From: Spirochaetales bacterium Spiro_12 | Lineage (GTDB): Bacteria > Spirochaetota > Spirochaetia > Treponematales > Rectinemataceae | Assembly: GCA_001603165.1 (NCBI GenBank) | Contig: LVBN01000133.1 | Span: 1-64,000 of the forward strand | Direction of reading: 5' to 3' | Length of the DNA: 64,000 bases | Part shown: in pieces, positions 1 to 64,000 of the stretch | Numbering within the stretch: the first letter of the stretch is position 1 | Layout of the letters: the number at the start of each line of letters is the position of its first letter | Made by a program: the position numbers and the translations under genes | Notes under the pieces: model-generated | Database searches by the model: none | Told to the model about the DNA's origin: nothing | Seen by the model: only the letters and a program-made list of their open reading frames with translations

Positions 1-518
1 CCCGCCGAATGGAAACGTCCCAGCGCTCCTGTCCTCGACCGGGTGCCTTCGGGAAAAATCACCGGGATCGTACCCTCTCTGCGGCAACGTTTAGCCATCC
101 TGGTCACCTTGCGCATCGCCTCCAGGGCATCGCCCTTGCGCCGCACCAGGCTGTGACCCGACACGCGTAAAATGAGGGAGATGAGGGGTATTCCGTAGCC
201 GAGCTCCCTTTTTGCCACAAACCTGGCCTTCGCCCAGGGAGGCAGGGTGCGCATGATGACAACTATGTCCAGCAGGCTTTGATGGTTGGAAACCACCATA
301 AAGCGCTCGGGAAGGGCTTCGCCCAGTCTGCTTTCCACCCTCGGTCTGAAGCCGCCGTAGAAGCTCAAAGTGGTGAATATTTTCTGTATCGCCTTGTCTT
401 CGAAATACTGGGCTATCTTCATGGCTTTGCGCCAGGGGAGCACCGCGATGGCCAACAAAAGGACAATTTCCCAAAAGGTAAATACCGTCAGCAAAATTAA
501 AATAATGACTATAGTCAC
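1..518 (-). CDS. plsC: 1-acyl-sn-glycerol-3-phosphate acyltransferase (PlsC family), 3' part beyond window
   Basis: The family transfers an acyl chain to lysophosphatidic acid at the inner membrane, making phosphatidic acid for phospholipid synthesis. I translated 172 residues from a GTG start. They show an N-terminal membrane segment (about residues 2-28), the catalytic block NHQSLLD near residue 80 (the NHX4D motif), VRRKGD, and the acyl-acceptor block FPEGTRSR near the window edge. The C-terminus lies to the left of base 1, so the gene is cut by the window. The start is inferred because no better in-frame ATG precedes the hydrophobic segment. It is divergent from rpsT. The family is clear; exact acyl specificity cannot be read. 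Confidence 0.88.
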   Translation of the reverse strand, partial: MTIVIILILLTVFTFWEIVLLLAIAVLPWRKAMKIAQYFEDKAIQKIFTTLSFYGGFRPRVESRLGEALPERFMVVSNHQSLLDIVVIMRTLPPWAKARFVAKRELGYGIPLISLILRVSGHSLVRRKGDALEAMRKVTRMAKRCRREGTIPVIFPEGTRSRTGALGRFHSA

Positions 519-592
519 GGCGGTTCTCTCTGAGTAAGCGCTAATTCGTTATCCTATTTAACCAGATACCCCGGTTGGAGTCAATTACAGTC

Positions 593-621
593 TTGACATT
601 CAGCAGCTCTCTCTGTTAGCT
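593..621 (+). promoter_or_regulatory. candidate rpsT promoter
   Basis: A perfect TTGACA lies at 593-598, with a 17-base spacer to a poor -10 hexamer (TTAGCT, 616-621). It lies between the divergent acyltransferase and rpsT. The -35 is convincing but the -10 is weak, so this is only a candidate. Confidence 0.3.
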
Positions 622-688
622 TTCCTCGTCGAATTGTCAGACCGTTCCGGTTCTTCATGAATCGACTATCAATCCGGGAGGATTCCCT

Positions 689-958
689 TTGAGCACAAAG
701 AATCTATCAGCCGAAAAGAGGATGCGGCAGGATGAGAAACGCCGTATCAGAAACAAGGGCGTCAAGACGGCCATACGATCAGCGGCCAAGAAAGTCGTCG
801 TAGCCTCCGAGAAAAAGGATGCCCAGGCGGCCAAGGAAGCGCTTCTCGATATGATCAAGCGCATCGACACTGCCGCGCGTAAGGGCATCGTGAAGAAAAA
901 CGCCGCCGCGCGTAAGAAATCCCGCATGCAGAGGCTTGTCAACAGGCTGGAAGCCTAG
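689..958 (+). CDS. rpsT: 30S ribosomal protein S20
   Basis: S20 is a primary 16S rRNA-binding protein that helps fold the 5' domain of the small subunit. The 89-residue product is very basic and almost entirely helical in character, with an NKGVKTAIRSAAKK segment and the usual Lys/Arg/Ala-rich repeats. Its length is normal. The start is TTG at 689, chosen because GGGAGGA lies 7 bases upstream (675-681) and no ATG precedes the conserved Ser-Ala-Glu-Lys-Arg region. HU follows about 105 bases downstream on the same strand, so the two may be co-transcribed. Confidence 0.92.
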   Translation: MSTKNLSAEKRMRQDEKRRIRNKGVKTAIRSAAKKVVVASEKKDAQAAKEALLDMIKRIDTAARKGIVKKNAAARKKSRMQRLVNRLEA

Positions 959-1063
959 GTCGAAGACCCGGGTTCGTATGCCGCCAAGCCTCGACGCGGC
1001 CTTAGATCGATGCCAGCCTGCGTCAAGCATCGCTGAAAAAACGAATATATTAGGAGAAGCTAT

Positions 1064-1405
1064 ATGGCAGAGAAGCTTACAAAGGCCGAATTAATCGATG
1101 CGCTGTATGGAAAACTCTCCCCTTCGAGCAAGACCACCAGGAAAGAAATTCACGAGCTTATCGACGGGCTTTTTTCCGAAATCAAGACCGCGATTTTAAA
1201 CGGCAAGACCGTGGAACTCCGTGGATTCGGCACCTTCGAAGTCAAGCTCAGGAAGGGAAGAACAAGAGCGAGAAACCCCAAGACCGGCGAGATTGTCTCC
1301 GTCCAGGATCACGGCGTCGCCGGATTCCGCCCGGGCAGGGAACTCAAGAAATCGGCGTGGGACATGGACCCCTCGCTTATAACGAAGACTTTCAAGAAAA
1401 ACTGA
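1064..1405 (+). CDS. hup: HU/IHF-family DNA-binding protein
   Basis: This is a nucleoid-associated protein that bends DNA without strong sequence specificity and acts as a dimer. The 113-residue product has the family layout: a helical dimerisation part (residues 1-45), the LRGFGTFEVKLRKGR strand region near residue 53, and the arm RNPKTGE near residue 68. It is about 20 residues longer than a typical 90-residue HU, with the extra length after the arm (SAWDMDPSLITKTFKKN). An AGGAG ribosome site lies just upstream of ATG 1064. HU versus an IHF-like paralogue cannot be decided from sequence alone. Confidence 0.9.
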   Translation: MAEKLTKAELIDALYGKLSPSSKTTRKEIHELIDGLFSEIKTAILNGKTVELRGFGTFEVKLRKGRTRARNPKTGEIVSVQDHGVAGFRPGRELKKSAWDMDPSLITKTFKKN

Positions 1406-1648
1406 CATAGCGCCAGGGGTCAGGAATATCCACAGCCTCCCGGCTCCCGTACTATTTTCACTTTACGATGGGGTTTTTCAAAGGCGAGACGAGTTTTGAA
1501 AACCCAGCGATATGGCGCGTGTGTTTCATCTATTTTCATGCCTGTGGCATGAGAATAGATGAAACTGGCTAAAATGCTTGGCAATCTTTGACTGATTCAG
1601 CAAATCCTATAATTGACTTTGTCCGACCATTGTGAAAATATCAATACC
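1406..1648. other. intergenic stretch between HU and bactofilin
   Basis: No gene is seen here. The stretch holds the long hairpin at 1524-1564 and, in 1588-1613, a TTGACT and a TATAAT separated by only 14 bases. That spacing is too short for a standard promoter. The TATAAT overlaps the first possible TTG start of the bactofilin gene, which argues for a downstream translation start. Confidence 0.5.
1524..1564. repeat. long near-perfect inverted repeat (19-bp stem, 3-base loop)
   Basis: TTTCATCTATTTTCATGCC and its complement flank a TGT loop, with one G-T-type mismatch in 19 pairs. There is no run of T after either arm, so it is not a textbook intrinsic terminator. It could be a bidirectional transcription or RNA-stability element for the HU transcript, or a protein-binding palindrome upstream of the bactofilin gene. 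Confidence 0.6.
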
Positions 1649-2059
1649 GTGCCTCGACGATCAAAACAAAAACCTCTTATCCATTCGACCGAGCTTAGTT
1701 CCTATATCACCATGTCCGGCGAACTCGATATCGAGGGAAGTCTTTTAATAAAAGGAAAAATTTCAGGACTGGTGCGAAGCGCTTCACATATTTCAATCGA
1801 CAAAGGAGCGTGGGTGGAATCCTGTTCTCTCTCCGCGGCTTCGCTATCGGTGGCTGGTAGGTTTTCCGGGTCGGTCAAGGCGGAGGGTTTTGTGGAGTTT
1901 CAGGACAGGGCGAGGATAAGCGCCTCGGTGGAATGCGCATCCCTGAGGGTTTCCCCCTCCTGCCGCTTCGAAGGTCATGTATCGATGCCCGACCTGGATC
2001 TGCATGATCAGCGGTTGCACAAGTTTTTCCCTTCCGTAGATTCGGCAAGCGACGATTGA
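1649..2059 (+). CDS. bactofilin family protein (DUF583)
   Basis: Bactofilins polymerise into membrane-associated filaments used as cytoskeletal scaffolds in cell shape and envelope growth. The roughly 136-residue product has the short hydrophilic head and the repetitive beta-helix core of the family: the entry GELDIEGSLLIKGKISG is followed by repeated hydrophobic/Gly steps through about residue 118, then a short tail. The start is uncertain. In-frame TTGs occur at 1613 and 1619, GTG at 1649. GTG is preferred because the earlier codons overlap a TATAAT-like element, but no strong ribosome site supports any of them. Confidence 0.78.
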   Translation: MPRRSKQKPLIHSTELSSYITMSGELDIEGSLLIKGKISGLVRSASHISIDKGAWVESCSLSAASLSVAGRFSGSVKAEGFVEFQDRARISASVECASLRVSPSCRFEGHVSMPDLDLHDQRLHKFFPSVDSASDD

Positions 2060-2265
2060 CAGATCGCTCCGGCGGGACTATAGTGACATGTACGACCCGA
2101 GGGCCGGCTATCCGTAACAGTGATATAGCGCAGGCGCCCGTGGCGGTGCCCGTCTTTCCGATGTCGGAAATCGCCGTACGAATGAATCAACAGACAATAC
2201 CTGAAACGATACAGTAAAGGGCGAATAGTTAAACGCCCGGATTCCGTACAAAAACGGAGCATTGG

Positions 2266-3996
2266 ATGGCATTAATCCGAAAATCAAAACACGAAGACCC
2301 CAGCAAGAAGGACCGTATGGAAGAAACATCTACAGAATCCCCGGCGCGAAACCCAAGCCAGGAGCAACCCGCTACGGCGACCTCGCCCCGGGAAACCGCC
2401 ATCGGCGGCGCCCAGGGCACGAGACCCATAAAACGTATAAAGCTTAAAAAGCGATCGGGGAGACAACCACCCTCGGGAACGGAAGAGGAGATACAACCAT
2501 CCCTTCAGGAATCTGAGGCCTATCCTGGAATAAAACCGACCGAGATCGAGCAAGAGCAAGCAAGCAGCCCGCAGCGGGGAGCGATCGATGTCCTCGCCGC
2601 AGCCGCCCTGGAGCGGGAGGTACGGAACGGCCTGGTGCGTCGACAGGAATCCTACGAAAGGCCGACACCGGAAAAGAACCACGAAAACGGCAGGCAGGAA
2701 GGCGGTGACTCCCGGGCCAGGCTCCTCATAAACGATCTATCCAAGATGGGCATCAAGGAACTGAGGGAACTGGGGGAAAAGTACGGGATAAACCACGAGG
2801 AGTTGATCGCCCTGCGCAAGCAGGAGCTCATTTTTTACACCCTCAAATCCCACACCGAAAAGGGCGGCATCATCTACGCCTATGGGTCGCTGGAAATCCT
2901 GCCGGACGGCTATGGTTTTTTACGATCTCCCCAAAATTCCTACCTCTCGGGTACCGACGATATCTATATCTCCCCCTCCCAAATTCGACTCTTCAACCTC
3001 AAGACCGGCGACACGGTTTACGGGCAGATCCGCAGCCCCAAGGAGGGCGAGCGTTTCTTCGCCATGTTGCGCATCGAGTTGGTGAACTACGACGAGCCAG
3101 CCGTTGCCCAGAACCGCATACCCTTCGAGAATCTCACGCCCCTGTATCCGAACAAGAAACTGGATCTCGAAACTAATACCGAAGAACTCTCCACCAGGAT
3201 CATCAACCTCTTCTGCCCCATCGGCAAGGGCCAGCGAGCCCTCATCGTATCCCCGCCCAAAACCGGAAAAACCATCCTGCTCCAGAAGATCGCCAACGCT
3301 ATAACCACGAATCATCCCGAGGTTTATCTCATCGTCCTTCTCATCGACGAGCGCCCCGAGGAAGTCACGGATATGGAGCGTTCGGTCCAGGCGGAGGTGA
3401 TATCCTCCACCTTCGACGAGCAAGCCACCAGACACGTGCAGGTGGCAGAGATGGTGCTGGAAAAGGCCAAGCGACTGGTCGAACACGGACGGGACGTGGT
3501 TATCCTCTTGGACTCCATCACCAGGCTGGCCAGGGCCTATAACCAGACGGTGCCCACATCGGGCAAGATCTTATCCGGCGGCGTGGATTCCAATGCCCTG
3601 CACAAGCCTAAGCGTTTCTTCGGCGCGGCGCGCAACATCGAGCAGGGTGGCAGCCTCACTATCATCGCCACCGCCCTTATCGACACGGGCTCAAGGATGG
3701 ACGAGGTTATCTTCGAGGAGTTCAAGGGCACGGGCAATATGGAAATAAACCTGGACAGGCGCCTTTCGGACAAACGCCTTTTCCCGGCTATCAACATCAA
3801 GAAATCGGGCACCAGGAAAGAAGAAATCCTCCTCACCGACGAGGAGCTCCAGAAAATATGGGTTCTCCGCAGGGTTATCAACCCCATGGATGATTCGGAC
3901 ATCATCGAACTGCTTATAGACAGGATGGGCAAGACCAAGAACAACGAGGCCTTCCTCAAGTCCATGAGCGGACCGGCATACTCCGGCGCCGACTAA
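2266..3996 (+). CDS. rho: transcription termination factor Rho
   Basis: Rho is the hexameric RNA-dependent ATPase that releases RNA at factor-dependent terminators. The 576-residue product has a roughly 150-residue Gln/Glu/Arg/Ser-rich N-terminal extension, then the Rho N-terminal helical domain (from [18 protein letters not shown]), the cold-shock-like RNA-binding domain ([21 protein letters not shown]), and the ATPase core. The core has Walker [11 protein letters not shown] near residue 332, Walker [17 protein letters not shown], and the R-loop region with [13 protein letters not shown]. The extension makes it much longer than the 419-residue E. coli protein; insertions at this place are known in several phyla. 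The ATG at 2266 is the first start of the frame. Confidence 0.97.
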
Positions 3997-4145
3997 AAGG
4001 ACCGCACCCGTCGCACGAGGCCTACTTTGTCCCATAGACGGATAGACGTAGTCAAAGAATTGTTGTATATTCATCGAGCTTATAAGGAACCGTCATTTGG
4101 CCGGTTTTCAGGCATTGTTCTTAGTACGACGCAGTGGAGGAAGAT

Positions 4146-4361
4146 ATGAAGCAGGGAATCCATCCCAAATACGAGCACTCGACCATCACCTGCGCCTGCG
4201 GCAATGTCATCGAGACCCGTTCGACGGTAAAGAATTTACAGGTTGAAATTTGTTCGGCCTGCCATCCCTTCTTTACCGGCAAGCAGAAGCTCGTGGACAC
4301 CGCGGGACGCATTGAGCGCTTCAACCGCAAGTACGGTATCAAGTCCCAAGAGACTAAATAA
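4146..4361 (+). CDS. rpmE: 50S ribosomal protein L31 (zinc-binding form)
   Basis: L31 bridges the two ribosomal subunits. The 71-residue product carries the four-cysteine arrangement of the zinc-containing C+ form (CAC near residue 14 and CSAC near residue 34), followed by [20 protein letters not shown], which is diagnostic. ATG 4146 is chosen over the in-frame GTG at 4134 because GGAGGAAG (4136-4143) is well placed for the ATG and would be inside the coding region otherwise. It follows rho on the same strand after 149 bases and ends just before a strong terminator. Confidence 0.95.
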
Positions 4362-4387
4362 TACCGTTCCCGTCGATTCAAAAAAGG

Positions 4388-4416
4388 AAAACGCGCCATT
4401 TGGGCGCGTTTTTTTT
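4388..4416. terminator. intrinsic terminator, rpmE / rdgB convergent
   Basis: AAAACGCGCC (4388-4397) pairs with GGCGCGTTTT (4403-4412) around a 5-base loop, and eight T follow the GC stem on the plus strand. Because A-runs also flank the left arm, it can serve the rdgB transcript coming from the other side. Confidence 0.85.
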
Positions 4417-5071
4417 ATGCCCGCCCACCTGTCGTGCGACAAGGATTGAGGCCCGTTTTAATGCTTTTCTCCAGGTTCTTCTCCAGGGCCTCGAGCATGG
4501 CCGCCATAGCCCGGCCCGCCCGGCCCCGGTGGGAGACCCGGTTCTTTTCACCGGGGCTGAGTTCCGCCACGGTCCTGCCCAGTTCCGGCAAAAAGACCAG
4601 GGGATCGTAGCCGAAGCCCCCCTTCCCTGCCGGCGCATAGGCTAGCAGGCCCGGGCAGGTTTCTTGGACCGCGATATACCTGTCCTCTCCATAGAGGAAG
4701 ACGAGACAGCAGTAGAAAGCACATCGGCGTTCATCGACCTGCTTCATCACACTCAAAAGAAGTTCGTTTCTGTCCCCGTCGCTTAGTTTTTTAGAGCCAT
4801 CCAGGGATCCGTAGCGCGAAGAATGGATGCCCGGGGCTCCATCCAAGGCGAGGACCGAAAGACCGGAATCGTCGGCCAGGGTGGGTATGCCCGCCTTATC
4901 ATGGAGTGCCTTGGCTTTTATAAGCGCGTTGGCGAAATAATCCGATCCATTTTCATCTATCTCCATAGGATCGATACCCGCATCTGCCGGGGAGAGAAGT
5001 CTGTGTCCAGGCAGGAGTGGACGCAATTCATCGATTTTATGTCTGTTGAAGGTGGCTACGAGTATTTCCAT
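4415..5071 (-). CDS. rdgB: RdgB/HAM1 non-canonical purine NTP pyrophosphatase
   Basis: It hydrolyses dITP, dXTP and ITP to monophosphates, keeping deaminated purines out of DNA and RNA. The 218-residue product begins MEILVATFNRHKIDEL (the TxNxxK-type substrate loop at the N-terminus), and has FANALIKAKAL, ADDSGLSVLALDGAPGIHSSRY (catalytic Asp region) and the late GFGYDPLVF and LSPGEKNRVSHRGRA blocks of the family. Length is slightly above the usual 195-200, the extra residues being at the C-terminus. It converges on rpmE and sits 31 bases downstream of the sigma-like gene, probably in one transcript. Confidence 0.95.
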   Translation of the reverse strand: MEILVATFNRHKIDELRPLLPGHRLLSPADAGIDPMEIDENGSDYFANALIKAKALHDKAGIPTLADDSGLSVLALDGAPGIHSSRYGSLDGSKKLSDGDRNELLLSVMKQVDERRCAFYCCLVFLYGEDRYIAVQETCPGLLAYAPAGKGGFGYDPLVFLPELGRTVAELSPGEKNRVSHRGRAGRAMAAMLEALEKNLEKSIKTGLNPCRTTGGRA

Positions 5072-5102
5072 GGGGGGAGAATAGCCTTTGGACGGAAGAA
5101 GC

Positions 5103-6095
5103 TCAAGCGTGGCGATGGAGCTTTTTGCCCCTCCCTTTTTTCAAATAAAATAAACCTGAATCTATGGAACCCTTCGGTAAGCCCAGAAGGAGGGCTATGT
5201 CCTTATGGGCGACCAGGGGCTTCATGCGAGCCTTGCGCGCCAATAACTTGTAGTAACGCAACCGTTGCTGGGCAATTTGCTGCTCCAGATCCTGTCTTGT
5301 CCGGGAATTGGTATCGCTTCGCAACTCGGACTCCACATAGAGTATCCTGCCCCAGGTTTCGTTGATCCTGCCCACCAGTCGATCCAACTGCAGCCTCTGG
5401 ATTTCCAGGGTGGCCCTGGCCTTGTGGAGCAGGGTTTCCAACCACAGGACGGGCAGCCCAAGCCTGCGCGCCACCCTTTGCGTCATGGCGTCATCGACCT
5501 CCCAAGCGCATTTCACGGTCAGGAAGAGGAGTCTCTTTTCCTGGGAGCCCATGGTCTTGATAAATACCGAAGGACTGATTTCGCCGATAAAACGCCTGAT
5601 TTCCTTATTCGCGCCAACATCGGAAACGGTGACGCCGGCGCCCCGCCTCCGATCGATATGGGCCCCGGAGGAGAAACCGCTTTCCATGTACCGATCCAGG
5701 CAATTCCCTTCGAAGGTTTCGAAGCCCATGGTCTCCGGGACGGAAGAATGCGCCAGAAGGGAATCCATGAGCTCCCTTCTCCGATTGCAGCGCTGTACGG
5801 ATTTGGCGATGAATCTGAGGCTCTTGTTGATATAGGCATCCTTTTTATCGTCGAGTTCGAGACTTTTGCGCAGGATAGACAGAAGGCGGCCGGAGTAGCG
5901 CAATAGAGCTTCCGCGGCTTCGTCGGCCGATGAAAAGCCATATTTTTGAGGATGGGCGAAAAGCCTCGTCAACATGCCCCGGGCGAGGGGAGAATTCAAT
6001 AACAGCTGTTGTTGATTTTCCATGGCGCCCTTATTGTTCGGGCTTGTTCCGGTAACAGCGGTCCAAGAAGAAATCGCTTTCGTGACTTCCTTCAC
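5103..6095 (-). CDS. unrecognised protein with sigma-factor-like helix-turn-helix segments
   Basis: I do not recognise this 330-residue protein with certainty. It is basic and helical with no membrane segment. Several stretches read like sigma-70 relatives: DAYINKSLRFIAKSVQR near residue 90, RLLFLTVKCAWEVDDAMTQ then RVARRLGLP around residue 205, and a C-terminal helix-turn-helix-like block HKDIALLLGLPKGSIDSGLF followed by Lys/Arg residues. GTG 6095 is preferred because GGGAGGAG (6101-6108) sits 5 bases upstream. The ATG at 6137 would add 14 residues and has a weaker site. It is upstream of rdgB. A DNA-binding or RNA-polymerase-binding role is inference only. Confidence 0.6.
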   Translation of the reverse strand: MKEVTKAISSWTAVTGTSPNNKGAMENQQQLLLNSPLARGMLTRLFAHPQKYGFSSADEAAEALLRYSGRLLSILRKSLELDDKKDAYINKSLRFIAKSVQRCNRRRELMDSLLAHSSVPETMGFETFEGNCLDRYMESGFSSGAHIDRRRGAGVTVSDVGANKEIRRFIGEISPSVFIKTMGSQEKRLLFLTVKCAWEVDDAMTQRVARRLGLPVLWLETLLHKARATLEIQRLQLDRLVGRINETWGRILYVESELRSDTNSRTRQDLEQQIAQQRLRYYKLLARKARMKPLVAHKDIALLLGLPKGSIDSGLFYLKKGRGKKLHRHA

Positions 6096-6256
6096 CCTGG
6101 CTCCTCCCGATTGAATAAACTGCAAACACCATGCCAAAAAACTCCGATGTCACAGGGTGAGGATAAATGAGTTGCTTTCCTGAAATTGGCTTGCTCGAAA
6201 AAAGATGACGACGAGATTAATCCACCCTGGTCTGCGCAGGAGGATACCCGGATTTG

Positions 6257-7300
6257 TTAGTCTTTGTTTGAAACCGCCTTCTCCGATGAAGGATACGCAT
6301 TATCCCAAGAAGGTTCTTCGGGGAATTCATCCTCGGTGAACAGCTCGGCGAAACTGTCCAGGAGCAACGCCTTGACGCTCTCAATATTCCCCTGGATGGA
6401 AAGCCCCGAGGCCAGCCTGTGCCCTCCTCCTCCGAAACGGGCCGCGATGGCCGATACGTCGATTCTTTCCTTGGAACGGAATCCCACAGTGCATTGATCC
6501 TCGGCTTCCTGCTTGATCACGAAACAAGCCTCGCAGCCGGCGACGCTCATCATGAGCTGGTACAGGAGATCTGAATCCCTGGAAGCCATGCCGTAACGTT
6601 GCTGATCTTCCAGGGAGAGAAAGGAGATCAGGAGCCTGCCATCGAAATGCGGCTCGATGCGCAGGAGGATCTCGCCCAGAAGCTTGCGGGAGAAGAGGGT
6701 TTTTCCCCCGTTGATGGCGTTGTAGATCTTTTTAGGGGAGGCGCCGGCCTTTACCATCCGCGCGGCGATTTCGAAAGTGGAATCGCCCTTTTCATCCAGG
6801 TGTCTGAAAAACCCGGTATCCGTGCAGAGTCCGAAGAAAAGAAGCTCGGCTTCTTCCCGGCTCGGCTTATGCCCCATGGCCTCCATGAGAAGGAATACCA
6901 TGGCGGTGACGGCCGACGCCGAGGGGTCAAGGTAGTCCGACTCTCCGGGAGTCTCCCCCGAAGCATGATGATCGATAAAGGCTACGGGAACCTTGGGCAT
7001 GGTCTCTCCCACGGAGCCGATCCGAGCCATGGACGAACAGTCCAGCACCAGTGCCGCGGCGCGCTCGAAGTCGCGTTCGGGGGGAGCCTCGTCCCGGAAC
7101 TTATACTCGTACTGCAGAATTTCCGAGCGGGTGAAGGGGCCCGAGGAGAGAAGGTGGACCCTCTTGCCCAGGGACTTCAAGAAAGAGGCTAAAGCCAGCT
7201 GAGATCCGATGCAATCCCCGTCGGGTTCGCGGTGACCGAGCACGTAAAAGCAATCATGATTTTCGATAAACCAGATTATCCCCCGGGGAACTTTTCGCAT
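6257..7300 (-). CDS. nrnA: DHH-family phosphoesterase, NrnA-like (nanoRNase/pAp phosphatase)
   Basis: NrnA-type enzymes degrade 2-5 nucleotide RNAs and dephosphorylate pAp, using two metal ions. The 347-residue product has the DHH motifs in order: GHREPDGDCIGSQLALASFL near residue 23, LDCSSMARIG near 86, IDHHASGETPGESDYLD near 109, and CTDTGFFRH near 158. The C-terminal DHHA1 domain carries the RFGGGGHRLASG loop near residue 290. Length fits NrnA (about 310-340) rather than the much larger RecJ. GGAAAC is upstream of the ATG. Some DHH-DHHA1 proteins hydrolyse c-di-AMP or pApA, so the precise substrate is open. Confidence 0.87.
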   Translation of the reverse strand: MRKVPRGIIWFIENHDCFYVLGHREPDGDCIGSQLALASFLKSLGKRVHLLSSGPFTRSEILQYEYKFRDEAPPERDFERAAALVLDCSSMARIGSVGETMPKVPVAFIDHHASGETPGESDYLDPSASAVTAMVFLLMEAMGHKPSREEAELLFFGLCTDTGFFRHLDEKGDSTFEIAARMVKAGASPKKIYNAINGGKTLFSRKLLGEILLRIEPHFDGRLLISFLSLEDQQRYGMASRDSDLLYQLMMSVAGCEACFVIKQEAEDQCTVGFRSKERIDVSAIAARFGGGGHRLASGLSIQGNIESVKALLLDSFAELFTEDEFPEEPSWDNAYPSSEKAVSNKD

Positions 7301-7462
7301 TCAGGAGTTTCCTTTCCGCGACAGGAAGTCCTGAGGGGCGATGCTCCGGCCCCCTGTCGACGCAAGGGTTAATCTATAGTATCGGGAAGAGCCTGGTCAA
7401 GTTTGCTCGCTTTACTTAAAGTTCCCCGATGTGGAATACTATGGCCACAAGGAAACGACATC

Positions 7463-8113
7463 GTGGAAAAGGCCGACCTAAGACAGAGGATATCCGAGAT
7501 AGCCCGCATACTTTTACCCCTATGGCCGAATGAAAAGCCTCTTATCCATTCATCGAGCTGTTTCGAGCTTCTCTGTGCGGTGATTTTGAGCGCCCAGTGC
7601 ACCGACGATCAGGTCAACGCGGTGACCCCCGCCCTTTTCTCCGCTTACGCCGACCCCAGGGCCATGGCTCTGGCCGACGTGGAGGATGTGGAGCGCCTTA
7701 TTCGATCGGTCGGGTTTTTCCATACCAAGGCCAGACACTTGGTGCTGAGCGCCCGGAAAATCATGACGGAGTACGGCGGAAAGGTGCCCTCGAAAATGGA
7801 GGAGTTGCTCTCCCTTCCCGGGGTAGGCCGGAAAACCGCCAATCTGGTCATTTCCAGCTGTTTCGGCGCGCCTGGGATTATTGTCGACACCCATGTGTCC
7901 AGACTCGTTTATCGACTCGGGCTCCATGATAACAGGGATCCAGCGGCTATCGAAAAAAAAATACGGGAAAACCTGCAAAAGTCCCGCTTTACCGCCTTCT
8001 CCCATGCCCTCAACAGACAGGGCAAATACATATGCAGGGCAAGAAATCCCGCCTGCCTTTCCGACCCCTCCTCCTGCCCCCTGGAAAAGCTCTGCCCGCG
8101 CCGGGGGCTCTAG
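7463..8113 (+). CDS. nth: endonuclease III (DNA glycosylase/AP lyase)
   Basis: It excises oxidised pyrimidines and nicks the abasic site in base excision repair. The 216-residue product has the helix-hairpin-helix LPGVGRKTANLVIS (with the catalytic Lys), the catalytic Asp in IIVDTHVSRLVYRLGL, and a C-terminal iron-sulfur cysteine cluster. GTG 7463 is preferred because AAGGAA lies just upstream; the earlier TTG at 7403 adds 20 residues not typical of the family. The cluster spacing is odd: C-x6-C-x6-C-x5-C instead of the usual C-x6-C-x2-C-x5-C. Confidence 0.94.
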   Translation: MEKADLRQRISEIARILLPLWPNEKPLIHSSSCFELLCAVILSAQCTDDQVNAVTPALFSAYADPRAMALADVEDVERLIRSVGFFHTKARHLVLSARKIMTEYGGKVPSKMEELLSLPGVGRKTANLVISSCFGAPGIIVDTHVSRLVYRLGLHDNRDPAAIEKKIRENLQKSRFTAFSHALNRQGKYICRARNPACLSDPSSCPLEKLCPRRGL

Positions 8114-8255
8114 GGAAAAGTTTCGCCGGAGTCTAAAAAACCTCGTCCAAGCCTCCAGGCCAGAACCCGGGATACGAGAAAAGCCTTCTCAGGCACTTCG
8201 AAAATCATGCATCGCTTGTTGAATCGATGGCTTCGATCCGCCGCGTCCTGCCTGT

Positions 8256-9932
8256 ATGGATAAAACCAGGGCGAAGCTGCGTCAGTTCGCTATAAGCGAG
8301 CCGCGCCCGGCTTGTATGGACGAAACACCTGCTGCTACGGCGATGGAAGACCCCATCGCTGTCTTAGCCAAAGAGCGCTTCGGGATCGAGTATTTGTTTC
8401 CTCTTCAGCGGATGGCGATCGCCGGAGTTCTGGACGGGGCCGAAAGCGAGGAGCCTGTGCGGCAGATGGTCTTTTTTCCCACGGGCTTCGGCAAGAGCCT
8501 TTGCTTCCAACTTCCCGCCCTGCTCGCTCCCGGACCCAGCCTTGTCGTCTATCCGCTGCTGGCCCTCATGAATGACCAACGGCGGAGCCTTGAAAAACGG
8601 GGTATCCCCTGTGCCGTTTTCAGGGGAGGAATGGAAAACGCCGAACGGGAGCGGGGCATACGGGCCTTGCGAGAGGGGAGCATAAAAATCGCCATCACCA
8701 ATCCCGAATGCCTCTGCTCCCCAGGCCTGGCCAGGCTCGTCGACACTCTTGAGGTTTTTCATCTGGCCATCGACGAGGCCCACTGTGTCAGCGAATGGGG
8801 AGAGAGCTTTAGGCCAGCCTACCTGAAGCTGGGGGAGTGCATACGGAGGATAAAGCCCAGGGTAGTGAGCGCCTTTACCGCCACCGCCAGCCCCCAGGTC
8901 GGCGAGGCCATAGCCCGGTATCTTTTCGGCGACAGCGGATGCTCCCTCATAACCGCCGATATGGATAAGCCCAATATCCGCTATTCCATCGAGCCGAGCG
9001 TTTCACCCCGTCATAGCCTTATCAAGCTGGTAAATGTTCTTCCCAGGCCTCTCATCGTCTTCGACCGGTCCAGGCCGGGGGTCAGACTCCTGTGCGAGTT
9101 TCTACGCGCCCGGGGAATCCAGGAAGTCAAGTTCTACCATGCCGGCCTGTCCAGGGAGGAAAAGGAGGCCGTGGAGGACTGGTTCATGAAAAGCGAAAAC
9201 GGAATTCTGGTCAGCACATGTGCTTACGGAATGGGGGTCGACAAAAAAGACATACGATCGGTCCTGCACTATTCCGCGCCCCCCTCGGTGGAGGCCTATA
9301 TCCAAGAGTCCGGTCGGGCGGGCCGGGATGGGAGGATAGCCCAGGCCGTGCTTATAAAGGACGTATGGAGGGAAGAGTTCCGGCCAAAATCGTCCACGGC
9401 GCCCCAGGGGCAGGCAAGGGCCGTCCAGGATACCCTTGCCGCTTGTCGAATCGATGCCTCAAGCCGGGCCGTCCAGGCTCGGCAGGCACGAAAAAAAGCC
9501 TTCCTGGAGTACGGGAAAACCATGGCTTGCCGACGGGCGAGCCTTCTCTCCCTTATGGGCGGCGAGCTCGCCTCGCCCTGTTCGGGCTGCGATGTCTGCG
9601 ACGGGAGCGCCGTGGCCGAAGCCGAGGGGCTTGCCGAGCTTCGTCGTTTCTTCGCGGCTAACCGGTTCCGTTTCGGAAAAGCTCAAAGCCTGAGGCTATT
9701 GAGTGAGCCCGCGCCGGGAAGCGCCGCGATGGCCGGGCCCGGGGCCTCCCGGCGGAGCCCCGGGGAGCCCCCCGCCTGCCCCGGCGCGGGGCTTTTATCG
9801 GCCTGGGAAAAGGAGGAGGTGGAAGCCCTGCTCGCCGGCGCCCTGGCTAAGGGGATACTACAGCAGGGTTCATGGTTGCACGGGAGAAAAAGACTTGGTT
9901 TGGCCCGTTCCGGCAGGCGCTTTCACTCTTGA
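8256..9932 (+). CDS. recQ: RecQ-family ATP-dependent DNA helicase
   Basis: It is a 3'-5' helicase acting in recombination and repair. The 558-residue product has the motifs in order: Q-motif region LFPLQRMAIAGVL, Walker A FFPTGFGKSLCF near residue 78, DEAH box AIDEAHCVSEWGESFRP near 171, FTATASPQVGEAI near 206, and motif VI YIQESGRAGRDG near 352. The RecQ zinc module is exact (C-x16-C-x2-C-x2-C, residues about 424-447). The remainder is short, and I see no HRDC domain. The start is uncertain: ATG codons at 8256, 8316 and 8343 all lack a clear ribosome site. Confidence 0.9.
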   Translation: MDKTRAKLRQFAISEPRPACMDETPAATAMEDPIAVLAKERFGIEYLFPLQRMAIAGVLDGAESEEPVRQMVFFPTGFGKSLCFQLPALLAPGPSLVVYPLLALMNDQRRSLEKRGIPCAVFRGGMENAERERGIRALREGSIKIAITNPECLCSPGLARLVDTLEVFHLAIDEAHCVSEWGESFRPAYLKLGECIRRIKPRVVSAFTATASPQVGEAIARYLFGDSGCSLITADMDKPNIRYSIEPSVSPRHSLIKLVNVLPRPLIVFDRSRPGVRLLCEFLRARGIQEVKFYHAGLSREEKEAVEDWFMKSENGILVSTCAYGMGVDKKDIRSVLHYSAPPSVEAYIQESGRAGRDGRIAQAVLIKDVWREEFRPKSSTAPQGQARAVQDTLAACRIDASSRAVQARQARKKAFLEYGKTMACRRASLLSLMGGELASPCSGCDVCDGSAVAEAEGLAELRRFFAANRFRFGKAQSLRLLSEPAPGSAAMAGPGASRRSPGEPPACPGAGLLSAWEKEEVEALLAGALAKGILQQGSWLHGRKRLGLARSGRRFHS

Positions 9933-9978
9933 AGTGTAGCGATTTAGACCATATCATGTGGCATAAGGAAACAAACAC

Positions 9979-11568
9979 ATGATCAGCTATAAAAACCTGG
10001 ACGAATGTCGGGCGTTCTCGAACTTGGGGAAGCTTCCCAGGGTGGATGTCCGAAGCGTCCTCGATTCGGATCGCATCGGCTCCTCCATGGTGGATATGGC
10101 CGCGGGGTTGAAGTACTTTTATGCCGCCGCTCCCGTGGACGAAGCGATCCTCGATTGTCTGGAAAGCCTTGCCGAGGAGCAGCAGTTGCTGGAGAAATAC
10201 CGCGCGCTTCTGTCCGGCGCGGTGATGAATACCGGCGAAGGACGTATGGTACTGCACCATCTGGCCAGAGGAAGACTCGGGGATAGTCCGGCCGCCTCGG
10301 GAAGCGACTTGAGGGACTTCTACGAAGGCGAGCGCAAGAAGGCCGCGGACTTCGCCCAGGCGGTGCACGCGGGCTCGATTCGAGGCTCCACCGGGAAAGC
10401 TTTTCAGAGCGTGGTGCAGATCGGGATCGGTGGTTCCGACCTCGGGCCCCGGGCGGCCTGCATCGCCCTGGAACGTTGGGCCAGGGCCGGGGGCAGGCAA
10501 AAAATGAAGGCGGCCTTCATATCCAATGTGGATCCCGACGACGCGGACCTGGTGCTCGGCTCCCTCGACCTCGAGAGGAGTCTTTTTATTCTTGTGTCCA
10601 AGAGCGGCACGACCCAGGAGACCTTGGCCAACGAAACCCTGGTGAGGACCAGGCTGGAAGCCGCCGGATTGGACAGCTCCAGGCACATCGTCGCCGTGAC
10701 CAGTAAAACCAGCCCTCTGGCCCAACATCCGGGATATCTGGCCAGTTTTTTTATCGACGACTTCATCGGCGGCCGCTATTCCACATCCAGCGCCGTCGGC
10801 GGGGTGATCATGTCCCTCGCCTACGGGCCCGACTGTTTCGAGGAATTTCTATCCGGCGCCCACGCCATGGACAAGACCGCCCTCGAGCCGGAGCTGCGGC
10901 GCAACGCTCCCCTGTTGGACGCGATGATCGGCCTGTACGAACGTAATATCCTGGGGCTTCCCTCGACGGCGATCCTGCCTTATACCGAAGCCCTTTCCCG
11001 TTTCCCCGCCCATTTACAGCAGTTGGATATGGAATCCAACGGCAAGTCGGTGAACCGGGACGGAAAACCCCTGGCCTACAAGACCGGTCCCGTGGTCTTC
11101 GGAGAGCCGGGCACCAACGGCCAGCATTCTTTTTACCAGCTCCTTCACCAGGGGACGGACAGCATTCCCCTTCAATTCATTGGATTCGCGGAAAACCAGC
11201 TATCCGGGGACATACTCTCCATGGGTACCAGCTCCAGGCAAAAGCTCCTGGCCAATCTCCTGGCCCAGATCGTAGCCTTCGCCAGGGGAAAGGACGACGA
11301 AAACCCCAATAAACGTTTCGCCGGCGGAAGACCTTCCACGATGATCCTGGGAAGCCGATTGGGACCGGCGCAGTTGGGCGCCCTGTTCTCCCACTTCGAA
11401 AACAAGGTCATGTTCCAAGGCTTCGCCTGGAATATCAATTCCTTCGATCAGGAAGGCGTTCAGCTAGGTAAGGTGCTGGCCAATAAAATGCTCTCCATCA
11501 TGCAGGGCGAAAAGAGCGGGGATACGGTGCTCAAGGCCATGGCCAAAGCCGCTGGTTTTCTGGAATGA
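9979..11568 (+). CDS. pgi: glucose-6-phosphate isomerase
   Basis: It interconverts glucose 6-phosphate and fructose 6-phosphate in glycolysis. The 529-residue length matches the long bacterial form. Family blocks are present in order: IGIGGSDLGPRAACIALE near residue 149, the phosphate loop SKSGTTQETLANETLV near 209, MESNGKSVNRDGKPL near 352, and GTNGQHSFYQLLHQGTDSIP near 379 with the catalytic His region. AAGGAAAC precedes the ATG. It overlaps murG by four bases (ATGA), which places a sugar-phosphate enzyme at the head of an envelope/replication operon. Confidence 0.97.
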   Translation: MISYKNLDECRAFSNLGKLPRVDVRSVLDSDRIGSSMVDMAAGLKYFYAAAPVDEAILDCLESLAEEQQLLEKYRALLSGAVMNTGEGRMVLHHLARGRLGDSPAASGSDLRDFYEGERKKAADFAQAVHAGSIRGSTGKAFQSVVQIGIGGSDLGPRAACIALERWARAGGRQKMKAAFISNVDPDDADLVLGSLDLERSLFILVSKSGTTQETLANETLVRTRLEAAGLDSSRHIVAVTSKTSPLAQHPGYLASFFIDDFIGGRYSTSSAVGGVIMSLAYGPDCFEEFLSGAHAMDKTALEPELRRNAPLLDAMIGLYERNILGLPSTAILPYTEALSRFPAHLQQLDMESNGKSVNRDGKPLAYKTGPVVFGEPGTNGQHSFYQLLHQGTDSIPLQFIGFAENQLSGDILSMGTSSRQKLLANLLAQIVAFARGKDDENPNKRFAGGRPSTMILGSRLGPAQLGALFSHFENKVMFQGFAWNINSFDQEGVQLGKVLANKMLSIMQGEKSGDTVLKAMAKAAGFLE

Positions 11569-12725
11569 AGCGACTCTCCAGCGATTCCAATCTGATCGCC
11601 TTCACCGGCGGGGGAACCGGCGGGCACATCTACCCCGGCTTGGCGGTGGTCCAAGCCCTTCGCTCCAAGGGCTTCTGTGGCAAAATACTCTGGATCGGTT
11701 CCCAAAAGGAACTGGACAGGCGGATAGTGGAAGCCCAAGGCCTGGAATACCGGGGGATCAGCAGCGGCAAGTTGAGAAGATCCTTTTCATTCGAGAACCT
11801 GGCCGACGTTTTCAAGGTGATCTCAGGGTACCGGGAAGCCAGGACGATTCTCTCGGAGCTACGGCCAGCCTTTCTTTTTTCCAAGGGAGGCTATGTAAGC
11901 GTTCCTCCCTGCCGGGCCGCCGCATCGTTAGGTATTCCGTATTACACCCACGAATCCGATGTCAGCCCTGGTCTGGCCACGCGACTGAACGCGGAAAGAG
12001 CCGAAAAAATCCTCCTCAGCTGGAAGGAGGGATCAAGGGGTTTTTCGGATTCCTGGAGGCGCAAAACCGAGGTGGTGGGCAATCCGGTCCGCCCGGGCCT
12101 TCTCAAGGGTGAGGCGGCAAAGGCCAGAAAAGACTTTGGGATACCCGAGGAGCTTCCGGTGATCCTCTGTCTGGGGGGCAGCCAGGGGTCGCTGCAGGTA
12201 AACCAATTGGTGGAAGCGCTGCGGCCTGTCTTTGCCGGAAAGGCTTTTATCGTACACCAGACCGGCAAGGAACTCTTCGACTCCATTTCTCAGCCCAGGC
12301 GGGACGCTTCGTATCTCGCCCTGCCCTATATCGGGGAGGAAATGCGGGATTTGCTGGCCGCCGCCACCGTGGTGATGGGTCGCGCGGGGGCCGGAACAGT
12401 CTGGGAATCGGCTGCCCTGGGAAAACCCATGGTGCTCATTCCCTTGGCGGGAAGCGGTACCAGGGGCGATCAGGTGGAAAACGCGGCCATGGTGGAAAAG
12501 GCGGGGGCGGGCCTGAGTCTTACCGGCGAAAACATCGAAGCCGGTCGGCTCGCCAAGGCGCTCGACAGCTATCTCTTCGATTCCGACGCCCGGGGAAAAG
12601 CCCAGGCCGCGGCCCTGTCCCTGGCCAGGATCCGCCGTCCCGACGGTTCCTGGGTCGGTTCAGCGGAATATATCGCCCAACTTATTCTCGAAAGGCTGGC
12701 CATAAGCCAAGGAGACGGCCGATGA
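11565..12725 (+). CDS. murG: MurG, lipid II-forming N-acetylglucosaminyltransferase
   Basis: MurG adds GlcNAc from UDP-GlcNAc to lipid I at the inner face of the membrane, giving lipid II. The 386-residue product has the N-terminal acceptor-domain loop TGGGTGGHIYPGLAVVQALR near residue 14 and FSKGGYVSVPPCRAAASLGIPYYTHESD near 106. The GT-B donor domain has LCLGGSQGSLQVN and the UDP-binding GRAGAGTVWESAALGKPMVLIPL near 280. It is separated from the division cluster at 17-34 kb, which lacks murG. It overlaps pgi upstream and cvpA downstream by four bases each. Confidence 0.96.
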   Translation: MKRLSSDSNLIAFTGGGTGGHIYPGLAVVQALRSKGFCGKILWIGSQKELDRRIVEAQGLEYRGISSGKLRRSFSFENLADVFKVISGYREARTILSELRPAFLFSKGGYVSVPPCRAAASLGIPYYTHESDVSPGLATRLNAERAEKILLSWKEGSRGFSDSWRRKTEVVGNPVRPGLLKGEAAKARKDFGIPEELPVILCLGGSQGSLQVNQLVEALRPVFAGKAFIVHQTGKELFDSISQPRRDASYLALPYIGEEMRDLLAAATVVMGRAGAGTVWESAALGKPMVLIPLAGSGTRGDQVENAAMVEKAGAGLSLTGENIEAGRLAKALDSYLFDSDARGKAQAAALSLARIRRPDGSWVGSAEYIAQLILERLAISQGDGR

Positions 12726-13258
12726 GCGTCATGGATTGGGTTTTCACAGGTATTGTGGTTATTTTAGCCGTGCGGTGTTTCTCCCGGGGCTTCGTGAGGG
12801 AACTTTTGTCGGTGGCCGCCTATGCGGTGGGCCTTTTTTCCGGCCTCATGTTTTCCAACAGCCTGATCGACCTGGCCGCGGAACGGCTGGGCATCGGAGG
12901 GCTGCCCCCGACGCTGCTGTACATTTTGGCATTCATTGTCTGCTTCATACTGGGTTTCCTCGTCATGAAGCTCATCGCGAAGCTCCTCCACGAAGGCTTG
13001 GAAGCCGCGAAACTGGATGTCCTCGACAAAATTCTCGGCCTGATCCTCGGCATCGGCGAAGGGCTTGTGGTAGTGTCCCTGCTGTTGCTGATCCTGGATA
13101 TGCAAGACTTCTTCGATATGGACAAGCTTCTCTCGGGTTCCATCTTCGCCACGACGATTCTTCCCATAATCGGCCCGACGATTCAAGAGAGCCTCAGGCC
13201 CGCCATGGAGCGGCAGCATGAGGCTATAAAGCTGCAGGACATATTCAGGAAGCAATAG
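12722..13258 (+). CDS. cvpA: CvpA family membrane protein
   Basis: CvpA proteins are small inner-membrane proteins linked to colicin V export and envelope homeostasis, with no defined biochemical activity. The 178-residue product has four hydrophobic segments (about residues 4-24, 28-50, 62-86, 106-124) and the family entry DWVFTGIVVILAVRCFSRGFVREL. The C-terminal 50 residues are amphipathic. It overlaps murG (ATGA) and is followed one base later by the clamp-loader gene. Confidence 0.85.
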   Translation: MSVMDWVFTGIVVILAVRCFSRGFVRELLSVAAYAVGLFSGLMFSNSLIDLAAERLGIGGLPPTLLYILAFIVCFILGFLVMKLIAKLLHEGLEAAKLDVLDKILGLILGIGEGLVVVSLLLLILDMQDFFDMDKLLSGSIFATTILPIIGPTIQESLRPAMERQHEAIKLQDIFRKQ

Positions 13259-13259
13259 G

Positions 13260-14609
13260 GTGTACGAGAATATTATCGGCCAGGACGAAGTCTGCACCGC
13301 CCTGGCGACAGAGATAAGCCGAGGCTCCCTCCCGCCGGCCCTGCTTTTCTCAGGCCCTCCCGCCTCGGGCAAGCTGACTACGGCGCTTGAGACGGCCAGG
13401 GCGCTTTCCTGCAGGGAAAAAGGAGCATGGAATTGTTCCTGCCCGGACTGCGCCATGCACAGAAGGCTCGGGCATCCGGATCTTCTTCTCTTCGGCGCCC
13501 GCAGCCTGCCCGAGGAGATAACCGTAGCCAAGGAATTCCTATTCCGCATTCCCTCCCAGGCTTCAGCCTATTTTTTCCTCCGTTCCCTGGGCAAGCTCAG
13601 CGCCAGGTTCAATCCCGCCCTTTGGGCGGGAGAGGAAAGCAAGCTGGGCAAGGCCTCGGCTTTGGTCGAATCATTGAACGAAACCGCGGACAGAATCGAC
13701 CCTGCCACGATAAGGGCGAATCTGGATCCGGAAACAGTCAAGGCTGTGGAAGCGGCCTACTCGGACGCCCTCGCCCTCGAACTCCTGGCGCCGGAAGCTC
13801 CGGTGTTCATGCTGAGGAATATGCGTATCTGGGCGCAGCTGGCTCCGATGGGCAAGCGCAGGACCGTGATAATCGAAAACGCCGACAAAATGCAGGACTC
13901 CGCGCGAAACGCCATGCTCAAGATCCTGGAAGAACCGCCGGATACCGTGCGCTTTATCTTATTGACCAGCAGAAGGGCGTCCATGCTGGCCACAGTACTC
14001 TCCAGGGCGCGTCTTTATTCCTTCAGCCCCAGGGATGGCGAGACCAGCGCCCTGATTCTCCAAAGGGTCTTGAAGACCGATGAAAGAACCGAAAGCCTCA
14101 AGGCCTTCTACGAATCCCGGATGCCCTTCTCTCCCGGGCAGGCGCGGGCGCTGGCGGAAAAATTGATAGGCGCGATTCTCCTCGACGCGAACTGGGAGCG
14201 GACAGCGCTTGGCGAATATGGTCAAAGTCTCTTCGAACTGGCAGCCGGCTCGAATGGGGACATGGCGGGAATTTTGGACGAGATCTCCAGGCAGTCAAAG
14301 GGCTTCGGCGCACGGGACAAGGCCATGTCCGGCTCGTTTATCCGCTTTTTACGCGCCTTGACCAGGGTATTTTCCGACTTATTGCAGGAATCGGCGGGAA
14401 ACAAGCTCCTATTGACAGGGATAGATCGCTGGTCCTCTCTTATTCGGGACGCGGCGATCCAGCACAGCTCCTACAACCGCAACCCCGACTTCCTCGCCCG
14501 ACTTTTAGCCGAATCCTTCAAGGATGATGCGGTAAATCTCAAGCCCCACTCCCCCGCAGAGGGCTACGGAGCCGTTTTAGGTCCTTCGGGGAGCGGAGAC
14601 AAGCTATGA
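13260..14609 (+). CDS. holB: DNA polymerase III delta'-like clamp-loader subunit
   Basis: Clamp-loader AAA+ subunits open the sliding clamp at primer junctions. The 449-residue product starts at GTG with NIIGQDEVCTALATEISRG, then GPPASGKLTTALETARAL (P-loop, residues about 31-48), and a cysteine cluster like that of DnaX/delta' proteins (CREKGAWNCSCPDCAMH). A second conserved block is KMQDSARNAMLKILEEPPDT near 210, followed by SRRASMLATVLSRA. It is longer than E. coli delta' (334), with an insertion between about residues 100 and 160. The SRC arginine finger of the motor subunits is absent, which favours delta' over tau/gamma. Confidence 0.8.
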   Translation: MYENIIGQDEVCTALATEISRGSLPPALLFSGPPASGKLTTALETARALSCREKGAWNCSCPDCAMHRRLGHPDLLLFGARSLPEEITVAKEFLFRIPSQASAYFFLRSLGKLSARFNPALWAGEESKLGKASALVESLNETADRIDPATIRANLDPETVKAVEAAYSDALALELLAPEAPVFMLRNMRIWAQLAPMGKRRTVIIENADKMQDSARNAMLKILEEPPDTVRFILLTSRRASMLATVLSRARLYSFSPRDGETSALILQRVLKTDERTESLKAFYESRMPFSPGQARALAEKLIGAILLDANWERTALGEYGQSLFELAAGSNGDMAGILDEISRQSKGFGARDKAMSGSFIRFLRALTRVFSDLLQESAGNKLLLTGIDRWSSLIRDAAIQHSSYNRNPDFLARLLAESFKDDAVNLKPHSPAEGYGAVLGPSGSGDKL

Positions 14610-15799
14610 GAGCATCATTTATGGGAAAGGCCCTTTCGAGGGCCGACAAGCTTACGAAGGATCAGTTGCTCAGTCTGTTCAAGGAACTCCTGGCCTCCAA
14701 CGAGCGACTCGAGGCCGCCCTGCAGTCCATGTTCGACGGCATTCTGGTATGCAACCTGGATCACGTGCCGGTGCTCATAAACAAATCGGCGGAGCGAATC
14801 CTGAGGATCCAGAACCCAGAGAGCCAAGCCCCGTTATGGCAATCTATAGCCGATGAGGAACTCAAGGATTTTTTCTACAAGGCGCTCACATCGGAAGAGA
14901 CTATACTGGGAGAGGAATTCGCCCTGCAGTCCTCCTCGGGCACCAGGATCATCGCCATAAGCCTTTCGGCCCTCCTCTCGGAAGACAAAATCGCAGGAAC
15001 GATCATCCATGTGGAGGACATAACCGAAAAGAGGAAAAAGGAGACCCAACTGCGGAGGGCCGAAAGCCTGGCGGCGCTCACCACCCTGGCCGCGGGAGTG
15101 GCACACGAGATCAACAACCCCCTGGGTTCCATATCCATCCGCATCCAACTTTTGGAAAAGCTGCTGAAGAATCCCGAGCCGGATCAGGCCGCGATGACAA
15201 AGCATCTGAGCGTTGTCAAACAGGAGATGGAGCGGCTCAAGCAGATCGTGGTCGATTTCCTTTTCGCCGTGCGCCCGATGGATGTTCAGCTCTTGAGCGA
15301 AAATCCCGGCCCGATAATCCAGGAAGTGGCCGATTTGGTGGAACCCGAGGCGGAGCGCTTCGGCATCGAACTCAAGCTGTCCATCCCCCCCGATCTACCC
15401 AAGCTTCTCATGGATAAGCGACTCATAAAGCAAGCCTTGCTCAACCTCATAAAAAACGCCATGGCGGTGATGCCCCGGGGCGGGAAGCTCGGCATCATCG
15501 CCGAGCTCGGCCAGGACGAACTACGGATTTCCATATCGGATACCGGGACAGGCATTCCCGAGGAGCTGCTCACGAAGATATTCGAACCCTATTTTACGAC
15601 AAAAAAGAGCGGCACGGGCCTCGGGCTCACCATAACCTTCAAAATAATCAAGGAGCACTCCGGCGATATCAGCCTGGAGTCCAAGGAGGGCGCGGGATCC
15701 ATCTTCACGATCCACCTGCCCATTCCCCAAAAAGAGAAAAAATCCCTGCCCGGTTGGGAGGATAAAGCGACACAGGCCGGATCGCAGGCGGAGGAATAG
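14606..15799 (+). CDS. PAS-domain sensor histidine kinase, NtrB/AtoS-like
   Basis: It is a cytoplasmic two-component kinase without obvious membrane segments. The 397-residue product has a helical start, a PAS domain (about residues 30-140; SMFDGILVCNLDHVPVLIN), the dimerisation box LAAGVAHEINNPLGSISIRI with the phospho-accepting His at about 167, and an ATPase domain with N box (LLNLIKNAMAVMPRGG), G1 (ISDTGTGIPEELLTKIFEPY) and G2 (GTGLGLTITFKIIKEHSG). It overlaps holB by four bases and ends next to the start of its response regulator. Input signal unknown. Confidence 0.92.
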   Translation: MRASFMGKALSRADKLTKDQLLSLFKELLASNERLEAALQSMFDGILVCNLDHVPVLINKSAERILRIQNPESQAPLWQSIADEELKDFFYKALTSEETILGEEFALQSSSGTRIIAISLSALLSEDKIAGTIIHVEDITEKRKKETQLRRAESLAALTTLAAGVAHEINNPLGSISIRIQLLEKLLKNPEPDQAAMTKHLSVVKQEMERLKQIVVDFLFAVRPMDVQLLSENPGPIIQEVADLVEPEAERFGIELKLSIPPDLPKLLMDKRLIKQALLNLIKNAMAVMPRGGKLGIIAELGQDELRISISDTGTGIPEELLTKIFEPYFTTKKSGTGLGLTITFKIIKEHSGDISLESKEGAGSIFTIHLPIPQKEKKSLPGWEDKATQAGSQAEE

Positions 15800-17164
15800 A
15801 TGCAGTCCACGATTCTCATCGTCGACGACGAAAAAAACATACGGGATGGCCTGGCGGAGGCCTTCGCCCTGGAAGGCTACGCCACTTTGACAGCCCAGGA
15901 CGGGCAGGAAGCCCAGAATATTCTGGATGATCACTATGTGGATCTGGTCGTGACGGACCTGAAAATGCCCAAGGTTTCGGGCATGGAGCTTCTGCAGTTC
16001 ATCAAGCGTCGCTGGCAGAATATTCCGGTCATCATAATCACCGCCCACGGGGATATCAGCGAGGCGGTGGCGGCCATGCAATACGGAGCCCTGGAATTCA
16101 TCACCAAGCCCCTGGACCTGGATCATCTGCTCAAGCTTACGAAGAACGCCCTGGAAATCCGCGAACTCTCCATAAAGAACCAGGAACTGCGGGAGGAGGT
16201 CCTCGCCCAGCAGCGCATAAGCTCCATCATCGGCAAGAGCCCGGCGATGCGCAAAATCTTCGACCTGGTGCGAAAGGTCGCCCCCACAAAAGCCTCGGTT
16301 CTCATCACCGGCGAATCGGGGGTGGGCAAGGAGCTCATCGCCGACGCCATCCACAACCTTTCGCCCCGGCGGGACAAACCTCTGATCAAGGTCCATTGCG
16401 CCGCCCTGGCCGAAAGTCTTTTGGAAAGCGAACTTTTCGGTCATGAAAAGGGGGCCTTTACCGGCGCCCAGACCCGTAAGCGCGGGCGATTCGAGATGGC
16501 GGATACCGGAAGCCTCTTCCTGGACGAGATCGGCGAGATCAACCAGAACGTCCAGATCAAGATACTCAGGGTGCTTCAGGAACGGAAGTTCGAACGGGTG
16601 GGCGGAGAATCGACCCTGGAAGTGGATGTGCGGTTTATCGCCGCCACCAATAAGGATCTCAAGCTCGAAATCGAGGAAGGTCGATTCAGGGAAGATCTCT
16701 ACTACAGGCTCAACGTGGTGAATATTCACGTCCCTCCCTTAAGGGAGCGGCGTGAGGACATTCCCCTTCTGGCGGCCACTTTTCTGCACGAGTTTTCCCA
16801 GGAAAACGCAAAGGAAATCGAAGGTTTCGAAACCAGGGCCAAGCAGGCCCTTTTCGCCTACGACTGGCCCGGCAACGTTCGCGAACTTCGCAATTGCATC
16901 GAAAGCGCGGTCGTTATGGCTTCGGGCCGTTTTATCGTTATGGAGGATCTGCCTCCCGGTCCCCGTTCCACCCAGGAAAAAAAGGAAATCCACATCCCCG
17001 CCCTGTCCAGCCTTCAGGAAGCGGAAAAAATCCTCATCGCCGAAACCCTGGCCATGCTGGGTTGGAATAAGACGAAGACCGCGGAGGTCCTCAAGATAGG
17101 TCGCAAGACCCTTTATCAAAAAATCGACGAGTACGGGATCGCCCAGGCTGCCGAACAGGCCTAG
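15800..17164 (+). CDS. sigma-54-dependent response regulator, NtrC/AtoC family
   Basis: It activates sigma-54 promoters when phosphorylated by the kinase encoded just upstream. The 454-residue product has a receiver domain (residues 1-120; phospho-acceptor Asp about 53 in VTDLKMPKVSG, Lys in ITKPLDLDHLL), a AAA+ domain (Walker A GESGVGKELIADAIH near 172, the sigma-54 contact loop GAFTGA near 218, Walker B GSLFLDEIGE), and a C-terminal Fis-like helix-turn-helix (KTKTAEVLKIGRKTLYQKI). The intact GAFTGA loop implies that the organism uses sigma-54. The targets are not visible here. Confidence 0.94.
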   Translation: MQSTILIVDDEKNIRDGLAEAFALEGYATLTAQDGQEAQNILDDHYVDLVVTDLKMPKVSGMELLQFIKRRWQNIPVIIITAHGDISEAVAAMQYGALEFITKPLDLDHLLKLTKNALEIRELSIKNQELREEVLAQQRISSIIGKSPAMRKIFDLVRKVAPTKASVLITGESGVGKELIADAIHNLSPRRDKPLIKVHCAALAESLLESELFGHEKGAFTGAQTRKRGRFEMADTGSLFLDEIGEINQNVQIKILRVLQERKFERVGGESTLEVDVRFIAATNKDLKLEIEEGRFREDLYYRLNVVNIHVPPLRERREDIPLLAATFLHEFSQENAKEIEGFETRAKQALFAYDWPGNVRELRNCIESAVVMASGRFIVMEDLPPGPRSTQEKKEIHIPALSSLQEAEKILIAETLAMLGWNKTKTAEVLKIGRKTLYQKIDEYGIAQAAEQA

Positions 17165-17174
17165 CGCGGCAGAC

Positions 17175-17212
17175 AAAGGCCTCTGCTTAAGCCGGCTTAA
17201 GCAGAGGCCTTT
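17175..17212. terminator. 38-bp perfect palindrome between convergent genes
   Basis: AAAGGCCTCTGCTTAAGCC (17175-17193) is followed at once by its exact complement (17194-17212). It sits between the convergent stop codons of the response regulator and the sigma-factor gene. Each arm ends in TTT on its own strand. It most likely works as a bidirectional terminator, although the T-run is short and there is no separate loop. Confidence 0.6.
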
Positions 17213-17235
17213 GCGTCGCAGGAAGCCTGGCCGAT

Positions 17236-18048
17236 TTAAAACAGGCCCTTGCGCCGGCTGGTGAGCTTGGCCCTCAGCCTGATTATCGCCTTGGTGTGGA
17301 GCTGGCTTATCCTCGATTCGGTCACTTCCAGGATCTGTCCGATTTCCCTGAGGGTGAGGTTTTCGTAATAGTAGAGGACCAGTACCTTTTTTTCCTTTTC
17401 CGGCAACTCGTTGATCGCCTGGACGATGACCCTGCGGATCTCCTCTTTTTCCACCCTGGAGTCCGGGTTCAAACCACGGGGCGATTCGATGCTGTCGCCG
17501 ATGCAGAGTTTTTCGCTGTCCCCTGCGGAGTTCCAGATGTCGTTGAGGGAGAGGATCACCGTCGAGGATATTTTGCCCATGAGCTTGGAAAACTCTTCCT
17601 CGGGCAGGCTCATGGATTCGGCGATCTCCGAATCCGAGGCCGGCCTGCCGAGCCGGGCTTCCAGAAGCATGACCGCCTGCTCTATCTCCTTCGCTTTTTG
17701 ACGCACCGAACGGGGCACCCAGTCCATTTCCCGCAAATGATCGTACATCGCGCCCCGTATCCTGGTGACGGCGTAGGTCTTGAACTTTACATGCTTGCAG
17801 GGGTCGAACTTTTCTATCGCGTCAAAGAGACCGAAAACGCCATAGCCAACCAGGTCGTCGTACTCCACCGAGGAAGGCAGGTTCACCGCCACCTTGCCGG
17901 CCACATACTTGACCAGAGGTGCGTATTGTTCGACGAGGGTGTCCCGGATCCGATGGTCCCGGCTCTCCTGGTATTGCTTCCAGAGGCGCATTTCCCGGGC
18001 TTCGGAGGTGTCGTCGATGGTGAAGTTGTGCAATTCAGTGGTTTCCAT
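17236..18048 (-). CDS. fliA: RNA polymerase sigma factor FliA/WhiG (sigma-28)
   Basis: Sigma-28 directs RNA polymerase to late flagellar and chemotaxis promoters. The 270-residue product has region 2 (VEQYAPLVKYVAGKVAVNLP, then YDDLVGYGVFGLFDAIEKFD and FKTYAVTRIRGAMYDHLREM), a region 3 helix (ASDSEIAESMSLPEEEF) and region 4 with a helix-turn-helix (LTLREIGQILEVTESRISQL). The MDWVPRSVR segment is typical of FliA/WhiG. It begins 18 bases after the hslU stop, so it is the last gene of the long division/topology transcript. That is an unusual place for a motility sigma factor, although flagellar genes follow hslU in treponemes I remember. Confidence 0.94.
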   Translation of the reverse strand: METTELHNFTIDDTSEAREMRLWKQYQESRDHRIRDTLVEQYAPLVKYVAGKVAVNLPSSVEYDDLVGYGVFGLFDAIEKFDPCKHVKFKTYAVTRIRGAMYDHLREMDWVPRSVRQKAKEIEQAVMLLEARLGRPASDSEIAESMSLPEEEFSKLMGKISSTVILSLNDIWNSAGDSEKLCIGDSIESPRGLNPDSRVEKEEIRRVIVQAINELPEKEKKVLVLYYYENLTLREIGQILEVTESRISQLHTKAIIRLRAKLTSRRKGLF

Positions 18049-18066
18049 GGCTGATCGGCCCTCCTG

Positions 18067-19437
18067 TCACAAAATGTATTTGCTTAAATCCTGCCTTTCG
18101 GCGTAGTCTTTGAATCGTTCGTCCACATAGGCGCTGTCGATGACCAGCTTCTGGCCGGACAGCGTATCCGCTTCGAACGAAACCTCTTCCAGCAGCCGTT
18201 CCAGGACGGTGTGGAGTCTGCGGGCTCCGATATTCTCGGTTTTGGTATTGGCGGCGGCGGCTATCTCGGCGATTCTCCTGATCGCCCCGGGTTCGAATTC
18301 GAGTTCGAGATTTTCGGTGGCCATGAGTTGGATATACTGGCTTACCAGGGCGTTTTTGGGTTCCACGAGGATGCGTTCGAAATCCTTGTCGGAGAGGGCC
18401 GTGAGTTCCACCCGGATGGGGAAACGACCCTGGAGTTCGGGTATGAGATCCTGGGGTTTGGAGACGGTGAAGGCGCCGGCGGCGATAAAGAGAATATGGG
18501 TCGTGTCCACGGGACCCCACTTCGTATTGACCGTGGTGCCCTCTACGATGGGCAGCAGATCACGCTGCACCCCTTCCCGGGATACATCGATACCCGAAGA
18601 GCCCCGTCCCTCCCTGGTGGCGATCTTGTCGATCTCGTCCAGGAAGACGATGCCCGATTCCTGGACCCGTCTGCGGGCCTCCTGGGCCGCCTTGTCCGGA
18701 TCGACGAGCTTATCCATCTCCTCGGCCTCGACGATGGGTCTGGCCTCGGCGACGCTCATGGTCTTTTTTTTCTTCTTCCCGCCGAAAATGTTGCCGATGC
18801 TGCCCAGGGCCAAGCCCATTTCCTCCATCTGGGTTCCGGCGAAAAGTTCCATCGAGGGAGGAGCGGCGCTCACCGTCAGTTCCAACTCTCTGGAATCCAG
18901 CTTGCCCTCCCGCAGAAGCTTGCGGAATTTTTCCCTGGTTTCGTTGGGCGGCAGGGGAGAGACGAGGGTGGCCTGGGTTGAGCCCAGCGGTTCGACGGAA
19001 GAGGAAAGCCCGGGCAGAAGAAGGTCCAAAAGGCGTTCCACGGTCCGCTTGGCGGCTTCGGCTTCCACCTGGACCCGCATTTCCTCCTTGATCATAGCGA
19101 CGCCCGCCGCCATCAGGTCCCGGACCATCGACTCCACATCCCTGCCCACATAGCCCACCTCGGTGAACTTCGTGGCCTCCACCTTGATAAAAGGAGCGCC
19201 GCACAGCTTTGCCAGGCGGCGGGCTATCTCCGTCTTTCCGACGCCGGTAGGCCCCATCATGAGAATATTCTTCGGGGCGATCTCTTCCCGCTGTTCCTCG
19301 GTGAGGCGCTGCCGCCTCATCCGGTTGCGCAGGGCGATGGCCACGGACTTCTTGGCCTCCGCCTGGCCGATGATATAGGTATCCAGCGCCTCGACGATCC
19401 TGCGAGGAGTCAATTCGGCGAAATCGGGGGAGCTCAT
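18067..19437 (-). CDS. hslU: HslU, ATPase subunit of the HslUV protease
   Basis: HslU is the AAA+ unfoldase that feeds proteins to HslV. The 456-residue product has [16 protein letters not shown] at the start, Walker [16 protein letters not shown] near residue 62, a family-specific intermediate domain (about 110-240), Walker [13 protein letters not shown] near 263, and the C-terminal EDLSKYIL-type tail (here RQDLSKYIL) that activates HslV. Its start overlaps the hslV stop (ATGA). Confidence 0.97.
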
Positions 19438-20027
19438 ATTTCCTCCACGACGATCCTGTCGTTGGTGTAAATGCAGATGTTCCCGGCGATTTCCAGGCTC
19501 TTTCGCGCTATGTCCGCCGCGCCGAAGGCAACCGACCCGTCAGCAATCCCCTTATCGGCCAGCTTCCGTTCGAACTCCCGCGATGCTTCGAGGTAGGCCA
19601 GGGCGGCGGCATAGGCGTATGGCCCGCCCGAGCCGATGGCCACCGCGTCCTCCGCCGGGTCCACCACATCGCCGGTGCCCGAAAGAAGCAGGGATTTCTT
19701 CGCGTCCGCCACCAGGAGCATGGCTTCGAGCTTTCTTAAGATCTTGTCGGTGCGCCAGTCCTTGGCCAGCTCCACGGCGGCTCTGGTGAGATCGCCCCCA
19801 TACTCCTGGATCTTCACTTCGAAATGCTCCAGAAGTGCGAAGGCGTCGGCGGTGGCGCCGGCGAAGCCGCAGAGAACCTTGCCGCCGTAAATAGAGCGCA
19901 CCTTGCGGGCGTTGCTCTTCATGACCGTTTGGCCCATCGTCACCTGACCATCGCCTGCCATGGCGACGCGGCCGTCTTTTCGCACCACCAGCACCGTGGT
20001 GGAACGTATTTTCATCCTATTCTCCAT
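19434..20027 (-). CDS. hslV: HslV, peptidase subunit of the HslUV protease
   Basis: HslV forms the two-ring peptidase chamber and uses an N-terminal Thr exposed by propeptide removal. The product is 197 residues from ATG 20027, which has AAGGAG upstream; ATG 20015 (MKIRS) is an alternative with its own GGAG. The catalytic Thr should be the first Thr of [37 protein letters not shown] and [14 protein letters not shown] at the end are typical. It starts two bases after the xerC stop and overlaps hslU. Confidence 0.95.
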
Positions 20028-20028
20028 A

Positions 20029-20925
20029 TCATCGCTCCTTCGCCCCATGGGGGTGCGCCAATTCGTAGACCTTGCGCAGGTGTTCCATGTCCACATGGGT
20101 GTAGACCTGGGTCGTGGAGATACTGGAATGCCCCAGCATTTCCTGAACCACCCTGATGTCGGCGCCCGAGGCCACCAGATGGGTAGCGAAACTATGCCTG
20201 AAGGCGTGGGGCGAAATGGCCTTCTTGAAATTCGAAGCCCCTTTTCTTTTTTCCACAATCTTTTCAAGACCCCTGACCGAGAGCGGAGCACCGAGGCGGT
20301 TGATGAACAGCCTTCCATGGTCCTCCGCCTTAAGCATTTGGAGCCTCATCGCCCGCATGGGCAGGTAGCGGGAAAGCGCCTGGCAGGCCATGCGTCCCAA
20401 AAAGACCACCCGCTCCTTGGAGCCCTTCCCCATCACCCTGATCATCGAGCCCGAAAGATCGACCCTGTCCACCCGCATGCCGACGATCTCGGAAGCCCTG
20501 CAGCCGGTGCTGTAGAGGACTTCGAAGAGGGCCCTGTCCCTGAGGTCGGAAAAGTCCGAACCCCGGATGGATTCCATCAATTTGTCCGCCTCCTCCTCGA
20601 ACATGAAACGAGGAAGAGAGCGCTCGGAGGAAAGATTTTCCACCTCCCTTCCGGGATTGGTATTCAAATTGCCGAAACGCATGCGGTAGCGGTAATAGCC
20701 CCGCAGGGTGGAAAGCGCCCGGTTGACGCTCGAAGCCGCCTTCCCTTCCATGACGAGGCTTCCGGCGAAGCTGCGGATTTCCGAAGCGCCGGCCGAGTCG
20801 ATGTCGCAGGAGCCCAGGAAAGCCTCGTAGCGTCCCAGGTCGTCCCTGTAAACCCTCAGCGTCCGCTCCGAGAGTCCCCGCACCGACTCGAGGTAGGCCA
20901 GGTAGTCTTCGATCTTCTTATCCAT
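20029..20925 (-). CDS. xerC: tyrosine recombinase XerC-type (CodV-like)
   Basis: Xer recombinases resolve chromosome dimers at dif during division. The 298-residue product has an N-terminal SAM-like domain (residues 1-85) and the catalytic domain with Arg in [14 protein letters not shown], the HxxR motif in [19 protein letters not shown], the His of [15 protein letters not shown] and the nucleophile Tyr in that segment. It is adjacent to topA (stop/start contact at 20925/20926) and to hslV. A second Xer at 24219-25097 makes this a likely XerC/XerD pair. Which is C and which is D is assigned only by position. Confidence 0.92.
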
Positions 20926-23139
20926 TCAATCCTCCGCCTTCTCTTCATCCCGGGAATGAAGGTAATCGCAGGAGGGGTTGATACAGGCCTTGTGGCTTCC
21001 CGAAACCCTGTCGCTCTTCTCCACCAGGAACCAGCCGCACTTGGGGCAGAGCTTGTCCGTGGGTTTGTCGTAGGTGACGAAGTCGCAGGCGGGGTAGCGA
21101 TTGCAGCCGTAGAAGAGCTTTCGCTTGCCTTTCGGGTTTTTCCGTTCCACGATGTCGCCCCCGCATTTGGGGCATACGGCGACGGGGATGCTCTTGGTGT
21201 TCTTGCAACCGGGGAAGCCCGAGCAGGCGAGGAAAAAACCGAAGCGGCCCAGTTTCTTGACCATAGGTTTGCCGCAGCGCTCGCAGAGGATGTCCGTGGC
21301 TTCATCCAGCTGGCCCTTCTTGCTGGAGAGGGTGGACATCACTTCGTCCAGCTTGCCTTTGAAGGGAAAGTAGAATTCCTTCATCGCCTGCACCCAGTCG
21401 GCTTTCTCGTCCTCGACCTTGTCCAGGAGGCTCTCCATCTGGGCGGTGAATCCGGCGCCGATCACCTCGGGGAAGAATTCCGTGAGAATATCCGATATCA
21501 TCCGCCCCAGGGTCGTGGGGGCCAGTTGCTTGGATTGCCGGGAGACGTAGTAACGCTCCAAAAGGGTGCTGATCGTGGGCGCATAGGTCGAGGGTCTCCC
21601 GATACCCAGCTCTTCCAAGGCCTTGATTATCGTGGCGTCGGTATACCGGGAAGGTCCCTGGGTAAAGTGCTGGGATGCGTCGATTTTCTCCACTCCCAGG
21701 TCCTGGCCGACCTCGAGGGCCAGGCTGTGGCTGGCCTTTTCCTCCTTGGATGCCGAGAGTTTGATGACTTTGTAGAAGCCTTCCTCGACATAGGCGGAGG
21801 CGGAGGTCCTGAAAACCCCATCGCCGATTCCGATGTCGGCGGTGACAACCTTGACCAGGGCAGGGATCATCTGGGAAGCCACGAACCGTTCCCAGACCAG
21901 GGTGTAGAGCTTGAGTTCGTCCTTCTGCAGATAGGCGGCCACCGAATCGGGCGTATAGGCGATGCTGGTGGGCCGTATGGCCTCGTGGGCGTCCTGGGAC
22001 TGCTTGCCGGCGCTGTAGCGCTGGGCGGACTTGGGCAGCTGGGCCGGATAATGCTCGGCCAGCCAGGTCCTGGCTTCCTCCAGGGCTGTCTCGGCTATGC
22101 GGGTGGAGTCGGTTCTCATGTAGGTGATAAGACCGCTGCGCCGCGATCCCAGGTTGATACCCTCGTAGAGGATCTGGGCGATCTGCATAGTCTTCTTGCT
22201 GGTGAAGCCCAGCCTGTTGGCGGCGGTCTGCTGGAGCGTCGAGGTGGTGAAAGGAGCCTTGGGTCGGACGAGTCGTTCCGCGCTTCGCTTATCGATGACG
22301 GAAGCGGGTTTTCCTTCCAATGCGGAGACTATTCGCTTCGCCTTTTCCTCGTCCCCCAGCTGGGGCTTTTTACCTTTATAGAGCACCAGATCGGCCTTGA
22401 CGACCGAGCGGGAAGCCTTGAGCGAGGCTTCGATGGTCCAGAACTCCTCGGGAATGAAGGATTCTACTTCCTTTTCCCTGTCGCAGATCAGCTTGAGGGC
22501 GGCGGATTGCACCCTTCCGGCGCTGAGCCCGTTTTTGACCTTTTTCCAGAGCAGGGGCGAGAGATTGTAGCCTACGAGCCTGTCCAGCACGCGGCGGGCT
22601 TTCTGGGCATCCACCTTGGAGAGATCGAGGGGCCTGGGCGCCTTGACCGCGTCCTTCACCGCCGCCTGGGTTATCTCGTTGAAGGCTACCCGTTTGACAG
22701 GAAGCCCGGGGATTTTTTCCTCCAGGTGCTTTCCGATCAGGTAGGCGATGGCCTCCCCTTCCCGGTCGGGGTCGGATGCAAGGAGGACGGATTCGGATTT
22801 TTTAGCCTCCGCCACCAGGTCCTTGAGCACCCCCGCCCGGCCCCGGATGGTCAGGTATTCAGGTTCGAAGCCGTGCTCCACATCGACGCCGATCCTGGAT
22901 TTGGGAAGATCGATAAGGTGTCCCATGGAGGCCAGGACCTTGTAATTCGAGCCCAGGTATTTCTCTATAGTTTTGGCCTTGGCCGGGGATTCGACGATCA
23001 CTAAATTCTTCGCCCCCGGGGACTTGGCCGATTTTCCCGATTTGCTTCCCTTGCGCGATGCGGTCGCCTTGACCTTTTTGACGGCCTTGGCGGATTTTGC
23101 GGTTGTGGCCGCCTTGGCGGTCCTGGTTGTCTTATCCAT
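20926..23139 (-). CDS. topA: DNA topoisomerase I
   Basis: It relaxes negative supercoils by a type IA mechanism. The 737-residue product has a 45-residue Lys/Ala/Thr/Ser-rich N-terminal tail, then the Toprim domain (LVIVESPAKAKTIEKYLG near 47, ASDPDREGEAIAYLIGKH), the active-site Tyr at about 340 in GLITYMRTDSTRIA, and three C-terminal C4 zinc ribbons (starting CERCGKPMVKK, CPKCGGDIVE, CPKCGWFLVE). The histone-like tail is not part of the standard enzyme. It overlaps dprA by eight bases. Tyr position calculated from the ATG at 23139. Confidence 0.96.
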   Translation of the reverse strand: MDKTTRTAKAATTAKSAKAVKKVKATASRKGSKSGKSAKSPGAKNLVIVESPAKAKTIEKYLGSNYKVLASMGHLIDLPKSRIGVDVEHGFEPEYLTIRGRAGVLKDLVAEAKKSESVLLASDPDREGEAIAYLIGKHLEEKIPGLPVKRVAFNEITQAAVKDAVKAPRPLDLSKVDAQKARRVLDRLVGYNLSPLLWKKVKNGLSAGRVQSAALKLICDREKEVESFIPEEFWTIEASLKASRSVVKADLVLYKGKKPQLGDEEKAKRIVSALEGKPASVIDKRSAERLVRPKAPFTTSTLQQTAANRLGFTSKKTMQIAQILYEGINLGSRRSGLITYMRTDSTRIAETALEEARTWLAEHYPAQLPKSAQRYSAGKQSQDAHEAIRPTSIAYTPDSVAAYLQKDELKLYTLVWERFVASQMIPALVKVVTADIGIGDGVFRTSASAYVEEGFYKVIKLSASKEEKASHSLALEVGQDLGVEKIDASQHFTQGPSRYTDATIIKALEELGIGRPSTYAPTISTLLERYYVSRQSKQLAPTTLGRMISDILTEFFPEVIGAGFTAQMESLLDKVEDEKADWVQAMKEFYFPFKGKLDEVMSTLSSKKGQLDEATDILCERCGKPMVKKLGRFGFFLACSGFPGCKNTKSIPVAVCPKCGGDIVERKNPKGKRKLFYGCNRYPACDFVTYDKPTDKLCPKCGWFLVEKSDRVSGSHKACINPSCDYLHSRDEEKAED

Positions 23140-24142
23140 GCTGTTTCATCTCCTCTTCCTGTCGCCTGGCCGAAGCTTTCCCGCTCCGGTCTCCGCAGGA
23201 AGCCCATTCGGCGATAATGTCCTCGGCCGTCGCGACCGCCACCGCGCCCTGTTCGAGCAGAGCGGCGCAGCCCGAGTTCCTGCTTCCACCGAGGCAGGCC
23301 CGGTGCACAAAGACGTCCCGCCCCTCGCTCAAGGAGTGCTCGGCGGTGATAAGGGCTCCCGAACCCTCCGGCGCCTCGACGACCACGCAGGACCGGGCGA
23401 GCCCGGCGATGATTCTGTTTCGTTCGGGAAAGCGATACCGCCGGATTTGCGTCTCCGGAGGATTCTCCGCCACCAGGCAGCCGCCTTCGTCGAGTATCCT
23501 GGCCGCCAGGCCGCGGTTGGCGGCGGGATAGATCGAATCTATTCCGCCCGGCAGTACGGCCAGGGTCTTGGCCCTCCCGCGCAGGCCGCCGCGATGCGCC
23601 GCGGAATCAATCCCCAAGGCCAATCCGGAAATCACCGATATACCCTTCGATGAAAGCCCTTCGGCCAGGCCGAAGGCGGCCTTTAGTCCTCTTCCCGTGG
23701 CCGCCCTGGTCCCCACGAGGGACACGCAGGGAGCCTCGGCGTCCGGCAATCTTCCACGCACGTAGAGGCCGAAGGGCGGCCTATAGGTCTCCCTCAGCTG
23801 GGGGGGATAGCAAGGATCATCCAGGCTCAGGAAAAGGATGCCTGCGCGGGCGAGAAAATCCTCGTCCCTCCTGGCCTTTTCCAGGAAGGCCGCCGGATTC
23901 CAGACCCCCCTGTTCAGGGAACGCAGGATTATGCCCTCCAGCTCCGGAAGCCCCATGCGCGAAAGTTCTTGCGCGGTACCGATATCCCGGGACAAGAGGA
24001 GCTTTTCGTGGCTCCGCAGGAAGTCCATGCGCGCGATGGCCAGGGCGACCTGCAAAGCTTCCGATCCGGAGGCCCTCGGCTCGGAATTGGGGCGGGAATC
24101 CTGGAAGAGCGCGAGAATACGGGGATGGCTCCATTGTTTCAT
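23132..24142 (-). CDS. dprA: DprA/Smf, DNA-processing protein
   Basis: DprA binds incoming single-stranded DNA and loads RecA during transformation; it is widely conserved even where competence is unknown. The 336-residue product has the Rossmann-type core: VSLVGTRAATGRGLKAAFGL near 152, SGLALGIDSAAHRGGL near 181, TLAVLPGGIDSIYPAANR, FPERNRIIAGLARSCVVVEA, and GSGALITAEHSLSEGRDVF. ATG 24142 is preferred because GGAGG lies 6 bases upstream. In-frame ATGs at 24148, 24184 and 24262 are possible, the last overlapping xerD. Confidence 0.93.
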   Translation of the reverse strand: MKQWSHPRILALFQDSRPNSEPRASGSEALQVALAIARMDFLRSHEKLLLSRDIGTAQELSRMGLPELEGIILRSLNRGVWNPAAFLEKARRDEDFLARAGILFLSLDDPCYPPQLRETYRPPFGLYVRGRLPDAEAPCVSLVGTRAATGRGLKAAFGLAEGLSSKGISVISGLALGIDSAAHRGGLRGRAKTLAVLPGGIDSIYPAANRGLAARILDEGGCLVAENPPETQIRRYRFPERNRIIAGLARSCVVVEAPEGSGALITAEHSLSEGRDVFVHRACLGGSRNSGCAALLEQGAVAVATAEDIIAEWASCGDRSGKASARRQEEEMKQHG

Positions 24143-24218
24143 TCTCATCCTCCGTAAATGTGAACGCCTCGTCCTGGGATTCATGCTTCCGAAACCTCCT
24201 CTATGGGTCCCTAAAACG

Positions 24219-25097
24219 TTAGGACCGGGGAAAATATTCCCGGTGATAGTTCTGGAGGGCATCCTCTTCGATATGGGTATAGATCTGGGTGGTGGAGATA
24301 TCGCTGTGCCCCAAAAGTTCCTGCACTGTTCTCAGATCGGCCCCTCCGGCCAACAGGTGGGTGGCGAAACTGTGTCTGAAGGTATGGACTTTCGCCGATA
24401 CGCCAGCCACGCTCCGTATACCCGCAAAACGTTTCCATATGCCCTTGCGCGATATTCCCTCCCCTTCCTGGTTGAGGAAGACGAGGGCGGTTTTCCTTTT
24501 CTTCTCCAGCGAGGGCCTTCCCTCGTCGAGATAGCGTTTCAGCCAGTAATGGGCATCGTCGCCGAAGGGAATGATTCTTTCCTTTTTCCGCTTGCCCACC
24601 ACCCGGAGAAGCTTTTCCTTCATATACAAACGGTCGAAGCTCAAGGAAGCGGCCTCGGAAATCCGCAGACCGCAGGAATAGATGAGTTCGAACAAAGCCC
24701 TGTCCCTAAGCCCGTTGGGCGTCGAAAGATCTATGCTGGCCAGGAATTTGTCCACCTCTTCCGGCCTCAGGACTTCGGGGAGGGTCCGTTCCTGCCGGGG
24801 AGTGCGAATGAGCTGGGACGGATCGTCACGGCGCAGACCTTCCATTTTCATGAATTTGTACAGGGAATGGAGGCTCGCCACGAGTCTCGCCATGGTCGTC
24901 CTGGACAGACCCTGCCGCTGTCTGAAGACCAGGAAGGACAAAAGATCCTCCCCGTCGGCGCCTTGAGGGTTTTTCCCCCGCTCGGCCAGGAAACGCTCCA
25001 GGTTTTCCAATTCCCGCACATAGCTTTCGGCGGTAAGGGCCGAGCGCTTTCTGACCAGCAGCAAATGAGCCCTGTAGCGGGTTCCCAGGTTCGTCAA
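24219..25097 (-). CDS. xerD: tyrosine recombinase XerD-type
   Basis: This is the second Xer recombinase of the cluster, probably the partner of 20029-20925 in dimer resolution at dif. The 292-residue product has an N-terminal core-binding domain, the first catalytic Arg in [18 protein letters not shown], the HxxR motif in [18 protein letters not shown], and the His/Tyr segment [19 protein letters not shown]. It starts with TTG overlapping the ftsZ stop (TTGA), so its translation is coupled to ftsZ. The two Xer proteins in this window are clearly distinct in sequence. Confidence 0.93.
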
Positions 25098-26293
25098 AGC
25101 CTCGCTCCCAGCCTTTCGGTTCCGAACTTCTTTTCCCGGAGAATCGTGGGTATGTCGAGCTCGTCGCCTTCGGCGGCGTTTTCGAAGCTATATCCCTTGA
25201 CCTGGGCCGCCCCCTCCTGATCGAAGAGTTCGAAGTCCTTGGGCGATACATAATCGCTGGCGGGTTTGCGAATTTCCGGCCTGTTTCTCAGGGCCGCGCG
25301 GGCCATCTCGCCCATGCTCTGCTGTCGCTGGGAGCCGAAGCCCGTCGCGATGACCGTTACCCTGACCTCGTCCTCGACCTTCGGATCGGTGACGAAACCG
25401 GCGATGATATGGGCATCCTCGTCGGCTTTTTCGGTGATGTAATCGACGATTTCCTGATACTCCACCAGGGAGAAGTCCTCGCCGCCGGTGACGTTGACCA
25501 GGACATTGCGGGCGCCCTCTATCTTGGCGTCCTCCAACAAGGGATTGTTGACGGCCTTGTTCGCCGCCTCCACCGCCCTGCTCTCGCCCGAGCCGACGCC
25601 GATCCCCATGATCGCGTCGCCCTGACCCTGCATGACGGTGCGCACGTCGGCAAAGTCGATGTTGATATCGCCGGCGAGGGTGATGAGGTCGGAAATCCCC
25701 TGGACCCCCTGCCTGAGCACGTCGTCGGCCAGGAGGAAGGCCTGCTTGATTGGTGTCTTTTTGTCGACAACCTTAAGCAGGTTTTGGTTCGGGATGACAA
25801 TGACCGTGTCCACCGCCTGTCTGAGCTTGTCCAGGCCCTCCTCGGCGATCCTGCCCACCACCTTGCCTTCGAAGCTAAAGGGTTTCGTGACCACCGCCAC
25901 GGTGAGGGCGCCCAGGTCCCGGGCAGTCTGGGCAATGATGGGCGCCGAACCCGTTCCGGTCCCTCCCCCCAAGCCGGAGGTGACGAAGACCATATCCGCG
26001 CCGCGCAGGGACTGCTCGATGATCTCCCTGTCCTCCATGGCGGCCTTTTCGCCCACTTCCGGCTTTCCGCCGGCGCCCAGGCCCTTGGTGAGCTTTGTAC
26101 CGATACCCAGCCTGATCTCCGCTTTCGAACGCTCAAGATCCTGGAGATCCGTATTGACCGCGATGAACTGGACGCTTTTCACGCCCGTGGCGATCATCCT
26201 GTTCACCGCGTTGGAACCGCCGCCGCCGGCGCCGATTACCTTGATGACCGTCGGATTGATAGTGCCTTCGTCGTCGATTATTTCAATAGCCAT
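25094..26293 (-). CDS. ftsZ: cell division protein FtsZ
   Basis: FtsZ is the tubulin-like GTPase that forms the division ring. The 399-residue product has [16 protein letters not shown] near residue 19, the GTPase signature [18 protein letters not shown] near 107, the T7 loop region [20 protein letters not shown], and a C-terminal tail that ends with the conserved interaction peptide ([12 protein letters not shown]), which normally binds FtsA. It lies 51 bases downstream of ftsA. Confidence 0.98.
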
Positions 26294-26344
26294 AGTAGCC
26301 TCCCTCGCCCGAAACCGGGGTTCTTGACCCGCTTAAGGCGGACA

Positions 26345-27592
26345 TTAAATAAACTTATCCTTGATCCAGCCGAGGACCTTTCCCAGACTGGAAGCGTTTT
26401 TCTTGTCCTTGCGCGACGCCTGCTGCACCCTCGACGGGTCGGCCGCAATTCGGGCATCGGCCTCCAGAAGGACCAAACCCACCGCCGTCGCGAAACCGGG
26501 GTTCCTGTACTCGCTCTCCAGGCCGCCGATAACCGGAGGGAAACCGAGATGTACCGGCATGCCGAAGACGGATTGGGCAAGCTCGCTGGCCCCAGCCATC
26601 AGGGAAGCTCCTCCGGTGAGCACCACGCCCGCTTTGATCTCCTTTAACCAGCCGGCCTTTTCCAGTTTTTCCTTGGCCATGAGGAATATCTCCTCCATCC
26701 GGGGCTGCACGATGGCGCAGAGCTTGCGGCGGGGAATCTCCGTGGGCTCCCGCCCCCCGATTCCCGGCACCACGATGAGCTCGTCCGCATCAACCGACTC
26801 CAACCAGCAGGAGGAAGCTTCGCGCTTCAGCCGCTCGGCCGAGTCCATGAGCACGCTGAGCATGATGGATATGTCGTTGGTCACCTGCATGCCCCCCGCC
26901 GGTATGGCGGCGGTATACCAAGGAGCCCCTTCCTTGAAGACCATCAGGTCCGTCGTCCCGCCACCTATATCTAAAAGTAGACATCCTAAATCTCTTTCGT
27001 CGTCGGAAAGCACCGCCCGGGAAGCGGCAAGACAACCCAGGATGCGACGTTCGGGCCTGTACCCCGCCCGGTTTACGCACTTTGCCATGTTTTGACTGGT
27101 GGTGACCGATGTGGTGACTATGTGAACCTCGGACTCCAGGCGGACGCCCATCATATGCAGGGGATCCCGGACGCCCTTCTGGGTATCCACGGAATAAACC
27201 TGGGGAATCACATGGAGAATTTCCCTGTCCATGGGAATGGAGACAGCCTTGGCGGCCTCGTGCACCCGGGCGATATCCTCGGTGGTGATCTCCCTGCCCT
27301 TCCCGGCCACGGCAACGACGCCTTTCGAATTGAGACATTCGACGTTCGCGCCGGAGACGCCCATGACGCAGGAGTGGATCTCCCGGCCCGACATGAGTTC
27401 CGCGGATTCGATGGCGGCGCTGACCGAGGAAAGGGTTGCCTCGATGTTGAGCACCACCCCTCTGCGAAGGCCCGTCGATGGAGCGACGCCGACGCCTATG
27501 ATTTCGAGTTGGTCTTCTTCGTTAAAATCCCCGACCACTGCCCGGGTCGAGGTTGTCCCGATATCAAGACCGACGATAAAGGAATCAGCCAG
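26345..27592 (-). CDS. ftsA: cell division protein FtsA, probable CTG start
   Basis: FtsA is the actin-like protein that anchors FtsZ filaments to the membrane. The product (about 415 residues) begins SFIVGLDIGTTSTRAVVGDF, and has LLLDIGGGTTDLMVF (phosphate 2 loop) and VLTGGASLMAGASELAQ. The C-terminus is a basic amphipathic tail (LGKVLGWIKDKFI) suited to membrane binding. No ATG, GTG or TTG occurs in frame close to the conserved start. AGGAGG lies six bases before a CTG at 27592, which overlaps the ftsQ end, so CTG is the best start. Confidence 0.93.
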   Translation of the reverse strand: MADSFIVGLDIGTTSTRAVVGDFNEEDQLEIIGVGVAPSTGLRRGVVLNIEATLSSVSAAIESAELMSGREIHSCVMGVSGANVECLNSKGVVAVAGKGREITTEDIARVHEAAKAVSIPMDREILHVIPQVYSVDTQKGVRDPLHMMGVRLESEVHIVTTSVTTSQNMAKCVNRAGYRPERRILGCLAASRAVLSDDERDLGCLLLDIGGGTTDLMVFKEGAPWYTAAIPAGGMQVTNDISIMLSVLMDSAERLKREASSCWLESVDADELIVVPGIGGREPTEIPRRKLCAIVQPRMEEIFLMAKEKLEKAGWLKEIKAGVVLTGGASLMAGASELAQSVFGMPVHLGFPPVIGGLESEYRNPGFATAVGLVLLEADARIAADPSRVQQASRKDKKNASSLGKVLGWIKDKFI

Positions 27593-28775
27593 CTTGTGCC
27601 TCCTTGTTTCTGTACACGATGGTACCCGTGCGGAAATCGATCTCTTCGATCTTTTCGGCGCCCTGCCTGCCGGCGAGGATATCCAGGACCAATAAGGCCG
27701 ATCCCAGGCTCGCACGAGTCAGCCTGGCCGGCATTCGGACAGGGACGTTTTTTCCCGAGGGATAGAGGAGCAACTCCGCCTCGGATTCGGATATTTTTTC
27801 TATGCGGATTTCCGAGAACGCCTCCAAGGGGGAGGGGCTCAATTCGGATAATTCGGCGATATCCTTCAATAAGGGACGCAGATATTCCGGCAGCCTCTGC
27901 CCGGGACTGAATTGTTCAAAGCGTATGCCCGAAAGTACAGGAAGCCTTCCCGCAGAGGCAATGGTATCCATATAGGCGAAGGCCACCCCCTCCTTGTCCA
28001 GGGCGACCGAGCGGGTTCCCAGCGCTTCGGTGACGAGAACGCAGGCGACCGCCCTGCGTTCCTCGAGCCGTATCATGAGCTTGTCGGGGAAAGCCCGGCC
28101 TATATTCACCGAAGCGACCTTGGGATTGGCCAGGATCCTCGCCTTCATGGCCGGGATGTCGGCGTTGATGAGATTTACCTCTTCGCTGAGCGATAAAGCC
28201 TCGAGTATTTCCTTCTGAAGTACGTTTTTCATGCCGTCCACGCCCACGGCCTTCACCTTGGTGACCTGGGGAAGCGCGGCGGAGAGCCCTGCGCCGAGGG
28301 CGATCATGAGCACGAAAGCCAGAACGAGCTTGACATTCTCGTTCTTGCCTCTTTTTTTCGCGGCTTTTTCCCTGGCCGAAATCCCCTTGCTTAACGCTGC
28401 CGCGTTCTGATCGTAGAGTTTTTTGGGTTTCTGCCTCGCCTGCTGATTCGCCCTGGCGAGATACAGGAGGTTTCCGCTTCCCCCTAGGGTGGAAGCCCGG
28501 GCCATCTCTAGACCCTTGGGCTTCGCTTTCCCGCCGGATTCCGGTCTTTCCGCCTTTTTATCGAGCTTCGCCGATCTCGCGCCGGAAGTGCCCGGAAGGC
28601 CGGTTTCGCGGCGGGCGGTGCTGCGTTCCAGGAAGGACAATCCCAAGAGAGGGGCGCTTTTCTCCCGGGCAGGCTTGGCCGCCGGCGACACTTTGACGGA
28701 CATGGCCGCCCCCAGCGCCTTGGCTTCGCGGAACAGTTCTATCCTCGGCCGGGGGCTGAGTTTTGTTTCACTCAT
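27585..28775 (-). CDS. ftsQ: cell division protein FtsQ/DivIB-like
   Basis: FtsQ is a single-pass divisome scaffold. The 396-residue product has an unusually long, basic, Ala/Lys/Pro-rich cytoplasmic tail (residues 1-147), one membrane segment (about 148-167) and a periplasmic POTRA domain (VKAVGVDGMKNVLQKEILEAL to about 240), followed by the FtsQ domain. Typical FtsQ tails are only 20-30 residues, so most of the extra length is cytoplasmic. Identification rests on POTRA features and on position between ftsW and ftsA. It overlaps both neighbours. Confidence 0.88.
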   Translation of the reverse strand: MSETKLSPRPRIELFREAKALGAAMSVKVSPAAKPAREKSAPLLGLSFLERSTARRETGLPGTSGARSAKLDKKAERPESGGKAKPKGLEMARASTLGGSGNLLYLARANQQARQKPKKLYDQNAAALSKGISAREKAAKKRGKNENVKLVLAFVLMIALGAGLSAALPQVTKVKAVGVDGMKNVLQKEILEALSLSEEVNLINADIPAMKARILANPKVASVNIGRAFPDKLMIRLEERRAVACVLVTEALGTRSVALDKEGVAFAYMDTIASAGRLPVLSGIRFEQFSPGQRLPEYLRPLLKDIAELSELSPSPLEAFSEIRIEKISESEAELLLYPSGKNVPVRMPARLTRASLGSALLVLDILAGRQGAEKIEEIDFRTGTIVYRNKEAQAG

Positions 28776-29952
28776 TATCGTTTCCTCCGGTAATCAGCTC
28801 TTCCTCCCCCGGCGCCAGGGCTTCGAAGCCCCTGGTACGCAGGGCGTTGAATATGACGCCTCCCGCCAAGGCAGTGGACATGAGGGAGGATCCTCCCGCC
28901 GAAAAGAAAGGAAGCGCGATCCCCGTGGCGGGCAGGAATCCGCTGACAACGCCGATATTGACCAGGAATTGGATGGAAAGCAGGGCTAGCATGCCCAGGG
29001 CGAGGTACTGGGGAAAGGCGTCCTTTTTTCGCGCTTCGCGCACGACGGAGTAGACGAGAAAGGTCCAAACGGCGAAAACGGCCGCCACGCCCAGCAGCCC
29101 AGTCTCTTCGGCGAAGGCGGCGAAGACGAAATCGGACTGGACTTCCGGGATCGAGCCCAGCTTTCGCGTTCCCAGGCCCAGCCCCTTGCCCCAAAACTCG
29201 CCGGACATTATCGCCCTGATGGAATTCTGTACCTGGTAGTTCATTCCGTGGGGATCGTAATCGGGGATGATATAGCCGAGAACGCGGATGAGCCTGTATT
29301 CCGAAGAGGTGATCATGAGGATCGCCGCCGGCACCAGGAGAATGAAGACCCCCAGGAAAAAGCGAAGCGGCACTCCCGCTATCCAGAACAGGGAGATGCC
29401 CGCCAGGAGGGCGAGCATGGAGGTGGAAAAATCGTCCTGGAGATAAATGATCGCCGTCCCGAAGCTCAGCACCAGGAGGGGGAACACCGCCTCCCAGGCC
29501 GATCGTCGGATAAGCTCGCCCTTTTTTGCCATGATATGGGCGGTATAGACGAGCACGACCGGCTTCCAAAGCTCGGAGGGTTGAAAATTAGTTATCCCGA
29601 GATTTATCCAGCGTCTGGCGCCGTTGATCTCGATCCCCAGGCCGGGGATGAAGGGGAGAAGAAGGCTAATGAGGGAAATCAGGGTAAGAGGACCAATGAG
29701 GGTTCTCAGTTTTTCCAGGGGAATCCTGGAGCTGAGGAAAAAGACGATAATCGCCGGCACGAAGAAGATGGCCTGACGGAGGGCAAAGTGACTCGCCCCC
29801 TGATTCATCCGTATTCCGTAACCGGAGGAAGCGGACCACATGGCGACGAAACCCATCAAGGCCAAGGTGGAGAAGGAGCCCAAGAAGCCCGACAGGGAGC
29901 CTTCGCCGTCCCGCCTTTGAGCCGTCGATCCGTCCAGTATTCGCAAGGCCAT
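28768..29952 (-). CDS. ftsW: FtsW, septal SEDS peptidoglycan polymerase
   Basis: FtsW polymerises lipid II at the division site together with a class B penicillin-binding protein. The 394-residue product has about ten membrane segments and SEDS signature regions: GARRWINLGITNFQPSELWK, LQDDFSTSMLALLAGI, and GVVSGFLPATGIALPFFSAG followed by GGSSLM. Between RodA and FtsW, position in the division cluster supports FtsW. It overlaps ftsQ by eight bases and ends two bases from mraY. Confidence 0.95.
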   Translation of the reverse strand: MALRILDGSTAQRRDGEGSLSGFLGSFSTLALMGFVAMWSASSGYGIRMNQGASHFALRQAIFFVPAIIVFFLSSRIPLEKLRTLIGPLTLISLISLLLPFIPGLGIEINGARRWINLGITNFQPSELWKPVVLVYTAHIMAKKGELIRRSAWEAVFPLLVLSFGTAIIYLQDDFSTSMLALLAGISLFWIAGVPLRFFLGVFILLVPAAILMITSSEYRLIRVLGYIIPDYDPHGMNYQVQNSIRAIMSGEFWGKGLGLGTRKLGSIPEVQSDFVFAAFAEETGLLGVAAVFAVWTFLVYSVVREARKKDAFPQYLALGMLALLSIQFLVNIGVVSGFLPATGIALPFFSAGGSSLMSTALAGGVIFNALRTRGFEALAPGEEELITGGNDNE

Positions 29953-29954
29953 GG

Positions 29955-31043
29955 CTATTGAATCTTCAGCGTCGAGAGCGCCAGCAACGCGAACAAGCCG
30001 CCCAGTATCCAGAACCGGACGACAACCTTGGTTTCCTTGAGACCCGACAGTTCGAAGTGATGGTGGAGCGGGGCCATTTTGAACAGGCGCTTCCCCTTGG
30101 TCGCCTTGAAATAGAGGATCTGGAGCATCACCGAACCCAGCTCCATTACGAAAACTCCGCCGATGAGCAGGAGGAGCACTTCCTTTTTAACGATGAGGGA
30201 GAGGACCGCCAGGACGCCGCCCAGAGCGAGGGAGCCGGAGTCGCCCATAAAGACCTCGGCGGGATGGGAGTTGAACCAAAGAAAGCCCGTGCACGCTCCC
30301 AGGAGGGCCAGGTTGAACACCGTGAGCTCGCCGGCGCCGCGGATATACGGAATCTGCAAATAGGCCGACCAATCGGCTCGCCCGCTCACGTAGGTGAGGA
30401 TCGAAAAGGCCAGGAGTGCCATGATGATAAGCCCGGTGGCCAGGCCGTCAAGGCCGTCGGTGATATTGACCGCGTTGGACCAGGCTGTGACGTAGATCAT
30501 CGCCAGGGGAATCCAGAAGATGCCCAGGTCGAGGATGTGGTTCTTGAAAAACGGGATATAGAGCTTGGTCGCGTTCTCGCCGCCGGTAAGGTAAAGTCCC
30601 ACCGCCACGACCCCGGACACGAGAAACTGGAGAACAAGCTTTTTGCCTGCGGAAAGACCGTCGGAATTCTTTTTCTTGATCTTCAGCCAGTCGTCGGCGC
30701 TGCCGATGAGGCCGAAACCGAGGAGGGCGAAGAGGGCGATCCAGGTGAGGGGATTGCGGACGTCCTGCCAGAGAATCACCGAAACGGCGACGGAAACGAC
30801 GATGAGAACGCCGCCCATGGTCGGGGTGCCCGACTTGACAAGGTGACTTTCCGGCCCGTCCAGGCGCACCGATTGACCGAACTTGAGGATTTTGAGTTTT
30901 TTGATGACCAGGGGGCCCAGGAGAAACACGAGAAGAAGGGCGCTCACCGCCGCGTAGACGGAACGGAAGGTCAGGTAACGGAAAATATTGAAGGGGGAAA
31001 AATATTTGACTAAGGGGAGCAATAGTTCACGAAGCATTGTCAC
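29955..31043 (-). CDS. mraY: MraY, phospho-MurNAc-pentapeptide transferase
   Basis: MraY transfers phospho-MurNAc-pentapeptide to undecaprenyl phosphate, producing lipid I. The 362-residue polytopic product has GTPTMGGVLIVVSV near residue 72, the Asp-rich substrate/metal loop SADDWLKIKKKNSDGLSAG near 115, NAVNITDGLDGLATG near 190, and the HHHFELSGLKETKVVVRFWI block at the end. It overlaps murF by 17 bases, a longer overlap than usual in this cluster. Confidence 0.97.
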   Translation of the reverse strand: MTMLRELLLPLVKYFSPFNIFRYLTFRSVYAAVSALLLVFLLGPLVIKKLKILKFGQSVRLDGPESHLVKSGTPTMGGVLIVVSVAVSVILWQDVRNPLTWIALFALLGFGLIGSADDWLKIKKKNSDGLSAGKKLVLQFLVSGVVAVGLYLTGGENATKLYIPFFKNHILDLGIFWIPLAMIYVTAWSNAVNITDGLDGLATGLIIMALLAFSILTYVSGRADWSAYLQIPYIRGAGELTVFNLALLGACTGFLWFNSHPAEVFMGDSGSLALGGVLAVLSLIVKKEVLLLLIGGVFVMELGSVMLQILYFKATKGKRLFKMAPLHHHFELSGLKETKVVVRFWILGGLFALLALSTLKIQ

Positions 31044-32469
31044 TCTCCTGGGCGAAACCCGCCTCTACCAGTCTGTCGGCCAGAAGCTCCAGGGCGAGCC
31101 CCCGGGAAGCCTTCAACAGCAACAGATCTCCGTCGCGCAGCTGGGTTGTCACCAAACGATAGAGCTCGTCCATCGCGGTGGTATGGAAACAAGATTCTTC
31201 AGCCGGAGCGCGCAGCTGTTTGGCGGTTTCATAACTCGCCTCGGCCTCTTCGCCGAAAAAGAAGAGGACATCGGCCTTGGACTCGGCGGCTTTTCGTCCC
31301 AGGGCTTTGTGGGAGGCCAGGCTTTCCGCTCCGAGCTCCCTCATGGAACCGAGCACGTAGAGGCGCCGGCCCTTCGTCTGGACCGAATCGCAGAGGTCGA
31401 TGGCGGCGGCCATGGAGTCGGGGTTGGCGTTGTAGCAATCTTTGAGCAGCTCCACCCTTCCCGTCAGCAGCTCCGAGCGGCCGAAAAGCGGCCGCACCGA
31501 AGACAGACCCTTCGCCGTGAGCGAAGGATCCATGTGGAGTTCCGCCGCCAGCGCCAAGGCCGCCAGGCCGTTCAGCAAGTTGTGGCGGCCGGGGAGCGGA
31601 AACACGAAACGTCGGGCCTTCCAGCGGATCGCCCAGCCCCGGAGCCCCAGGCTTTCGGCCCCTTCAAAATCTTTGCCGCTCTTCGTTCCGAATTCGACAA
31701 AGCGTCCGGGTACTCCCCGGGCAAGAAAGTCCTTAAAAGGATCCTCGTCCCAGACGAAGGCTGTTTGACCGCCGTCAAAGCGGGAAAAAACCATTTTCTT
31801 CTCCGCCGCTATGCCTTCCCGGGAACCGATCATCCCGATATGGGCGCTGCCGATGTTCGTCACCACCACAATGTCCGGTTCGTAGATGGCCGCCAGTTCC
31901 TTCATCTCGCCCCGGCGATTCATCCCCATTTCAAACACGCCGAGGACATGGGTTTCGTCGAGGTCGAACATCGACAGGGAAAGACCAATGTCGGAATTGA
32001 GATTGCCTTTGTTCATCGCGACGGCGCCGGAGGGATAAGAGGGCCTGAGGGCCGCGGCGATGCATTCTTTCGTGGTGGTCTTGCCCGAGGAACCGGTCAC
32101 ACCGATGCGGACAAGGCCCTTGAGCCGTCGCCTATGCTCCCTCGCCAAGGCCTGGAGACCCCGCAGGGGGGAATCGGCGAGAATGAGGCAGGCATCCGGA
32201 ACGGCGGAAGAGGCGAAAGCCCTCAAGGCCTTTTCTTTCTGCGCCACCGCGGCCAGGACCACTTTCGCGCCCCGGCCCAAAGCGTCTTCCATGAAATCGT
32301 GCCCATCCGCCCTTTCGCCCGGGAGAGCCACGAAGAGGGAGTCGGAATCAGCCTTGCGCGAGTCAACGACCACTGCGCGAATAGGCGCTTCGAGGTTTCC
32401 CCTGCATGCGGCGCCGATAACACCCGCAGCTTCCCCAGCGCTGAAAAGAATTCGTTTCGGCTCAGTCAT
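31027..32469 (-). CDS. murF: MurF, UDP-MurNAc-tripeptide D-Ala-D-Ala ligase
   Basis: MurF adds D-Ala-D-Ala to the cytoplasmic peptidoglycan precursor. The 480-residue product has an N-terminal UDP-binding domain (VVVDSRKADSDSLFVALPGE), the ATP loop GVTGSSGKTTTKECIAAAL near residue 133, a central domain (FEMGMNRRGEMKELAAIYEP) and a C-terminal domain with DCYNANPDSMAAAIDL. The cluster has no murE, murD, murC or ddl, so these must be elsewhere in the genome. It overlaps ftsL by eight bases. Confidence 0.95.
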   Translation of the reverse strand: MTEPKRILFSAGEAAGVIGAACRGNLEAPIRAVVVDSRKADSDSLFVALPGERADGHDFMEDALGRGAKVVLAAVAQKEKALRAFASSAVPDACLILADSPLRGLQALAREHRRRLKGLVRIGVTGSSGKTTTKECIAAALRPSYPSGAVAMNKGNLNSDIGLSLSMFDLDETHVLGVFEMGMNRRGEMKELAAIYEPDIVVVTNIGSAHIGMIGSREGIAAEKKMVFSRFDGGQTAFVWDEDPFKDFLARGVPGRFVEFGTKSGKDFEGAESLGLRGWAIRWKARRFVFPLPGRHNLLNGLAALALAAELHMDPSLTAKGLSSVRPLFGRSELLTGRVELLKDCYNANPDSMAAAIDLCDSVQTKGRRLYVLGSMRELGAESLASHKALGRKAAESKADVLFFFGEEAEASYETAKQLRAPAEESCFHTTAMDELYRLVTTQLRDGDLLLLKASRGLALELLADRLVEAGFAQESDNAS

Positions 32470-32761
32470 TTTCGGCCTTCCCCTTTCCCGAGGGAAGCAA
32501 AATCACCCGGAGGATGTCTTCGGGCTGAGCCTTTTTAAGCCCCAGGCGCCGGGCCTGGGCTTCGATGCGCTCCCGGCTGGAGAGCCCGGCGATTTCCGCT
32601 TCGATGCGGCGGTTTTCCGCCATCCAGGCCGCCTGCTCCCGCTCCAGGCTATCCGCCCTGGCGGCCAGGTCGGCAAAACGGCTGGACTGCCAGGCCATGA
32701 CCAATGCCACGAGACAGGCGCAGATCATCAACAACCAGAATCTTCCCACCTTCGTGTTCAT
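32462..32761 (-). CDS. ftsL: FtsL-like small divisome protein
   Basis: The 99-residue product has a short cytoplasmic head, one membrane segment (about residues 8-25) and a periplasmic coiled-coil (about 30-75), which is the FtsL/DivIC layout. The sequence itself is poorly conserved in the family, so the call rests on architecture and on position between rsmH and murF. ATG 32761 overlaps the rsmH stop (ATGA), which supports this start and translational coupling. Confidence 0.82.
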   Translation of the reverse strand: MNTKVGRFWLLMICACLVALVMAWQSSRFADLAARADSLEREQAAWMAENRRIEAEIAGLSSRERIEAQARRLGLKKAQPEDILRVILLPSGKGKAEND

Positions 32762-33765
32762 AGCGGCGCCCTCAAGGCCCGCAGCTTGGCGGATCGGGCG
32801 GCGGGATTGGCGGCGCACTCTTCCTGGCTGGGAACCAGGGGCGAACGGCAGAGTTCCTCGAAGCCCCTGTTTTTTCCGTACTCCCGGCAAAAACGCTTGG
32901 ATATCCGATCTTCCAGCGAATGGAAGGCTATTACGACGAGGACTCCCCCCGGCGCCAGAAGATCGGCGGCAAGAGGCAAAGCCCGCTCTTCCCGTTCCAG
33001 CTCTCGGTTGACCGCGATCCTGATGGCTTGAAAGCTTCTGGTGGCGGGGTGGATCCTCCCGTGGCGATAGGGGGCGGGAACGGCCTTGGCGATCACCGAA
33101 GCGAGAAACGCCGAGCTTCGTATCGGGGCATTTCTCCTGGCTTCGCCGATCGCCCTGGCGATCCGCCGGGAATAGCGTTCCTCACCGTATGTATAAATCA
33201 GGTCAGCCAACTTATCTTCGGGAAGCCGGTTGACAATATCGGCCGCGGAATCCTCCAGGCGGGGGGAAAGCCTCATATCCAAGCTCTCTTCGGAGGAAAA
33301 ACTGAAGCCCCTGCCCGAACCCAGATACTGATGACTGGAAAGCCCCAAATCGAAAAGGACAAAGTCGGGCCTGCGAAAGCCCTTGGAAGCAGAGGTCGCG
33401 GCGGCCGGAACGAAAGCCGGGCCGGCGGTCACAGCGCCAGTCGCGGCTTCGGTCATGGCGGCCGAAAAATCCGCCAATACCTCGTCGAAAAAACCTTCCC
33501 TCAGGCTGAGTCTGTCGGAAAAGGCCGAAAGCCTGCGAGCCGAGCGCTGAATCGCCTCGGGATCCGCATCGATGCCGATGTACGAAACGGCCGGGGATGT
33601 CCCAAGAATAGCCTGGGCATGGCCGCCCGCGCCCAAGGTACAGTCGAGGACCAGGGGTGAGGGCTTCTTTACCTCGCCGAAAAGGGAGAGCACTTCGCCC
33701 AGCATCACCGGTTTATGAATAACCGCTTCGATTTTCGTTTCAGAATCTCGCTTCAGCTCTTCCAT
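32758..33765 (-). CDS. rsmH: RsmH (MraW), 16S rRNA C1402 N4-methyltransferase
   Basis: RsmH methylates N4 of C1402 in the ribosomal P site. The 335-residue product begins HKPVMLGEVLSLF, with the SAM loop LDCTLGAGGHAQAILG near residue 40 and YIGIDADPEAIQ, then FDLGLSSHQYLGSGRGFSF near 138, GRIHPATRSFQAIRIAVNRE near 238, and VIAFHSLEDRISKRFCREYG. An Ala/Thr-rich insert around residues 105-130 is unusual. It starts 14 bases after mraZ. Confidence 0.96.
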   Translation of the reverse strand: MEELKRDSETKIEAVIHKPVMLGEVLSLFGEVKKPSPLVLDCTLGAGGHAQAILGTSPAVSYIGIDADPEAIQRSARRLSAFSDRLSLREGFFDEVLADFSAAMTEAATGAVTAGPAFVPAAATSASKGFRRPDFVLFDLGLSSHQYLGSGRGFSFSSEESLDMRLSPRLEDSAADIVNRLPEDKLADLIYTYGEERYSRRIARAIGEARRNAPIRSSAFLASVIAKAVPAPYRHGRIHPATRSFQAIRIAVNRELEREERALPLAADLLAPGGVLVVIAFHSLEDRISKRFCREYGKNRGFEELCRSPLVPSQEECAANPAARSAKLRALRAPL

Positions 33766-33779
33766 AGGCTTCCCGACGC

Positions 33780-34223
33780 CTAGAGCGTCAGGCCTCCCAA
33801 CTCCTCGGCGGCATTCATAAACTCGCCCTGATTCTCATCCAGATATTTTTTGTATTCCTCGGCGTTCCAGATTTCGATGTATTTGGAAATTCCAAGAATG
33901 ACACATTCCCTCGAAAGCCCGGCCCACTCTCTCAGGCTCTGGGGAACCGAAATTCTGCCCAAGCGATCGATCTCGACTTCCTGGGCCGGGGCCAATATTC
34001 TTCGCTGGACGAGCCTCGAACGGGCCTGGAAAAGGCTGGTGCTGGCCATGAGTTTTTGCGAGAACTCCTGCCACTGCAGGGGCGGGAATACCCAGAGGCA
34101 CTTATCGATTCCCTGGGTGAGCACCAGGGCAAGACCCGGCAGTTCGCTCCTCATTCGAGCGGGGAGGGATAATCTGCCTTTTTCGTCCAGGGTATTCCTG
34201 AACTCGCCGGTCAACAGGTTCAT
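33780..34223 (-). CDS. mraZ: MraZ, transcriptional regulator of the division cluster
   Basis: MraZ is a ring-forming AbrB-fold protein that binds repeats in its own promoter and controls the division cluster. The 147-residue product has two tandem SpoVT/AbrB-like units: EFRNTLDEKGRLSLPARMR near residue 6 and EVEIDRLGRISVPQSLREWA near 75. ATG 34223 is used; the GTG-like extension upstream would place the MraZ boxes inside the gene. It is the first gene of a minus-strand run of 16 genes reaching 17236. Confidence 0.95.
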   Translation of the reverse strand: MNLLTGEFRNTLDEKGRLSLPARMRSELPGLALVLTQGIDKCLWVFPPLQWQEFSQKLMASTSLFQARSRLVQRRILAPAQEVEIDRLGRISVPQSLREWAGLSRECVILGISKYIEIWNAEEYKKYLDENQGEFMNAAEELGGLTL

Positions 34224-34258
34224 GCCACTATTTCCTACTATTTCCCACAATTTACCAC
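34224..34258 (-). promoter_or_regulatory. MraZ operator: four boxes at exact 10-bp spacing
   Basis: On the minus strand, GTGGT, GTGGG, GTAGG and GTGGC start every 10 bases, each followed by an A/T-rich half turn (plus-strand pentamers at 34254-34258, 34244-34248, 34234-34238, 34224-34228). MraZ is known to bind TGGG-type repeats separated by five bases. The boxes fill the space between the expected transcription start and the mraZ ATG, so binding would block the promoter region directly. Confidence 0.85.
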
Positions 34259-34267
34259 TTAATGCCT

Positions 34268-34295
34268 ATTCTACCCCTTAAAATGGGACTGTCAA
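34268..34295 (-). promoter_or_regulatory. mraZ (division cluster) promoter
   Basis: A perfect TTGACA (34290-34295) and TAGAAT (34268-34273) are separated by 16 bases on the minus strand. Transcription should begin near 34261, immediately before the MraZ boxes. This is one of the two best sigma-70 promoters in the window. Confidence 0.85.
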
Positions 34296-34578
34296 CGAAG
34301 TAGGGCGGAGAAGAATCGACAGAAATAATATTTTTTCGCAGTACCGCTATACGAATGTATAGATAAAAAGCGAATTTTAGTTTTTTCTTCCGAAATACCG
34401 CATCAGGGAGGTAAAAATCATGTGGAGAAAAGAATTGAATATGCCGAATACCCAGGCCCGGCGGAAGTTTTCAAGCCGGGAAGGGAGGAAGGGGCGAGAC
34501 TGTGTATTTTCAGGTTTTCAGGTTTTCAGGTTTTCAGATCCCCGATTTCCAGACTTCGCGCTGTCGGGTTTTCGCCGT
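34296..34578. other. intergenic region upstream of the mraZ promoter
   Basis: About 280 bases separate the division-cluster promoter from the stop codon of the HD gene. The left half is AT-rich, with a small dyad around TATACGAATGTATA (34350-34363). The right half holds the 8-bp tandem repeat at 34506-34537. A plus-strand frame from 34420 has a GGGAGG site but runs antisense through the HD gene and looks non-coding. Confidence 0.5.
34506..34537. repeat. 8-bp tandem repeat, four copies
   Basis: (G/A)TTTTCAG is repeated four times head to tail, then degenerates. The unit length is not a multiple of three and the site is outside genes. Copy number could vary by slippage. Confidence 0.85.
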
Positions 34579-35820
34579 TCAGGTAAGGAGTTCCGCAGCC
34601 AGTCCGGCCAGAGCGTCGCCTTTAGCCCTCGGGTGCACGAAAATTCTTATTCGCCGAAGGCTTGCCACGAGGCGCGCAGCGCTCTCCTCACCGAAAAGGG
34701 CCGAGCCGCGGGAGAAGGGAAGAAGATCGCCCCCCGTTTCCACCTCCAGATCGGTTTCGAATCCTATCGGCTCAGGTATGTCGATGAGCACCTCCGATTC
34801 CCCCAGATCGGCGGCCATGGCCAGTGTGGCTTCGGCATCCAGGCGTTTTTCAAGATCGTTCAAATCGGCATGAAGCCCCGAAGTTGGATCGAAGGGAATA
34901 TCCGCCACAAGCCTATACAGCCTCCCCTCAAGTGCCTCCAGGGCGGGCCGGAAAAGCTCCCTCGGTCCGGCTTCCAACAGCCGTCTGAAAGCGGCGTCGT
35001 CCAGGCCATAAAGCTGTTCGGGTTGGAGAATATTTCCGTTCAGGGCGCCGAAAATAGACTTTTTGACCATGGCGGTGGCGCATCGAACAGATGGATGCCA
35101 ATACACCGCCCTGTACATCTGATACTTGGAAAAGAGTATCGCTTCGACGCTCATCGCGCCCCCGGAGTCGATGCTAAGCTTGCCATTCGAGATATCGATG
35201 CGTCGAAGGATAAAATCCGCGTCCTGGATGCCATAGGGTACTCCGCAGAAATAGGCGTCCCTGGTGAGGTAGTCTATCTTATCGGGATCCAGAACCCCGG
35301 AAAGAATACGCCGGTATAGGAGGGTTTCCCCGTCTTCGGAGCCCCGCCTGTCCCAGTCTATGATCGCCGCCACCTGTTCGGGATCGGCGCCGCAGTCTTC
35401 GATCGCCCGCCGAAGGGAACCTTCCAGCAGCAACTCTCCGGCTATCGCCTCGTGAGAGGCCAGGGGGAGATCCTTGAGCGAATGGGCATAGGGGAAATGC
35501 CCCAGATCGTGACAGAGGGCGGCGACGAGAAAAGCCCTGACCCCTTCGAAAGATGCGAAATCGAGCCTTCCCCGCTCGGCCAGCGCCAGGACGAACCGTC
35601 GTGCTATGTGGTATACGCCCAGGCTGTGCGCCCTACGGCTATGAGTGGCTCCCGGATAGACCAGGGCTACGGGCCCTAATTGTCGTACGCCGTCCAGGAG
35701 GCCGAAAGCCGGATGTCGGCCGAGGGAGAAAAGCGCCTCGTCGAAGGCGATGTCGCTCCAGACCGGATCGCGGATTATCTGGTCGAAGCCTTCCGAGAGG
35801 GCTTTGTGGATCTTGCTCAT
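34579..35820 (-). CDS. HD-domain phosphohydrolase, dNTPase/SAMHD1-like
   Basis: HD proteins of this type hydrolyse phosphate esters, some being dNTP triphosphohydrolases. The 413-residue product has H65 in THSRRAHSLGVYHIARR, the HD pair H104-D105 in CHDLGHFPYAHSL, and a late Asp in DPDKIDYLTRDAYFCGVPYG near residue 180. The remainder is helical, without membrane segments. DPxKIDYLxRDA is shared with the YdhJ/SAMHD1-like branch. Substrate unknown. It is divergent from the methyltransferase gene. Confidence 0.85.
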   Translation of the reverse strand: MSKIHKALSEGFDQIIRDPVWSDIAFDEALFSLGRHPAFGLLDGVRQLGPVALVYPGATHSRRAHSLGVYHIARRFVLALAERGRLDFASFEGVRAFLVAALCHDLGHFPYAHSLKDLPLASHEAIAGELLLEGSLRRAIEDCGADPEQVAAIIDWDRRGSEDGETLLYRRILSGVLDPDKIDYLTRDAYFCGVPYGIQDADFILRRIDISNGKLSIDSGGAMSVEAILFSKYQMYRAVYWHPSVRCATAMVKKSIFGALNGNILQPEQLYGLDDAAFRRLLEAGPRELFRPALEALEGRLYRLVADIPFDPTSGLHADLNDLEKRLDAEATLAMAADLGESEVLIDIPEPIGFETDLEVETGGDLLPFSRGSALFGEESAARLVASLRRIRIFVHPRAKGDALAGLAAELLT

Positions 35821-35909
35821 AGTCTACCTCGAGGCTGGGAAATTAGGTCTCGTTCCTAGAGTAGCGCCGGGCACTGGCAAAAGGAAGCTCCTTTCTGCTA
35901 TGGTCAGAC

Positions 35910-36920
35910 ATGCGTTTTCTCCATGGGGCGGCGTTTCTGGCGGCCAGGGGGTTTTTGCACCATCTTTTGGACGAGCTGCCGAACCACAACCGGCTGGATG
36001 GAGAGCTGGTCAGCTGCTGGAAAGAGGGGCCCCCGCCCGGCGAAAAGGCCGGGATATCGAAGCCGCCACAGGCCTATTGGACCCGTACTGTCTGGCTCAG
36101 GCCCTTTTTGCTGGAATTCGATTCCATCTCCAAGGCGGCTAAGGGCCTGAGGGCGATACAAAGAAATTGGGCGGCGTATCCGACAATTCTGCGGCGGAGG
36201 ACGGCTCTTATCGCCCAGGCGCTCCCTCCCCTCCCCCTCAAGGCCAAGCCCTTTCCCTTCACCCTGCCCGAAAGCCCCATGGGGGGCTTTACTCTGCTGG
36301 GAGAAAACCTTCTATTGGGCTCGGCGCTCTGTTCCAGTCCCTTCCCCAATGGGGAGTTTTCCTTTGAGGAAGACAGGCTGGGTCCTCCCTCCCGGGCTTA
36401 TAGAAAGCTCTGGGAGGCGCTTCTACTGGCTAAAACACTGCCCGCCCCCGGAAACTTCTGCCTGGACGCCGGAGCCAGCCCAGGAGGCTGGACCTGGGCG
36501 CTCGCGAAGCTGGGGGCCAGGGTGCTCGCGGTGGATAGGGCGGCCCTGAACCCGTCGGTACTGAACATGCCCGGCGTCGAATACCTTCGGCACGATGCAT
36601 TTACCCTACAGCCGGCCGAGTGCGGGGCGGTGGACTGGCTTTGCTCCGATGTCATCTGTTATCCCAGGGCCCTGTATGAATGGATTTTGCTCTGGCTGGA
36701 GTCCGATCTGGCGAAAAACTATATCTGCACGATAAAAATGCAAGGCCCTCGCTTCGACAGGGAGACGACGGAGCTTTTTGCCCGGATTCCCGGTTCCAAG
36801 GTGCTGCATCTCTGGCACAACAAGCATGAATTGACGTGGATAAATCTCAAAATCTGGAGAGACGCGGCCCTGTCTACTTCAGGCGCCCGGGACCCATCGC
36901 CCTCCGACGCCCGGGTTTAA
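35910..36920 (+). CDS. RlmM-like FtsJ-type rRNA 2'-O-methyltransferase
   Basis: The C-terminal half is an FtsJ-type methyltransferase: SAM loop CLDAGASPGGWTWALAKLGA near residue 184, VLAVDRAAL, catalytic Asp in DWLCSDVICYPRALYEWI near 243, and Lys in YICTIKMQGPRFDRET near 270, which gives the D/K part of the K-D-K-E set. The N-terminal half is divergent and Pro-rich. The arrangement resembles RlmM, which modifies C2498 of 23S rRNA, but the N-terminal RNA-binding domain is not recognisable. No strong ribosome site precedes the ATG. Its stop overlaps that of the convergent gene by four bases. Confidence 0.75.
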   Translation: MRFLHGAAFLAARGFLHHLLDELPNHNRLDGELVSCWKEGPPPGEKAGISKPPQAYWTRTVWLRPFLLEFDSISKAAKGLRAIQRNWAAYPTILRRRTALIAQALPPLPLKAKPFPFTLPESPMGGFTLLGENLLLGSALCSSPFPNGEFSFEEDRLGPPSRAYRKLWEALLLAKTLPAPGNFCLDAGASPGGWTWALAKLGARVLAVDRAALNPSVLNMPGVEYLRHDAFTLQPAECGAVDWLCSDVICYPRALYEWILLWLESDLAKNYICTIKMQGPRFDRETTELFARIPGSKVLHLWHNKHELTWINLKIWRDAALSTSGARDPSPSDARV

Positions 36921-37396
36921 AAGGATTTCAAGAAGATAATCTCGGCGCCGGCGCCCAGGAGGGCCACTAGAACGCTTACGATGATGCCGGCGGCCAGCAC
37001 GCCGCCCAGGATGGCGAGACTCGCTTTTCTCTTATCCATGCCCAGGACCCAGGCGCCCAGGGTTCCCGTCCAGGCCCCGGTAACCGGAAGCGGGATGGCC
37101 ACAAAGATCAAAAGCCCCCAGTACCCGTAACGCTCAACCTTGTCGTGGACCTTCGCCCTGGCTTTTTCCACAAAACGGTCGAAGAAGTTTCGGTAAAAAC
37201 CGAGCTTGTACAGGAGTTTGTGAACCGTGGACAGAAAAAGATAGGCGAGAAAAGGCACCAAGGCGTTGATTCCCGTGCCCAGGAGGGCGGCGGGAATGAG
37301 GTCGATTCCATTCAATACGGCGTAAGGTATGGCGCCTCTGAGTTCGGATATCGGAAGAAGGGCCAGAAGACCCGAGATGATAATACTGCTGTCCAT
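36917..37396 (-). CDS. small polytopic membrane protein, COG2426 (putative small multidrug export family)
   Basis: The 159-residue product has four to five hydrophobic segments and the family features ISELRGAIPYAVLNGI near residue 17 and FVAIPLPVTGAWTGTLGAWV near 98. Members are annotated as putative small multidrug exporters by similarity, without solid biochemical proof, so no transport substrate is proposed. It lies between the methyltransferase (convergent) and miaA (same strand, 75 bases upstream). Confidence 0.75.
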   Translation of the reverse strand: MDSSIIISGLLALLPISELRGAIPYAVLNGIDLIPAALLGTGINALVPFLAYLFLSTVHKLLYKLGFYRNFFDRFVEKARAKVHDKVERYGYWGLLIFVAIPLPVTGAWTGTLGAWVLGMDKRKASLAILGGVLAAGIIVSVLVALLGAGAEIIFLKSF

Positions 37397-37471
37397 CGCG
37401 GCGGAGTATAGCCTATCCGTCTTTTAGTAACAATCGCCCACCGGCTTGTCACGACGTTTCTTCAGGATGAC

Positions 37472-38470
37472 TCACTTTTGGGGAAGCGTGTCGTTCAGGA
37501 AGTTTCGCACCAGCGTTCCCAGTTTTTCCGCCTCCGGTTTTATCCAGATTATGCCGGGCAAAGCCCGCAAGAAGGTCATCTGCCGCTTTGCGTACTGGAG
37601 GCTGTGAAGCGAAATCGCATCGGCGATTTCCCGGAGGCTCGAGCCTTCCATTTCGAAAAATTCCCTGTAGCCTATCGCCCTCAATCCAGGGCAGGCGGCC
37701 GTATAGCCGCGGCTGCGAAGCGCATCGACCTCGGCGGCGAGTCCGGCATCGATCATCGCCCGAACCCTCAGGGCGATACGTTCCTTGAGCTCCTGTCGCG
37801 GACGTTCCACGCCGATTATCAGAAATTCGTATCCCCGCCTGGGGAGGGAGGATGGGGCGAAGCTGGAGGGAGCCTTGCCGGAGGATCTTAAGATCTCCAC
37901 CGCCCTGGTCAGGCGATAGATGTCCCGCTGATGAATGCGATTCGCGCTGTCGGGGTCGGCCTCGAGCAGTTCATCCCACAAGGCTTGAGGCCCCAGGGTT
38001 TGTAGGTCGGCGGCCACTTCGGCCCGTAGGCGGGCATCCGCGGGAGGAGCCGGGGGAACTCCACAGACGAAATTGCGCAGATAAAAACCGGTTCCTCCCG
38101 ATATCAGGGGAAGCTTCCCCCCGGAACTCAGCTTAGCGCAGAGCGCCTCCGCCCTGGCGACGAACTCTCCGGCGGTATACTGCTCATCCGGTTCCTTGAT
38201 ATCGATAAGTTCATGGGGGAGCCTGGCGCGCAGCTCCAAACCGGGCTTGGCAGTGCCTATATCCATGCCCTTATAGGCCTGCATTGAATCGGCGCTGATC
38301 ACCAGGGCTGAATGATAGCCCGGTCGGGCGGGGGCCTGGGGAAAAGAAAAAAAATCAGGAGCTCCCCGGCCGAATAATTCGTCGAGAAGCTCCGTCTTGC
38401 CCGAAGCGGTCGGGCCGGTGAGGATGACTAGCTTAACTGGATACGAATCGATATTCCACCTGCTTTTCAA
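37472..38470 (-). CDS. miaA: MiaA, tRNA dimethylallyltransferase
   Basis: MiaA attaches a dimethylallyl group to A37 of tRNAs that read codons starting with U. The product has the P-loop ILTGPTASGKTELLDELF near residue 16, SADSMQAYKGMDIGTAKP near 70, ELIDIKEPDEQYTAGEFVARA, LISGGTGFYLRNFVCG near 125, and RDIYRLTRAVEILRSSG. Start is uncertain: the TTG at 38470 lies inside rpoZ and lacks a ribosome site, and no ATG or GTG is close to the P-loop. Translation may be coupled to rpoZ. Confidence 0.92.
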   Translation of the reverse strand: MKSRWNIDSYPVKLVILTGPTASGKTELLDELFGRGAPDFFSFPQAPARPGYHSALVISADSMQAYKGMDIGTAKPGLELRARLPHELIDIKEPDEQYTAGEFVARAEALCAKLSSGGKLPLISGGTGFYLRNFVCGVPPAPPADARLRAEVAADLQTLGPQALWDELLEADPDSANRIHQRDIYRLTRAVEILRSSGKAPSSFAPSSLPRRGYEFLIIGVERPRQELKERIALRVRAMIDAGLAAEVDALRSRGYTAACPGLRAIGYREFFEMEGSSLREIADAISLHSLQYAKRQMTFLRALPGIIWIKPEAEKLGTLVRNFLNDTLPQK

Positions 38471-38627
38471 AAAGCTGGGAGGTCGAAAGCGAGACCACCT
38501 TGCCGTTGTTTTTCTCCACCTCGGGAGTTTTGAGCACAGCCAACTGGAAGGCCCGCCGGTTTATGGCCACCGCCAGCTCGTAGGAATTTGCGTTATAATT
38601 TATCAATTCATGTAACGGAATGATCAT
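38433..38627 (-). CDS. rpoZ: RNA polymerase omega subunit
   Basis: Omega stabilises the beta' subunit of RNA polymerase. The 64-residue product has NYNANSYELAVAINRRAFQL and VEKNNGKVVSLSTSQLFE followed by KQVEYR, matching the omega core. ATG 38627 is preferred because GAGGAG lies eight bases upstream, and it removes a non-family extension. The gene overlaps the likely start of miaA by up to 38 bases. Confidence 0.88.
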   Translation of the reverse strand: MIIPLHELINYNANSYELAVAINRRAFQLAVLKTPEVEKNNGKVVSLSTSQLFEKQVEYRFVSS

Positions 38628-38661
38628 CCTATCGACTCCTCTCTTCTCTCTGCTCCTGGTC

Positions 38662-39000
38662 CTAAAGGCCCAGTTCCCCAAGCCGCCTGTCCAGGTCGTC
38701 CAAAAGGCTGGAAGCCTCGTACTCCCTGGACAGAGCCCCTTTTCGATCCTTGTCCCTATGCAGCTCGTCGAGGCTCAGCAAGGCCGTAACCAGGGATAGC
38801 TTGAGCGGATCCACGATCCTCATCTGGTTGGATACCGTGGAAAGCCTGTTTTTCAGTTCCTCCACCAGACCGCGAATATAATCCGGCTCTTCATCGGTCT
38901 TGATGGTGAAGGAAACACCCAAAATCTCTATGGGTATCACATGGGTGGGCGCCTTGGCGCTCTGCCCCCGAGAGGAAGCATCAGAAGATATCGAGCTCAT
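38662..39000 (-). CDS. zapA: ZapA-like FtsZ-ring-associated protein
   Basis: ZapA bundles FtsZ filaments. The 112-residue product has the ZapA core IPIEILGVSFTIKTDEEPDY near residue 23, a helical segment LVEELKNRLSTVSNQM and the coiled-coil LKLSLVTALLSLDELHRDKD. ATG 39000 is chosen because GGAG lies six bases upstream. Upstream ATGs would extend the overlap with the coiled-coil gene to 59 bases. The neighbouring coiled-coil gene fits a ZapA-ZapB pair. Confidence 0.82.
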   Translation of the reverse strand: MSSISSDASSRGQSAKAPTHVIPIEILGVSFTIKTDEEPDYIRGLVEELKNRLSTVSNQMRIVDPLKLSLVTALLSLDELHRDKDRKGALSREYEASSLLDDLDRRLGELGL

Positions 39001-39604
39001 GCTCGGCTCCATCCCCATTGTCCCCCGCCCTTTCATCATGACGGATAGTTCCCGATCCGGGGATATCGACCCGTCCGCCCATATCGGATGGTCGGGGATT
39101 CCGAAAGGGTTCTTCCTGGGACTTAAGGGTCGACGGGGACAATTCGACCGCCTCCACCTCTTCGTCCCCGGGCTGCGAGCCTTCGTTACCAGCGGCCTCG
39201 GAAAGGGAAATCCCCATCACGAGATCTTCGAAGGCATCCAGCTTATCCAAGGCATGGGAGAGCCCTTCTTCGATTCTGCTCTGCTCGTGCCTGAGTTGTT
39301 CCGCCTTGGTTTCGAACTCGGCGGCCTTCTGTTCCGCCTGCGCAGTCCGCTCGCGCAAAGCGGCATTTTCCGCCTCGGCGGCCTGGACCTTTTTATCCAG
39401 GGCCGCCGCCCTCTCCTCGGCCTCCGCGGCCTTAAGTTCGGCGGCGCTGTATTTCTGCTCCACCTCGCGCAGCCGTTCTTCGCCGCCCGCGGCTTCCACA
39501 AGTCGCTGCTCGAGTTCGGCGTTCTCTTTTCTGAGTTTTTCGATGAGAAGAACCGCTTTTTCAACCCGCGCCTCGAGGGCGCGAATCTGCTCGAGGCTTA
39601 CCAT
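38981..39604 (-). CDS. coiled-coil protein, probably ZapB-like
   Basis: The 207-residue product is a long coiled-coil (about residues 3-125: LEQIRALEARVEKAVLLIEK and following Ala/Glu/Lys heptads), ending with ALDKLDAFEDLVMG, then an acidic, Pro/Ser/Gly-rich tail of about 70 residues. ZapB is an 81-residue coiled-coil that binds ZapA; this protein is longer but sits directly before zapA and overlaps it by 20 bases. The name is inferred from structure and context, not from a catalytic motif. Confidence 0.65.
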   Translation of the reverse strand: MVSLEQIRALEARVEKAVLLIEKLRKENAELEQRLVEAAGGEERLREVEQKYSAAELKAAEAEERAAALDKKVQAAEAENAALRERTAQAEQKAAEFETKAEQLRHEQSRIEEGLSHALDKLDAFEDLVMGISLSEAAGNEGSQPGDEEVEAVELSPSTLKSQEEPFRNPRPSDMGGRVDIPGSGTIRHDERAGDNGDGAEHELDIF

Positions 39605-39608
39605 GGAC

Positions 39609-39968
39609 TTAGGCCTGGAGGGCCGCTTTCGCCTTTTCGACGACAGCGGTAAAGGCCGCGGGGTCGCTGATCGCGAGATCGGCGAGGACCTTGCGGTTAA
39701 CGGCGATGCCGGCCTTGGTCATTCCTTCGACAAAGCGGCTGTAGCTGATATCCTGGGTCCTGCAAGCCGCGTTGATACGGGCGATCCAGAGAGTTCTGAA
39801 TACGCCCTTCTTGTCCCTCCTATCCTTGTAGGCGTCGGAGAGAGCCTTGGCCACGGCGTCCTTGGCTACCTTATAGTTGGAGTGGCGTCGGCCCCAATAA
39901 CCCTTCGCCAGCTTGAGTATTTTCTTGCGGTGATCCTTCCGCCTGGTGCCGTCTACTGCTCTTGACAT
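39609..39968 (-). CDS. rplT: 50S ribosomal protein L20
   Basis: L20 is an early assembly protein of the large subunit and in several bacteria represses its own operon by binding the leader. The 119-residue product has RRKDHRKKILKLAKGYWGRR near the start and RTLWIARINAACRTQDISYS in the middle, both typical. It is the last gene of infC-rpmI-rplT. Confidence 0.97.
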   Translation of the reverse strand: MSRAVDGTRRKDHRKKILKLAKGYWGRRHSNYKVAKDAVAKALSDAYKDRRDKKGVFRTLWIARINAACRTQDISYSRFVEGMTKAGIAVNRKVLADLAISDPAAFTAVVEKAKAALQA

Positions 39969-39992
39969 TCTTATTCTCCTATTGAGCCCAGT

Positions 39993-40193
39993 TTAGCCGT
40001 TGGGCAGAAGCTTCTTCTTGATCTGGTACACGGGGCCGGCGTCCACGAAGCCCGCCTTTCTCAGATTTCTCTTTCGCTTGGTCGTTTTCTTGGTAAGGAT
40101 ATGGCGAAGGTTCATCTTCTTGTATTTTACCTTGCCGCTGGCGGTGAGGCTGAAGCGCTTGCTGGCGGCTTTCTTCGTCTTCATCTTAGGCAT
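39993..40193 (-). CDS. rpmI: 50S ribosomal protein L35
   Basis: The 66-residue, highly basic product has the L35 pattern [20 protein letters not shown], then the [19 protein letters not shown] core. It lies between infC and rplT, the usual order, with 23-24 bases on each side. Confidence 0.97.
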
Positions 40194-40216
40194 GATCTAC
40201 CATCCTTCTCGTCGTT

Positions 40217-40783
40217 TCATGGAACGGCGGCGGTCTCGGGAGCCGGCGCCGCCGCCTGTTTCTTTATAATCGCAGCCTTGGGCTGTAGCACCATGGACAT
40301 GAAGCGTCCCTCCATGAGGGGCAGCCGCTCCACGACGTAATAGCCTTCCAGCTTGCCAAGGATCTTTTTCAGAATCTCCTCGCCTATTTCCGTATGCGCC
40401 AGTTCCCTGCCCCGGAATCGTATGGTCACTTTGACCTTGTTGCCCTGTTCCAGGAAAGACCTGATGTGTTCGGATTTGAAATCGAGGTCATGGCCGGCGA
40501 TCTTGGGCTGCATTCGGATTTCCTTGAGCTCCGTCGCCTTCGTATGCTTCTTGGCGTCCTTGATCTTCTTTTCCTGCTCGAACTTGAATTTACCGTAGTT
40601 CAGAAGCTTGCATACGGGGGGTACCGACTGGGGAGCCACCTCGACGAGATCGAGTCCGACCTCCCGGGCGATCTTGATCGCTTCCAGGGTCGGAATGATG
40701 CCGCGCTGTTCGCCCTTGTCGTCGATAAGCCTTACTTCGCGCACGCGGATCTGCTCGTTGATCCGCAAGTCCTTGTCTGCCAA
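40217..40783 (-). CDS. infC: translation initiation factor IF-3
   Basis: IF-3 keeps the 30S subunit free and checks start-codon pairing. The 188-residue product has the N-terminal domain ([20 protein letters not shown]), the linker, and the C-terminal domain ([20 protein letters not shown] near 92). A TTG start at 40783 with AGGAGG four bases upstream is used. A non-AUG start is common for infC and is discriminated by IF-3 itself, which allows feedback control. Confidence 0.96.
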
Positions 40784-40881
40784 CTGACCTCCTATAATGA
40801 ACCCATGTTCCGTAACGGGGCTCGGAACCTGGATCCGCCGATCCTAAAAGCTTCCGCGGTTGATCGGAGCCCCCAAGACCG
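40784..40881 (-). promoter_or_regulatory. structured leader of infC-rpmI-rplT
   Basis: Between the predicted start of transcription (about 40881) and infC, the RNA can form a closing stem of GGGGCTC (40873-40867) with GAGCCCC (40823-40817), and a nested stem CGATC (40866-40862) with GATCG (40843-40839). The leader is about 98 nt. This looks like a regulatory leader, perhaps for L20, but I cannot match it to a described class. Confidence 0.45.
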
Positions 40882-40887
40882 GCGCGT

Positions 40888-40917
40888 ATATTACCATATA
40901 ATTACAAAACGGGTAAA
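40888..40917 (-). promoter_or_regulatory. candidate infC operon promoter
   Basis: TTTACC (40912-40917) and TAATAT (40888-40893) are 18 bases apart on the minus strand, in an AT-rich patch. Only the -10 is strong. Confidence 0.5.
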
Positions 40918-41025
40918 TAGCTGGAGAAGCGCTTCGGCCCGTCAAAATTGCGGAAACCGCAAAAAATATGCTCTTCAATCGTTAAAAGTTCGCTATCAGT
41001 CGTCTCAAAGGCCCCGCCAGACAGC

Positions 41026-42024
41026 TCAGGCCTTGCCGGCCGAACCGAGGACTTCCACATTCTTGTGCATATAGAGCTTTTTAAGCTCGTCCCGGGCAGG
41101 CCCCAGATACTTGCGGGGATCGAATTCCTCGGGCTTCTCGGCCAGGGTCTTGCGGATGAGGGCGGTCATGGCCAGCCTGCCGTCCGAATCGATGTTGATC
41201 TTGCAGACGGCGCTGCGGGCGGCCCTGCGAAGCTGCTCCTCGGGAATGCCCACCGAATCCTTCAGCCTTCCGCCGAATTGCTCGATCATGCGCACGTACT
41301 CCATGGGCACGGAAGAAGAGCCGTGGAGGACGATGGGGAAACCCGGTATTCGGCGCTCGATCTCCCCAAGGATATCGAAGCGCAGGGGAGGCGGTATGAG
41401 GACACCCTCGGCGTTCCGGGTGCACTGTTCCGGTTTGAACTTGGCCCTGCCGTGACTGGTGCCGATGGATATGGCCAGGGAGTCCACGCCGGTCTTCTTG
41501 ACGAAGTCCTCCACCTCCTCGGGCCTGGTGTAATGGCTGTGCTCGGCGGATACGTCGTCTTCCACGCCCGCCAGGACTCCCAGCTCTCCCTCCACGGACA
41601 CATAGTCCTTGCGGGAGTGGGCATAGTCGCAAACCTTCCTGGTGAGGGCCACATTCTCGTCGTAGGGCAAATGGGAACCATCGATCATCACCGAGGAAAA
41701 ACCGTTTTCGATACAATCCACGCAGAGTTCGTAGCTGTCCCCGTGATCCAGGTGGAGGACTATGGGAATGGGGTAGCCCAGTTCCTTGGCGTATTCCACC
41801 GCTCCCTTGGCCATATTGCGAAGGAGGGTGGAATTGGCGTATTTGCGCGCCCCCGAGGAAACCTGGAGGATAACCGGGCTCCTGGTCTCCACGCAAGCCT
41901 GGATGATCGCCTGCATCTGCTCCATGTTGTTGAAATTATAGGCGGGCAAGGCATAGCCGCCGGCTACGGCCTTGGCGAAAAGATCGACGGTGTTCGAAAG
42001 CCCTAGATCCTTGTAACTTGTCAT
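41026..42024 (-). CDS. fba: fructose-bisphosphate aldolase, class II
   Basis: It splits fructose 1,6-bisphosphate to two triose phosphates using a zinc ion. The 332-residue product has AYNFNNMEQMQAIIQACVET, the zinc region VLHLDHGDSYELC near residue 90, VMIDGSHLPYDENV, SVEGELGVLAG, and the phosphate-binding ISIGTSHGRAKF and FPIVLHGSSSVP blocks. Its length fits the long class II subgroup. It is divergent from the lipoprotein gene. Confidence 0.96.
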   Translation of the reverse strand: MTSYKDLGLSNTVDLFAKAVAGGYALPAYNFNNMEQMQAIIQACVETRSPVILQVSSGARKYANSTLLRNMAKGAVEYAKELGYPIPIVLHLDHGDSYELCVDCIENGFSSVMIDGSHLPYDENVALTRKVCDYAHSRKDYVSVEGELGVLAGVEDDVSAEHSHYTRPEEVEDFVKKTGVDSLAISIGTSHGRAKFKPEQCTRNAEGVLIPPPLRFDILGEIERRIPGFPIVLHGSSSVPMEYVRMIEQFGGRLKDSVGIPEEQLRRAARSAVCKINIDSDGRLAMTALIRKTLAEKPEEFDPRKYLGPARDELKKLYMHKNVEVLGSAGKA

Positions 42025-42124
42025 GATTCCTCCGGAAAGCTTCTCTCGATATGATTTTCCTGTTAATCTTATGGGCGTGCGAGCCGGCAGTCAAGCAGGC
42101 GAGACTCCGCGAGGAAGGATACGG

Positions 42125-43342
42125 ATGGGGCGCCGGAACATTTTCATACATACTTTGACGCTCGCTCTCGGCATCGGCCTCGCCGTCGCTCTCTTGAGCT
42201 GCGGTCCGCGGAAAGAGCCTGCCGGAACGGTCGCGTTTATCGATGAGGCATTCGCCAGGCTTTTCCCCGGGACGGCCGCCTTTCTGACCAGACAACCGGG
42301 CTTGCTGGCCCGGCAAAAAACGCCCCAGAATCGGGACAGTGCCTCCTTTGACGAAAAAGGCGCCGGCTACGTCGGAGTAGCCAGCCTCCCAGCCTACTCG
42401 GAGAAAGCGCTTTTGGACTGGCGGGCCGGGGGCTCGGCGCCCAGGGTGCTGATCGCCAGTCCCCTGGCGGCCGCGCGACTTATCCAGGCTCTTCCGGCCC
42501 TGGCTTTTTCCGATTCCTCCGACCCAGAAAAGGCAGGAGCTCTCCAAGGCAGGGCTTCGATCGAAACCGATCCCCAGCCCCCCTTCCCCCGGCTCGTCGT
42601 TCCCTTCGGCCGCTTTTTGGCCGGGCAGGGCGTAGATTGCTGGAGCGTCGAGTATGACTATTGCGCCGCCTATGCCGAGCTAGGCAGGAAGGCCGCGGAA
42701 CTTGTCATCAAAAAGAAAACCTCCGCTTCCGATGGACAAGAGCCTTTCTGCCTTGTCATATTCCAAGAAAACATGCTCCGCGGAAAAGAAGCGCTGGAGG
42801 CTTTCGCCCGGAGCTTCGGAGACATCGTCGGCGAGGCGTCGCTCAAAGTCGAGGTGCTTCCCGGTACCGAATCCTCCACGGATACCCGGGGGGCCTTCGA
42901 CCAAATCTTCACCTCTTCCCTGGATCCTCCAAATCCCGGCCGCCCGGCAATCATCGTCCTCGGAATCGACGATGCCTTCGCCGCCGGGGAGGCGGCACGA
43001 GGGAGCGGTGGCTCACCGGGACGGGACAAGCTGTCCGAGCCGCTTTTCATGGCGGACTGCGGTTCCTGGGGCGAAGATCGGGCAGACCGAAGGCTCTTCG
43101 CCTGGAGAATCGAGGCTGACGAAAAAGAAATGGGCAAACGAGCCTTCGCGCTGGCCCGGAAAATCGAAAGGGAAAGCGCTGACACGGGGGCTGAAGAGGC
43201 GAACCCTGCCAAAGCGAATGGAGGAACGACTGTCACCGCCGGGAAGGAAGGAACGACGGCTGATGCTCAAAGGAGCGGCGCCGGAGAAAACAGAATCAGC
43301 CTTGTCCCCCTGCGCCTTCTATTCCGGGACGGAATATTTTAA
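42125..43342 (+). CDS. putative lipoprotein of unknown function
   Basis: I do not recognise the family. The roughly 405-residue product begins with a signal peptide with a lipobox-like end (GLAVALLSC at about residues 18-26), so it is probably an outer- or inner-membrane lipoprotein. The body is Ala/Gly/Arg-rich, with alternating strand/helix patterns (VLIASPLAAARLIQALPALA; FCLVIFQENMLRGKEALEAF; AIIVLGIDDAFAAGEAARGS) that resemble a two-lobed periplasmic-binding fold. ATG 42125 has AGGAAGGA upstream; an earlier ATG at 42023 would precede the signal. Its 3' end overlaps tatD by 47 bases on the opposite strand. Confidence 0.65.
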   Translation: MGRRNIFIHTLTLALGIGLAVALLSCGPRKEPAGTVAFIDEAFARLFPGTAAFLTRQPGLLARQKTPQNRDSASFDEKGAGYVGVASLPAYSEKALLDWRAGGSAPRVLIASPLAAARLIQALPALAFSDSSDPEKAGALQGRASIETDPQPPFPRLVVPFGRFLAGQGVDCWSVEYDYCAAYAELGRKAAELVIKKKTSASDGQEPFCLVIFQENMLRGKEALEAFARSFGDIVGEASLKVEVLPGTESSTDTRGAFDQIFTSSLDPPNPGRPAIIVLGIDDAFAAGEAARGSGGSPGRDKLSEPLFMADCGSWGEDRADRRLFAWRIEADEKEMGKRAFALARKIERESADTGAEEANPAKANGGTTVTAGKEGTTADAQRSGAGENRISLVPLRLLFRDGIF

Positions 43343-44207
43343 CGCTTCTTTCCTGCACTGCCTTCACAAGCTCCGAAAGTTCCTGTCCCAGCGCCGAAGC
43401 GGCATAGGCGTAAGTCCTTCCTATATCCAGGGGCGTAGAGGCTTTCCCTCTTCCGGGCATGGGATTCATATAGGGAGAGTCGGTTTCAACAAGAAACGCC
43501 TTTCCTTTTGCCGCGACCCTGAGGGCCTCCGATAAGGGTTCCGCCCTGCGGTAAGTCAGATTCCCGGCGAAGGACAGAAGGCAACCTGCGGCCAGAAAGG
43601 CCTCCGCCTCCCTGGGGCCGTAACTGAAGCAGTGGAGTATCACCGGGATCCTGCCACCCAGGGTCGAGACCACCCCCAGACTGTCCTGGAACGCATCCCT
43701 CGAGTGGACGATGAGGGGCAGGTTCCTTGCCTGGGCGAGCGCGGCCTGGGCTTCGAAAAGGGCGAGCTGCCGTTCTCTTTCGGCCTCCATGTGAAAATAA
43801 TCCAGGCCGCACTCGCCCAGGGCGCAGCATGAATCGTGGCGCAGGTCCGCCGCCAGCTGTTCGAGGCAAGCCTTAGGGTCGGCGAAAACCTCCCGTCCTG
43901 GCCAGAGACCCGCGCTGAACCGAAGATACGGAAGGCTGCCAAAACGATCTAGCCTCGGCAACAGGTCCCCGGGCCTGGTTCCTATGTCCACGATAAAAGG
44001 AAGCCGAGCCGTCGGGGTCTTTTCGGACTTCGCCGCCGCCCAGGCGGCTCGATAGGTCTCCAAAAGATTTTCCAGCCCCTCGGGTCCCAACCGTTGTTCT
44101 ATATGACCCAGGTGCGCATGGGTATCCGTAAGGGGGGAGGACGGGGCCGATACGGCCGGATGCCCGCTCCCCTCCCCTTCGGCGAGGTTTTTATCGTTGA
44201 TCGTCAT
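43296..44207 (-). CDS. tatD: TatD-family metal-dependent hydrolase
   Basis: TatD proteins are TIM-barrel metal-dependent nucleases. The 303-residue product has the metal motifs in order: [13 protein letters not shown] near residue 27, [10 protein letters not shown] near 132, [13 protein letters not shown] near 162, [20 protein letters not shown] near 186, and [11 protein letters not shown] near 240. The first 25 residues are an extension. Its start overlaps clpB by 17 bases, so the two are probably co-transcribed. Confidence 0.9.
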
Positions 44208-46782
44208 GCTGCACCAGGAAGGAAAGCGCTTCTCCTTCCCTGCCGACCCTCACCCTGTCCCCTTCCGCCAGCTCGCCGGAGAGAATCGATTTGGAGAGAG
44301 GATTTTCCAGGAGAGACTGGATTGCCCGCTTGAGCGGCCTGGCGCCGAAGCGCTTGTCATATCCCTCGGAGGCGATGAAGGCCTTGGCCTCGGGAAGCAG
44401 CTCGATGCTTATGTCCCTTTCCTTGAGCCTTGCCGCCAATTCCTCCAGCCGCAGATCCGCGATGGCGCTGATCATCGTTTCCGAAAGCCTTTCGAAGAGA
44501 ACGATCTCGTCGATCCTGTTGAGGAACTCCGGCTTGAAGTGCAGCTTGAGAAGCGTATCGATCTCTTTTCTCACCGCTTCCATGCTCTCGGCTTCCAGAA
44601 TGAGTTCCGAGCCGATGTTGCTGGTCATTATGATGATGGCGTTCCTGAAGTCCACCACCCTCCCCTGCCCGTCGGTGAGCCTGCCGTCGTCCAGGGTTTG
44701 CAAAAGCACGTTGAAAACCTCGGGATGGGCCTTTTCCACCTCGTCGAAAAGGATTACCGAGTAAGGCCTCCTTCGCACCGCTTCGGTGAGCTGTCCGCCC
44801 TCCTCGTAGCCCACGTAGCCCGGCGGAGCCCCGATAAGCCTGGATACGGCGTGCTTTTCCATATACTCGCTCATGTCGATGCGGGTAAGGGATCTTTCGT
44901 CGTTGAAGAGAAATTCGGCCAGGGCCTTCGCCAGCTCCGTCTTTCCCACTCCGGTAGGTCCCAGGAAGAGAAAGGAGCCCAGGGGCCTTCGGGGGTCCGA
45001 AAGTCCTGCCCTGTTTCGTCGTATCGCGTCGGCCACAGCGGAGAGAGCCTTGTCCTGGCCGATAACCCGCCTGGCGAGCTGAGCCTCCAAATCCACATAT
45101 TTTTTCGATTCGCTGGAGAGCATCTTGGAAACCGGTATGCCGGTCCACGCCGAGACCACCCGGGCGATGTCCTCTTCGGAGACCTCCTCCCGCAGAAGCC
45201 TGGATTCGCTCCTCTCGGACTTCATTTCGGCGGAAAGCTCGTCCAGGCGTTTTTGGGCCTCCAGCAGCCTTCCGTATTTTATCTCCGAGGCCGCGGCCAG
45301 GTTCCCTTCCCTGAGATATCGCTCCGACTCCAGCTTGAGGTCTTCCACGCTTTGCTTGAGGCCGCGTATATCCTCTATCTTTTTCTTTTCCTTGTCCCAG
45401 CGAAGCCGCATGGCGTCCCGGCTATCCCTGAGTTCCGCCGCTTCTTCCTCGAGCCTGGCCAGCCGCTCCAGGCTGGAAGCGTCGCTTTCCTTTTTGAGAG
45501 CCTGTATCTCCATGGTGAGCTGGATTAGCTTGCGCTCGATCACATCGAGTTCCGTGGGCTGGCTCTCGATCTCCATCTTCAGGCGGCTGGCAGCCTCGTC
45601 CACCAGATCGATGGCCTTGTCGGGGAGAAACCTGCTCGTGATGTAGCGGTCCGAGAGCGTCGCCGCCGCGACGAGGGCGTCGTCGCGGATCCTGACCCCG
45701 TGGTGAAGCTCGTAGCGGTCTTTGAGGCCCCGCAGGATGGCGATGGTGGATTCCACCGAGGGGGCGGCGCAGTATACGGGCTGGAAGCGCCGCTCCAGGG
45801 CGGCGTCTTTCTCTATGTGCTTGCGGTACTCGTCCAGCGTCGTGGCGCCGATGGCCCTGAGCTCGCCCCTGGCGAGGGCGGGCTTGAGAAGGTTCGAGGC
45901 GTCCATGGCGCCCTCGGCGGCGCCGGCGCCCACCAGCGTGTGGAGCTCGTCGATGAAGAGAATGATCTGCCCGTCGGACTTCTGTATCTCCTCGATAACG
46001 GCCTTGAGTCTCTCCTCGAACTCACCCCTGAATTTCGCCCCCGCTACCAATGAACCCAGGTCCAGGGCTAAGAGCTTTTTGCGCTTGAGACCTTCTGGAA
46101 CGTCGCCCGATACTATTCGTTTGGCGAGTCCTTCCACGATAGCCGTCTTGCCCACCCCCGGTTCTCCGATGATCACCGGGTTGTTTTTGGTTCTACGGGA
46201 AAGAACCTGCATGACGCGCCTGATCTCCTCGTCCCTGCCTATCACAGGGTCGAGTTTATCCGCCCTTGCCAAGGCGGTGAGGTCCCGGGTATAGCGCTCC
46301 AAAATCCGGTATTTTTCCTCGGCCTCCTGATCGCTCGCCCTGCGGGAGCCCCGTACCGAGACCAGGGCTGAAAGAACCCTATCCTTATTGACTCCCTGAG
46401 CTTTGAGCAGGGAGGAGGCCGGGCCTTCCACCGCCAGGATTCCCAGAAGCAGATGCTCCGAGGCGACAAAGTCATCCTTGAGCGCCGCGGCCTCCGATTC
46501 AGCCTTGGCGAGAGCCTTGGAGGCGCTGTTCGAAAGGTAGAGCTGAGCCGCGGCTCCGTAGGATTTTGGAAGCTTTGCCACCAGGGACTCGGCTGCCGTG
46601 ACCAGCGAAGCCTTGTCGCCGCCGATACGGTCCAGAAGCGCGGGGACCACCCCCTCCTCCTGCTGCAAGAGGGCGAGCAGGATATGTTCGTTTTCGACAC
46701 TGGGATTGTCCCGGGTCTGGGCGAGCGCGGATGCCGCCCTGACAGCCTCCTGGGCCTTTAACGTGAATTTTTCGTAGTTCAT
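44191..46782 (-). CDS. clpB: ClpB disaggregase
   Basis: ClpB rescues aggregated proteins with DnaK. The 863-residue product has the N-domain (residues 1-145), NBD1 ([19 protein letters not shown] near 205), the long coiled-coil middle domain (about 400-525) and NBD2 ([19 protein letters not shown] near 605). There is no ClpP-binding loop pattern that I can see. No CIRCE element was found upstream. The lower-GC region begins just upstream of it. Confidence 0.97.
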
Positions 46783-46869
46783 AGGATTTCCTGCGTCTTT
46801 GTGTGATGATTCTTACATTTTAAAGATACAAAAAAGAAACCCCATCGGCAATCGACCAAAACATCAGAC

Positions 46870-49098
46870 CTATCCGCGTTGTTTCGAAGTCTCTCTCTTT
46901 CTGAGTATTATCAGGTCATTCTGATATGCTTTGGGCGTCTTCCCCGTCGTTTTCTTGAACAGCAGGAAAAAGTATTGTGAATTCTCAAGACCAATCTTCC
47001 GAGGGATGTCCTTTATCAGGCCGTTGGGATCGGCAAGATACTCTTTAGCCTTTTGAATCCTCAACGCATTAACTTCATCCATCAGGGAATGACCCCGCCC
47101 TTGTCTGTAAATTCGAGACAGGTACGCAGGCGACATCTTGAAGACATCGGCGACCGACTTAGTGGAAATCTGCATATCGGTGTAGTTTTGGGCGAGGTAT
47201 TCGAAAATCCCATGGATCGTATCTTTCTTGCTTGTCCGCTGCATCTGCTGGACATTGTCGGTGATTTTGTGAAAAAGATCATCCATCAGTCTATTCAGTT
47301 CATTCATATCGTCCAGACTGTCGATCATCATCTGATAAGCCATGCAAGATTCCTCGTATGTCGAATCAAGCACTTTATAATCAAAGGCAAGCTTGAGTAT
47401 GGCATTTGCGATGTTTATCAGCGCAATGTTGACAGTCGAATACTGTTTGTCCTCCAGTTCATGAACAAACAAATTCCAGGTTTCTGCCGCCTTTGAATAG
47501 AATCCCTTCTTCAGAAATCCCACTACCGCAGCCGATTTTTCCGAAAGCGGGGCCATTACATGCCTTCTCTGCGGCTGGTCCTTCAAGCCAATCAGCTTTT
47601 TCCCGGGATGCAGAAATCTGAGTTGCCAGGTCTCCCTGAGTTTCTGGAACGTTTCAGGGAGCAAAGACCAGTCTCTGATTTCTTCGGAGTAAATGAGAAG
47701 CATGTCCGGGTTTTTTTGGACGAGCTCGTTCCGTACTTGTATTTCCTGATCCTGGCTCATGGGCTGGAGGAAAAGGATAGTGTAGGAATCTATCCGCACC
47801 GTTTCGCAATACGGGATTTTCTCCTGGATTTCCTCAATATTAAGCAATCTTTCCTTGTTGTTTAACAGATACAGCGTGACCGGAAAGTTTATGGCTATCT
47901 GAAGGTGGTAGGTTTCAAGGTTGAAATCGGGCATATCGATGGACTTCTTTCCCAGAAGCAAGTCCTTGAGGATCTCGCTTTTTATCATGGGTCCCAGGAA
48001 TTCCCGGCTGTCATGTTCCACAATAAGCTGGTCAAGGTTCCTGATAATCTGGTCGGGATTCTCATTTCCGTTGCCGCTGATCGCCTTGGAAATCTTTTGT
48101 GAAATCTTTCTGTATGGAACATAGACGCGATTCGCTATGAGAAGGGATACTGCCACAAGAATAAGGATTATGACGGAAATGATGATAAGAGTACGGTTGC
48201 GTGAATGCAGCAATGCAGGAAAGGCCTCTTCGTATGCCAGGGTTTTTGCATAGAGCCAGTTGTGCTCACCCATAGATGAATAAAAACAGAGCATTTTTTC
48301 CCCGGCGGCGCTGGGGAATGCGAAATAGCCGCTGGCATTGTCATTCCCGTTTTCCGCCAGGATTCTGGTAATCAGTGTCCGCCTGATACTTTCTTCCAAG
48401 GAATCCTTGGAGGCAATCAGAACTCCTTCGCCGTTCATGATGAACGCCTGATTCTGAAAATCACTGCCGAAATACAACCTGGTGAAGGCCGATGCCTTCA
48501 GGTTAAGAAGAATCGCGTTGGTATCCGGCGCCCCGTCCGAACTCGTTTCGAAGAACATAAACGAATAAATGGCCGAATCATCCGAACCGCTGAACAGGGA
48601 TGTTTCCCGGGGAATCATAACCAGTCGTTGCTCGCTTCTACGTTCACGAAGCATTTGTACCGCGTCCTTGTCCCTGAAGTGCTCGGCATTGTCGTTGACC
48701 GCCCCATACTGCGCGGTACTGTAAATATAGTCCTGCTTGCCGTTATAGATGTAGATCGAATCAATCAGGATGGTCGAGGCGGTGATATCGTTTATCCGTC
48801 TCATTCCTTCGATGAATTCGAAGTTGGAAATCTTCTCGCTTTTCCTCAGTAGCGTTACGGCTGAATCGTAGAAGAGCTGGTTTGTGATACTGATCAGGAT
48901 TCCATCGGCGAATTTTGTGGTTGAGCTGACCTGGGAGGCAAATTCCTCGTTCTGCTTTGCGAGGGACGAGAGCAGCGATTCCTGAAACTGGCCATAGGAA
49001 ATAGCCATGAGAATCAGAAAAATGAAAAACATTCCTGTCAGCGAACCGGTGAAGACCAACGACATGGATAATTTTATTCTGGGTTTCCCTTTTGGCAT
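46870..49098 (-). CDS. membrane-bound AraC-family regulator with extracellular sensor
   Basis: A one-component transmembrane regulator. The 742-residue product has a membrane segment at about residues 13-35, a roughly 265-residue extracytoplasmic sensor (Cache-like by position), a second membrane segment at about 304-326, a long cytoplasmic linker, and a C-terminal AraC DNA-binding domain (ISTKSVADVFKMSPAYLSRI near 650, then GLENSQYFFLLFKKTTGKTP near 705). GGAG lies six bases upstream of ATG 49098. It is divergent from the transporter operon and likely activates it in response to an external ligand. Base composition is clearly lower in GC than clpB. Confidence 0.85.
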   Translation of the reverse strand: MPKGKPRIKLSMSLVFTGSLTGMFFIFLILMAISYGQFQESLLSSLAKQNEEFASQVSSTTKFADGILISITNQLFYDSAVTLLRKSEKISNFEFIEGMRRINDITASTILIDSIYIYNGKQDYIYSTAQYGAVNDNAEHFRDKDAVQMLRERRSEQRLVMIPRETSLFSGSDDSAIYSFMFFETSSDGAPDTNAILLNLKASAFTRLYFGSDFQNQAFIMNGEGVLIASKDSLEESIRRTLITRILAENGNDNASGYFAFPSAAGEKMLCFYSSMGEHNWLYAKTLAYEEAFPALLHSRNRTLIIISVIILILVAVSLLIANRVYVPYRKISQKISKAISGNGNENPDQIIRNLDQLIVEHDSREFLGPMIKSEILKDLLLGKKSIDMPDFNLETYHLQIAINFPVTLYLLNNKERLLNIEEIQEKIPYCETVRIDSYTILFLQPMSQDQEIQVRNELVQKNPDMLLIYSEEIRDWSLLPETFQKLRETWQLRFLHPGKKLIGLKDQPQRRHVMAPLSEKSAAVVGFLKKGFYSKAAETWNLFVHELEDKQYSTVNIALINIANAILKLAFDYKVLDSTYEESCMAYQMMIDSLDDMNELNRLMDDLFHKITDNVQQMQRTSKKDTIHGIFEYLAQNYTDMQISTKSVADVFKMSPAYLSRIYRQGRGHSLMDEVNALRIQKAKEYLADPNGLIKDIPRKIGLENSQYFFLLFKKTTGKTPKAYQNDLIILRKRETSKQRG

Positions 49099-49230
49099 GC
49101 ACTACTCCGAACATATTATGCATGACAATGATAATTCTTGACAAGATAAAAAAAAGAAGAAAAAATTCAAATTTCGAACAACCCATAAAAAAGTCATTAT
49201 TTTGTACTATCGTGCAAAAAATCCTCAATT

Positions 49231-49236
49231 TATAAT
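49231..49236 (+). promoter_or_regulatory. -10 element of the importer operon
   Basis: TATAAT occurs 48 bases before the binding-protein ATG. At the correct distance upstream there is only TATCGT, so the -35 is poor. That is typical for an activator-dependent promoter and agrees with the divergent AraC regulator. The divergent intergenic region (49099-49284) is very AT-rich. Confidence 0.5.
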
Positions 49237-49284
49237 TCAAGCACCTTTCGGGGTCGAACCCGTTATCAAGGAGGATAAGGTAGT

Positions 49285-50298
49285 ATGAAAAGGTTAATTA
49301 TTGTTTTGTTGCTCATCTCGGCTTTGCTGTTACCGGCGTTTTCCGCCGGTGCTGACGCATCATACAGTGGAAAGGTTATGCTGTATTCCTCGACCGGCGA
49401 GGATGTCGTAATCGCTCTCAAGAATGCTTTTCAGGCAAAGTATCCGAATGTCAAACTGGATTACTATTCCGCCACTTCCGGCAAGTGCGTCACAAAACTC
49501 TCGACGGAATTCCAGTCCAAGTCCGTAACTTGCGATCTCGCCTGGCTCGCGGATCCCTCGGCGATGATCAACCTCAAGGCTGGCAATCACCTTGTCCAGT
49601 ACCTGTCTCCATTCGCGGCAGGCGTGGACCCCAAGTTCAAGGACGCCGAAGGCTACTATACCGGGGCTCGTTTGTTGATCATGGGCATTACGTTTAGCAC
49701 GACATCGTGTTCGGACAAGGAAGCCCCTTACAACTGGGACGGGCTTCTCGCCCCGAATTTCAACAAGCAGTTGATCATGACAGACCCGACCGGTTCGGGT
49801 TCGACAAAAGCGCTTGTCTATGCGATGACCCGCAATCCCAAATACGGCTGGGACTACTTTAAAAAGTTGGGCGAGATGGGCACGGAGCTTCAATCGAGTT
49901 CGGGTGCGACAAACAACGCTGTCGCAGCCGGTTCGTACAAGGTAGCCTTCGGCGTTGATTACAATACCAAAAACCTTATGGCTGAAGGTTCTCCGATCGG
50001 CTGGCATGATACCAAGGATATTGTCGCCGTGCCTTGTCCGATCGCAATTCCGGTCGGAGCTCCGCACGAAAAGCTTGCGAAGCTTCTGTATGACTTCATT
50101 CTGGATCCGAACGGCGGCCAGAAGCTGCTTACGCAGTACAATATCACGCCAATCGTCGACGGCGTCGAACTTCCTGCCGGAATGCTGACCGCCACCGAAG
50201 TAGCTTCAAAAGCGCTTCCGATCGATTGGATCGATCTCGCCAAAGTCAGCAACAAGCTTCTTGACCAGTTTGACTCGTACTTCAAGAAACAAAAGTAA
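49285..50298 (+). CDS. ABC importer substrate-binding protein, ferric/AEP/sugar-phosphate class
   Basis: The 337-residue product has a signal peptide (residues 1-24, AFSAGA/DAS) without a lipobox Cys, then a type II binding-protein fold: SGKVMLYSSTGEDVVIALKN near 29, DLAWLADPSAMINLKAGN near 84, DPTGSGSTKALVYAM near 167, SSSGATNNAVAAGSYKVAFG near 200. This family covers ferric-ion proteins and proteins binding phosphorylated ligands. The adjacent tyrosine pair that binds iron in FbpA-type proteins is not seen; the equivalent area reads GVDYNTKNL. The Ser/Thr-rich SSSGAT and GSGST loops would suit a phosphate or phosphonate. AAGGAGG is upstream of the ATG. Confidence 0.85.
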   Translation: MKRLIIVLLLISALLLPAFSAGADASYSGKVMLYSSTGEDVVIALKNAFQAKYPNVKLDYYSATSGKCVTKLSTEFQSKSVTCDLAWLADPSAMINLKAGNHLVQYLSPFAAGVDPKFKDAEGYYTGARLLIMGITFSTTSCSDKEAPYNWDGLLAPNFNKQLIMTDPTGSGSTKALVYAMTRNPKYGWDYFKKLGEMGTELQSSSGATNNAVAAGSYKVAFGVDYNTKNLMAEGSPIGWHDTKDIVAVPCPIAIPVGAPHEKLAKLLYDFILDPNGGQKLLTQYNITPIVDGVELPAGMLTATEVASKALPIDWIDLAKVSNKLLDQFDSYFKKQK

Positions 50299-50317
50299 TC
50301 AATGTCGTTTCGAATCG

Positions 50318-50346
50318 GCGTGCTGGATGTACGGCATCCAGCACGC
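50318..50346 (+). repeat. intercistronic hairpin after the binding-protein gene
   Basis: GCGTGCTGGATG (50318-50329) and its exact complement (50335-50346) flank a 5-base loop. There is no T-run. Such hairpins often protect the upstream binding-protein mRNA or cause partial termination, so that binding protein is made in excess over the membrane components. Confidence 0.65.
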
Positions 50347-50367
50347 GTCGTTTTCAGGGGGTGATGT

Positions 50368-51438
50368 GTGGAAAAAGTCGAACTGGAAGGTATTTGCGTA
50401 AGCTATGGTGAGCATATGGTCCTCAGGGATCTCTCGCTGAAGATCGAACCGGGCCAGATCATCGGCATCGTAGGTCCCTCGGGTTGCGGAAAGACCACCA
50501 TCGCCAGGGCAATCTGCGGTTTCATCAAGCCGCAACAGGGAACGATAAAAATTGACGGAAAGACCATGTTCAGTCACAAAGACAGGGTCGACATCCCTCC
50601 CGAACAAAGGCATATCGGTGTGGTGTTTCAGGATTATGCCATCTGGCCACATCTCAGCGTCTACGACAACATCGCATATCCGCTGAAAAAGCGCGGGTTG
50701 CCAAAGGAAGAGATAAGCCCTCGGGTACACTATGCCCTGGAACAGGTCAACATGGTGGCTTACGAGAAGTATATGCCTTCCCAACTTTCCGGCGGACAGC
50801 AGCAGAGAGTCGCGATCGCGCGAGCTCTGACATCATCCAGCGATTTTCTCATCATGGATGAACCGATTACGAACCTCGACGCCAAGCTCCGCGAGCAGAT
50901 GCTTGTCGAAATACGCATACTGCAGCAAAGGCTGGGTACCACGATAATCTACATCACGCATGATCAGGAAGCCGCGATGCAGTTGTGCGACAAGATAGTG
51001 ATCCTTGCACCCGATGGGTCGATCGCCCAGATTGGATCCGATGAGGAAATCATCAGGAATCCCGCAAACCGGTTTGTCTTTCAGTTCATAGGGGTATCAA
51101 ACTTCATCCCTGTGGTGATCGACGACGGCAAAGCATTCTTTGACCTTGAAAAGAAAATTCCATACAAATCCCATATTCCCGGGAAAATGACGGGAACAAA
51201 GGCGATGCTGGGTATCAGGCCGATGGATATCGTATTTGATGAGGACAGTCCCGTACGCGCGACCGTTGCGCAGGCGATTTTCCTGGGCAATATGTATAAC
51301 TATTTTGTCCGGCTTCCGGGAATGGAAATCCGGGTCCAGCAGATCGCCATTTCCGAAAACGCGAAATCCTATTCGGAGGGACAGGAGGTTGGGCTTGCTT
51401 TTCTCGAGGAAAGATATTTTGAAAGGGAGGATGCGTGA
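50368..51438 (+). CDS. ABC importer ATPase 1
   Basis: The 356-residue product has Walker A VGPSGCGKTTIARAICG near residue 36, the Q-loop region FQDYAIWPHLSVYDNIAYPL, signature LSGGQQQRVAIARAL near 137, Walker B FLIMDEPITNLDAK and the switch His in ITHDQEAAM. About 110 residues after the core form a TOBE-type domain. GTG start with GGGGGTGA upstream. It overlaps the permease gene by four bases (51435-51438). Confidence 0.93.
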   Translation: MEKVELEGICVSYGEHMVLRDLSLKIEPGQIIGIVGPSGCGKTTIARAICGFIKPQQGTIKIDGKTMFSHKDRVDIPPEQRHIGVVFQDYAIWPHLSVYDNIAYPLKKRGLPKEEISPRVHYALEQVNMVAYEKYMPSQLSGGQQQRVAIARALTSSSDFLIMDEPITNLDAKLREQMLVEIRILQQRLGTTIIYITHDQEAAMQLCDKIVILAPDGSIAQIGSDEEIIRNPANRFVFQFIGVSNFIPVVIDDGKAFFDLEKKIPYKSHIPGKMTGTKAMLGIRPMDIVFDEDSPVRATVAQAIFLGNMYNYFVRLPGMEIRVQQIAISENAKSYSEGQEVGLAFLEERYFEREDA

Positions 51439-53162
51439 TGTTTTCCAGAGCCATAAACCGTGATCTGGCACATCTTGAGGGCAAAGGGGGCTTTTCCCTT
51501 GACCGATTGATGATCATTCTCTGTTACGTCGCCCTGATCACCGTGGTCATCCTTCCCGTATTCATGATTCTCTATTACGCGTTCTGGGACGGAACAAAGA
51601 TTGACATTGCCATGTTCAAGCAGGTCATATTCCAGAAAAGCAACATCCGCTCCATGTGGAACACCTTGGTGATAGGAGTTTTCTCAACCGCCCTCGCCAC
51701 CGCGGTCGGAGTGTTCTTCGCCTGGCTTTTAGGACGGAGCGACATCCCCATGAAGGGCTTGATGAAGTTCCTGTTCTCCATTCCTTTCATGATCCCGCCG
51801 TTTCTCGCCGCGATGTCATGGGACATGATGTTCTCGGGCCGCGGAGGATATGTGAACAAAGCCCTGATGTCTCTTTTCAATCTGACGAAGGCTCCGTTCA
51901 ATATCAACAGTGTGGCCGGTATCATTGTTATTGAAGTCGTCTACTACTTCCCCTTCGTCTACATGCAGGTCGTCAGCGCACTCGAGCGCATGGACCCCAC
52001 CCTTGAGGAAAGCGCGAGAATAGCCGGAGCCAGCCAGCTGTATGTAATCAGAAGGATTACTCTTCCCCTTACTATTCCCGCTATTTCGTCCGGGATGCTT
52101 CTGGTGCTCATAACTTCTTTGTCGAATTACGGTATCCCGGCGATGCTGGGGTATTCCCAGAGTATTTTCACATTGCCCACGATGATCGTCGAACTGATGA
52201 ACCGTGCCGGAGGAAGTTTCGAGGGCATCAGACAGTCAGCCGCCCTCTCCATCGTTCTGGTGTTCATCGTCTCCATCGCACTTCTGGTGCAGAGACGTCT
52301 TCTGACCCACGGGCGATACGACATTATCAAAGGAAAATCCATGCGCCCCATGCTCATCAAGCTCAGGGGGGCCAAGTATCCGCTTCTTGCGTTCTCGCTG
52401 CTGTTTCTGAGCCTTATTGTCGTTGCCCCCATCGTCATGATCATCCTGGTCAGCTTTGTGAAAGCATATGGTCTGCCGTTCCTTGCCAAGAACCTTACGC
52501 TGGCCAATTTCCGCAGAATCTTCGTGGGTAACATCATGGTCCGGGATTCGGTGAAAAATTCGCTGTTTCTGGCATTCTCGGCAGCTTCCTTCTGCCTGCT
52601 TCTGGGAACGATGCTTGCCTATGTCATCTACAAGGTAAAACCGAAGGGAGGCACTGCCCTTGAAATGATGGCTGTTCTTCCCTATTCCTTACCCGGAACC
52701 GTCATGGCCATCGGGTGTATTCTTGCCTGGTCGGGAGCCTTCTTCGGGATCACGTTGTACAACACCATTTGGATTATCCTTGTCGCCTACATCGCAAGGT
52801 ACCTGTCGTATGTGCTCAAATCCAGTTCCGCCGCATTGCAACAGGTCCACGGTTCGCTTGAGGAGGCTGCGAGGTCCTGCGGGGCTTCGCACATGCAGAC
52901 GCTCAAGGACGTTACCCTGCCCTTGATCAAGCCTGCCATGATTTCAGGGTTCTTTTTGGTATTTCTTCCCTGTATGAGGGAACTGACAACGTCAATCCTT
53001 CTTTACGGACCCAAAAGCAGGACGCTGGGGGTCGCCATCTACCAGTTGAGAATCAACGGTCAGATAGCTCCCGCGGCAGCCCTTTCGGTGGTCACGATCA
53101 CGCTGATCATTATCTGCAACAACATTGTCAAGGCTATCACCAGAGATAAAAAGAGAGGATGA
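51435..53162 (+). CDS. ABC importer permease, two fused transmembrane domains
   Basis: The 575-residue product has about twelve membrane segments in two similar halves, each with its own ATPase-contact loop: EESARIAGASQLYVIRRITL near residue 195 and EEAARSCGASHMQTLKDVTL near 476. This fused form is typical of ferric and 2-aminoethylphosphonate importers (SfuB/ThiP type). Start is GTG 51435 or the adjoining ATG 51438. Confidence 0.92.
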   Translation: MMFSRAINRDLAHLEGKGGFSLDRLMIILCYVALITVVILPVFMILYYAFWDGTKIDIAMFKQVIFQKSNIRSMWNTLVIGVFSTALATAVGVFFAWLLGRSDIPMKGLMKFLFSIPFMIPPFLAAMSWDMMFSGRGGYVNKALMSLFNLTKAPFNINSVAGIIVIEVVYYFPFVYMQVVSALERMDPTLEESARIAGASQLYVIRRITLPLTIPAISSGMLLVLITSLSNYGIPAMLGYSQSIFTLPTMIVELMNRAGGSFEGIRQSAALSIVLVFIVSIALLVQRRLLTHGRYDIIKGKSMRPMLIKLRGAKYPLLAFSLLFLSLIVVAPIVMIILVSFVKAYGLPFLAKNLTLANFRRIFVGNIMVRDSVKNSLFLAFSAASFCLLLGTMLAYVIYKVKPKGGTALEMMAVLPYSLPGTVMAIGCILAWSGAFFGITLYNTIWIILVAYIARYLSYVLKSSSAALQQVHGSLEEAARSCGASHMQTLKDVTLPLIKPAMISGFFLVFLPCMRELTTSILLYGPKSRTLGVAIYQLRINGQIAPAAALSVVTITLIIICNNIVKAITRDKKRG

Positions 53163-53163
53163 C

Positions 53164-54267
53164 ATGAACCAGATAGTTCTTGAACATGTGACAAAGTCAT
53201 TTACCACAAAATCCTTGGGAACGGTTGTCGCGGTCAGGGATTTCAACCTCTCCGTGAAAAAGGGCGAGTGTTTCTCCTTCCTCGGTCCCTCGGGCTGCGG
53301 AAAGACCACCACGCTTCGCATGATCGCTGGTTTCGAAGACCTCTCCGAAGGTTCGATCTATCTCGGCGGCAGGCTTGTTTCGGACAAGAGGAAAAATATC
53401 TATCTTCCACCGGAAAAGCGGGAATTGGGAATGGTTTTCCAAGCCTTTGCCGTATGGCCTCATCTGAATGTCTATGAGAACGTGGCCTTCCCTCTGAAGG
53501 TAAAAAAGCGCCCGCACTCAGAGATAAAAAAGCGTGTAGCGCTGGCCCTTCACCACTGCGACCTTGACGGACTTGAAAAAGTTTATCCTTCCGACCTTTC
53601 CGGCGGTCAGCAGCAAAGAATTGCCCTGGCCAGAGCGATAGTGGTCAATCCCGATGTCATGCTCCTCGATGAGCCGCTTTCAAATCTCGACCCACATCTG
53701 CGTGAATCGATGCGCTTTGAAATCAAAAGGCTTCAGAAAGAATTCGGATTTACCATCATTTTCGTCACCCACGATCAGGCGGAGGCCATGGCGCTTTCCG
53801 ACCGTATGCTGGTGATGGATATGGGAAATATCCAGCAGATCGGAACTCCGCAGGAATTGTATCATAAGCCGGTCAATCGTTTTGTCCACAGCTTCCTCGG
53901 ACAGTCCAATTTCACTGATGTTGTAATCAGGGACGGAAAAGCCTTTTTAAAAGAAGACGAGTCCAACTTGCTGTTCTCCGGGACTTCATTGGATCTTAAA
54001 GGTGATTATGTTATGGCCACAAGACCAAACGCGATCGACCTCAACAGACAGGACGGCTATAAGACGACAATCCTCAAGAGAACCTCAAAGACGGATTTCA
54101 TGGAGTATCTGGTATCCGTCGGCAAAGGCTCCATCATGGTCCAAACCCCGCATAGGAACTTTTTCAGGGCAGGCGACCCGTGCTTTATCAAGATAAAGGA
54201 TCCTGCATGGTATAAGCCTGAGAAAAAGGATATTGAAGAAGAACGTGAAAGACGAAATACAATCTAA
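53164..54267 (+). CDS. ABC importer ATPase 2
   Basis: The 367-residue product is a second ATPase of the same class, not a copy: Walker A GPSGCGKTTTLRMIAGFEDL near residue 38, FQAFAVWPHLNVYENVAFPL, signature LSGGQQQRIALARAIV, Walker B VMLLDEPLSNLDPH, HDQAEAMALSDRM, and a C-terminal TOBE part. ATG 53164 is used, with GAGAGG upstream, directly after the permease stop. Two different ATPases with one fused permease suggest a heterodimeric motor. Confidence 0.93.
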   Translation: MNQIVLEHVTKSFTTKSLGTVVAVRDFNLSVKKGECFSFLGPSGCGKTTTLRMIAGFEDLSEGSIYLGGRLVSDKRKNIYLPPEKRELGMVFQAFAVWPHLNVYENVAFPLKVKKRPHSEIKKRVALALHHCDLDGLEKVYPSDLSGGQQQRIALARAIVVNPDVMLLDEPLSNLDPHLRESMRFEIKRLQKEFGFTIIFVTHDQAEAMALSDRMLVMDMGNIQQIGTPQELYHKPVNRFVHSFLGQSNFTDVVIRDGKAFLKEDESNLLFSGTSLDLKGDYVMATRPNAIDLNRQDGYKTTILKRTSKTDFMEYLVSVGKGSIMVQTPHRNFFRAGDPCFIKIKDPAWYKPEKKDIEEERERRNTI

Positions 54268-54280
54268 TACGGAGAACGGG

Positions 54281-54325
54281 ATGAAACAAACCGAGCATGG
54301 TGGGCGCGCTCTGTTGAAGCTGTAA
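54281..54325 (+). other. 14-codon reading frame after ATPase 2
   Basis: ATG at 54281 is preceded by GGAG at a fair distance and the frame stops at 54325. It may be a leader-like peptide, the remnant of a lost downstream gene at the end of the importer operon, or chance. Confidence 0.25.
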
Positions 54326-54350
54326 AAAACATGCGCCGATGGCCGGCATC
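54324..54350 (-). terminator. possible terminator of the GntR-mutase operon
   Basis: On the minus strand a GC-rich hairpin (GATGCCGGCCATCGGCGCAT, 54350-54331, with a two-base bulge) overlaps the mutase stop codon and is followed by six T after one G/T base (54329-54324). Confidence 0.45.
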
Positions 54351-55911
54351 AAAAATGTATGCCTTCGCCTGATACGAGCCCTTCATAAGCCTTTTTCGTG
54401 GTATCGAGATAATTCCCGCTCCTGTCGAGCAGCAAGCCTCTTCCCATGGCGCTCACTATCACCGCGCTGCTATCCTCGCCGAGAAAATCCCGCAGGGTTT
54501 CAAGCAGCGCGGGAGCGCCCCGGGCGGGAGCGCTCCTGCCGTCCAGGACCAGATGAATTCTGATCCCCCGTATTCCGCCGCTTTCCATGTGTTTCACCAC
54601 CGCCGCGCCTTCTCTCATATTCCCATGCGAGCTTTTTTCCGACAACATCAGGACCACATGGGGCCTGACTTTTTCCTTACGACATTTTTCCACGATTTGG
54701 ATCAGCGTCTCATTACGGCGCAAGTCCCCGTTTCCCACCGCGGTGGATATTCTCAATTCATCCTGGGGGATAACCCTTCCGCACCCGATAGTCAGATGCC
54801 CCGTCTCCGAATTTCCCGAACGCCCTTCCGGGAGGCCGACGCTCAGCCCTGATGCCGTCAGGGGCAGGAAAACGCCTGCAGAAGTCAGCCTGTCGAACCA
54901 GGGAGTGGAGGCTGCTTTTATTGGATTAACCCGCGGATCATCGTCGCCCAGCCCCCATCCGTCCAAAATCACGAGCAGGCATTTCTGAGGTTTGCCGATC
55001 CGTCGGATCAGGGACCGTCCTGTCATCTCCCGGGGTTTTTCCAATCCCAGAATATGCAAGACCGTCGGCGCCACATCGGCCAGGCTGCATTCTTTTGATC
55101 GCACATCGTCTCCGAGCAGCGCCTCCATATTGTAGACATTGAACAGAACCTTGGAGAGGGTATGCTCGACGCTCGGGCTGCCATCCTCATGCTTCGTCAC
55201 TTCGAGCAAGCCGTGATCCGCCGTTACGACCACGGCGAATCCTTCCTTTACCGCGTTTTCGCAAATAATACCCAGCGCTTTATCCACATCTTCCGCGCAT
55301 CGGACGTTAAGTTGCCAGTTGTCGATGTGTCCGATAATATCCCCTGCCGCGAGATTCACGAGAATGAACGAATACTTACCGGCACTCATCGCCTCGACGG
55401 TCTTCATTGCCACTTCCCGGGTCCTGGTTCCCGGGTTAGCTTCAATTTCGCCATATTTCGGGCTTTTCTCGACGATCCGATCTTCTCCGTCGAAAGCCTG
55501 GGTATTCCTTCCGTTGAAGAAGTACGTCACATGAGAGTATTTTTCCGATTCGGCGATCCTGAGCTGCTTTAGATGACTTTCGCTTATCACCTCTCCCAGC
55601 GTGTTCTTGGGCCGAATCGTTGGGAATACCGACTTGAGATGGGCGAATTTCTGCTGATACTGAATTAAAGAAATAAATGACAGATTCGGTAGCGGCTTTA
55701 CGGGAAAAGGCTTGAAATCGGCCTCGGTTATAGCTTCGACGATCTGGGCTTGCCGGTCCCCTCGGCGCAAGCAAAAAAGAAGTACATCCCTGTCCTGTAT
55801 CGCGCCCATATATGCATGGTCGTACCTGACCAAGGGAGGCATCCAATAGTCCTTGTCACCCGCAGCGTATCGTGCGGAAAGGGCGGATACTAAGCGATCT
55901 ATCTCTATCAA
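54349..55911 (-). CDS. circularly permuted cofactor-independent phosphoglycerate mutase-like protein
   Basis: All parts of a normal iPGM are present but in rotated order. Residues 1-302 match what is normally the C-terminal part: RGDR (50-53), LKQLRIAESEKYSHVTYFF (K124), AAGDIIGH (D191, H195), TADHGL (D232, H233), VEHT (H250), DVAPTVLHILGLEKPREMTG. After a linker RRIGKPQ, residues 311-520 match the usual N-terminal part: VILDGWG (D317), GNSETGHL (S368), SSHGN (H429), LDGRSAP (R459), GRGLLLDR (R491, R497), ending KKAYEGLVSGEGIHF, where the normal protein would continue into residue 1 here. All seven metal ligands are kept; the usual D154 is Ser460. Length 520 equals a full enzyme. TTG start, with AAGGAGG five bases upstream overlapping the gntR stop. 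Activity could be on phosphoglycerate or another phosphorylated or phosphonate substrate. Confidence 0.85.
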   Translation of the reverse strand: MIEIDRLVSALSARYAAGDKDYWMPPLVRYDHAYMGAIQDRDVLLFCLRRGDRQAQIVEAITEADFKPFPVKPLPNLSFISLIQYQQKFAHLKSVFPTIRPKNTLGEVISESHLKQLRIAESEKYSHVTYFFNGRNTQAFDGEDRIVEKSPKYGEIEANPGTRTREVAMKTVEAMSAGKYSFILVNLAAGDIIGHIDNWQLNVRCAEDVDKALGIICENAVKEGFAVVVTADHGLLEVTKHEDGSPSVEHTLSKVLFNVYNMEALLGDDVRSKECSLADVAPTVLHILGLEKPREMTGRSLIRRIGKPQKCLLVILDGWGLGDDDPRVNPIKAASTPWFDRLTSAGVFLPLTASGLSVGLPEGRSGNSETGHLTIGCGRVIPQDELRISTAVGNGDLRRNETLIQIVEKCRKEKVRPHVVLMLSEKSSHGNMREGAAVVKHMESGGIRGIRIHLVLDGRSAPARGAPALLETLRDFLGEDSSAVIVSAMGRGLLLDRSGNYLDTTKKAYEGLVSGEGIHF

Positions 55912-55921
55912 AACATCCTCC

Positions 55922-56677
55922 TTACTTGTTCAGGGTTCTCAATTGCGTCAGGTCGACGTACATTTTGCATTTATCCCCCCGGATGAGCGAGCGAGCGTAG
56001 ATGATCGCCTCGCCGCCCTGGCTGAGGGAGGTGCGCTCGTTCGACAAGGCGAGCGCTCCAGGCTTTTGGTCGAGAATTTGAGCGTCCGCCGATTCGAGAA
56101 AGACCGGCGTGAACTTTTCCACGCTTTTTTTCAGCTCGATGGAATATGCCAACTTTATGATCTCGTACATTGGCCTTGTCAGGTCGGCTGTTTCTATCTT
56201 CCCGTACTTCCCCGCGTCCACATAAACCTGCTCGATGAGCATAGGTTCGTCGTTCGCTTTTTTAAACCGGGTAATCTTAAGCGATGGCGCCCCTATGGGA
56301 ATTGCCAGGGCGTCCGCTACGACTCGGTTAGCCGGCTGTCTCTCCACACCGAGGAGCACACAAGAATATTTGATACCTATCGCCTTCATCCGCGCGTTCA
56401 GCATGACATCCGCCGAAATTTCCGTATACTCCACCCTACCCGCGGCAAATTGCGGCGCAGCAACGAACGTGCCTTTGCCTTGCATCGCATACACCTTGCC
56501 TTCATGGGTGAGTTCCTGGATGGCTTGTTTCGCGGTGGTCGTACTGATGCCGTACATAGCGCACAACGCTCTGATTGATGGGATCGCGCTGTGCGCTTTC
56601 CATTCGCCGTCGTCGATTTTTTCTCTAAGTATTTCCTTTAACCTGTAGTAGAGTGGAGAAGCGGTATCTTTAAGCAT
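55922..56677 (-). CDS. GntR-family regulator with UTRA ligand domain (HutC/PhnF-like)
   Basis: The 251-residue product has a winged helix-turn-helix (residues about 8-75; IPSIRALCAMYGISTTTAKQ, then VYAMQGKGTFVA) and a UTRA domain (about 95-245; LKITRFKKANDEPMLIEQVY). UTRA regulators sense small molecules, including phosphonates in PhnF and sugar phosphates in others. It forms an operon with the permuted mutase, whose ribosome site overlaps its stop codon. A dyad downstream of its promoter suggests autoregulation. Confidence 0.9.
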   Translation of the reverse strand: MLKDTASPLYYRLKEILREKIDDGEWKAHSAIPSIRALCAMYGISTTTAKQAIQELTHEGKVYAMQGKGTFVAAPQFAAGRVEYTEISADVMLNARMKAIGIKYSCVLLGVERQPANRVVADALAIPIGAPSLKITRFKKANDEPMLIEQVYVDAGKYGKIETADLTRPMYEIIKLAYSIELKKSVEKFTPVFLESADAQILDQKPGALALSNERTSLSQGGEAIIYARSLIRGDKCKMYVDLTQLRTLNK

Positions 56678-56706
56678 TCGGGGTCAGACTCCTTCCGGTC
56701 TTATTT

Positions 56707-56732
56707 AACTGTATGCATCAACATATACAGTT
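56707..56732. promoter_or_regulatory. dyad operator candidate for the GntR regulator
   Basis: AACTGTAT (56707-56714) and ATACAGTT (56725-56732) are perfect inverted arms with a 10-base spacer, lying about 10-35 bases downstream of the predicted transcription start. The position fits repression of the gntR-mutase operon. I found no second copy in front of the importer operon. Confidence 0.6.
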
Positions 56733-56748
56733 TAACCGGATACTCTCG

Positions 56749-56777
56749 ACTATAAGACTGGTCCTTCACGCTGTCAA
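56749..56777 (-). promoter_or_regulatory. promoter of the gntR-mutase operon
   Basis: TTGACA (56772-56777) and TATAGT (56749-56754) are separated by exactly 17 bases on the minus strand. This is a near-consensus sigma-70 promoter, expected to start near 56742. Confidence 0.85.
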
Positions 56778-56826
56778 GTGATAAAATTCAACATTCAAAT
56801 GGATCTCATGGGAAGGACGAAGAAGT

Positions 56827-57411
56827 ATGGCTTTTGAATCCCAAAGAGTCCCGGAAGGCGAGGCAAGGCGAAGCCGCCGGCGGGGCTATCCCTCCTACGA
56901 GGAGGCGCTCCGGCTGCTCCGAAGCTACGTCTCGGATGAGAAAACCCTGAAACACTCCATCGCCTGCGCCGAGACAGCCTTCGAAATGGCGGAAACAATC
57001 CATCGCCGTCACCCCGAACTTCCGCTGGATCCCGAGAAGGTCCGCGTCGGCGGCCTCCTCCACGACATAGGAAAAGCGCGGCCGGGCGAGCATGAGCTGA
57101 ACTCGGTGGCGATCCTGCGCGAGGAGGGGATTCCCGAGCTGGCGGACATCGTGCTCCACAGCTACCCCTACGAAATATTCCTTTGCAAGGGCGAGGAGAG
57201 GCCCGAGTACCTCCCCCGGAGCCTGGAGAACAAGATCGTCGTCTACGCCGACTTTCTCAGGGACCAGGAGGCCAGAGAGGTCGGCATGGAGGAGCGGATC
57301 GCCGGGATCAGGGCCCGCAAAAGGGACGAGACGGAGCGCATGGCGGCGCTGAAGCTCGCGGAGCCGCGGCTTCTCCGGCTAAAGGATGAGATCGAAGCGC
57401 TCCTGTCCTGA
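56827..57411 (+). CDS. HDIG-domain phosphohydrolase
   Basis: The 194-residue product has an HD-type core: TLKHSIACAETAFEMAETIH near residue 40 (first metal His), the HDIG motif GGLLHDIGKARPGEHELNS near 75, and a later HSYPYEIF with histidine. The last 40 residues are charged and helical. Such small HDIG proteins are hydrolases of unknown substrate. GGAAGGA lies upstream of the ATG. It is divergent from the gntR operon. Confidence 0.82.
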   Translation: MAFESQRVPEGEARRSRRRGYPSYEEALRLLRSYVSDEKTLKHSIACAETAFEMAETIHRRHPELPLDPEKVRVGGLLHDIGKARPGEHELNSVAILREEGIPELADIVLHSYPYEIFLCKGEERPEYLPRSLENKIVVYADFLRDQEAREVGMEERIAGIRARKRDETERMAALKLAEPRLLRLKDEIEALLS

Positions 57412-57487
57412 AAACAGGCCTCGCCCGGCGACCGACCTCGGAGCGGCCAGGCTTTCCGCCCGGTCGGCTTTTCGCTATACTTCGCGG

Positions 57488-57700
57488 ATGGACAAAGATT
57501 TCAGGGCTGTGATACTGCACGGATTTTCGAACGACGAGGCGGTGAGCATCATGAGGGCGGTCAAGTCGCTGGGCCCCGGAGCGCCGTCTCCGGCCTTCGC
57601 CACCACGACGCCCGCGAACCTGGGCTGGAAGCTGGAGGACCTCCTCGCGCAGCTCGCAAAGGAGCACGCCGCGGCGAGGAATAGGGCCGCGGGAGCCTAA
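57488..57700 (+). CDS. small DUF3783-like protein
   Basis: The 70-residue product reads VILHGFSNDEAVSIMRAVKS, followed by ATTTPANLGWKLEDLLAQLA, a pattern I associate with DUF3783. Function is unknown. ATG 57488 lacks a clear ribosome site. A TATACT lies only 7 bases upstream, so the transcript may be leaderless, or the gene may be read from the HDIG gene 76 bases upstream. Confidence 0.6.
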   Translation: MDKDFRAVILHGFSNDEAVSIMRAVKSLGPGAPSPAFATTTPANLGWKLEDLLAQLAKEHAAARNRAAGA

Positions 57701-57710
57701 AGGGAAGCCC

Positions 57711-57752
57711 GACGTGGAAAAAGCCGGCCCCTCGGCCGGCTTTTTCCACGTC
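57711..57752. terminator. strong bidirectional intrinsic terminator
   Basis: A 19-bp perfect stem (57711-57729 with 57734-57752) closes a CCTC loop, and both strands carry a TTTTT run inside the stem. It separates the small plus-strand gene from the convergent argR. Confidence 0.88.
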
Positions 57753-57774
57753 GCGGGGAGGGCGCCTCTTTCGC

Positions 57775-58251
57775 TTACTCCGGATCGAATTCGGGGATCT
57801 TCCCCTTGAGGGCGGCTATAAAATCATCCCCCCTGGATCCCTTCCTGAGCGCGACAAAGACAACATTATCCCTGCCGGAGATCGTGCCAAGCACATCCTC
57901 CATGCCCATGTTGTCTATCGCCAGGGCCACCGAATCGGAATGCCCCGAGAAGGTCCTCACCACGACAATGCTCTCATTCCAGTCCACCGACACATACCCA
58001 CGTAAAAAGTCCTGGATCGAGTGCTTTTCCGACTCCTTGCGCTCCTCTTCGGAGGGCATGGTGTAATAATACCCGCTATGCCCATCCGCCACCTTTCCCA
58101 CCTTGAGGTATTTGAGATCCCTGGAGAGCGTGGCCTGGGTGACCGAATAGCCTGCCTCGGCGAGCAGCTGCAATAGGGAATCCTGCGAATCGATGCGATG
58201 GGTTTTTATGAGCGACTTGACAACCTTAAGGCGCTCCAGTCTTTCTTTCAT
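57775..58251 (-). CDS. argR: ArgR, arginine-responsive regulator
   Basis: ArgR is a hexameric arginine-binding repressor/activator. The 158-residue product has the N-terminal winged helix (LLAEAGYSVTQATLSRDLKY near residue 30) and the C-terminal oligomerisation/arginine domain (VALAIDNMGMEDVLGTISGR near 107). Its length is normal. It lies next to no arginine gene in this window. Confidence 0.94.
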   Translation of the reverse strand: MKERLERLKVVKSLIKTHRIDSQDSLLQLLAEAGYSVTQATLSRDLKYLKVGKVADGHSGYYYTMPSEEERKESEKHSIQDFLRGYVSVDWNESIVVVRTFSGHSDSVALAIDNMGMEDVLGTISGRDNVVFVALRKGSRGDDFIAALKGKIPEFDPE

Positions 58252-58281
58252 GGTTTTTCGATCTCCGTCGGCTTTGGATAG

Positions 58282-58300
58282 TTATTCAATTATTGCATAA
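58282..58300. promoter_or_regulatory. possible ArgR autoregulatory site
   Basis: A 19-base imperfect dyad (TTAT, CAAT, ATTG, ATAA symmetric parts; 16 of 19 positions symmetric) lies 31 bases upstream of the argR ATG in an AT-rich patch. It has the size of an ARG box but only loose similarity to the described consensus. Confidence 0.3.
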
Positions 58301-58313
58301 ATATGAGTTTCTC

Positions 58314-59405
58314 TCAAGGAGTTTTATCCTCCTCCTCCCTATCCCTTCCCCAGCCCAGTCTGGACTGCAGCCTGTGCACGAAAATATCCCAGTTGCTCTT
58401 GTCAGAGAAAAATTCTTTCGTCGCGCGATAGCCCGAGTCGAAAAGCTTCGTATAGGTTTCATCACCGGTCTGTATGTCGAAATGGGTCATGGGAACAGCC
58501 TGGTCGTCGATAAAGACTGTCCTTCCCTTGTTTTTCTCCCGGAAAGGAATAAGTTGGTCCTGGACCTGATTGAGGGTCTCGAAGAGGGCCCCGATGTAAT
58601 CCGCGAGCCCCTTGATTTCCTTATACTTGAGGGTCTGGGGAGAAGTGTAGAGGAAAAACCCCAGGCTTTCCGCGTTCACCCCCTTAGCCATCCTCCGCCC
58701 GAATCGGGCTTCGTCGAAGAGCTCGATGGGGTAATTCCACATAAGTCCGCCGTCGGCGAAGTACTGCAGCCCCTGAGTGCCGGGATACCCGAAGGGTATG
58801 GCTTCGAAGAACAGGGGAATAGACATGGAAATACGCACCGCCAGGGCCACCTCCATCTCGGGCGTCGTTTCATAGGAGAAAACCCTGCTTTTTCGATTCG
58901 AAATATCGGTACCCGTGACATAGAGGGCAAGGAAAGCCCGCTTATCCTTGTGGATCGCCGTATTTTGAAAATCCCTAAAGCTGTAGGCCTCCTTGACCAC
59001 GGAAAAACTTTGGGCGATCACCGTACGCAGCCATTGATAAAGGTAGTCGCTGGAGTACCAGCCTTTTTCCTGGACAAGGCGGATTGAGCACTGGAGGTTT
59101 TTAAAAAGCCCATGGGACTGGAGCCGGGCGGAAAGCCGCCTGCCCACCAGGCCCGCATCCTCCTCCTTGAGATCTCCCTCGGCGGGAACCCTACGATAGT
59201 CCAGACTATCGGCTACGGTTTTCAGTTCTTTAAAGTCCTGGAAGTTCAAGGCAAGGACGGCGGCGGTGATGGCGCCCGCCGAAGTACCCGCCACCCTCTC
59301 GGCCGAACGCATCAGTCCGTTATCGTAAAGATACTTTATCGCGCCCAAATACGCGGCGCCCCTCACTCCCCCACCTTTGAACACGAGGTTTTTGTATTGC
59401 GGCAT
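58314..59405 (-). CDS. patatin-like phospholipase
   Basis: Patatin-like proteins are Ser-Asp dyad lipid acyl hydrolases. The product is 363 residues from ATG 59405, which has AGGAG upstream. It has the oxyanion loop KGGGVRGAAYLGAIKYL near residue 10, the nucleophile motif GTSAG (S42), and the catalytic Asp in FADGGLMWNYP further on. There is no signal peptide, so it is probably cytoplasmic or exported by another route. It is divergent from the radical SAM gene. Confidence 0.9.
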   Translation of the reverse strand: MPQYKNLVFKGGGVRGAAYLGAIKYLYDNGLMRSAERVAGTSAGAITAAVLALNFQDFKELKTVADSLDYRRVPAEGDLKEEDAGLVGRRLSARLQSHGLFKNLQCSIRLVQEKGWYSSDYLYQWLRTVIAQSFSVVKEAYSFRDFQNTAIHKDKRAFLALYVTGTDISNRKSRVFSYETTPEMEVALAVRISMSIPLFFEAIPFGYPGTQGLQYFADGGLMWNYPIELFDEARFGRRMAKGVNAESLGFFLYTSPQTLKYKEIKGLADYIGALFETLNQVQDQLIPFREKNKGRTVFIDDQAVPMTHFDIQTGDETYTKLFDSGYRATKEFFSDKSNWDIFVHRLQSRLGWGRDREEEDKTP

Positions 59406-59499
59406 AACTTTTGCTCCTATAATTCGACCACAGCAATCATAAAGAGCATACATCCTCCAGGTGTTGAACAGGAAGGCCCAAACGCGTTAGCGTAGCCCC

Positions 59500-60534
59500 A
59501 TGAGCGACGTTTCCCCCTTGTCCGAAACGCTTGAGCGAAAGGGGCTTCTTCCCTTCGCCGCGCCATCCTATTGGCTCAACCTTGCGTCCGAGGATTACAG
59601 AACCTGCCGGCGGGACGAAAACGGCGTACCCCTGGATCCTATTCTTGCCCAAGCGCTGCCTTCCGCGGCGGAGCTGATCGATGCTCCCTTGGAATCCGAG
59701 GATCCCCTTCGCGAGAAGGAGCACTCCCCCCTGCCCAGGCTCGTGCACCAGTATTCATCCCGGCTTCTCATCAGAGTTACGGGAGCTTGCCCCCTCTATT
59801 GCCGCCATTGCTTTCGTCGCAACCTTCTGCCTTCGGAGAGGGAATTCATCTCTTCCAAGGAGATACTTCAGGCCCAAGGCTATTTGAAAGAACATCCTGA
59901 GCTGCGGGAGGTACTCATCTCCGGGGGAGACCCCTTGAGCGTTCCCACCGAAATCCTTGAAACCCTTTTCGCCAGGTTGCGGGAGGCAAGACCCGGAATC
60001 TTTTTACGGCTCTGCACCAGGGCGCCGGTGAGCCTGCCGGAACGTATCGACGAGGCCCTTTTGTCCATGCTGCGAAAGTACAAGCCCTTGCGCCTCGTTA
60101 TCCAGGCCAATCATCCGAAAGAACTGTCCGGGCTCTTTCTGGAAAAAATCGAAAAGGTACTCGCCGCCGGCATTCCCGTGAGAAGCCAGACCGTGCTTTT
60201 AAAGGGCGTGAACGATGATACGAATACCCTTGAAACCCTGTTTTCCGGCTTATGTCGTGCGGGGGTTGATCCATACTATCTCTTCCAGGGCGATCTGGCC
60301 AGGGGCTCGTCCCACTTCAGGGTGCCCCTCTCCCGGGGGCTGGCGATGTACGAAGAGCTGAGGACCCGGCTCTCGGGCCTCGAAATGCCCCGTTACGCCG
60401 TGGATGCCCCCGACGGCGCGGGCAAGCTGTATCTTCCCGAAAGCGTCGTCTCGCGACAGGAGGATGAGCAGGGAGCCTACTGGCTACTCCGGGCTCCCGA
60501 CGGATCCTTGCATCGCTATCCCGAGGAAGCTTAA
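59500..60534 (+). CDS. KamA-family radical SAM aminomutase, EpmB-like
   Basis: The family interconverts lysine and beta-lysine using SAM, a 4Fe-4S cluster and PLP. EpmB makes (R)-beta-lysine to modify EF-P. The 344-residue product has the cluster motif C97-x3-C101-x2-C104 (GACPLYCRHCFRR), EVLISGGDPLSVPTEILE, RAPVSLPERIDEALL, and the PLP Lys at about 309 (APDGAGKLYLPE). Length fits EpmB better than the longer lysine 2,3-aminomutase. No efp gene is seen here. Confidence 0.82.
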   Translation: MSDVSPLSETLERKGLLPFAAPSYWLNLASEDYRTCRRDENGVPLDPILAQALPSAAELIDAPLESEDPLREKEHSPLPRLVHQYSSRLLIRVTGACPLYCRHCFRRNLLPSEREFISSKEILQAQGYLKEHPELREVLISGGDPLSVPTEILETLFARLREARPGIFLRLCTRAPVSLPERIDEALLSMLRKYKPLRLVIQANHPKELSGLFLEKIEKVLAAGIPVRSQTVLLKGVNDDTNTLETLFSGLCRAGVDPYYLFQGDLARGSSHFRVPLSRGLAMYEELRTRLSGLEMPRYAVDAPDGAGKLYLPESVVSRQEDEQGAYWLLRAPDGSLHRYPEEA

Positions 60535-60566
60535 AGAGGCTTTTCAGCCCCGGATCATCCCCGCCC

Positions 60567-62126
60567 TTACTCCCACTCGATCGTGGCAGGAGGCTTGGAT
60601 GATATGTCGTACACCACCCTGCCCACTGCGGGTACTTTGTTGGTGATAGCCGAGGAGATCGCGATAAGGTCCTCCGGATCGAAGGGATAGACGTCGGCGG
60701 TCATGCCGTCGGTGCTTTTGACCGCCCGCAGCGCCGCCACGTACCCGTATTTCCGCTCGTCCCCCGCCACCCCCACCGAACGGATGGGAAGCAGCACGCA
60801 AAAGGCTTGCCAGATTTTGTCATAGAGTCCGCGGGCCCGCAGCTCGGAGATGTAGACCGCATCGGCCTCCCGGAGGATATCGCATTTTTCCTTGCTCAGC
60901 TCCCCAAGAATCCGGACGCCCAGGCCCGGACCCGGGAAGGGATGCCTGCCCACGATCGCCTCGGGCAGACCGAGAAGCCTCCCCAGCGCGCGGACCTCAT
61001 CCTTGTACAGCCGGTCCAAGGGTTCGATCACCCTGCCTTCGGCCCGTTTTTTCTCCACCAGGGGGCTGCGGACATTGTGATGGCTTTTTATCACCTGGGC
61101 TTTTTTCCCTACTCCCTTCCCCGATTCGATGAGATCGGTATACAGGGTGCCCTGGACCAAGAAAGCCTTGGGGATCCCCAGTCGCTCAACCTCCTGCTCC
61201 TGGATGGAGATAAAAAGGTCGCCGATGATCCTGCGCTTTTTTTCCGGGTCTTCCTGTCCCTTTAAAGCCGCGAGAAAAACCGCTTCCGCGTCCACCTTGT
61301 GAAGGTGCCGGGCTCCGAGGGAAGAAAGATTGGCCATCACCTCGTCGCTCTCGGCTTTTCGCATGAGCCCCGTATCGATATAGAGCAAGTATACCTGCGC
61401 AGGATCCAGTGTCTTGAGGAGAAAGGCCCCGGCGACCGTCGAGTCAACCCCGCCGGAAATGAGGAGAAGGGCTGGCTGGGAGCCGATCTTGCTTCTGATC
61501 AGAGCGGCTTCCTGTTCGAGATAGGCCTCCATGGACCAGCCTTGGCGGGCCTTGCATATGCCCATGACGAAATTGCCGAGAATCCTCTGTCCGAATTCGC
61601 AGTGGCTCACCTCGGGATGGAACTGGACGCCCCAGCGCTTTCCGCCCTCATGGACGAGGGCGGCGGGGATGCCGCCCTCGGATTCGGCTATGACCGACCA
61701 CCCCTCGCCGGGTTTTAAAATCGAGTCCCCATGGCTCATCCAGCTGACGAACCGGCCTTCAACGCCGGCGAAGAGGGGATTTTCAGCCCCCGCGGCCCTA
61801 AGCCGCACCGCCCGGCGGCCGTACTCCCGTTCCGGAAGTCGTTCGACGGCGCCGCCGGAGTCCAGGGTCATGCGCTGTATGCCGTAGCAAATGCCAAGTA
61901 TGGGCAGTCGCGAGTCATAAAGCGAGGAATCGGGCGCGGGGGCCTGGGTATCGTAGGCGCTAAAGGGGGATCCGGAAAGAATAATACCTACCGCATCTTT
62001 CAGCGCCGCCTCGCTTATGGAGGAATCGCCGGGGATTATCTCGGAATAGACACCCAGCTCCCTCACCCTGCGGCCGATCAGCTGTGTGTACTGGCTTCCG
62101 AAGTCGAGGATCAGGATCTTGTCCAC
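60567..62126 (-). CDS. guaA: GMP synthase (glutamine-hydrolysing)
   Basis: It makes GMP from XMP with glutamine and ATP. The product is 519 residues from GTG 62126 (GGGAG five bases upstream); a longer frame upstream is not family-like and overlaps purA. It has the class I amidotransferase domain (LGICYGIQRM with the Cys; WGVQFHPEVSHCEFG), the ATP-PPase loop LLLISGGVDSTVAGAFLL near residue 215, and the C-terminal dimerisation domain ending with PPATIEWE. The overlap with purA couples both purine branches. Confidence 0.96.
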   Translation of the reverse strand: MDKILILDFGSQYTQLIGRRVRELGVYSEIIPGDSSISEAALKDAVGIILSGSPFSAYDTQAPAPDSSLYDSRLPILGICYGIQRMTLDSGGAVERLPEREYGRRAVRLRAAGAENPLFAGVEGRFVSWMSHGDSILKPGEGWSVIAESEGGIPAALVHEGGKRWGVQFHPEVSHCEFGQRILGNFVMGICKARQGWSMEAYLEQEAALIRSKIGSQPALLLISGGVDSTVAGAFLLKTLDPAQVYLLYIDTGLMRKAESDEVMANLSSLGARHLHKVDAEAVFLAALKGQEDPEKKRRIIGDLFISIQEQEVERLGIPKAFLVQGTLYTDLIESGKGVGKKAQVIKSHHNVRSPLVEKKRAEGRVIEPLDRLYKDEVRALGRLLGLPEAIVGRHPFPGPGLGVRILGELSKEKCDILREADAVYISELRARGLYDKIWQAFCVLLPIRSVGVAGDERKYGYVAALRAVKSTDGMTADVYPFDPEDLIAISSAITNKVPAVGRVVYDISSKPPATIEWE

Positions 62127-63340
62127 GGGCTCTCCCTCACTATGGTCTGCTTTCTGTCCGAACCCACCGAAATTATGGAGACCGGCGTCTCGGTGAATTC
62201 CTCTATGAATTCGACGTATTCCCGCGCCCGCAGCGGAAGCTCTTCCCATGAACGGGCTTCGTCGATGCGGGTATTCCATCCGGGAAACTTCTTTAAAACA
62301 GGGACGGCCGATCCGAGCTGGCGCACCGAGGCGGGGAAGTCCTCGACCACCTTACCGTTTATCTTATAGGCCACGCAGGCTTCGAACTCAGGCAGGGAGT
62401 CGTAGACGTCGATGTGGGTCATCACCAGGCGATCGATGGAATTGACTATGCAGGCGTAGCGCAGGGCCACAAGGTCCAAATAGCCGCAGCGGCGGGGGCG
62501 GCCCGTGGTCACCCCGTACTCGTTGCCGGTGGTGCGGATAAAGTTGGACAGGGAGCCGGGCGAATCGTCGGCGAACTCCGTCGGGAAGGGGCCGTTGCCC
62601 ACCCTGGTGGTATAGGCCTTGAACACGCCCAGGATCCTGTCCACCCGGCGCAGGCCGATGCCGCCCTGGGCGGCCGCCCCCGCCGCGCAGGACATACCCG
62701 AGGAGACGAAGGGGTAGCTTCCGGTATCGATATCCAGCAGAGCGCCCTGGGCTCCCTCGAAGAGGGTCCAGACATTTTTGTGTCTATACAAATAAGCTCC
62801 GGCGTCTACCGCCATGGGCAGCAAGCTGCCCCGCCACTTGTCGAGAAAGGCCTTGTCCTCATCGGAAAGATTAGCCAGACGATCCGGATCATCGATATCG
62901 GCCAGCCTGATTCCGTCCCTGGAAGCCTTGAAGGAATAGGCCACCCCGATGCCCCTTCCGGTAGTTCCGATGGGTTTGATCCGCTTGGCGTCGATCTCCT
63001 TGTCCAAGGATTTATAACTGGGAAGGACGAGGTGAGCCCTGTCCGAGACAAGCACCCTGCCCTCCCAATCGATGCCCTTGGCCGCCAAATCCCCCAGTTC
63101 GGCAAAGAGCGCTTCGGGATCGACAACCATGCCGCTGCCGAGGATGACCGTCTTGTCGGGGTAGAGAATGCCCGACGGCACGAGATGGAGTGCGTACTTG
63201 GTACCTGACAGCACTATGGTGTGCCCCGCGTTGGCGCCCCCGGAAAAGCGTACGACGATCCCTGCCTCGTGGGCGAGATAGTCTACGATTTTGCCCTTTC
63301 CCTCGTCTCCCCATTGGGCTCCGATAATCACTACGTTCAT
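62111..63340 (-). CDS. purA: adenylosuccinate synthetase
   Basis: It joins aspartate and IMP with GTP, the first step to AMP. The 409-residue product has the GTP loop GAQWGDEGKGKIVDYLA near residue 7, FSGGANAGHTIV near 33, GTTGRGIGVAYSFKASRDGI, FEGAQGALLDIDTGSYPFVS near 205, and TTGRPRRCGYLDLVALR near 280. A little shorter than the E. coli enzyme (432). Together with guaA it indicates interconversion of salvaged or synthesised IMP/XMP. Confidence 0.96.
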   Translation of the reverse strand: MNVVIIGAQWGDEGKGKIVDYLAHEAGIVVRFSGGANAGHTIVLSGTKYALHLVPSGILYPDKTVILGSGMVVDPEALFAELGDLAAKGIDWEGRVLVSDRAHLVLPSYKSLDKEIDAKRIKPIGTTGRGIGVAYSFKASRDGIRLADIDDPDRLANLSDEDKAFLDKWRGSLLPMAVDAGAYLYRHKNVWTLFEGAQGALLDIDTGSYPFVSSGMSCAAGAAAQGGIGLRRVDRILGVFKAYTTRVGNGPFPTEFADDSPGSLSNFIRTTGNEYGVTTGRPRRCGYLDLVALRYACIVNSIDRLVMTHIDVYDSLPEFEACVAYKINGKVVEDFPASVRQLGSAVPVLKKFPGWNTRIDEARSWEELPLRAREYVEFIEEFTETPVSIISVGSDRKQTIVRESPWTRS

Positions 63341-63407
63341 TCTCAGCTCCTCGCTTAGTATTGAAACAAGGCTCTTTGGAAGATCCTAGTATAAAAGACG
63401 GGAAAAA

Positions 63408-64000
63408 TCAGCGCTTCCGGGCGAATACCCTGTAGTTGATGTCCGGAAAAAGGTTGTTCCTCCGCTCCAGGCTGGTGAGCCATTCGGTATCCACCGTGTT
63501 GGCGCAGAGCATTTCGTAAATCTTGGTGAAGTTGCCCACCGATTCCTCGATCTGCCTCCGGGCGAAGTCGCCGGATTGTCCGGAACGCAGCAGCAGGGGC
63601 CAGTCGGAGGACATGGTCAGCAAGGCCTCCCGCGCACCCTGGTTGAGTATCCGTTCCCGCAGGCCCGATTCGTCCGGGAAACGGTCGGCCAACTCTGTCA
63701 TGCGCTCCACCGTCTGCCTGCTGTGCCGGTGCACCCAATCGTTGGAACCATCCAGCCATACTTCGGCATAGCCGCCTTCGCCCCAGGAGGAAAACTCCGG
63801 CTCGGAGACTGGATTATCCTGATCGCCCCGATCGTATTCGCTCAAGGTGACGAACTGCAGGTCCTCATCTTCCTTTTTGCGCGCGGCCGCCCTGAAGAGC
63901 GCCTCGAGAAAAAGCGGCCCCTCGAACCACCAGTGGCCGAAAAGCTCCGCATCGTAGGGGCAGACGATCAAGGGCTTCCTGTCCTTCATCCACTGGGCGG
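63408..64000 (-). CDS. GH57 alpha-glucan branching enzyme-like protein (DUF1957), 5' part beyond window
   Basis: Only the C-terminal about 197 residues are inside the window; the reading frame is open to the right edge. QWMKDRKPLIVCPYDAELFG followed by HWWFEGPLFLEALFR contains the catalytic Asp region of GH57 branching enzymes, and DWPLLLRSGQSGDFARRQIE with the C-terminal helices is typical of the DUF1957 subdomain. It probably acts on glycogen-like polymers. The ATG at 63989 is internal to the conserved region and is not the true start. Confidence 0.85.
   Translation of the reverse strand, partial: AQWMKDRKPLIVCPYDAELFGHWWFEGPLFLEALFRAAARKKEDEDLQFVTLSEYDRGDQDNPVSEPEFSSWGEGGYAEVWLDGSNDWVHRHSRQTVERMTELADRFPDESGLRERILNQGAREALLTMSSDWPLLLRSGQSGDFARRQIEESVGNFTKIYEMLCANTVDTEWLTSLERRNNLFPDINYRVFARKR

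Follow-up and report, generated by a model that had tools for sequence, protein, structure and literature searches.

A single unbroken minus-strand reading frame (54349-55911) in the window, the analysed stretch of 64,000 nucleotides of contig LVBN01000133.1 from Spirochaetales bacterium Spiro_12, encodes a circularly permuted iPGM-like protein. The permutation, its single origin and the selection acting on the product can be regarded as virtually certain. The protein is best read, with moderate confidence, as a naturally permuted phosphomutase or phosphatase of the iPGM branch that handles an imported anionic phosphoester. The gene and its surroundings contain the following features:

54349..55911, minus strand: whole ORF with stop codon of the permuted iPGM-like protein, 520 aa (profile and PDB matches)
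55911, minus strand: TTG start codon of the permuted gene, GGAGG 5 nt ahead
55917..55921, minus strand: GGAGG ribosome-binding site of the permuted gene, 5 nt 5′ of the TTG
55006..55911, minus strand: segment 1 (residues 1-302), C-terminal part of iPGM, about 217-509 of 1EJJ
54982..55005, minus strand: linker RRIGKPQK (residues 303-310) bridging the ancestral C- and N-termini (1EJJ alignment)
54352..54981, minus strand: segment 2 (residues 311-520), N-terminal part of iPGM, 6-210 of 1EJJ
54808..54810, minus strand: codon of Ser368, the equivalent of the catalytic Ser62
54532..54534, minus strand: codon of Ser460, at the Asp154 position of normal iPGM
54334..54348, minus strand: terminator-like hairpin with T run, directly 3′ of the stop codon of the permuted gene
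55922..56677, minus strand: GntR/UTRA regulator, on the 5′ side of the permuted gene and separated from it by 10 nt (profile matches)
56749..56777, minus strand: promoter-like site upstream of the GntR gene with 11 of 12 consensus matches (identified by consensus alone; hits in total no more numerous than in shuffled sequences)

The GntR/UTRA gene and the permuted gene are probably cotranscribed.

The reversed order is supported by three kinds of matches. The NCBIfam profile TIGR01307 scores the protein with 389 bits (cut-off 330.65) in two out-of-order stretches, residues 7-302 corresponding to profile positions 213-504 and the N-terminal part following afterwards. In Pfam, Metalloenzyme is matched at residues 90-292 and positions 1-129 of iPGM_N at residues 388-517, i.e., the two domains are hit in reversed order, and iPGM_N itself is split by the new ends. 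A phmmer search against the PDB aligned residues 303-517 with 23-235 of 5KGL and residues 8-305 with 244-539. These matches bear out the initial annotation, which had placed the C-terminal part first (1-302) and the N-terminal part after it (311-520). In the numbering of 1EJJ, residue 302 corresponds to 509, residue 311 to 6 and residue 517 to 210. The new ends thus fall between about 210 and 217, replacing roughly 211-216, and lie inside the phosphotransferase domain as had been proposed; the linker, given before as seven residues, consists of eight. In iPGM, the N-terminal part precedes the C-terminal part and the transferase domain is inserted in the phosphatase domain. The permuted protein departs from this arrangement: in chain order, it is the phosphatase domain that lies within the transferase domain.

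The same domain order and breakpoint were found in 12 further genomes. Together, the 13 permuted members comprise the window's genome, one genome of the same family (G020), six genomes of family f12 within the window's class and five Erysipelotrichales, one of which is the goat-rumen MAG JAFSUN010000003.1. Start and end of the protein are located at the same place in all members with readable ends. The permuted order is rare: it was present in 1 of 393 genomes drawn evenly from the window's phylum, in 4 of 395 genomes of its class and in 5 of 316 Erysipelotrichales genomes, and in draws of about 390 genomes from the phylum and the class of the Erysipelotrichales the query genome was alone in having it. 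For the tree, the halves were set back in normal order, in the alignment alone. The 13 permuted proteins then grouped in a single clade, with 100/100 support, apart from the 23 normal-order enzymes included, as did the first seven members in an earlier tree. The dN/dS values of five permuted pairs (0.03-0.12) indicate purifying selection. A single ancient permutation is compatible with the tree, and with shared breakpoint and low dN/dS the data are most simply explained by one origin and subsequent selection. A chimera of the assembly, or two broken pieces of iPGM fused in frame by chance, as the fragmentation of the host assembly into 139 contigs might suggest, has a negligible probability, since 13 genomes agree in order and breakpoint, the clade is single and dN/dS lies far below 1. 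Misassembly, pseudogene and fragment fusion were ruled out on these grounds, and the gene is real, as the initial annotation had taken it to be. The window's copy is the most diverged member, with a branch of 2.1 changes per column. This may reflect drift or additional specialisation, and the substrate of this copy may not be exactly that of the other members.

Mobile and viral sequences were searched as well. Six iPGM relatives on viral contigs included none identified as permuted, and a BFVD search gave no match. On plasmids, 44 records match; among the 10 matches listed, all are in two pieces, which may stand in either order.

Structure prediction with AlphaFold2 resulted in a pLDDT of 82.9 and a pTM of 0.81 with seven natural permuted sequences, and in 86.2 and 0.84 with 12. 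All 22 significant PDB fold matches of the models in Foldseek are iPGMs, in agreement with the proposed fold; the alignments span about 270-310 columns only, since Foldseek aligns in chain order. Among these matches there was no solved structure with permuted order.

The seven metal ligands, including the equivalent of the catalytic Ser62, are present in all 13 permuted members, and in the window's protein they are the residues named initially (D317, S368, D191, H195, D232, H233, H250). Beyond the metal ligands and the serine, seven of eight substrate-contact residues are kept, the equivalents of His123, Arg153, Arg185, Arg191, Arg261, Arg264 and Lys336 being found in 13 of 13 members. The eighth, Asp154 in Geobacillus numbering, which is annotated as a substrate contact in GpmI, is Asp in 74 of 74 normal-order enzymes and Ser in all permuted ones. 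This exchange (Ser460 in the window's protein) had been overlooked in the initial annotation, and a literature search found no paper on the role of Asp154. The columns separating the two groups are largely located in the same substrate loops, which are remodelled around this position: from normal to permuted, GGVHSH becomes K-S-S-H-G, DGRD becomes DGRS, FNFRxDRA becomes CCRRGERE and MDR becomes LDR. A Gly beside His123 is thereby changed to Lys and a Phe beside Arg261 to Arg, so that one negative charge of the pocket is lost and two positive side chains are gained nearby, partly offset by an added Glu. The loss of Asp154 together with the new Lys and Arg suggests a substrate other than, or perhaps more anionic than, 2PG/3PG.

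The permuted gene is convergent with a four-gene importer in the window:

49285..50298, plus strand: substrate-binding protein of the importer
50368..51438, plus strand: importer ATPase 1
51435..53162, plus strand: fused permease of the importer; identity to the full-length permeases at other permuted loci 77-83%
53125..54267, plus strand: importer ATPase 2
46870..49098, minus strand: regulator of the AraC type, N-terminus sensor-like, oriented divergently to the importer; a 35% homologue lies at the same place in locus L135
46500..56750: stretch of lower G + C content, mostly 45-54%, compared with about 59-62% in most flanking intervals

Same-genus relatives (G027, G028) are without the permuted gene and without a close importer. 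This absence and the lower G + C content indicate that the block from 46.5 to 56.7 kb was probably acquired as a unit.

The importer stays under every specific family cut-off, including those of NCBIfam for PhnS2 (68 vs. 392.75 bits), PhnT2 (293 and 315 vs. 457.7 bits) and PhnU2 (195 vs. 593.25 bits), and the GntR/UTRA regulator is below the PhnF and PhnR cut-offs (79 vs. 156.8 and 79 vs. 296.75 bits). The closest structural relatives of the importer include organophosphate binders of the AfuA and P5PA types. In gene layout and best family matches it resembles the 2-aminoethylphosphonate-type PhnS2/T2/U2 and the AfuABC-type importers, but it has two ATPase genes and scores well below the equivalog cut-offs. 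Catabolism of 2-aminoethylphosphonate was considered but is not supported, as no family cut-off was reached and no phosphonate catabolic gene was recognised next to the permuted gene. Further along the window (59500-60534), a KamA-family radical SAM gene (344 aa) scores over TIGR00238 and under all specific aminomutase cut-offs.

Sharing of the importer neighbour, a point raised by the initial annotation, holds for eight of the 13 permuted loci, the window's included (further L032, L099, L100, L101, L102, L135 and L136), and fails for the remaining five. In these other importer loci, importer and permuted gene are codirectional, the permuted gene lying downstream. Compared with L032, L099, L100, L101, L102 and L135, the window's importer is 53-73% identical in the binding protein, 63-65% in ATPase 1, 77-83% in the full-length permeases and 71-78% in ATPase 2; the L136 contig carries the permease in part only. 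In G020, the permuted gene is located behind a DASS anion symporter (1 of 13 loci). In genus g241, it is the last gene in an operon of HAD hydrolases (4 of 13 loci), beside PfkB and LacI, and an ABC permease is present where the contig reaches (L137, L166). These operons contain 4-5 paralogous HAD-IA hydrolases (L137:10331-12632 and 15629-16381, L165, L166). Because the neighbours differ by lineage (ABC importer, DASS, HAD cluster), the loci may not share one substrate.

In two phyla, but not in the window, the module is accompanied by a metallo-beta-lactamase protein of about 400 aa that resembles the beta-CASP type (TIGR03675, score under the cut-off):

L032:1574-2812, L099:769-1968, L100:2899-4098, L101:8843-10063, L102:3096-4316 and L135:17816-19024: metallo-beta-lactamase genes

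Further importers of the same permease family were seen at L129:6344-8850 and at about 5582-9486 of L130, with a histidine-phosphatase gene directly after the one in L129.

One permutation event joined the ancestral ends by a short linker in the phosphatase domain and opened new ends in a phosphotransferase-domain loop, and the gene was then inherited or transferred together with the importer module. For the reaction, the following course can be proposed. The Arg/Lys cage would bind an imported anionic phosphomonoester, and its phosphoryl group would be taken over by Ser368, placed between two metal ions, and passed to another substrate hydroxyl (mutase) or to water (phosphatase). The role would lie in uptake and catabolism of organophosphates and not in glycolysis. 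A role with imported organophosphates is likely, and a substrate other than 2PG/3PG is probable with less assurance. It is likewise fairly probable that this is a new non-PGM enzyme, i.e., that one permutation founded a subfamily with a rebuilt pocket for a phosphoester or phosphonate that is imported and probably more anionic, and that importer and enzyme spread between phyla as a module.

The enzyme could also be a phosphatase only, in which without Asp154 water hydrolyses the phosphoserine and phosphate is freed from imported esters. The phosphatase domain with its Ser and two metals is retained in full and HAD hydrolases adjoin in g241, but all Arg residues of the transferase domain, less needed by a plain phosphatase, are conserved under selection, and this reading is possible but doubtful. 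Somewhat less probable still is a true permuted phosphoglycerate mutase that tolerates D154S and interconverts imported 2PG/3PG for growth on phosphoglycerates. The Arg/Lys cage is otherwise PGM-like, and Ser at position 154 might still permit 2PG/3PG mutase activity; all other PGM substrate residues are kept, the TIGR01307 score exceeds the cut-off and anion importers adjoin the permuted gene. However, the sole change at an invariant substrate contact is universal in the clade, the nearby loops gained Lys and Arg, and a normal iPGM is already present in the window's genome. The label "complete phosphoglycerate mutase" of the initial annotation therefore stands for a complete permuted protein of the iPGM fold under selection, whereas PGM function is not established, considering D154S, the changed loops, the separate normal iPGM and the neighbours.

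A glycolytic replacement, in which the permuted enzyme would act as PGM where a lineage has no normal iPGM, is very improbable. The idea was raised by three g241 genomes lacking normal iPGM; five genomes carrying the permuted gene show no normal-order iPGM (G418, G694, G1254, G1414, G1419), and within family f12 the permuted gene is associated with the lack of normal iPGM (Fisher p = 0.003, uncorrected for kinship). One of the five, G1254, nevertheless has a full dPGM (432 bits, cut-off 305; the analysis covered 1.68 Mb of its roughly 2.2 Mb), and the window's genome has a separate normal-order iPGM (393 bits, over the family cut-off). With these enzymes present, glycolysis in both genomes would be independent of the permuted gene, and judged by gene content the permuted enzyme is auxiliary to glycolysis at least there.

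Compared with known iPGM (GpmI/iPGM, TIGR01307; PDB 1EJJ, 1O98, 5KGN), the permuted protein has the same two-domain fold parts, metal ligands, catalytic Ser, seven substrate residues and a similar length, but differs in its ends in the transferase domain, the Asp154 to Ser exchange, the remodelled substrate loops and the importer/HAD neighbourhood. ApgM, phosphopentomutase and PhpG of the alkaline-phosphatase superfamily are not known to have a permuted domain order; the metal-binding phosphatase core matches them over a short stretch, far below the cut-offs. A literature search combining phosphoglycerate mutase or alkaline phosphatase superfamily with permutation gave nothing relevant by title and abstract, in line with the earlier remark that no described permuted iPGM was known. 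As the order-blind TIGR01307 score is over its cut-off, automatic annotation would probably name the permuted genes ordinary glycolytic PGMs.

In the permuted clade, a core metabolic enzyme has undergone circular permutation in nature with reversal of its domain nesting, and the product has been maintained by selection in two lineages far apart. How the hinge-coupled two-domain mechanism of iPGM depends on chain connectivity can be examined in this natural test case, and D154S with the loop changes provides a defined residue switch for studying the origin of mutase specificity. The permutation may plausibly have arisen by tandem duplication and subsequent trimming. As an unrelated illustration of duplication, a Falkowbacteria MAG (L057:7033-10184) carries two iPGM genes of normal order as direct tandem neighbours, with 33 bp between them.
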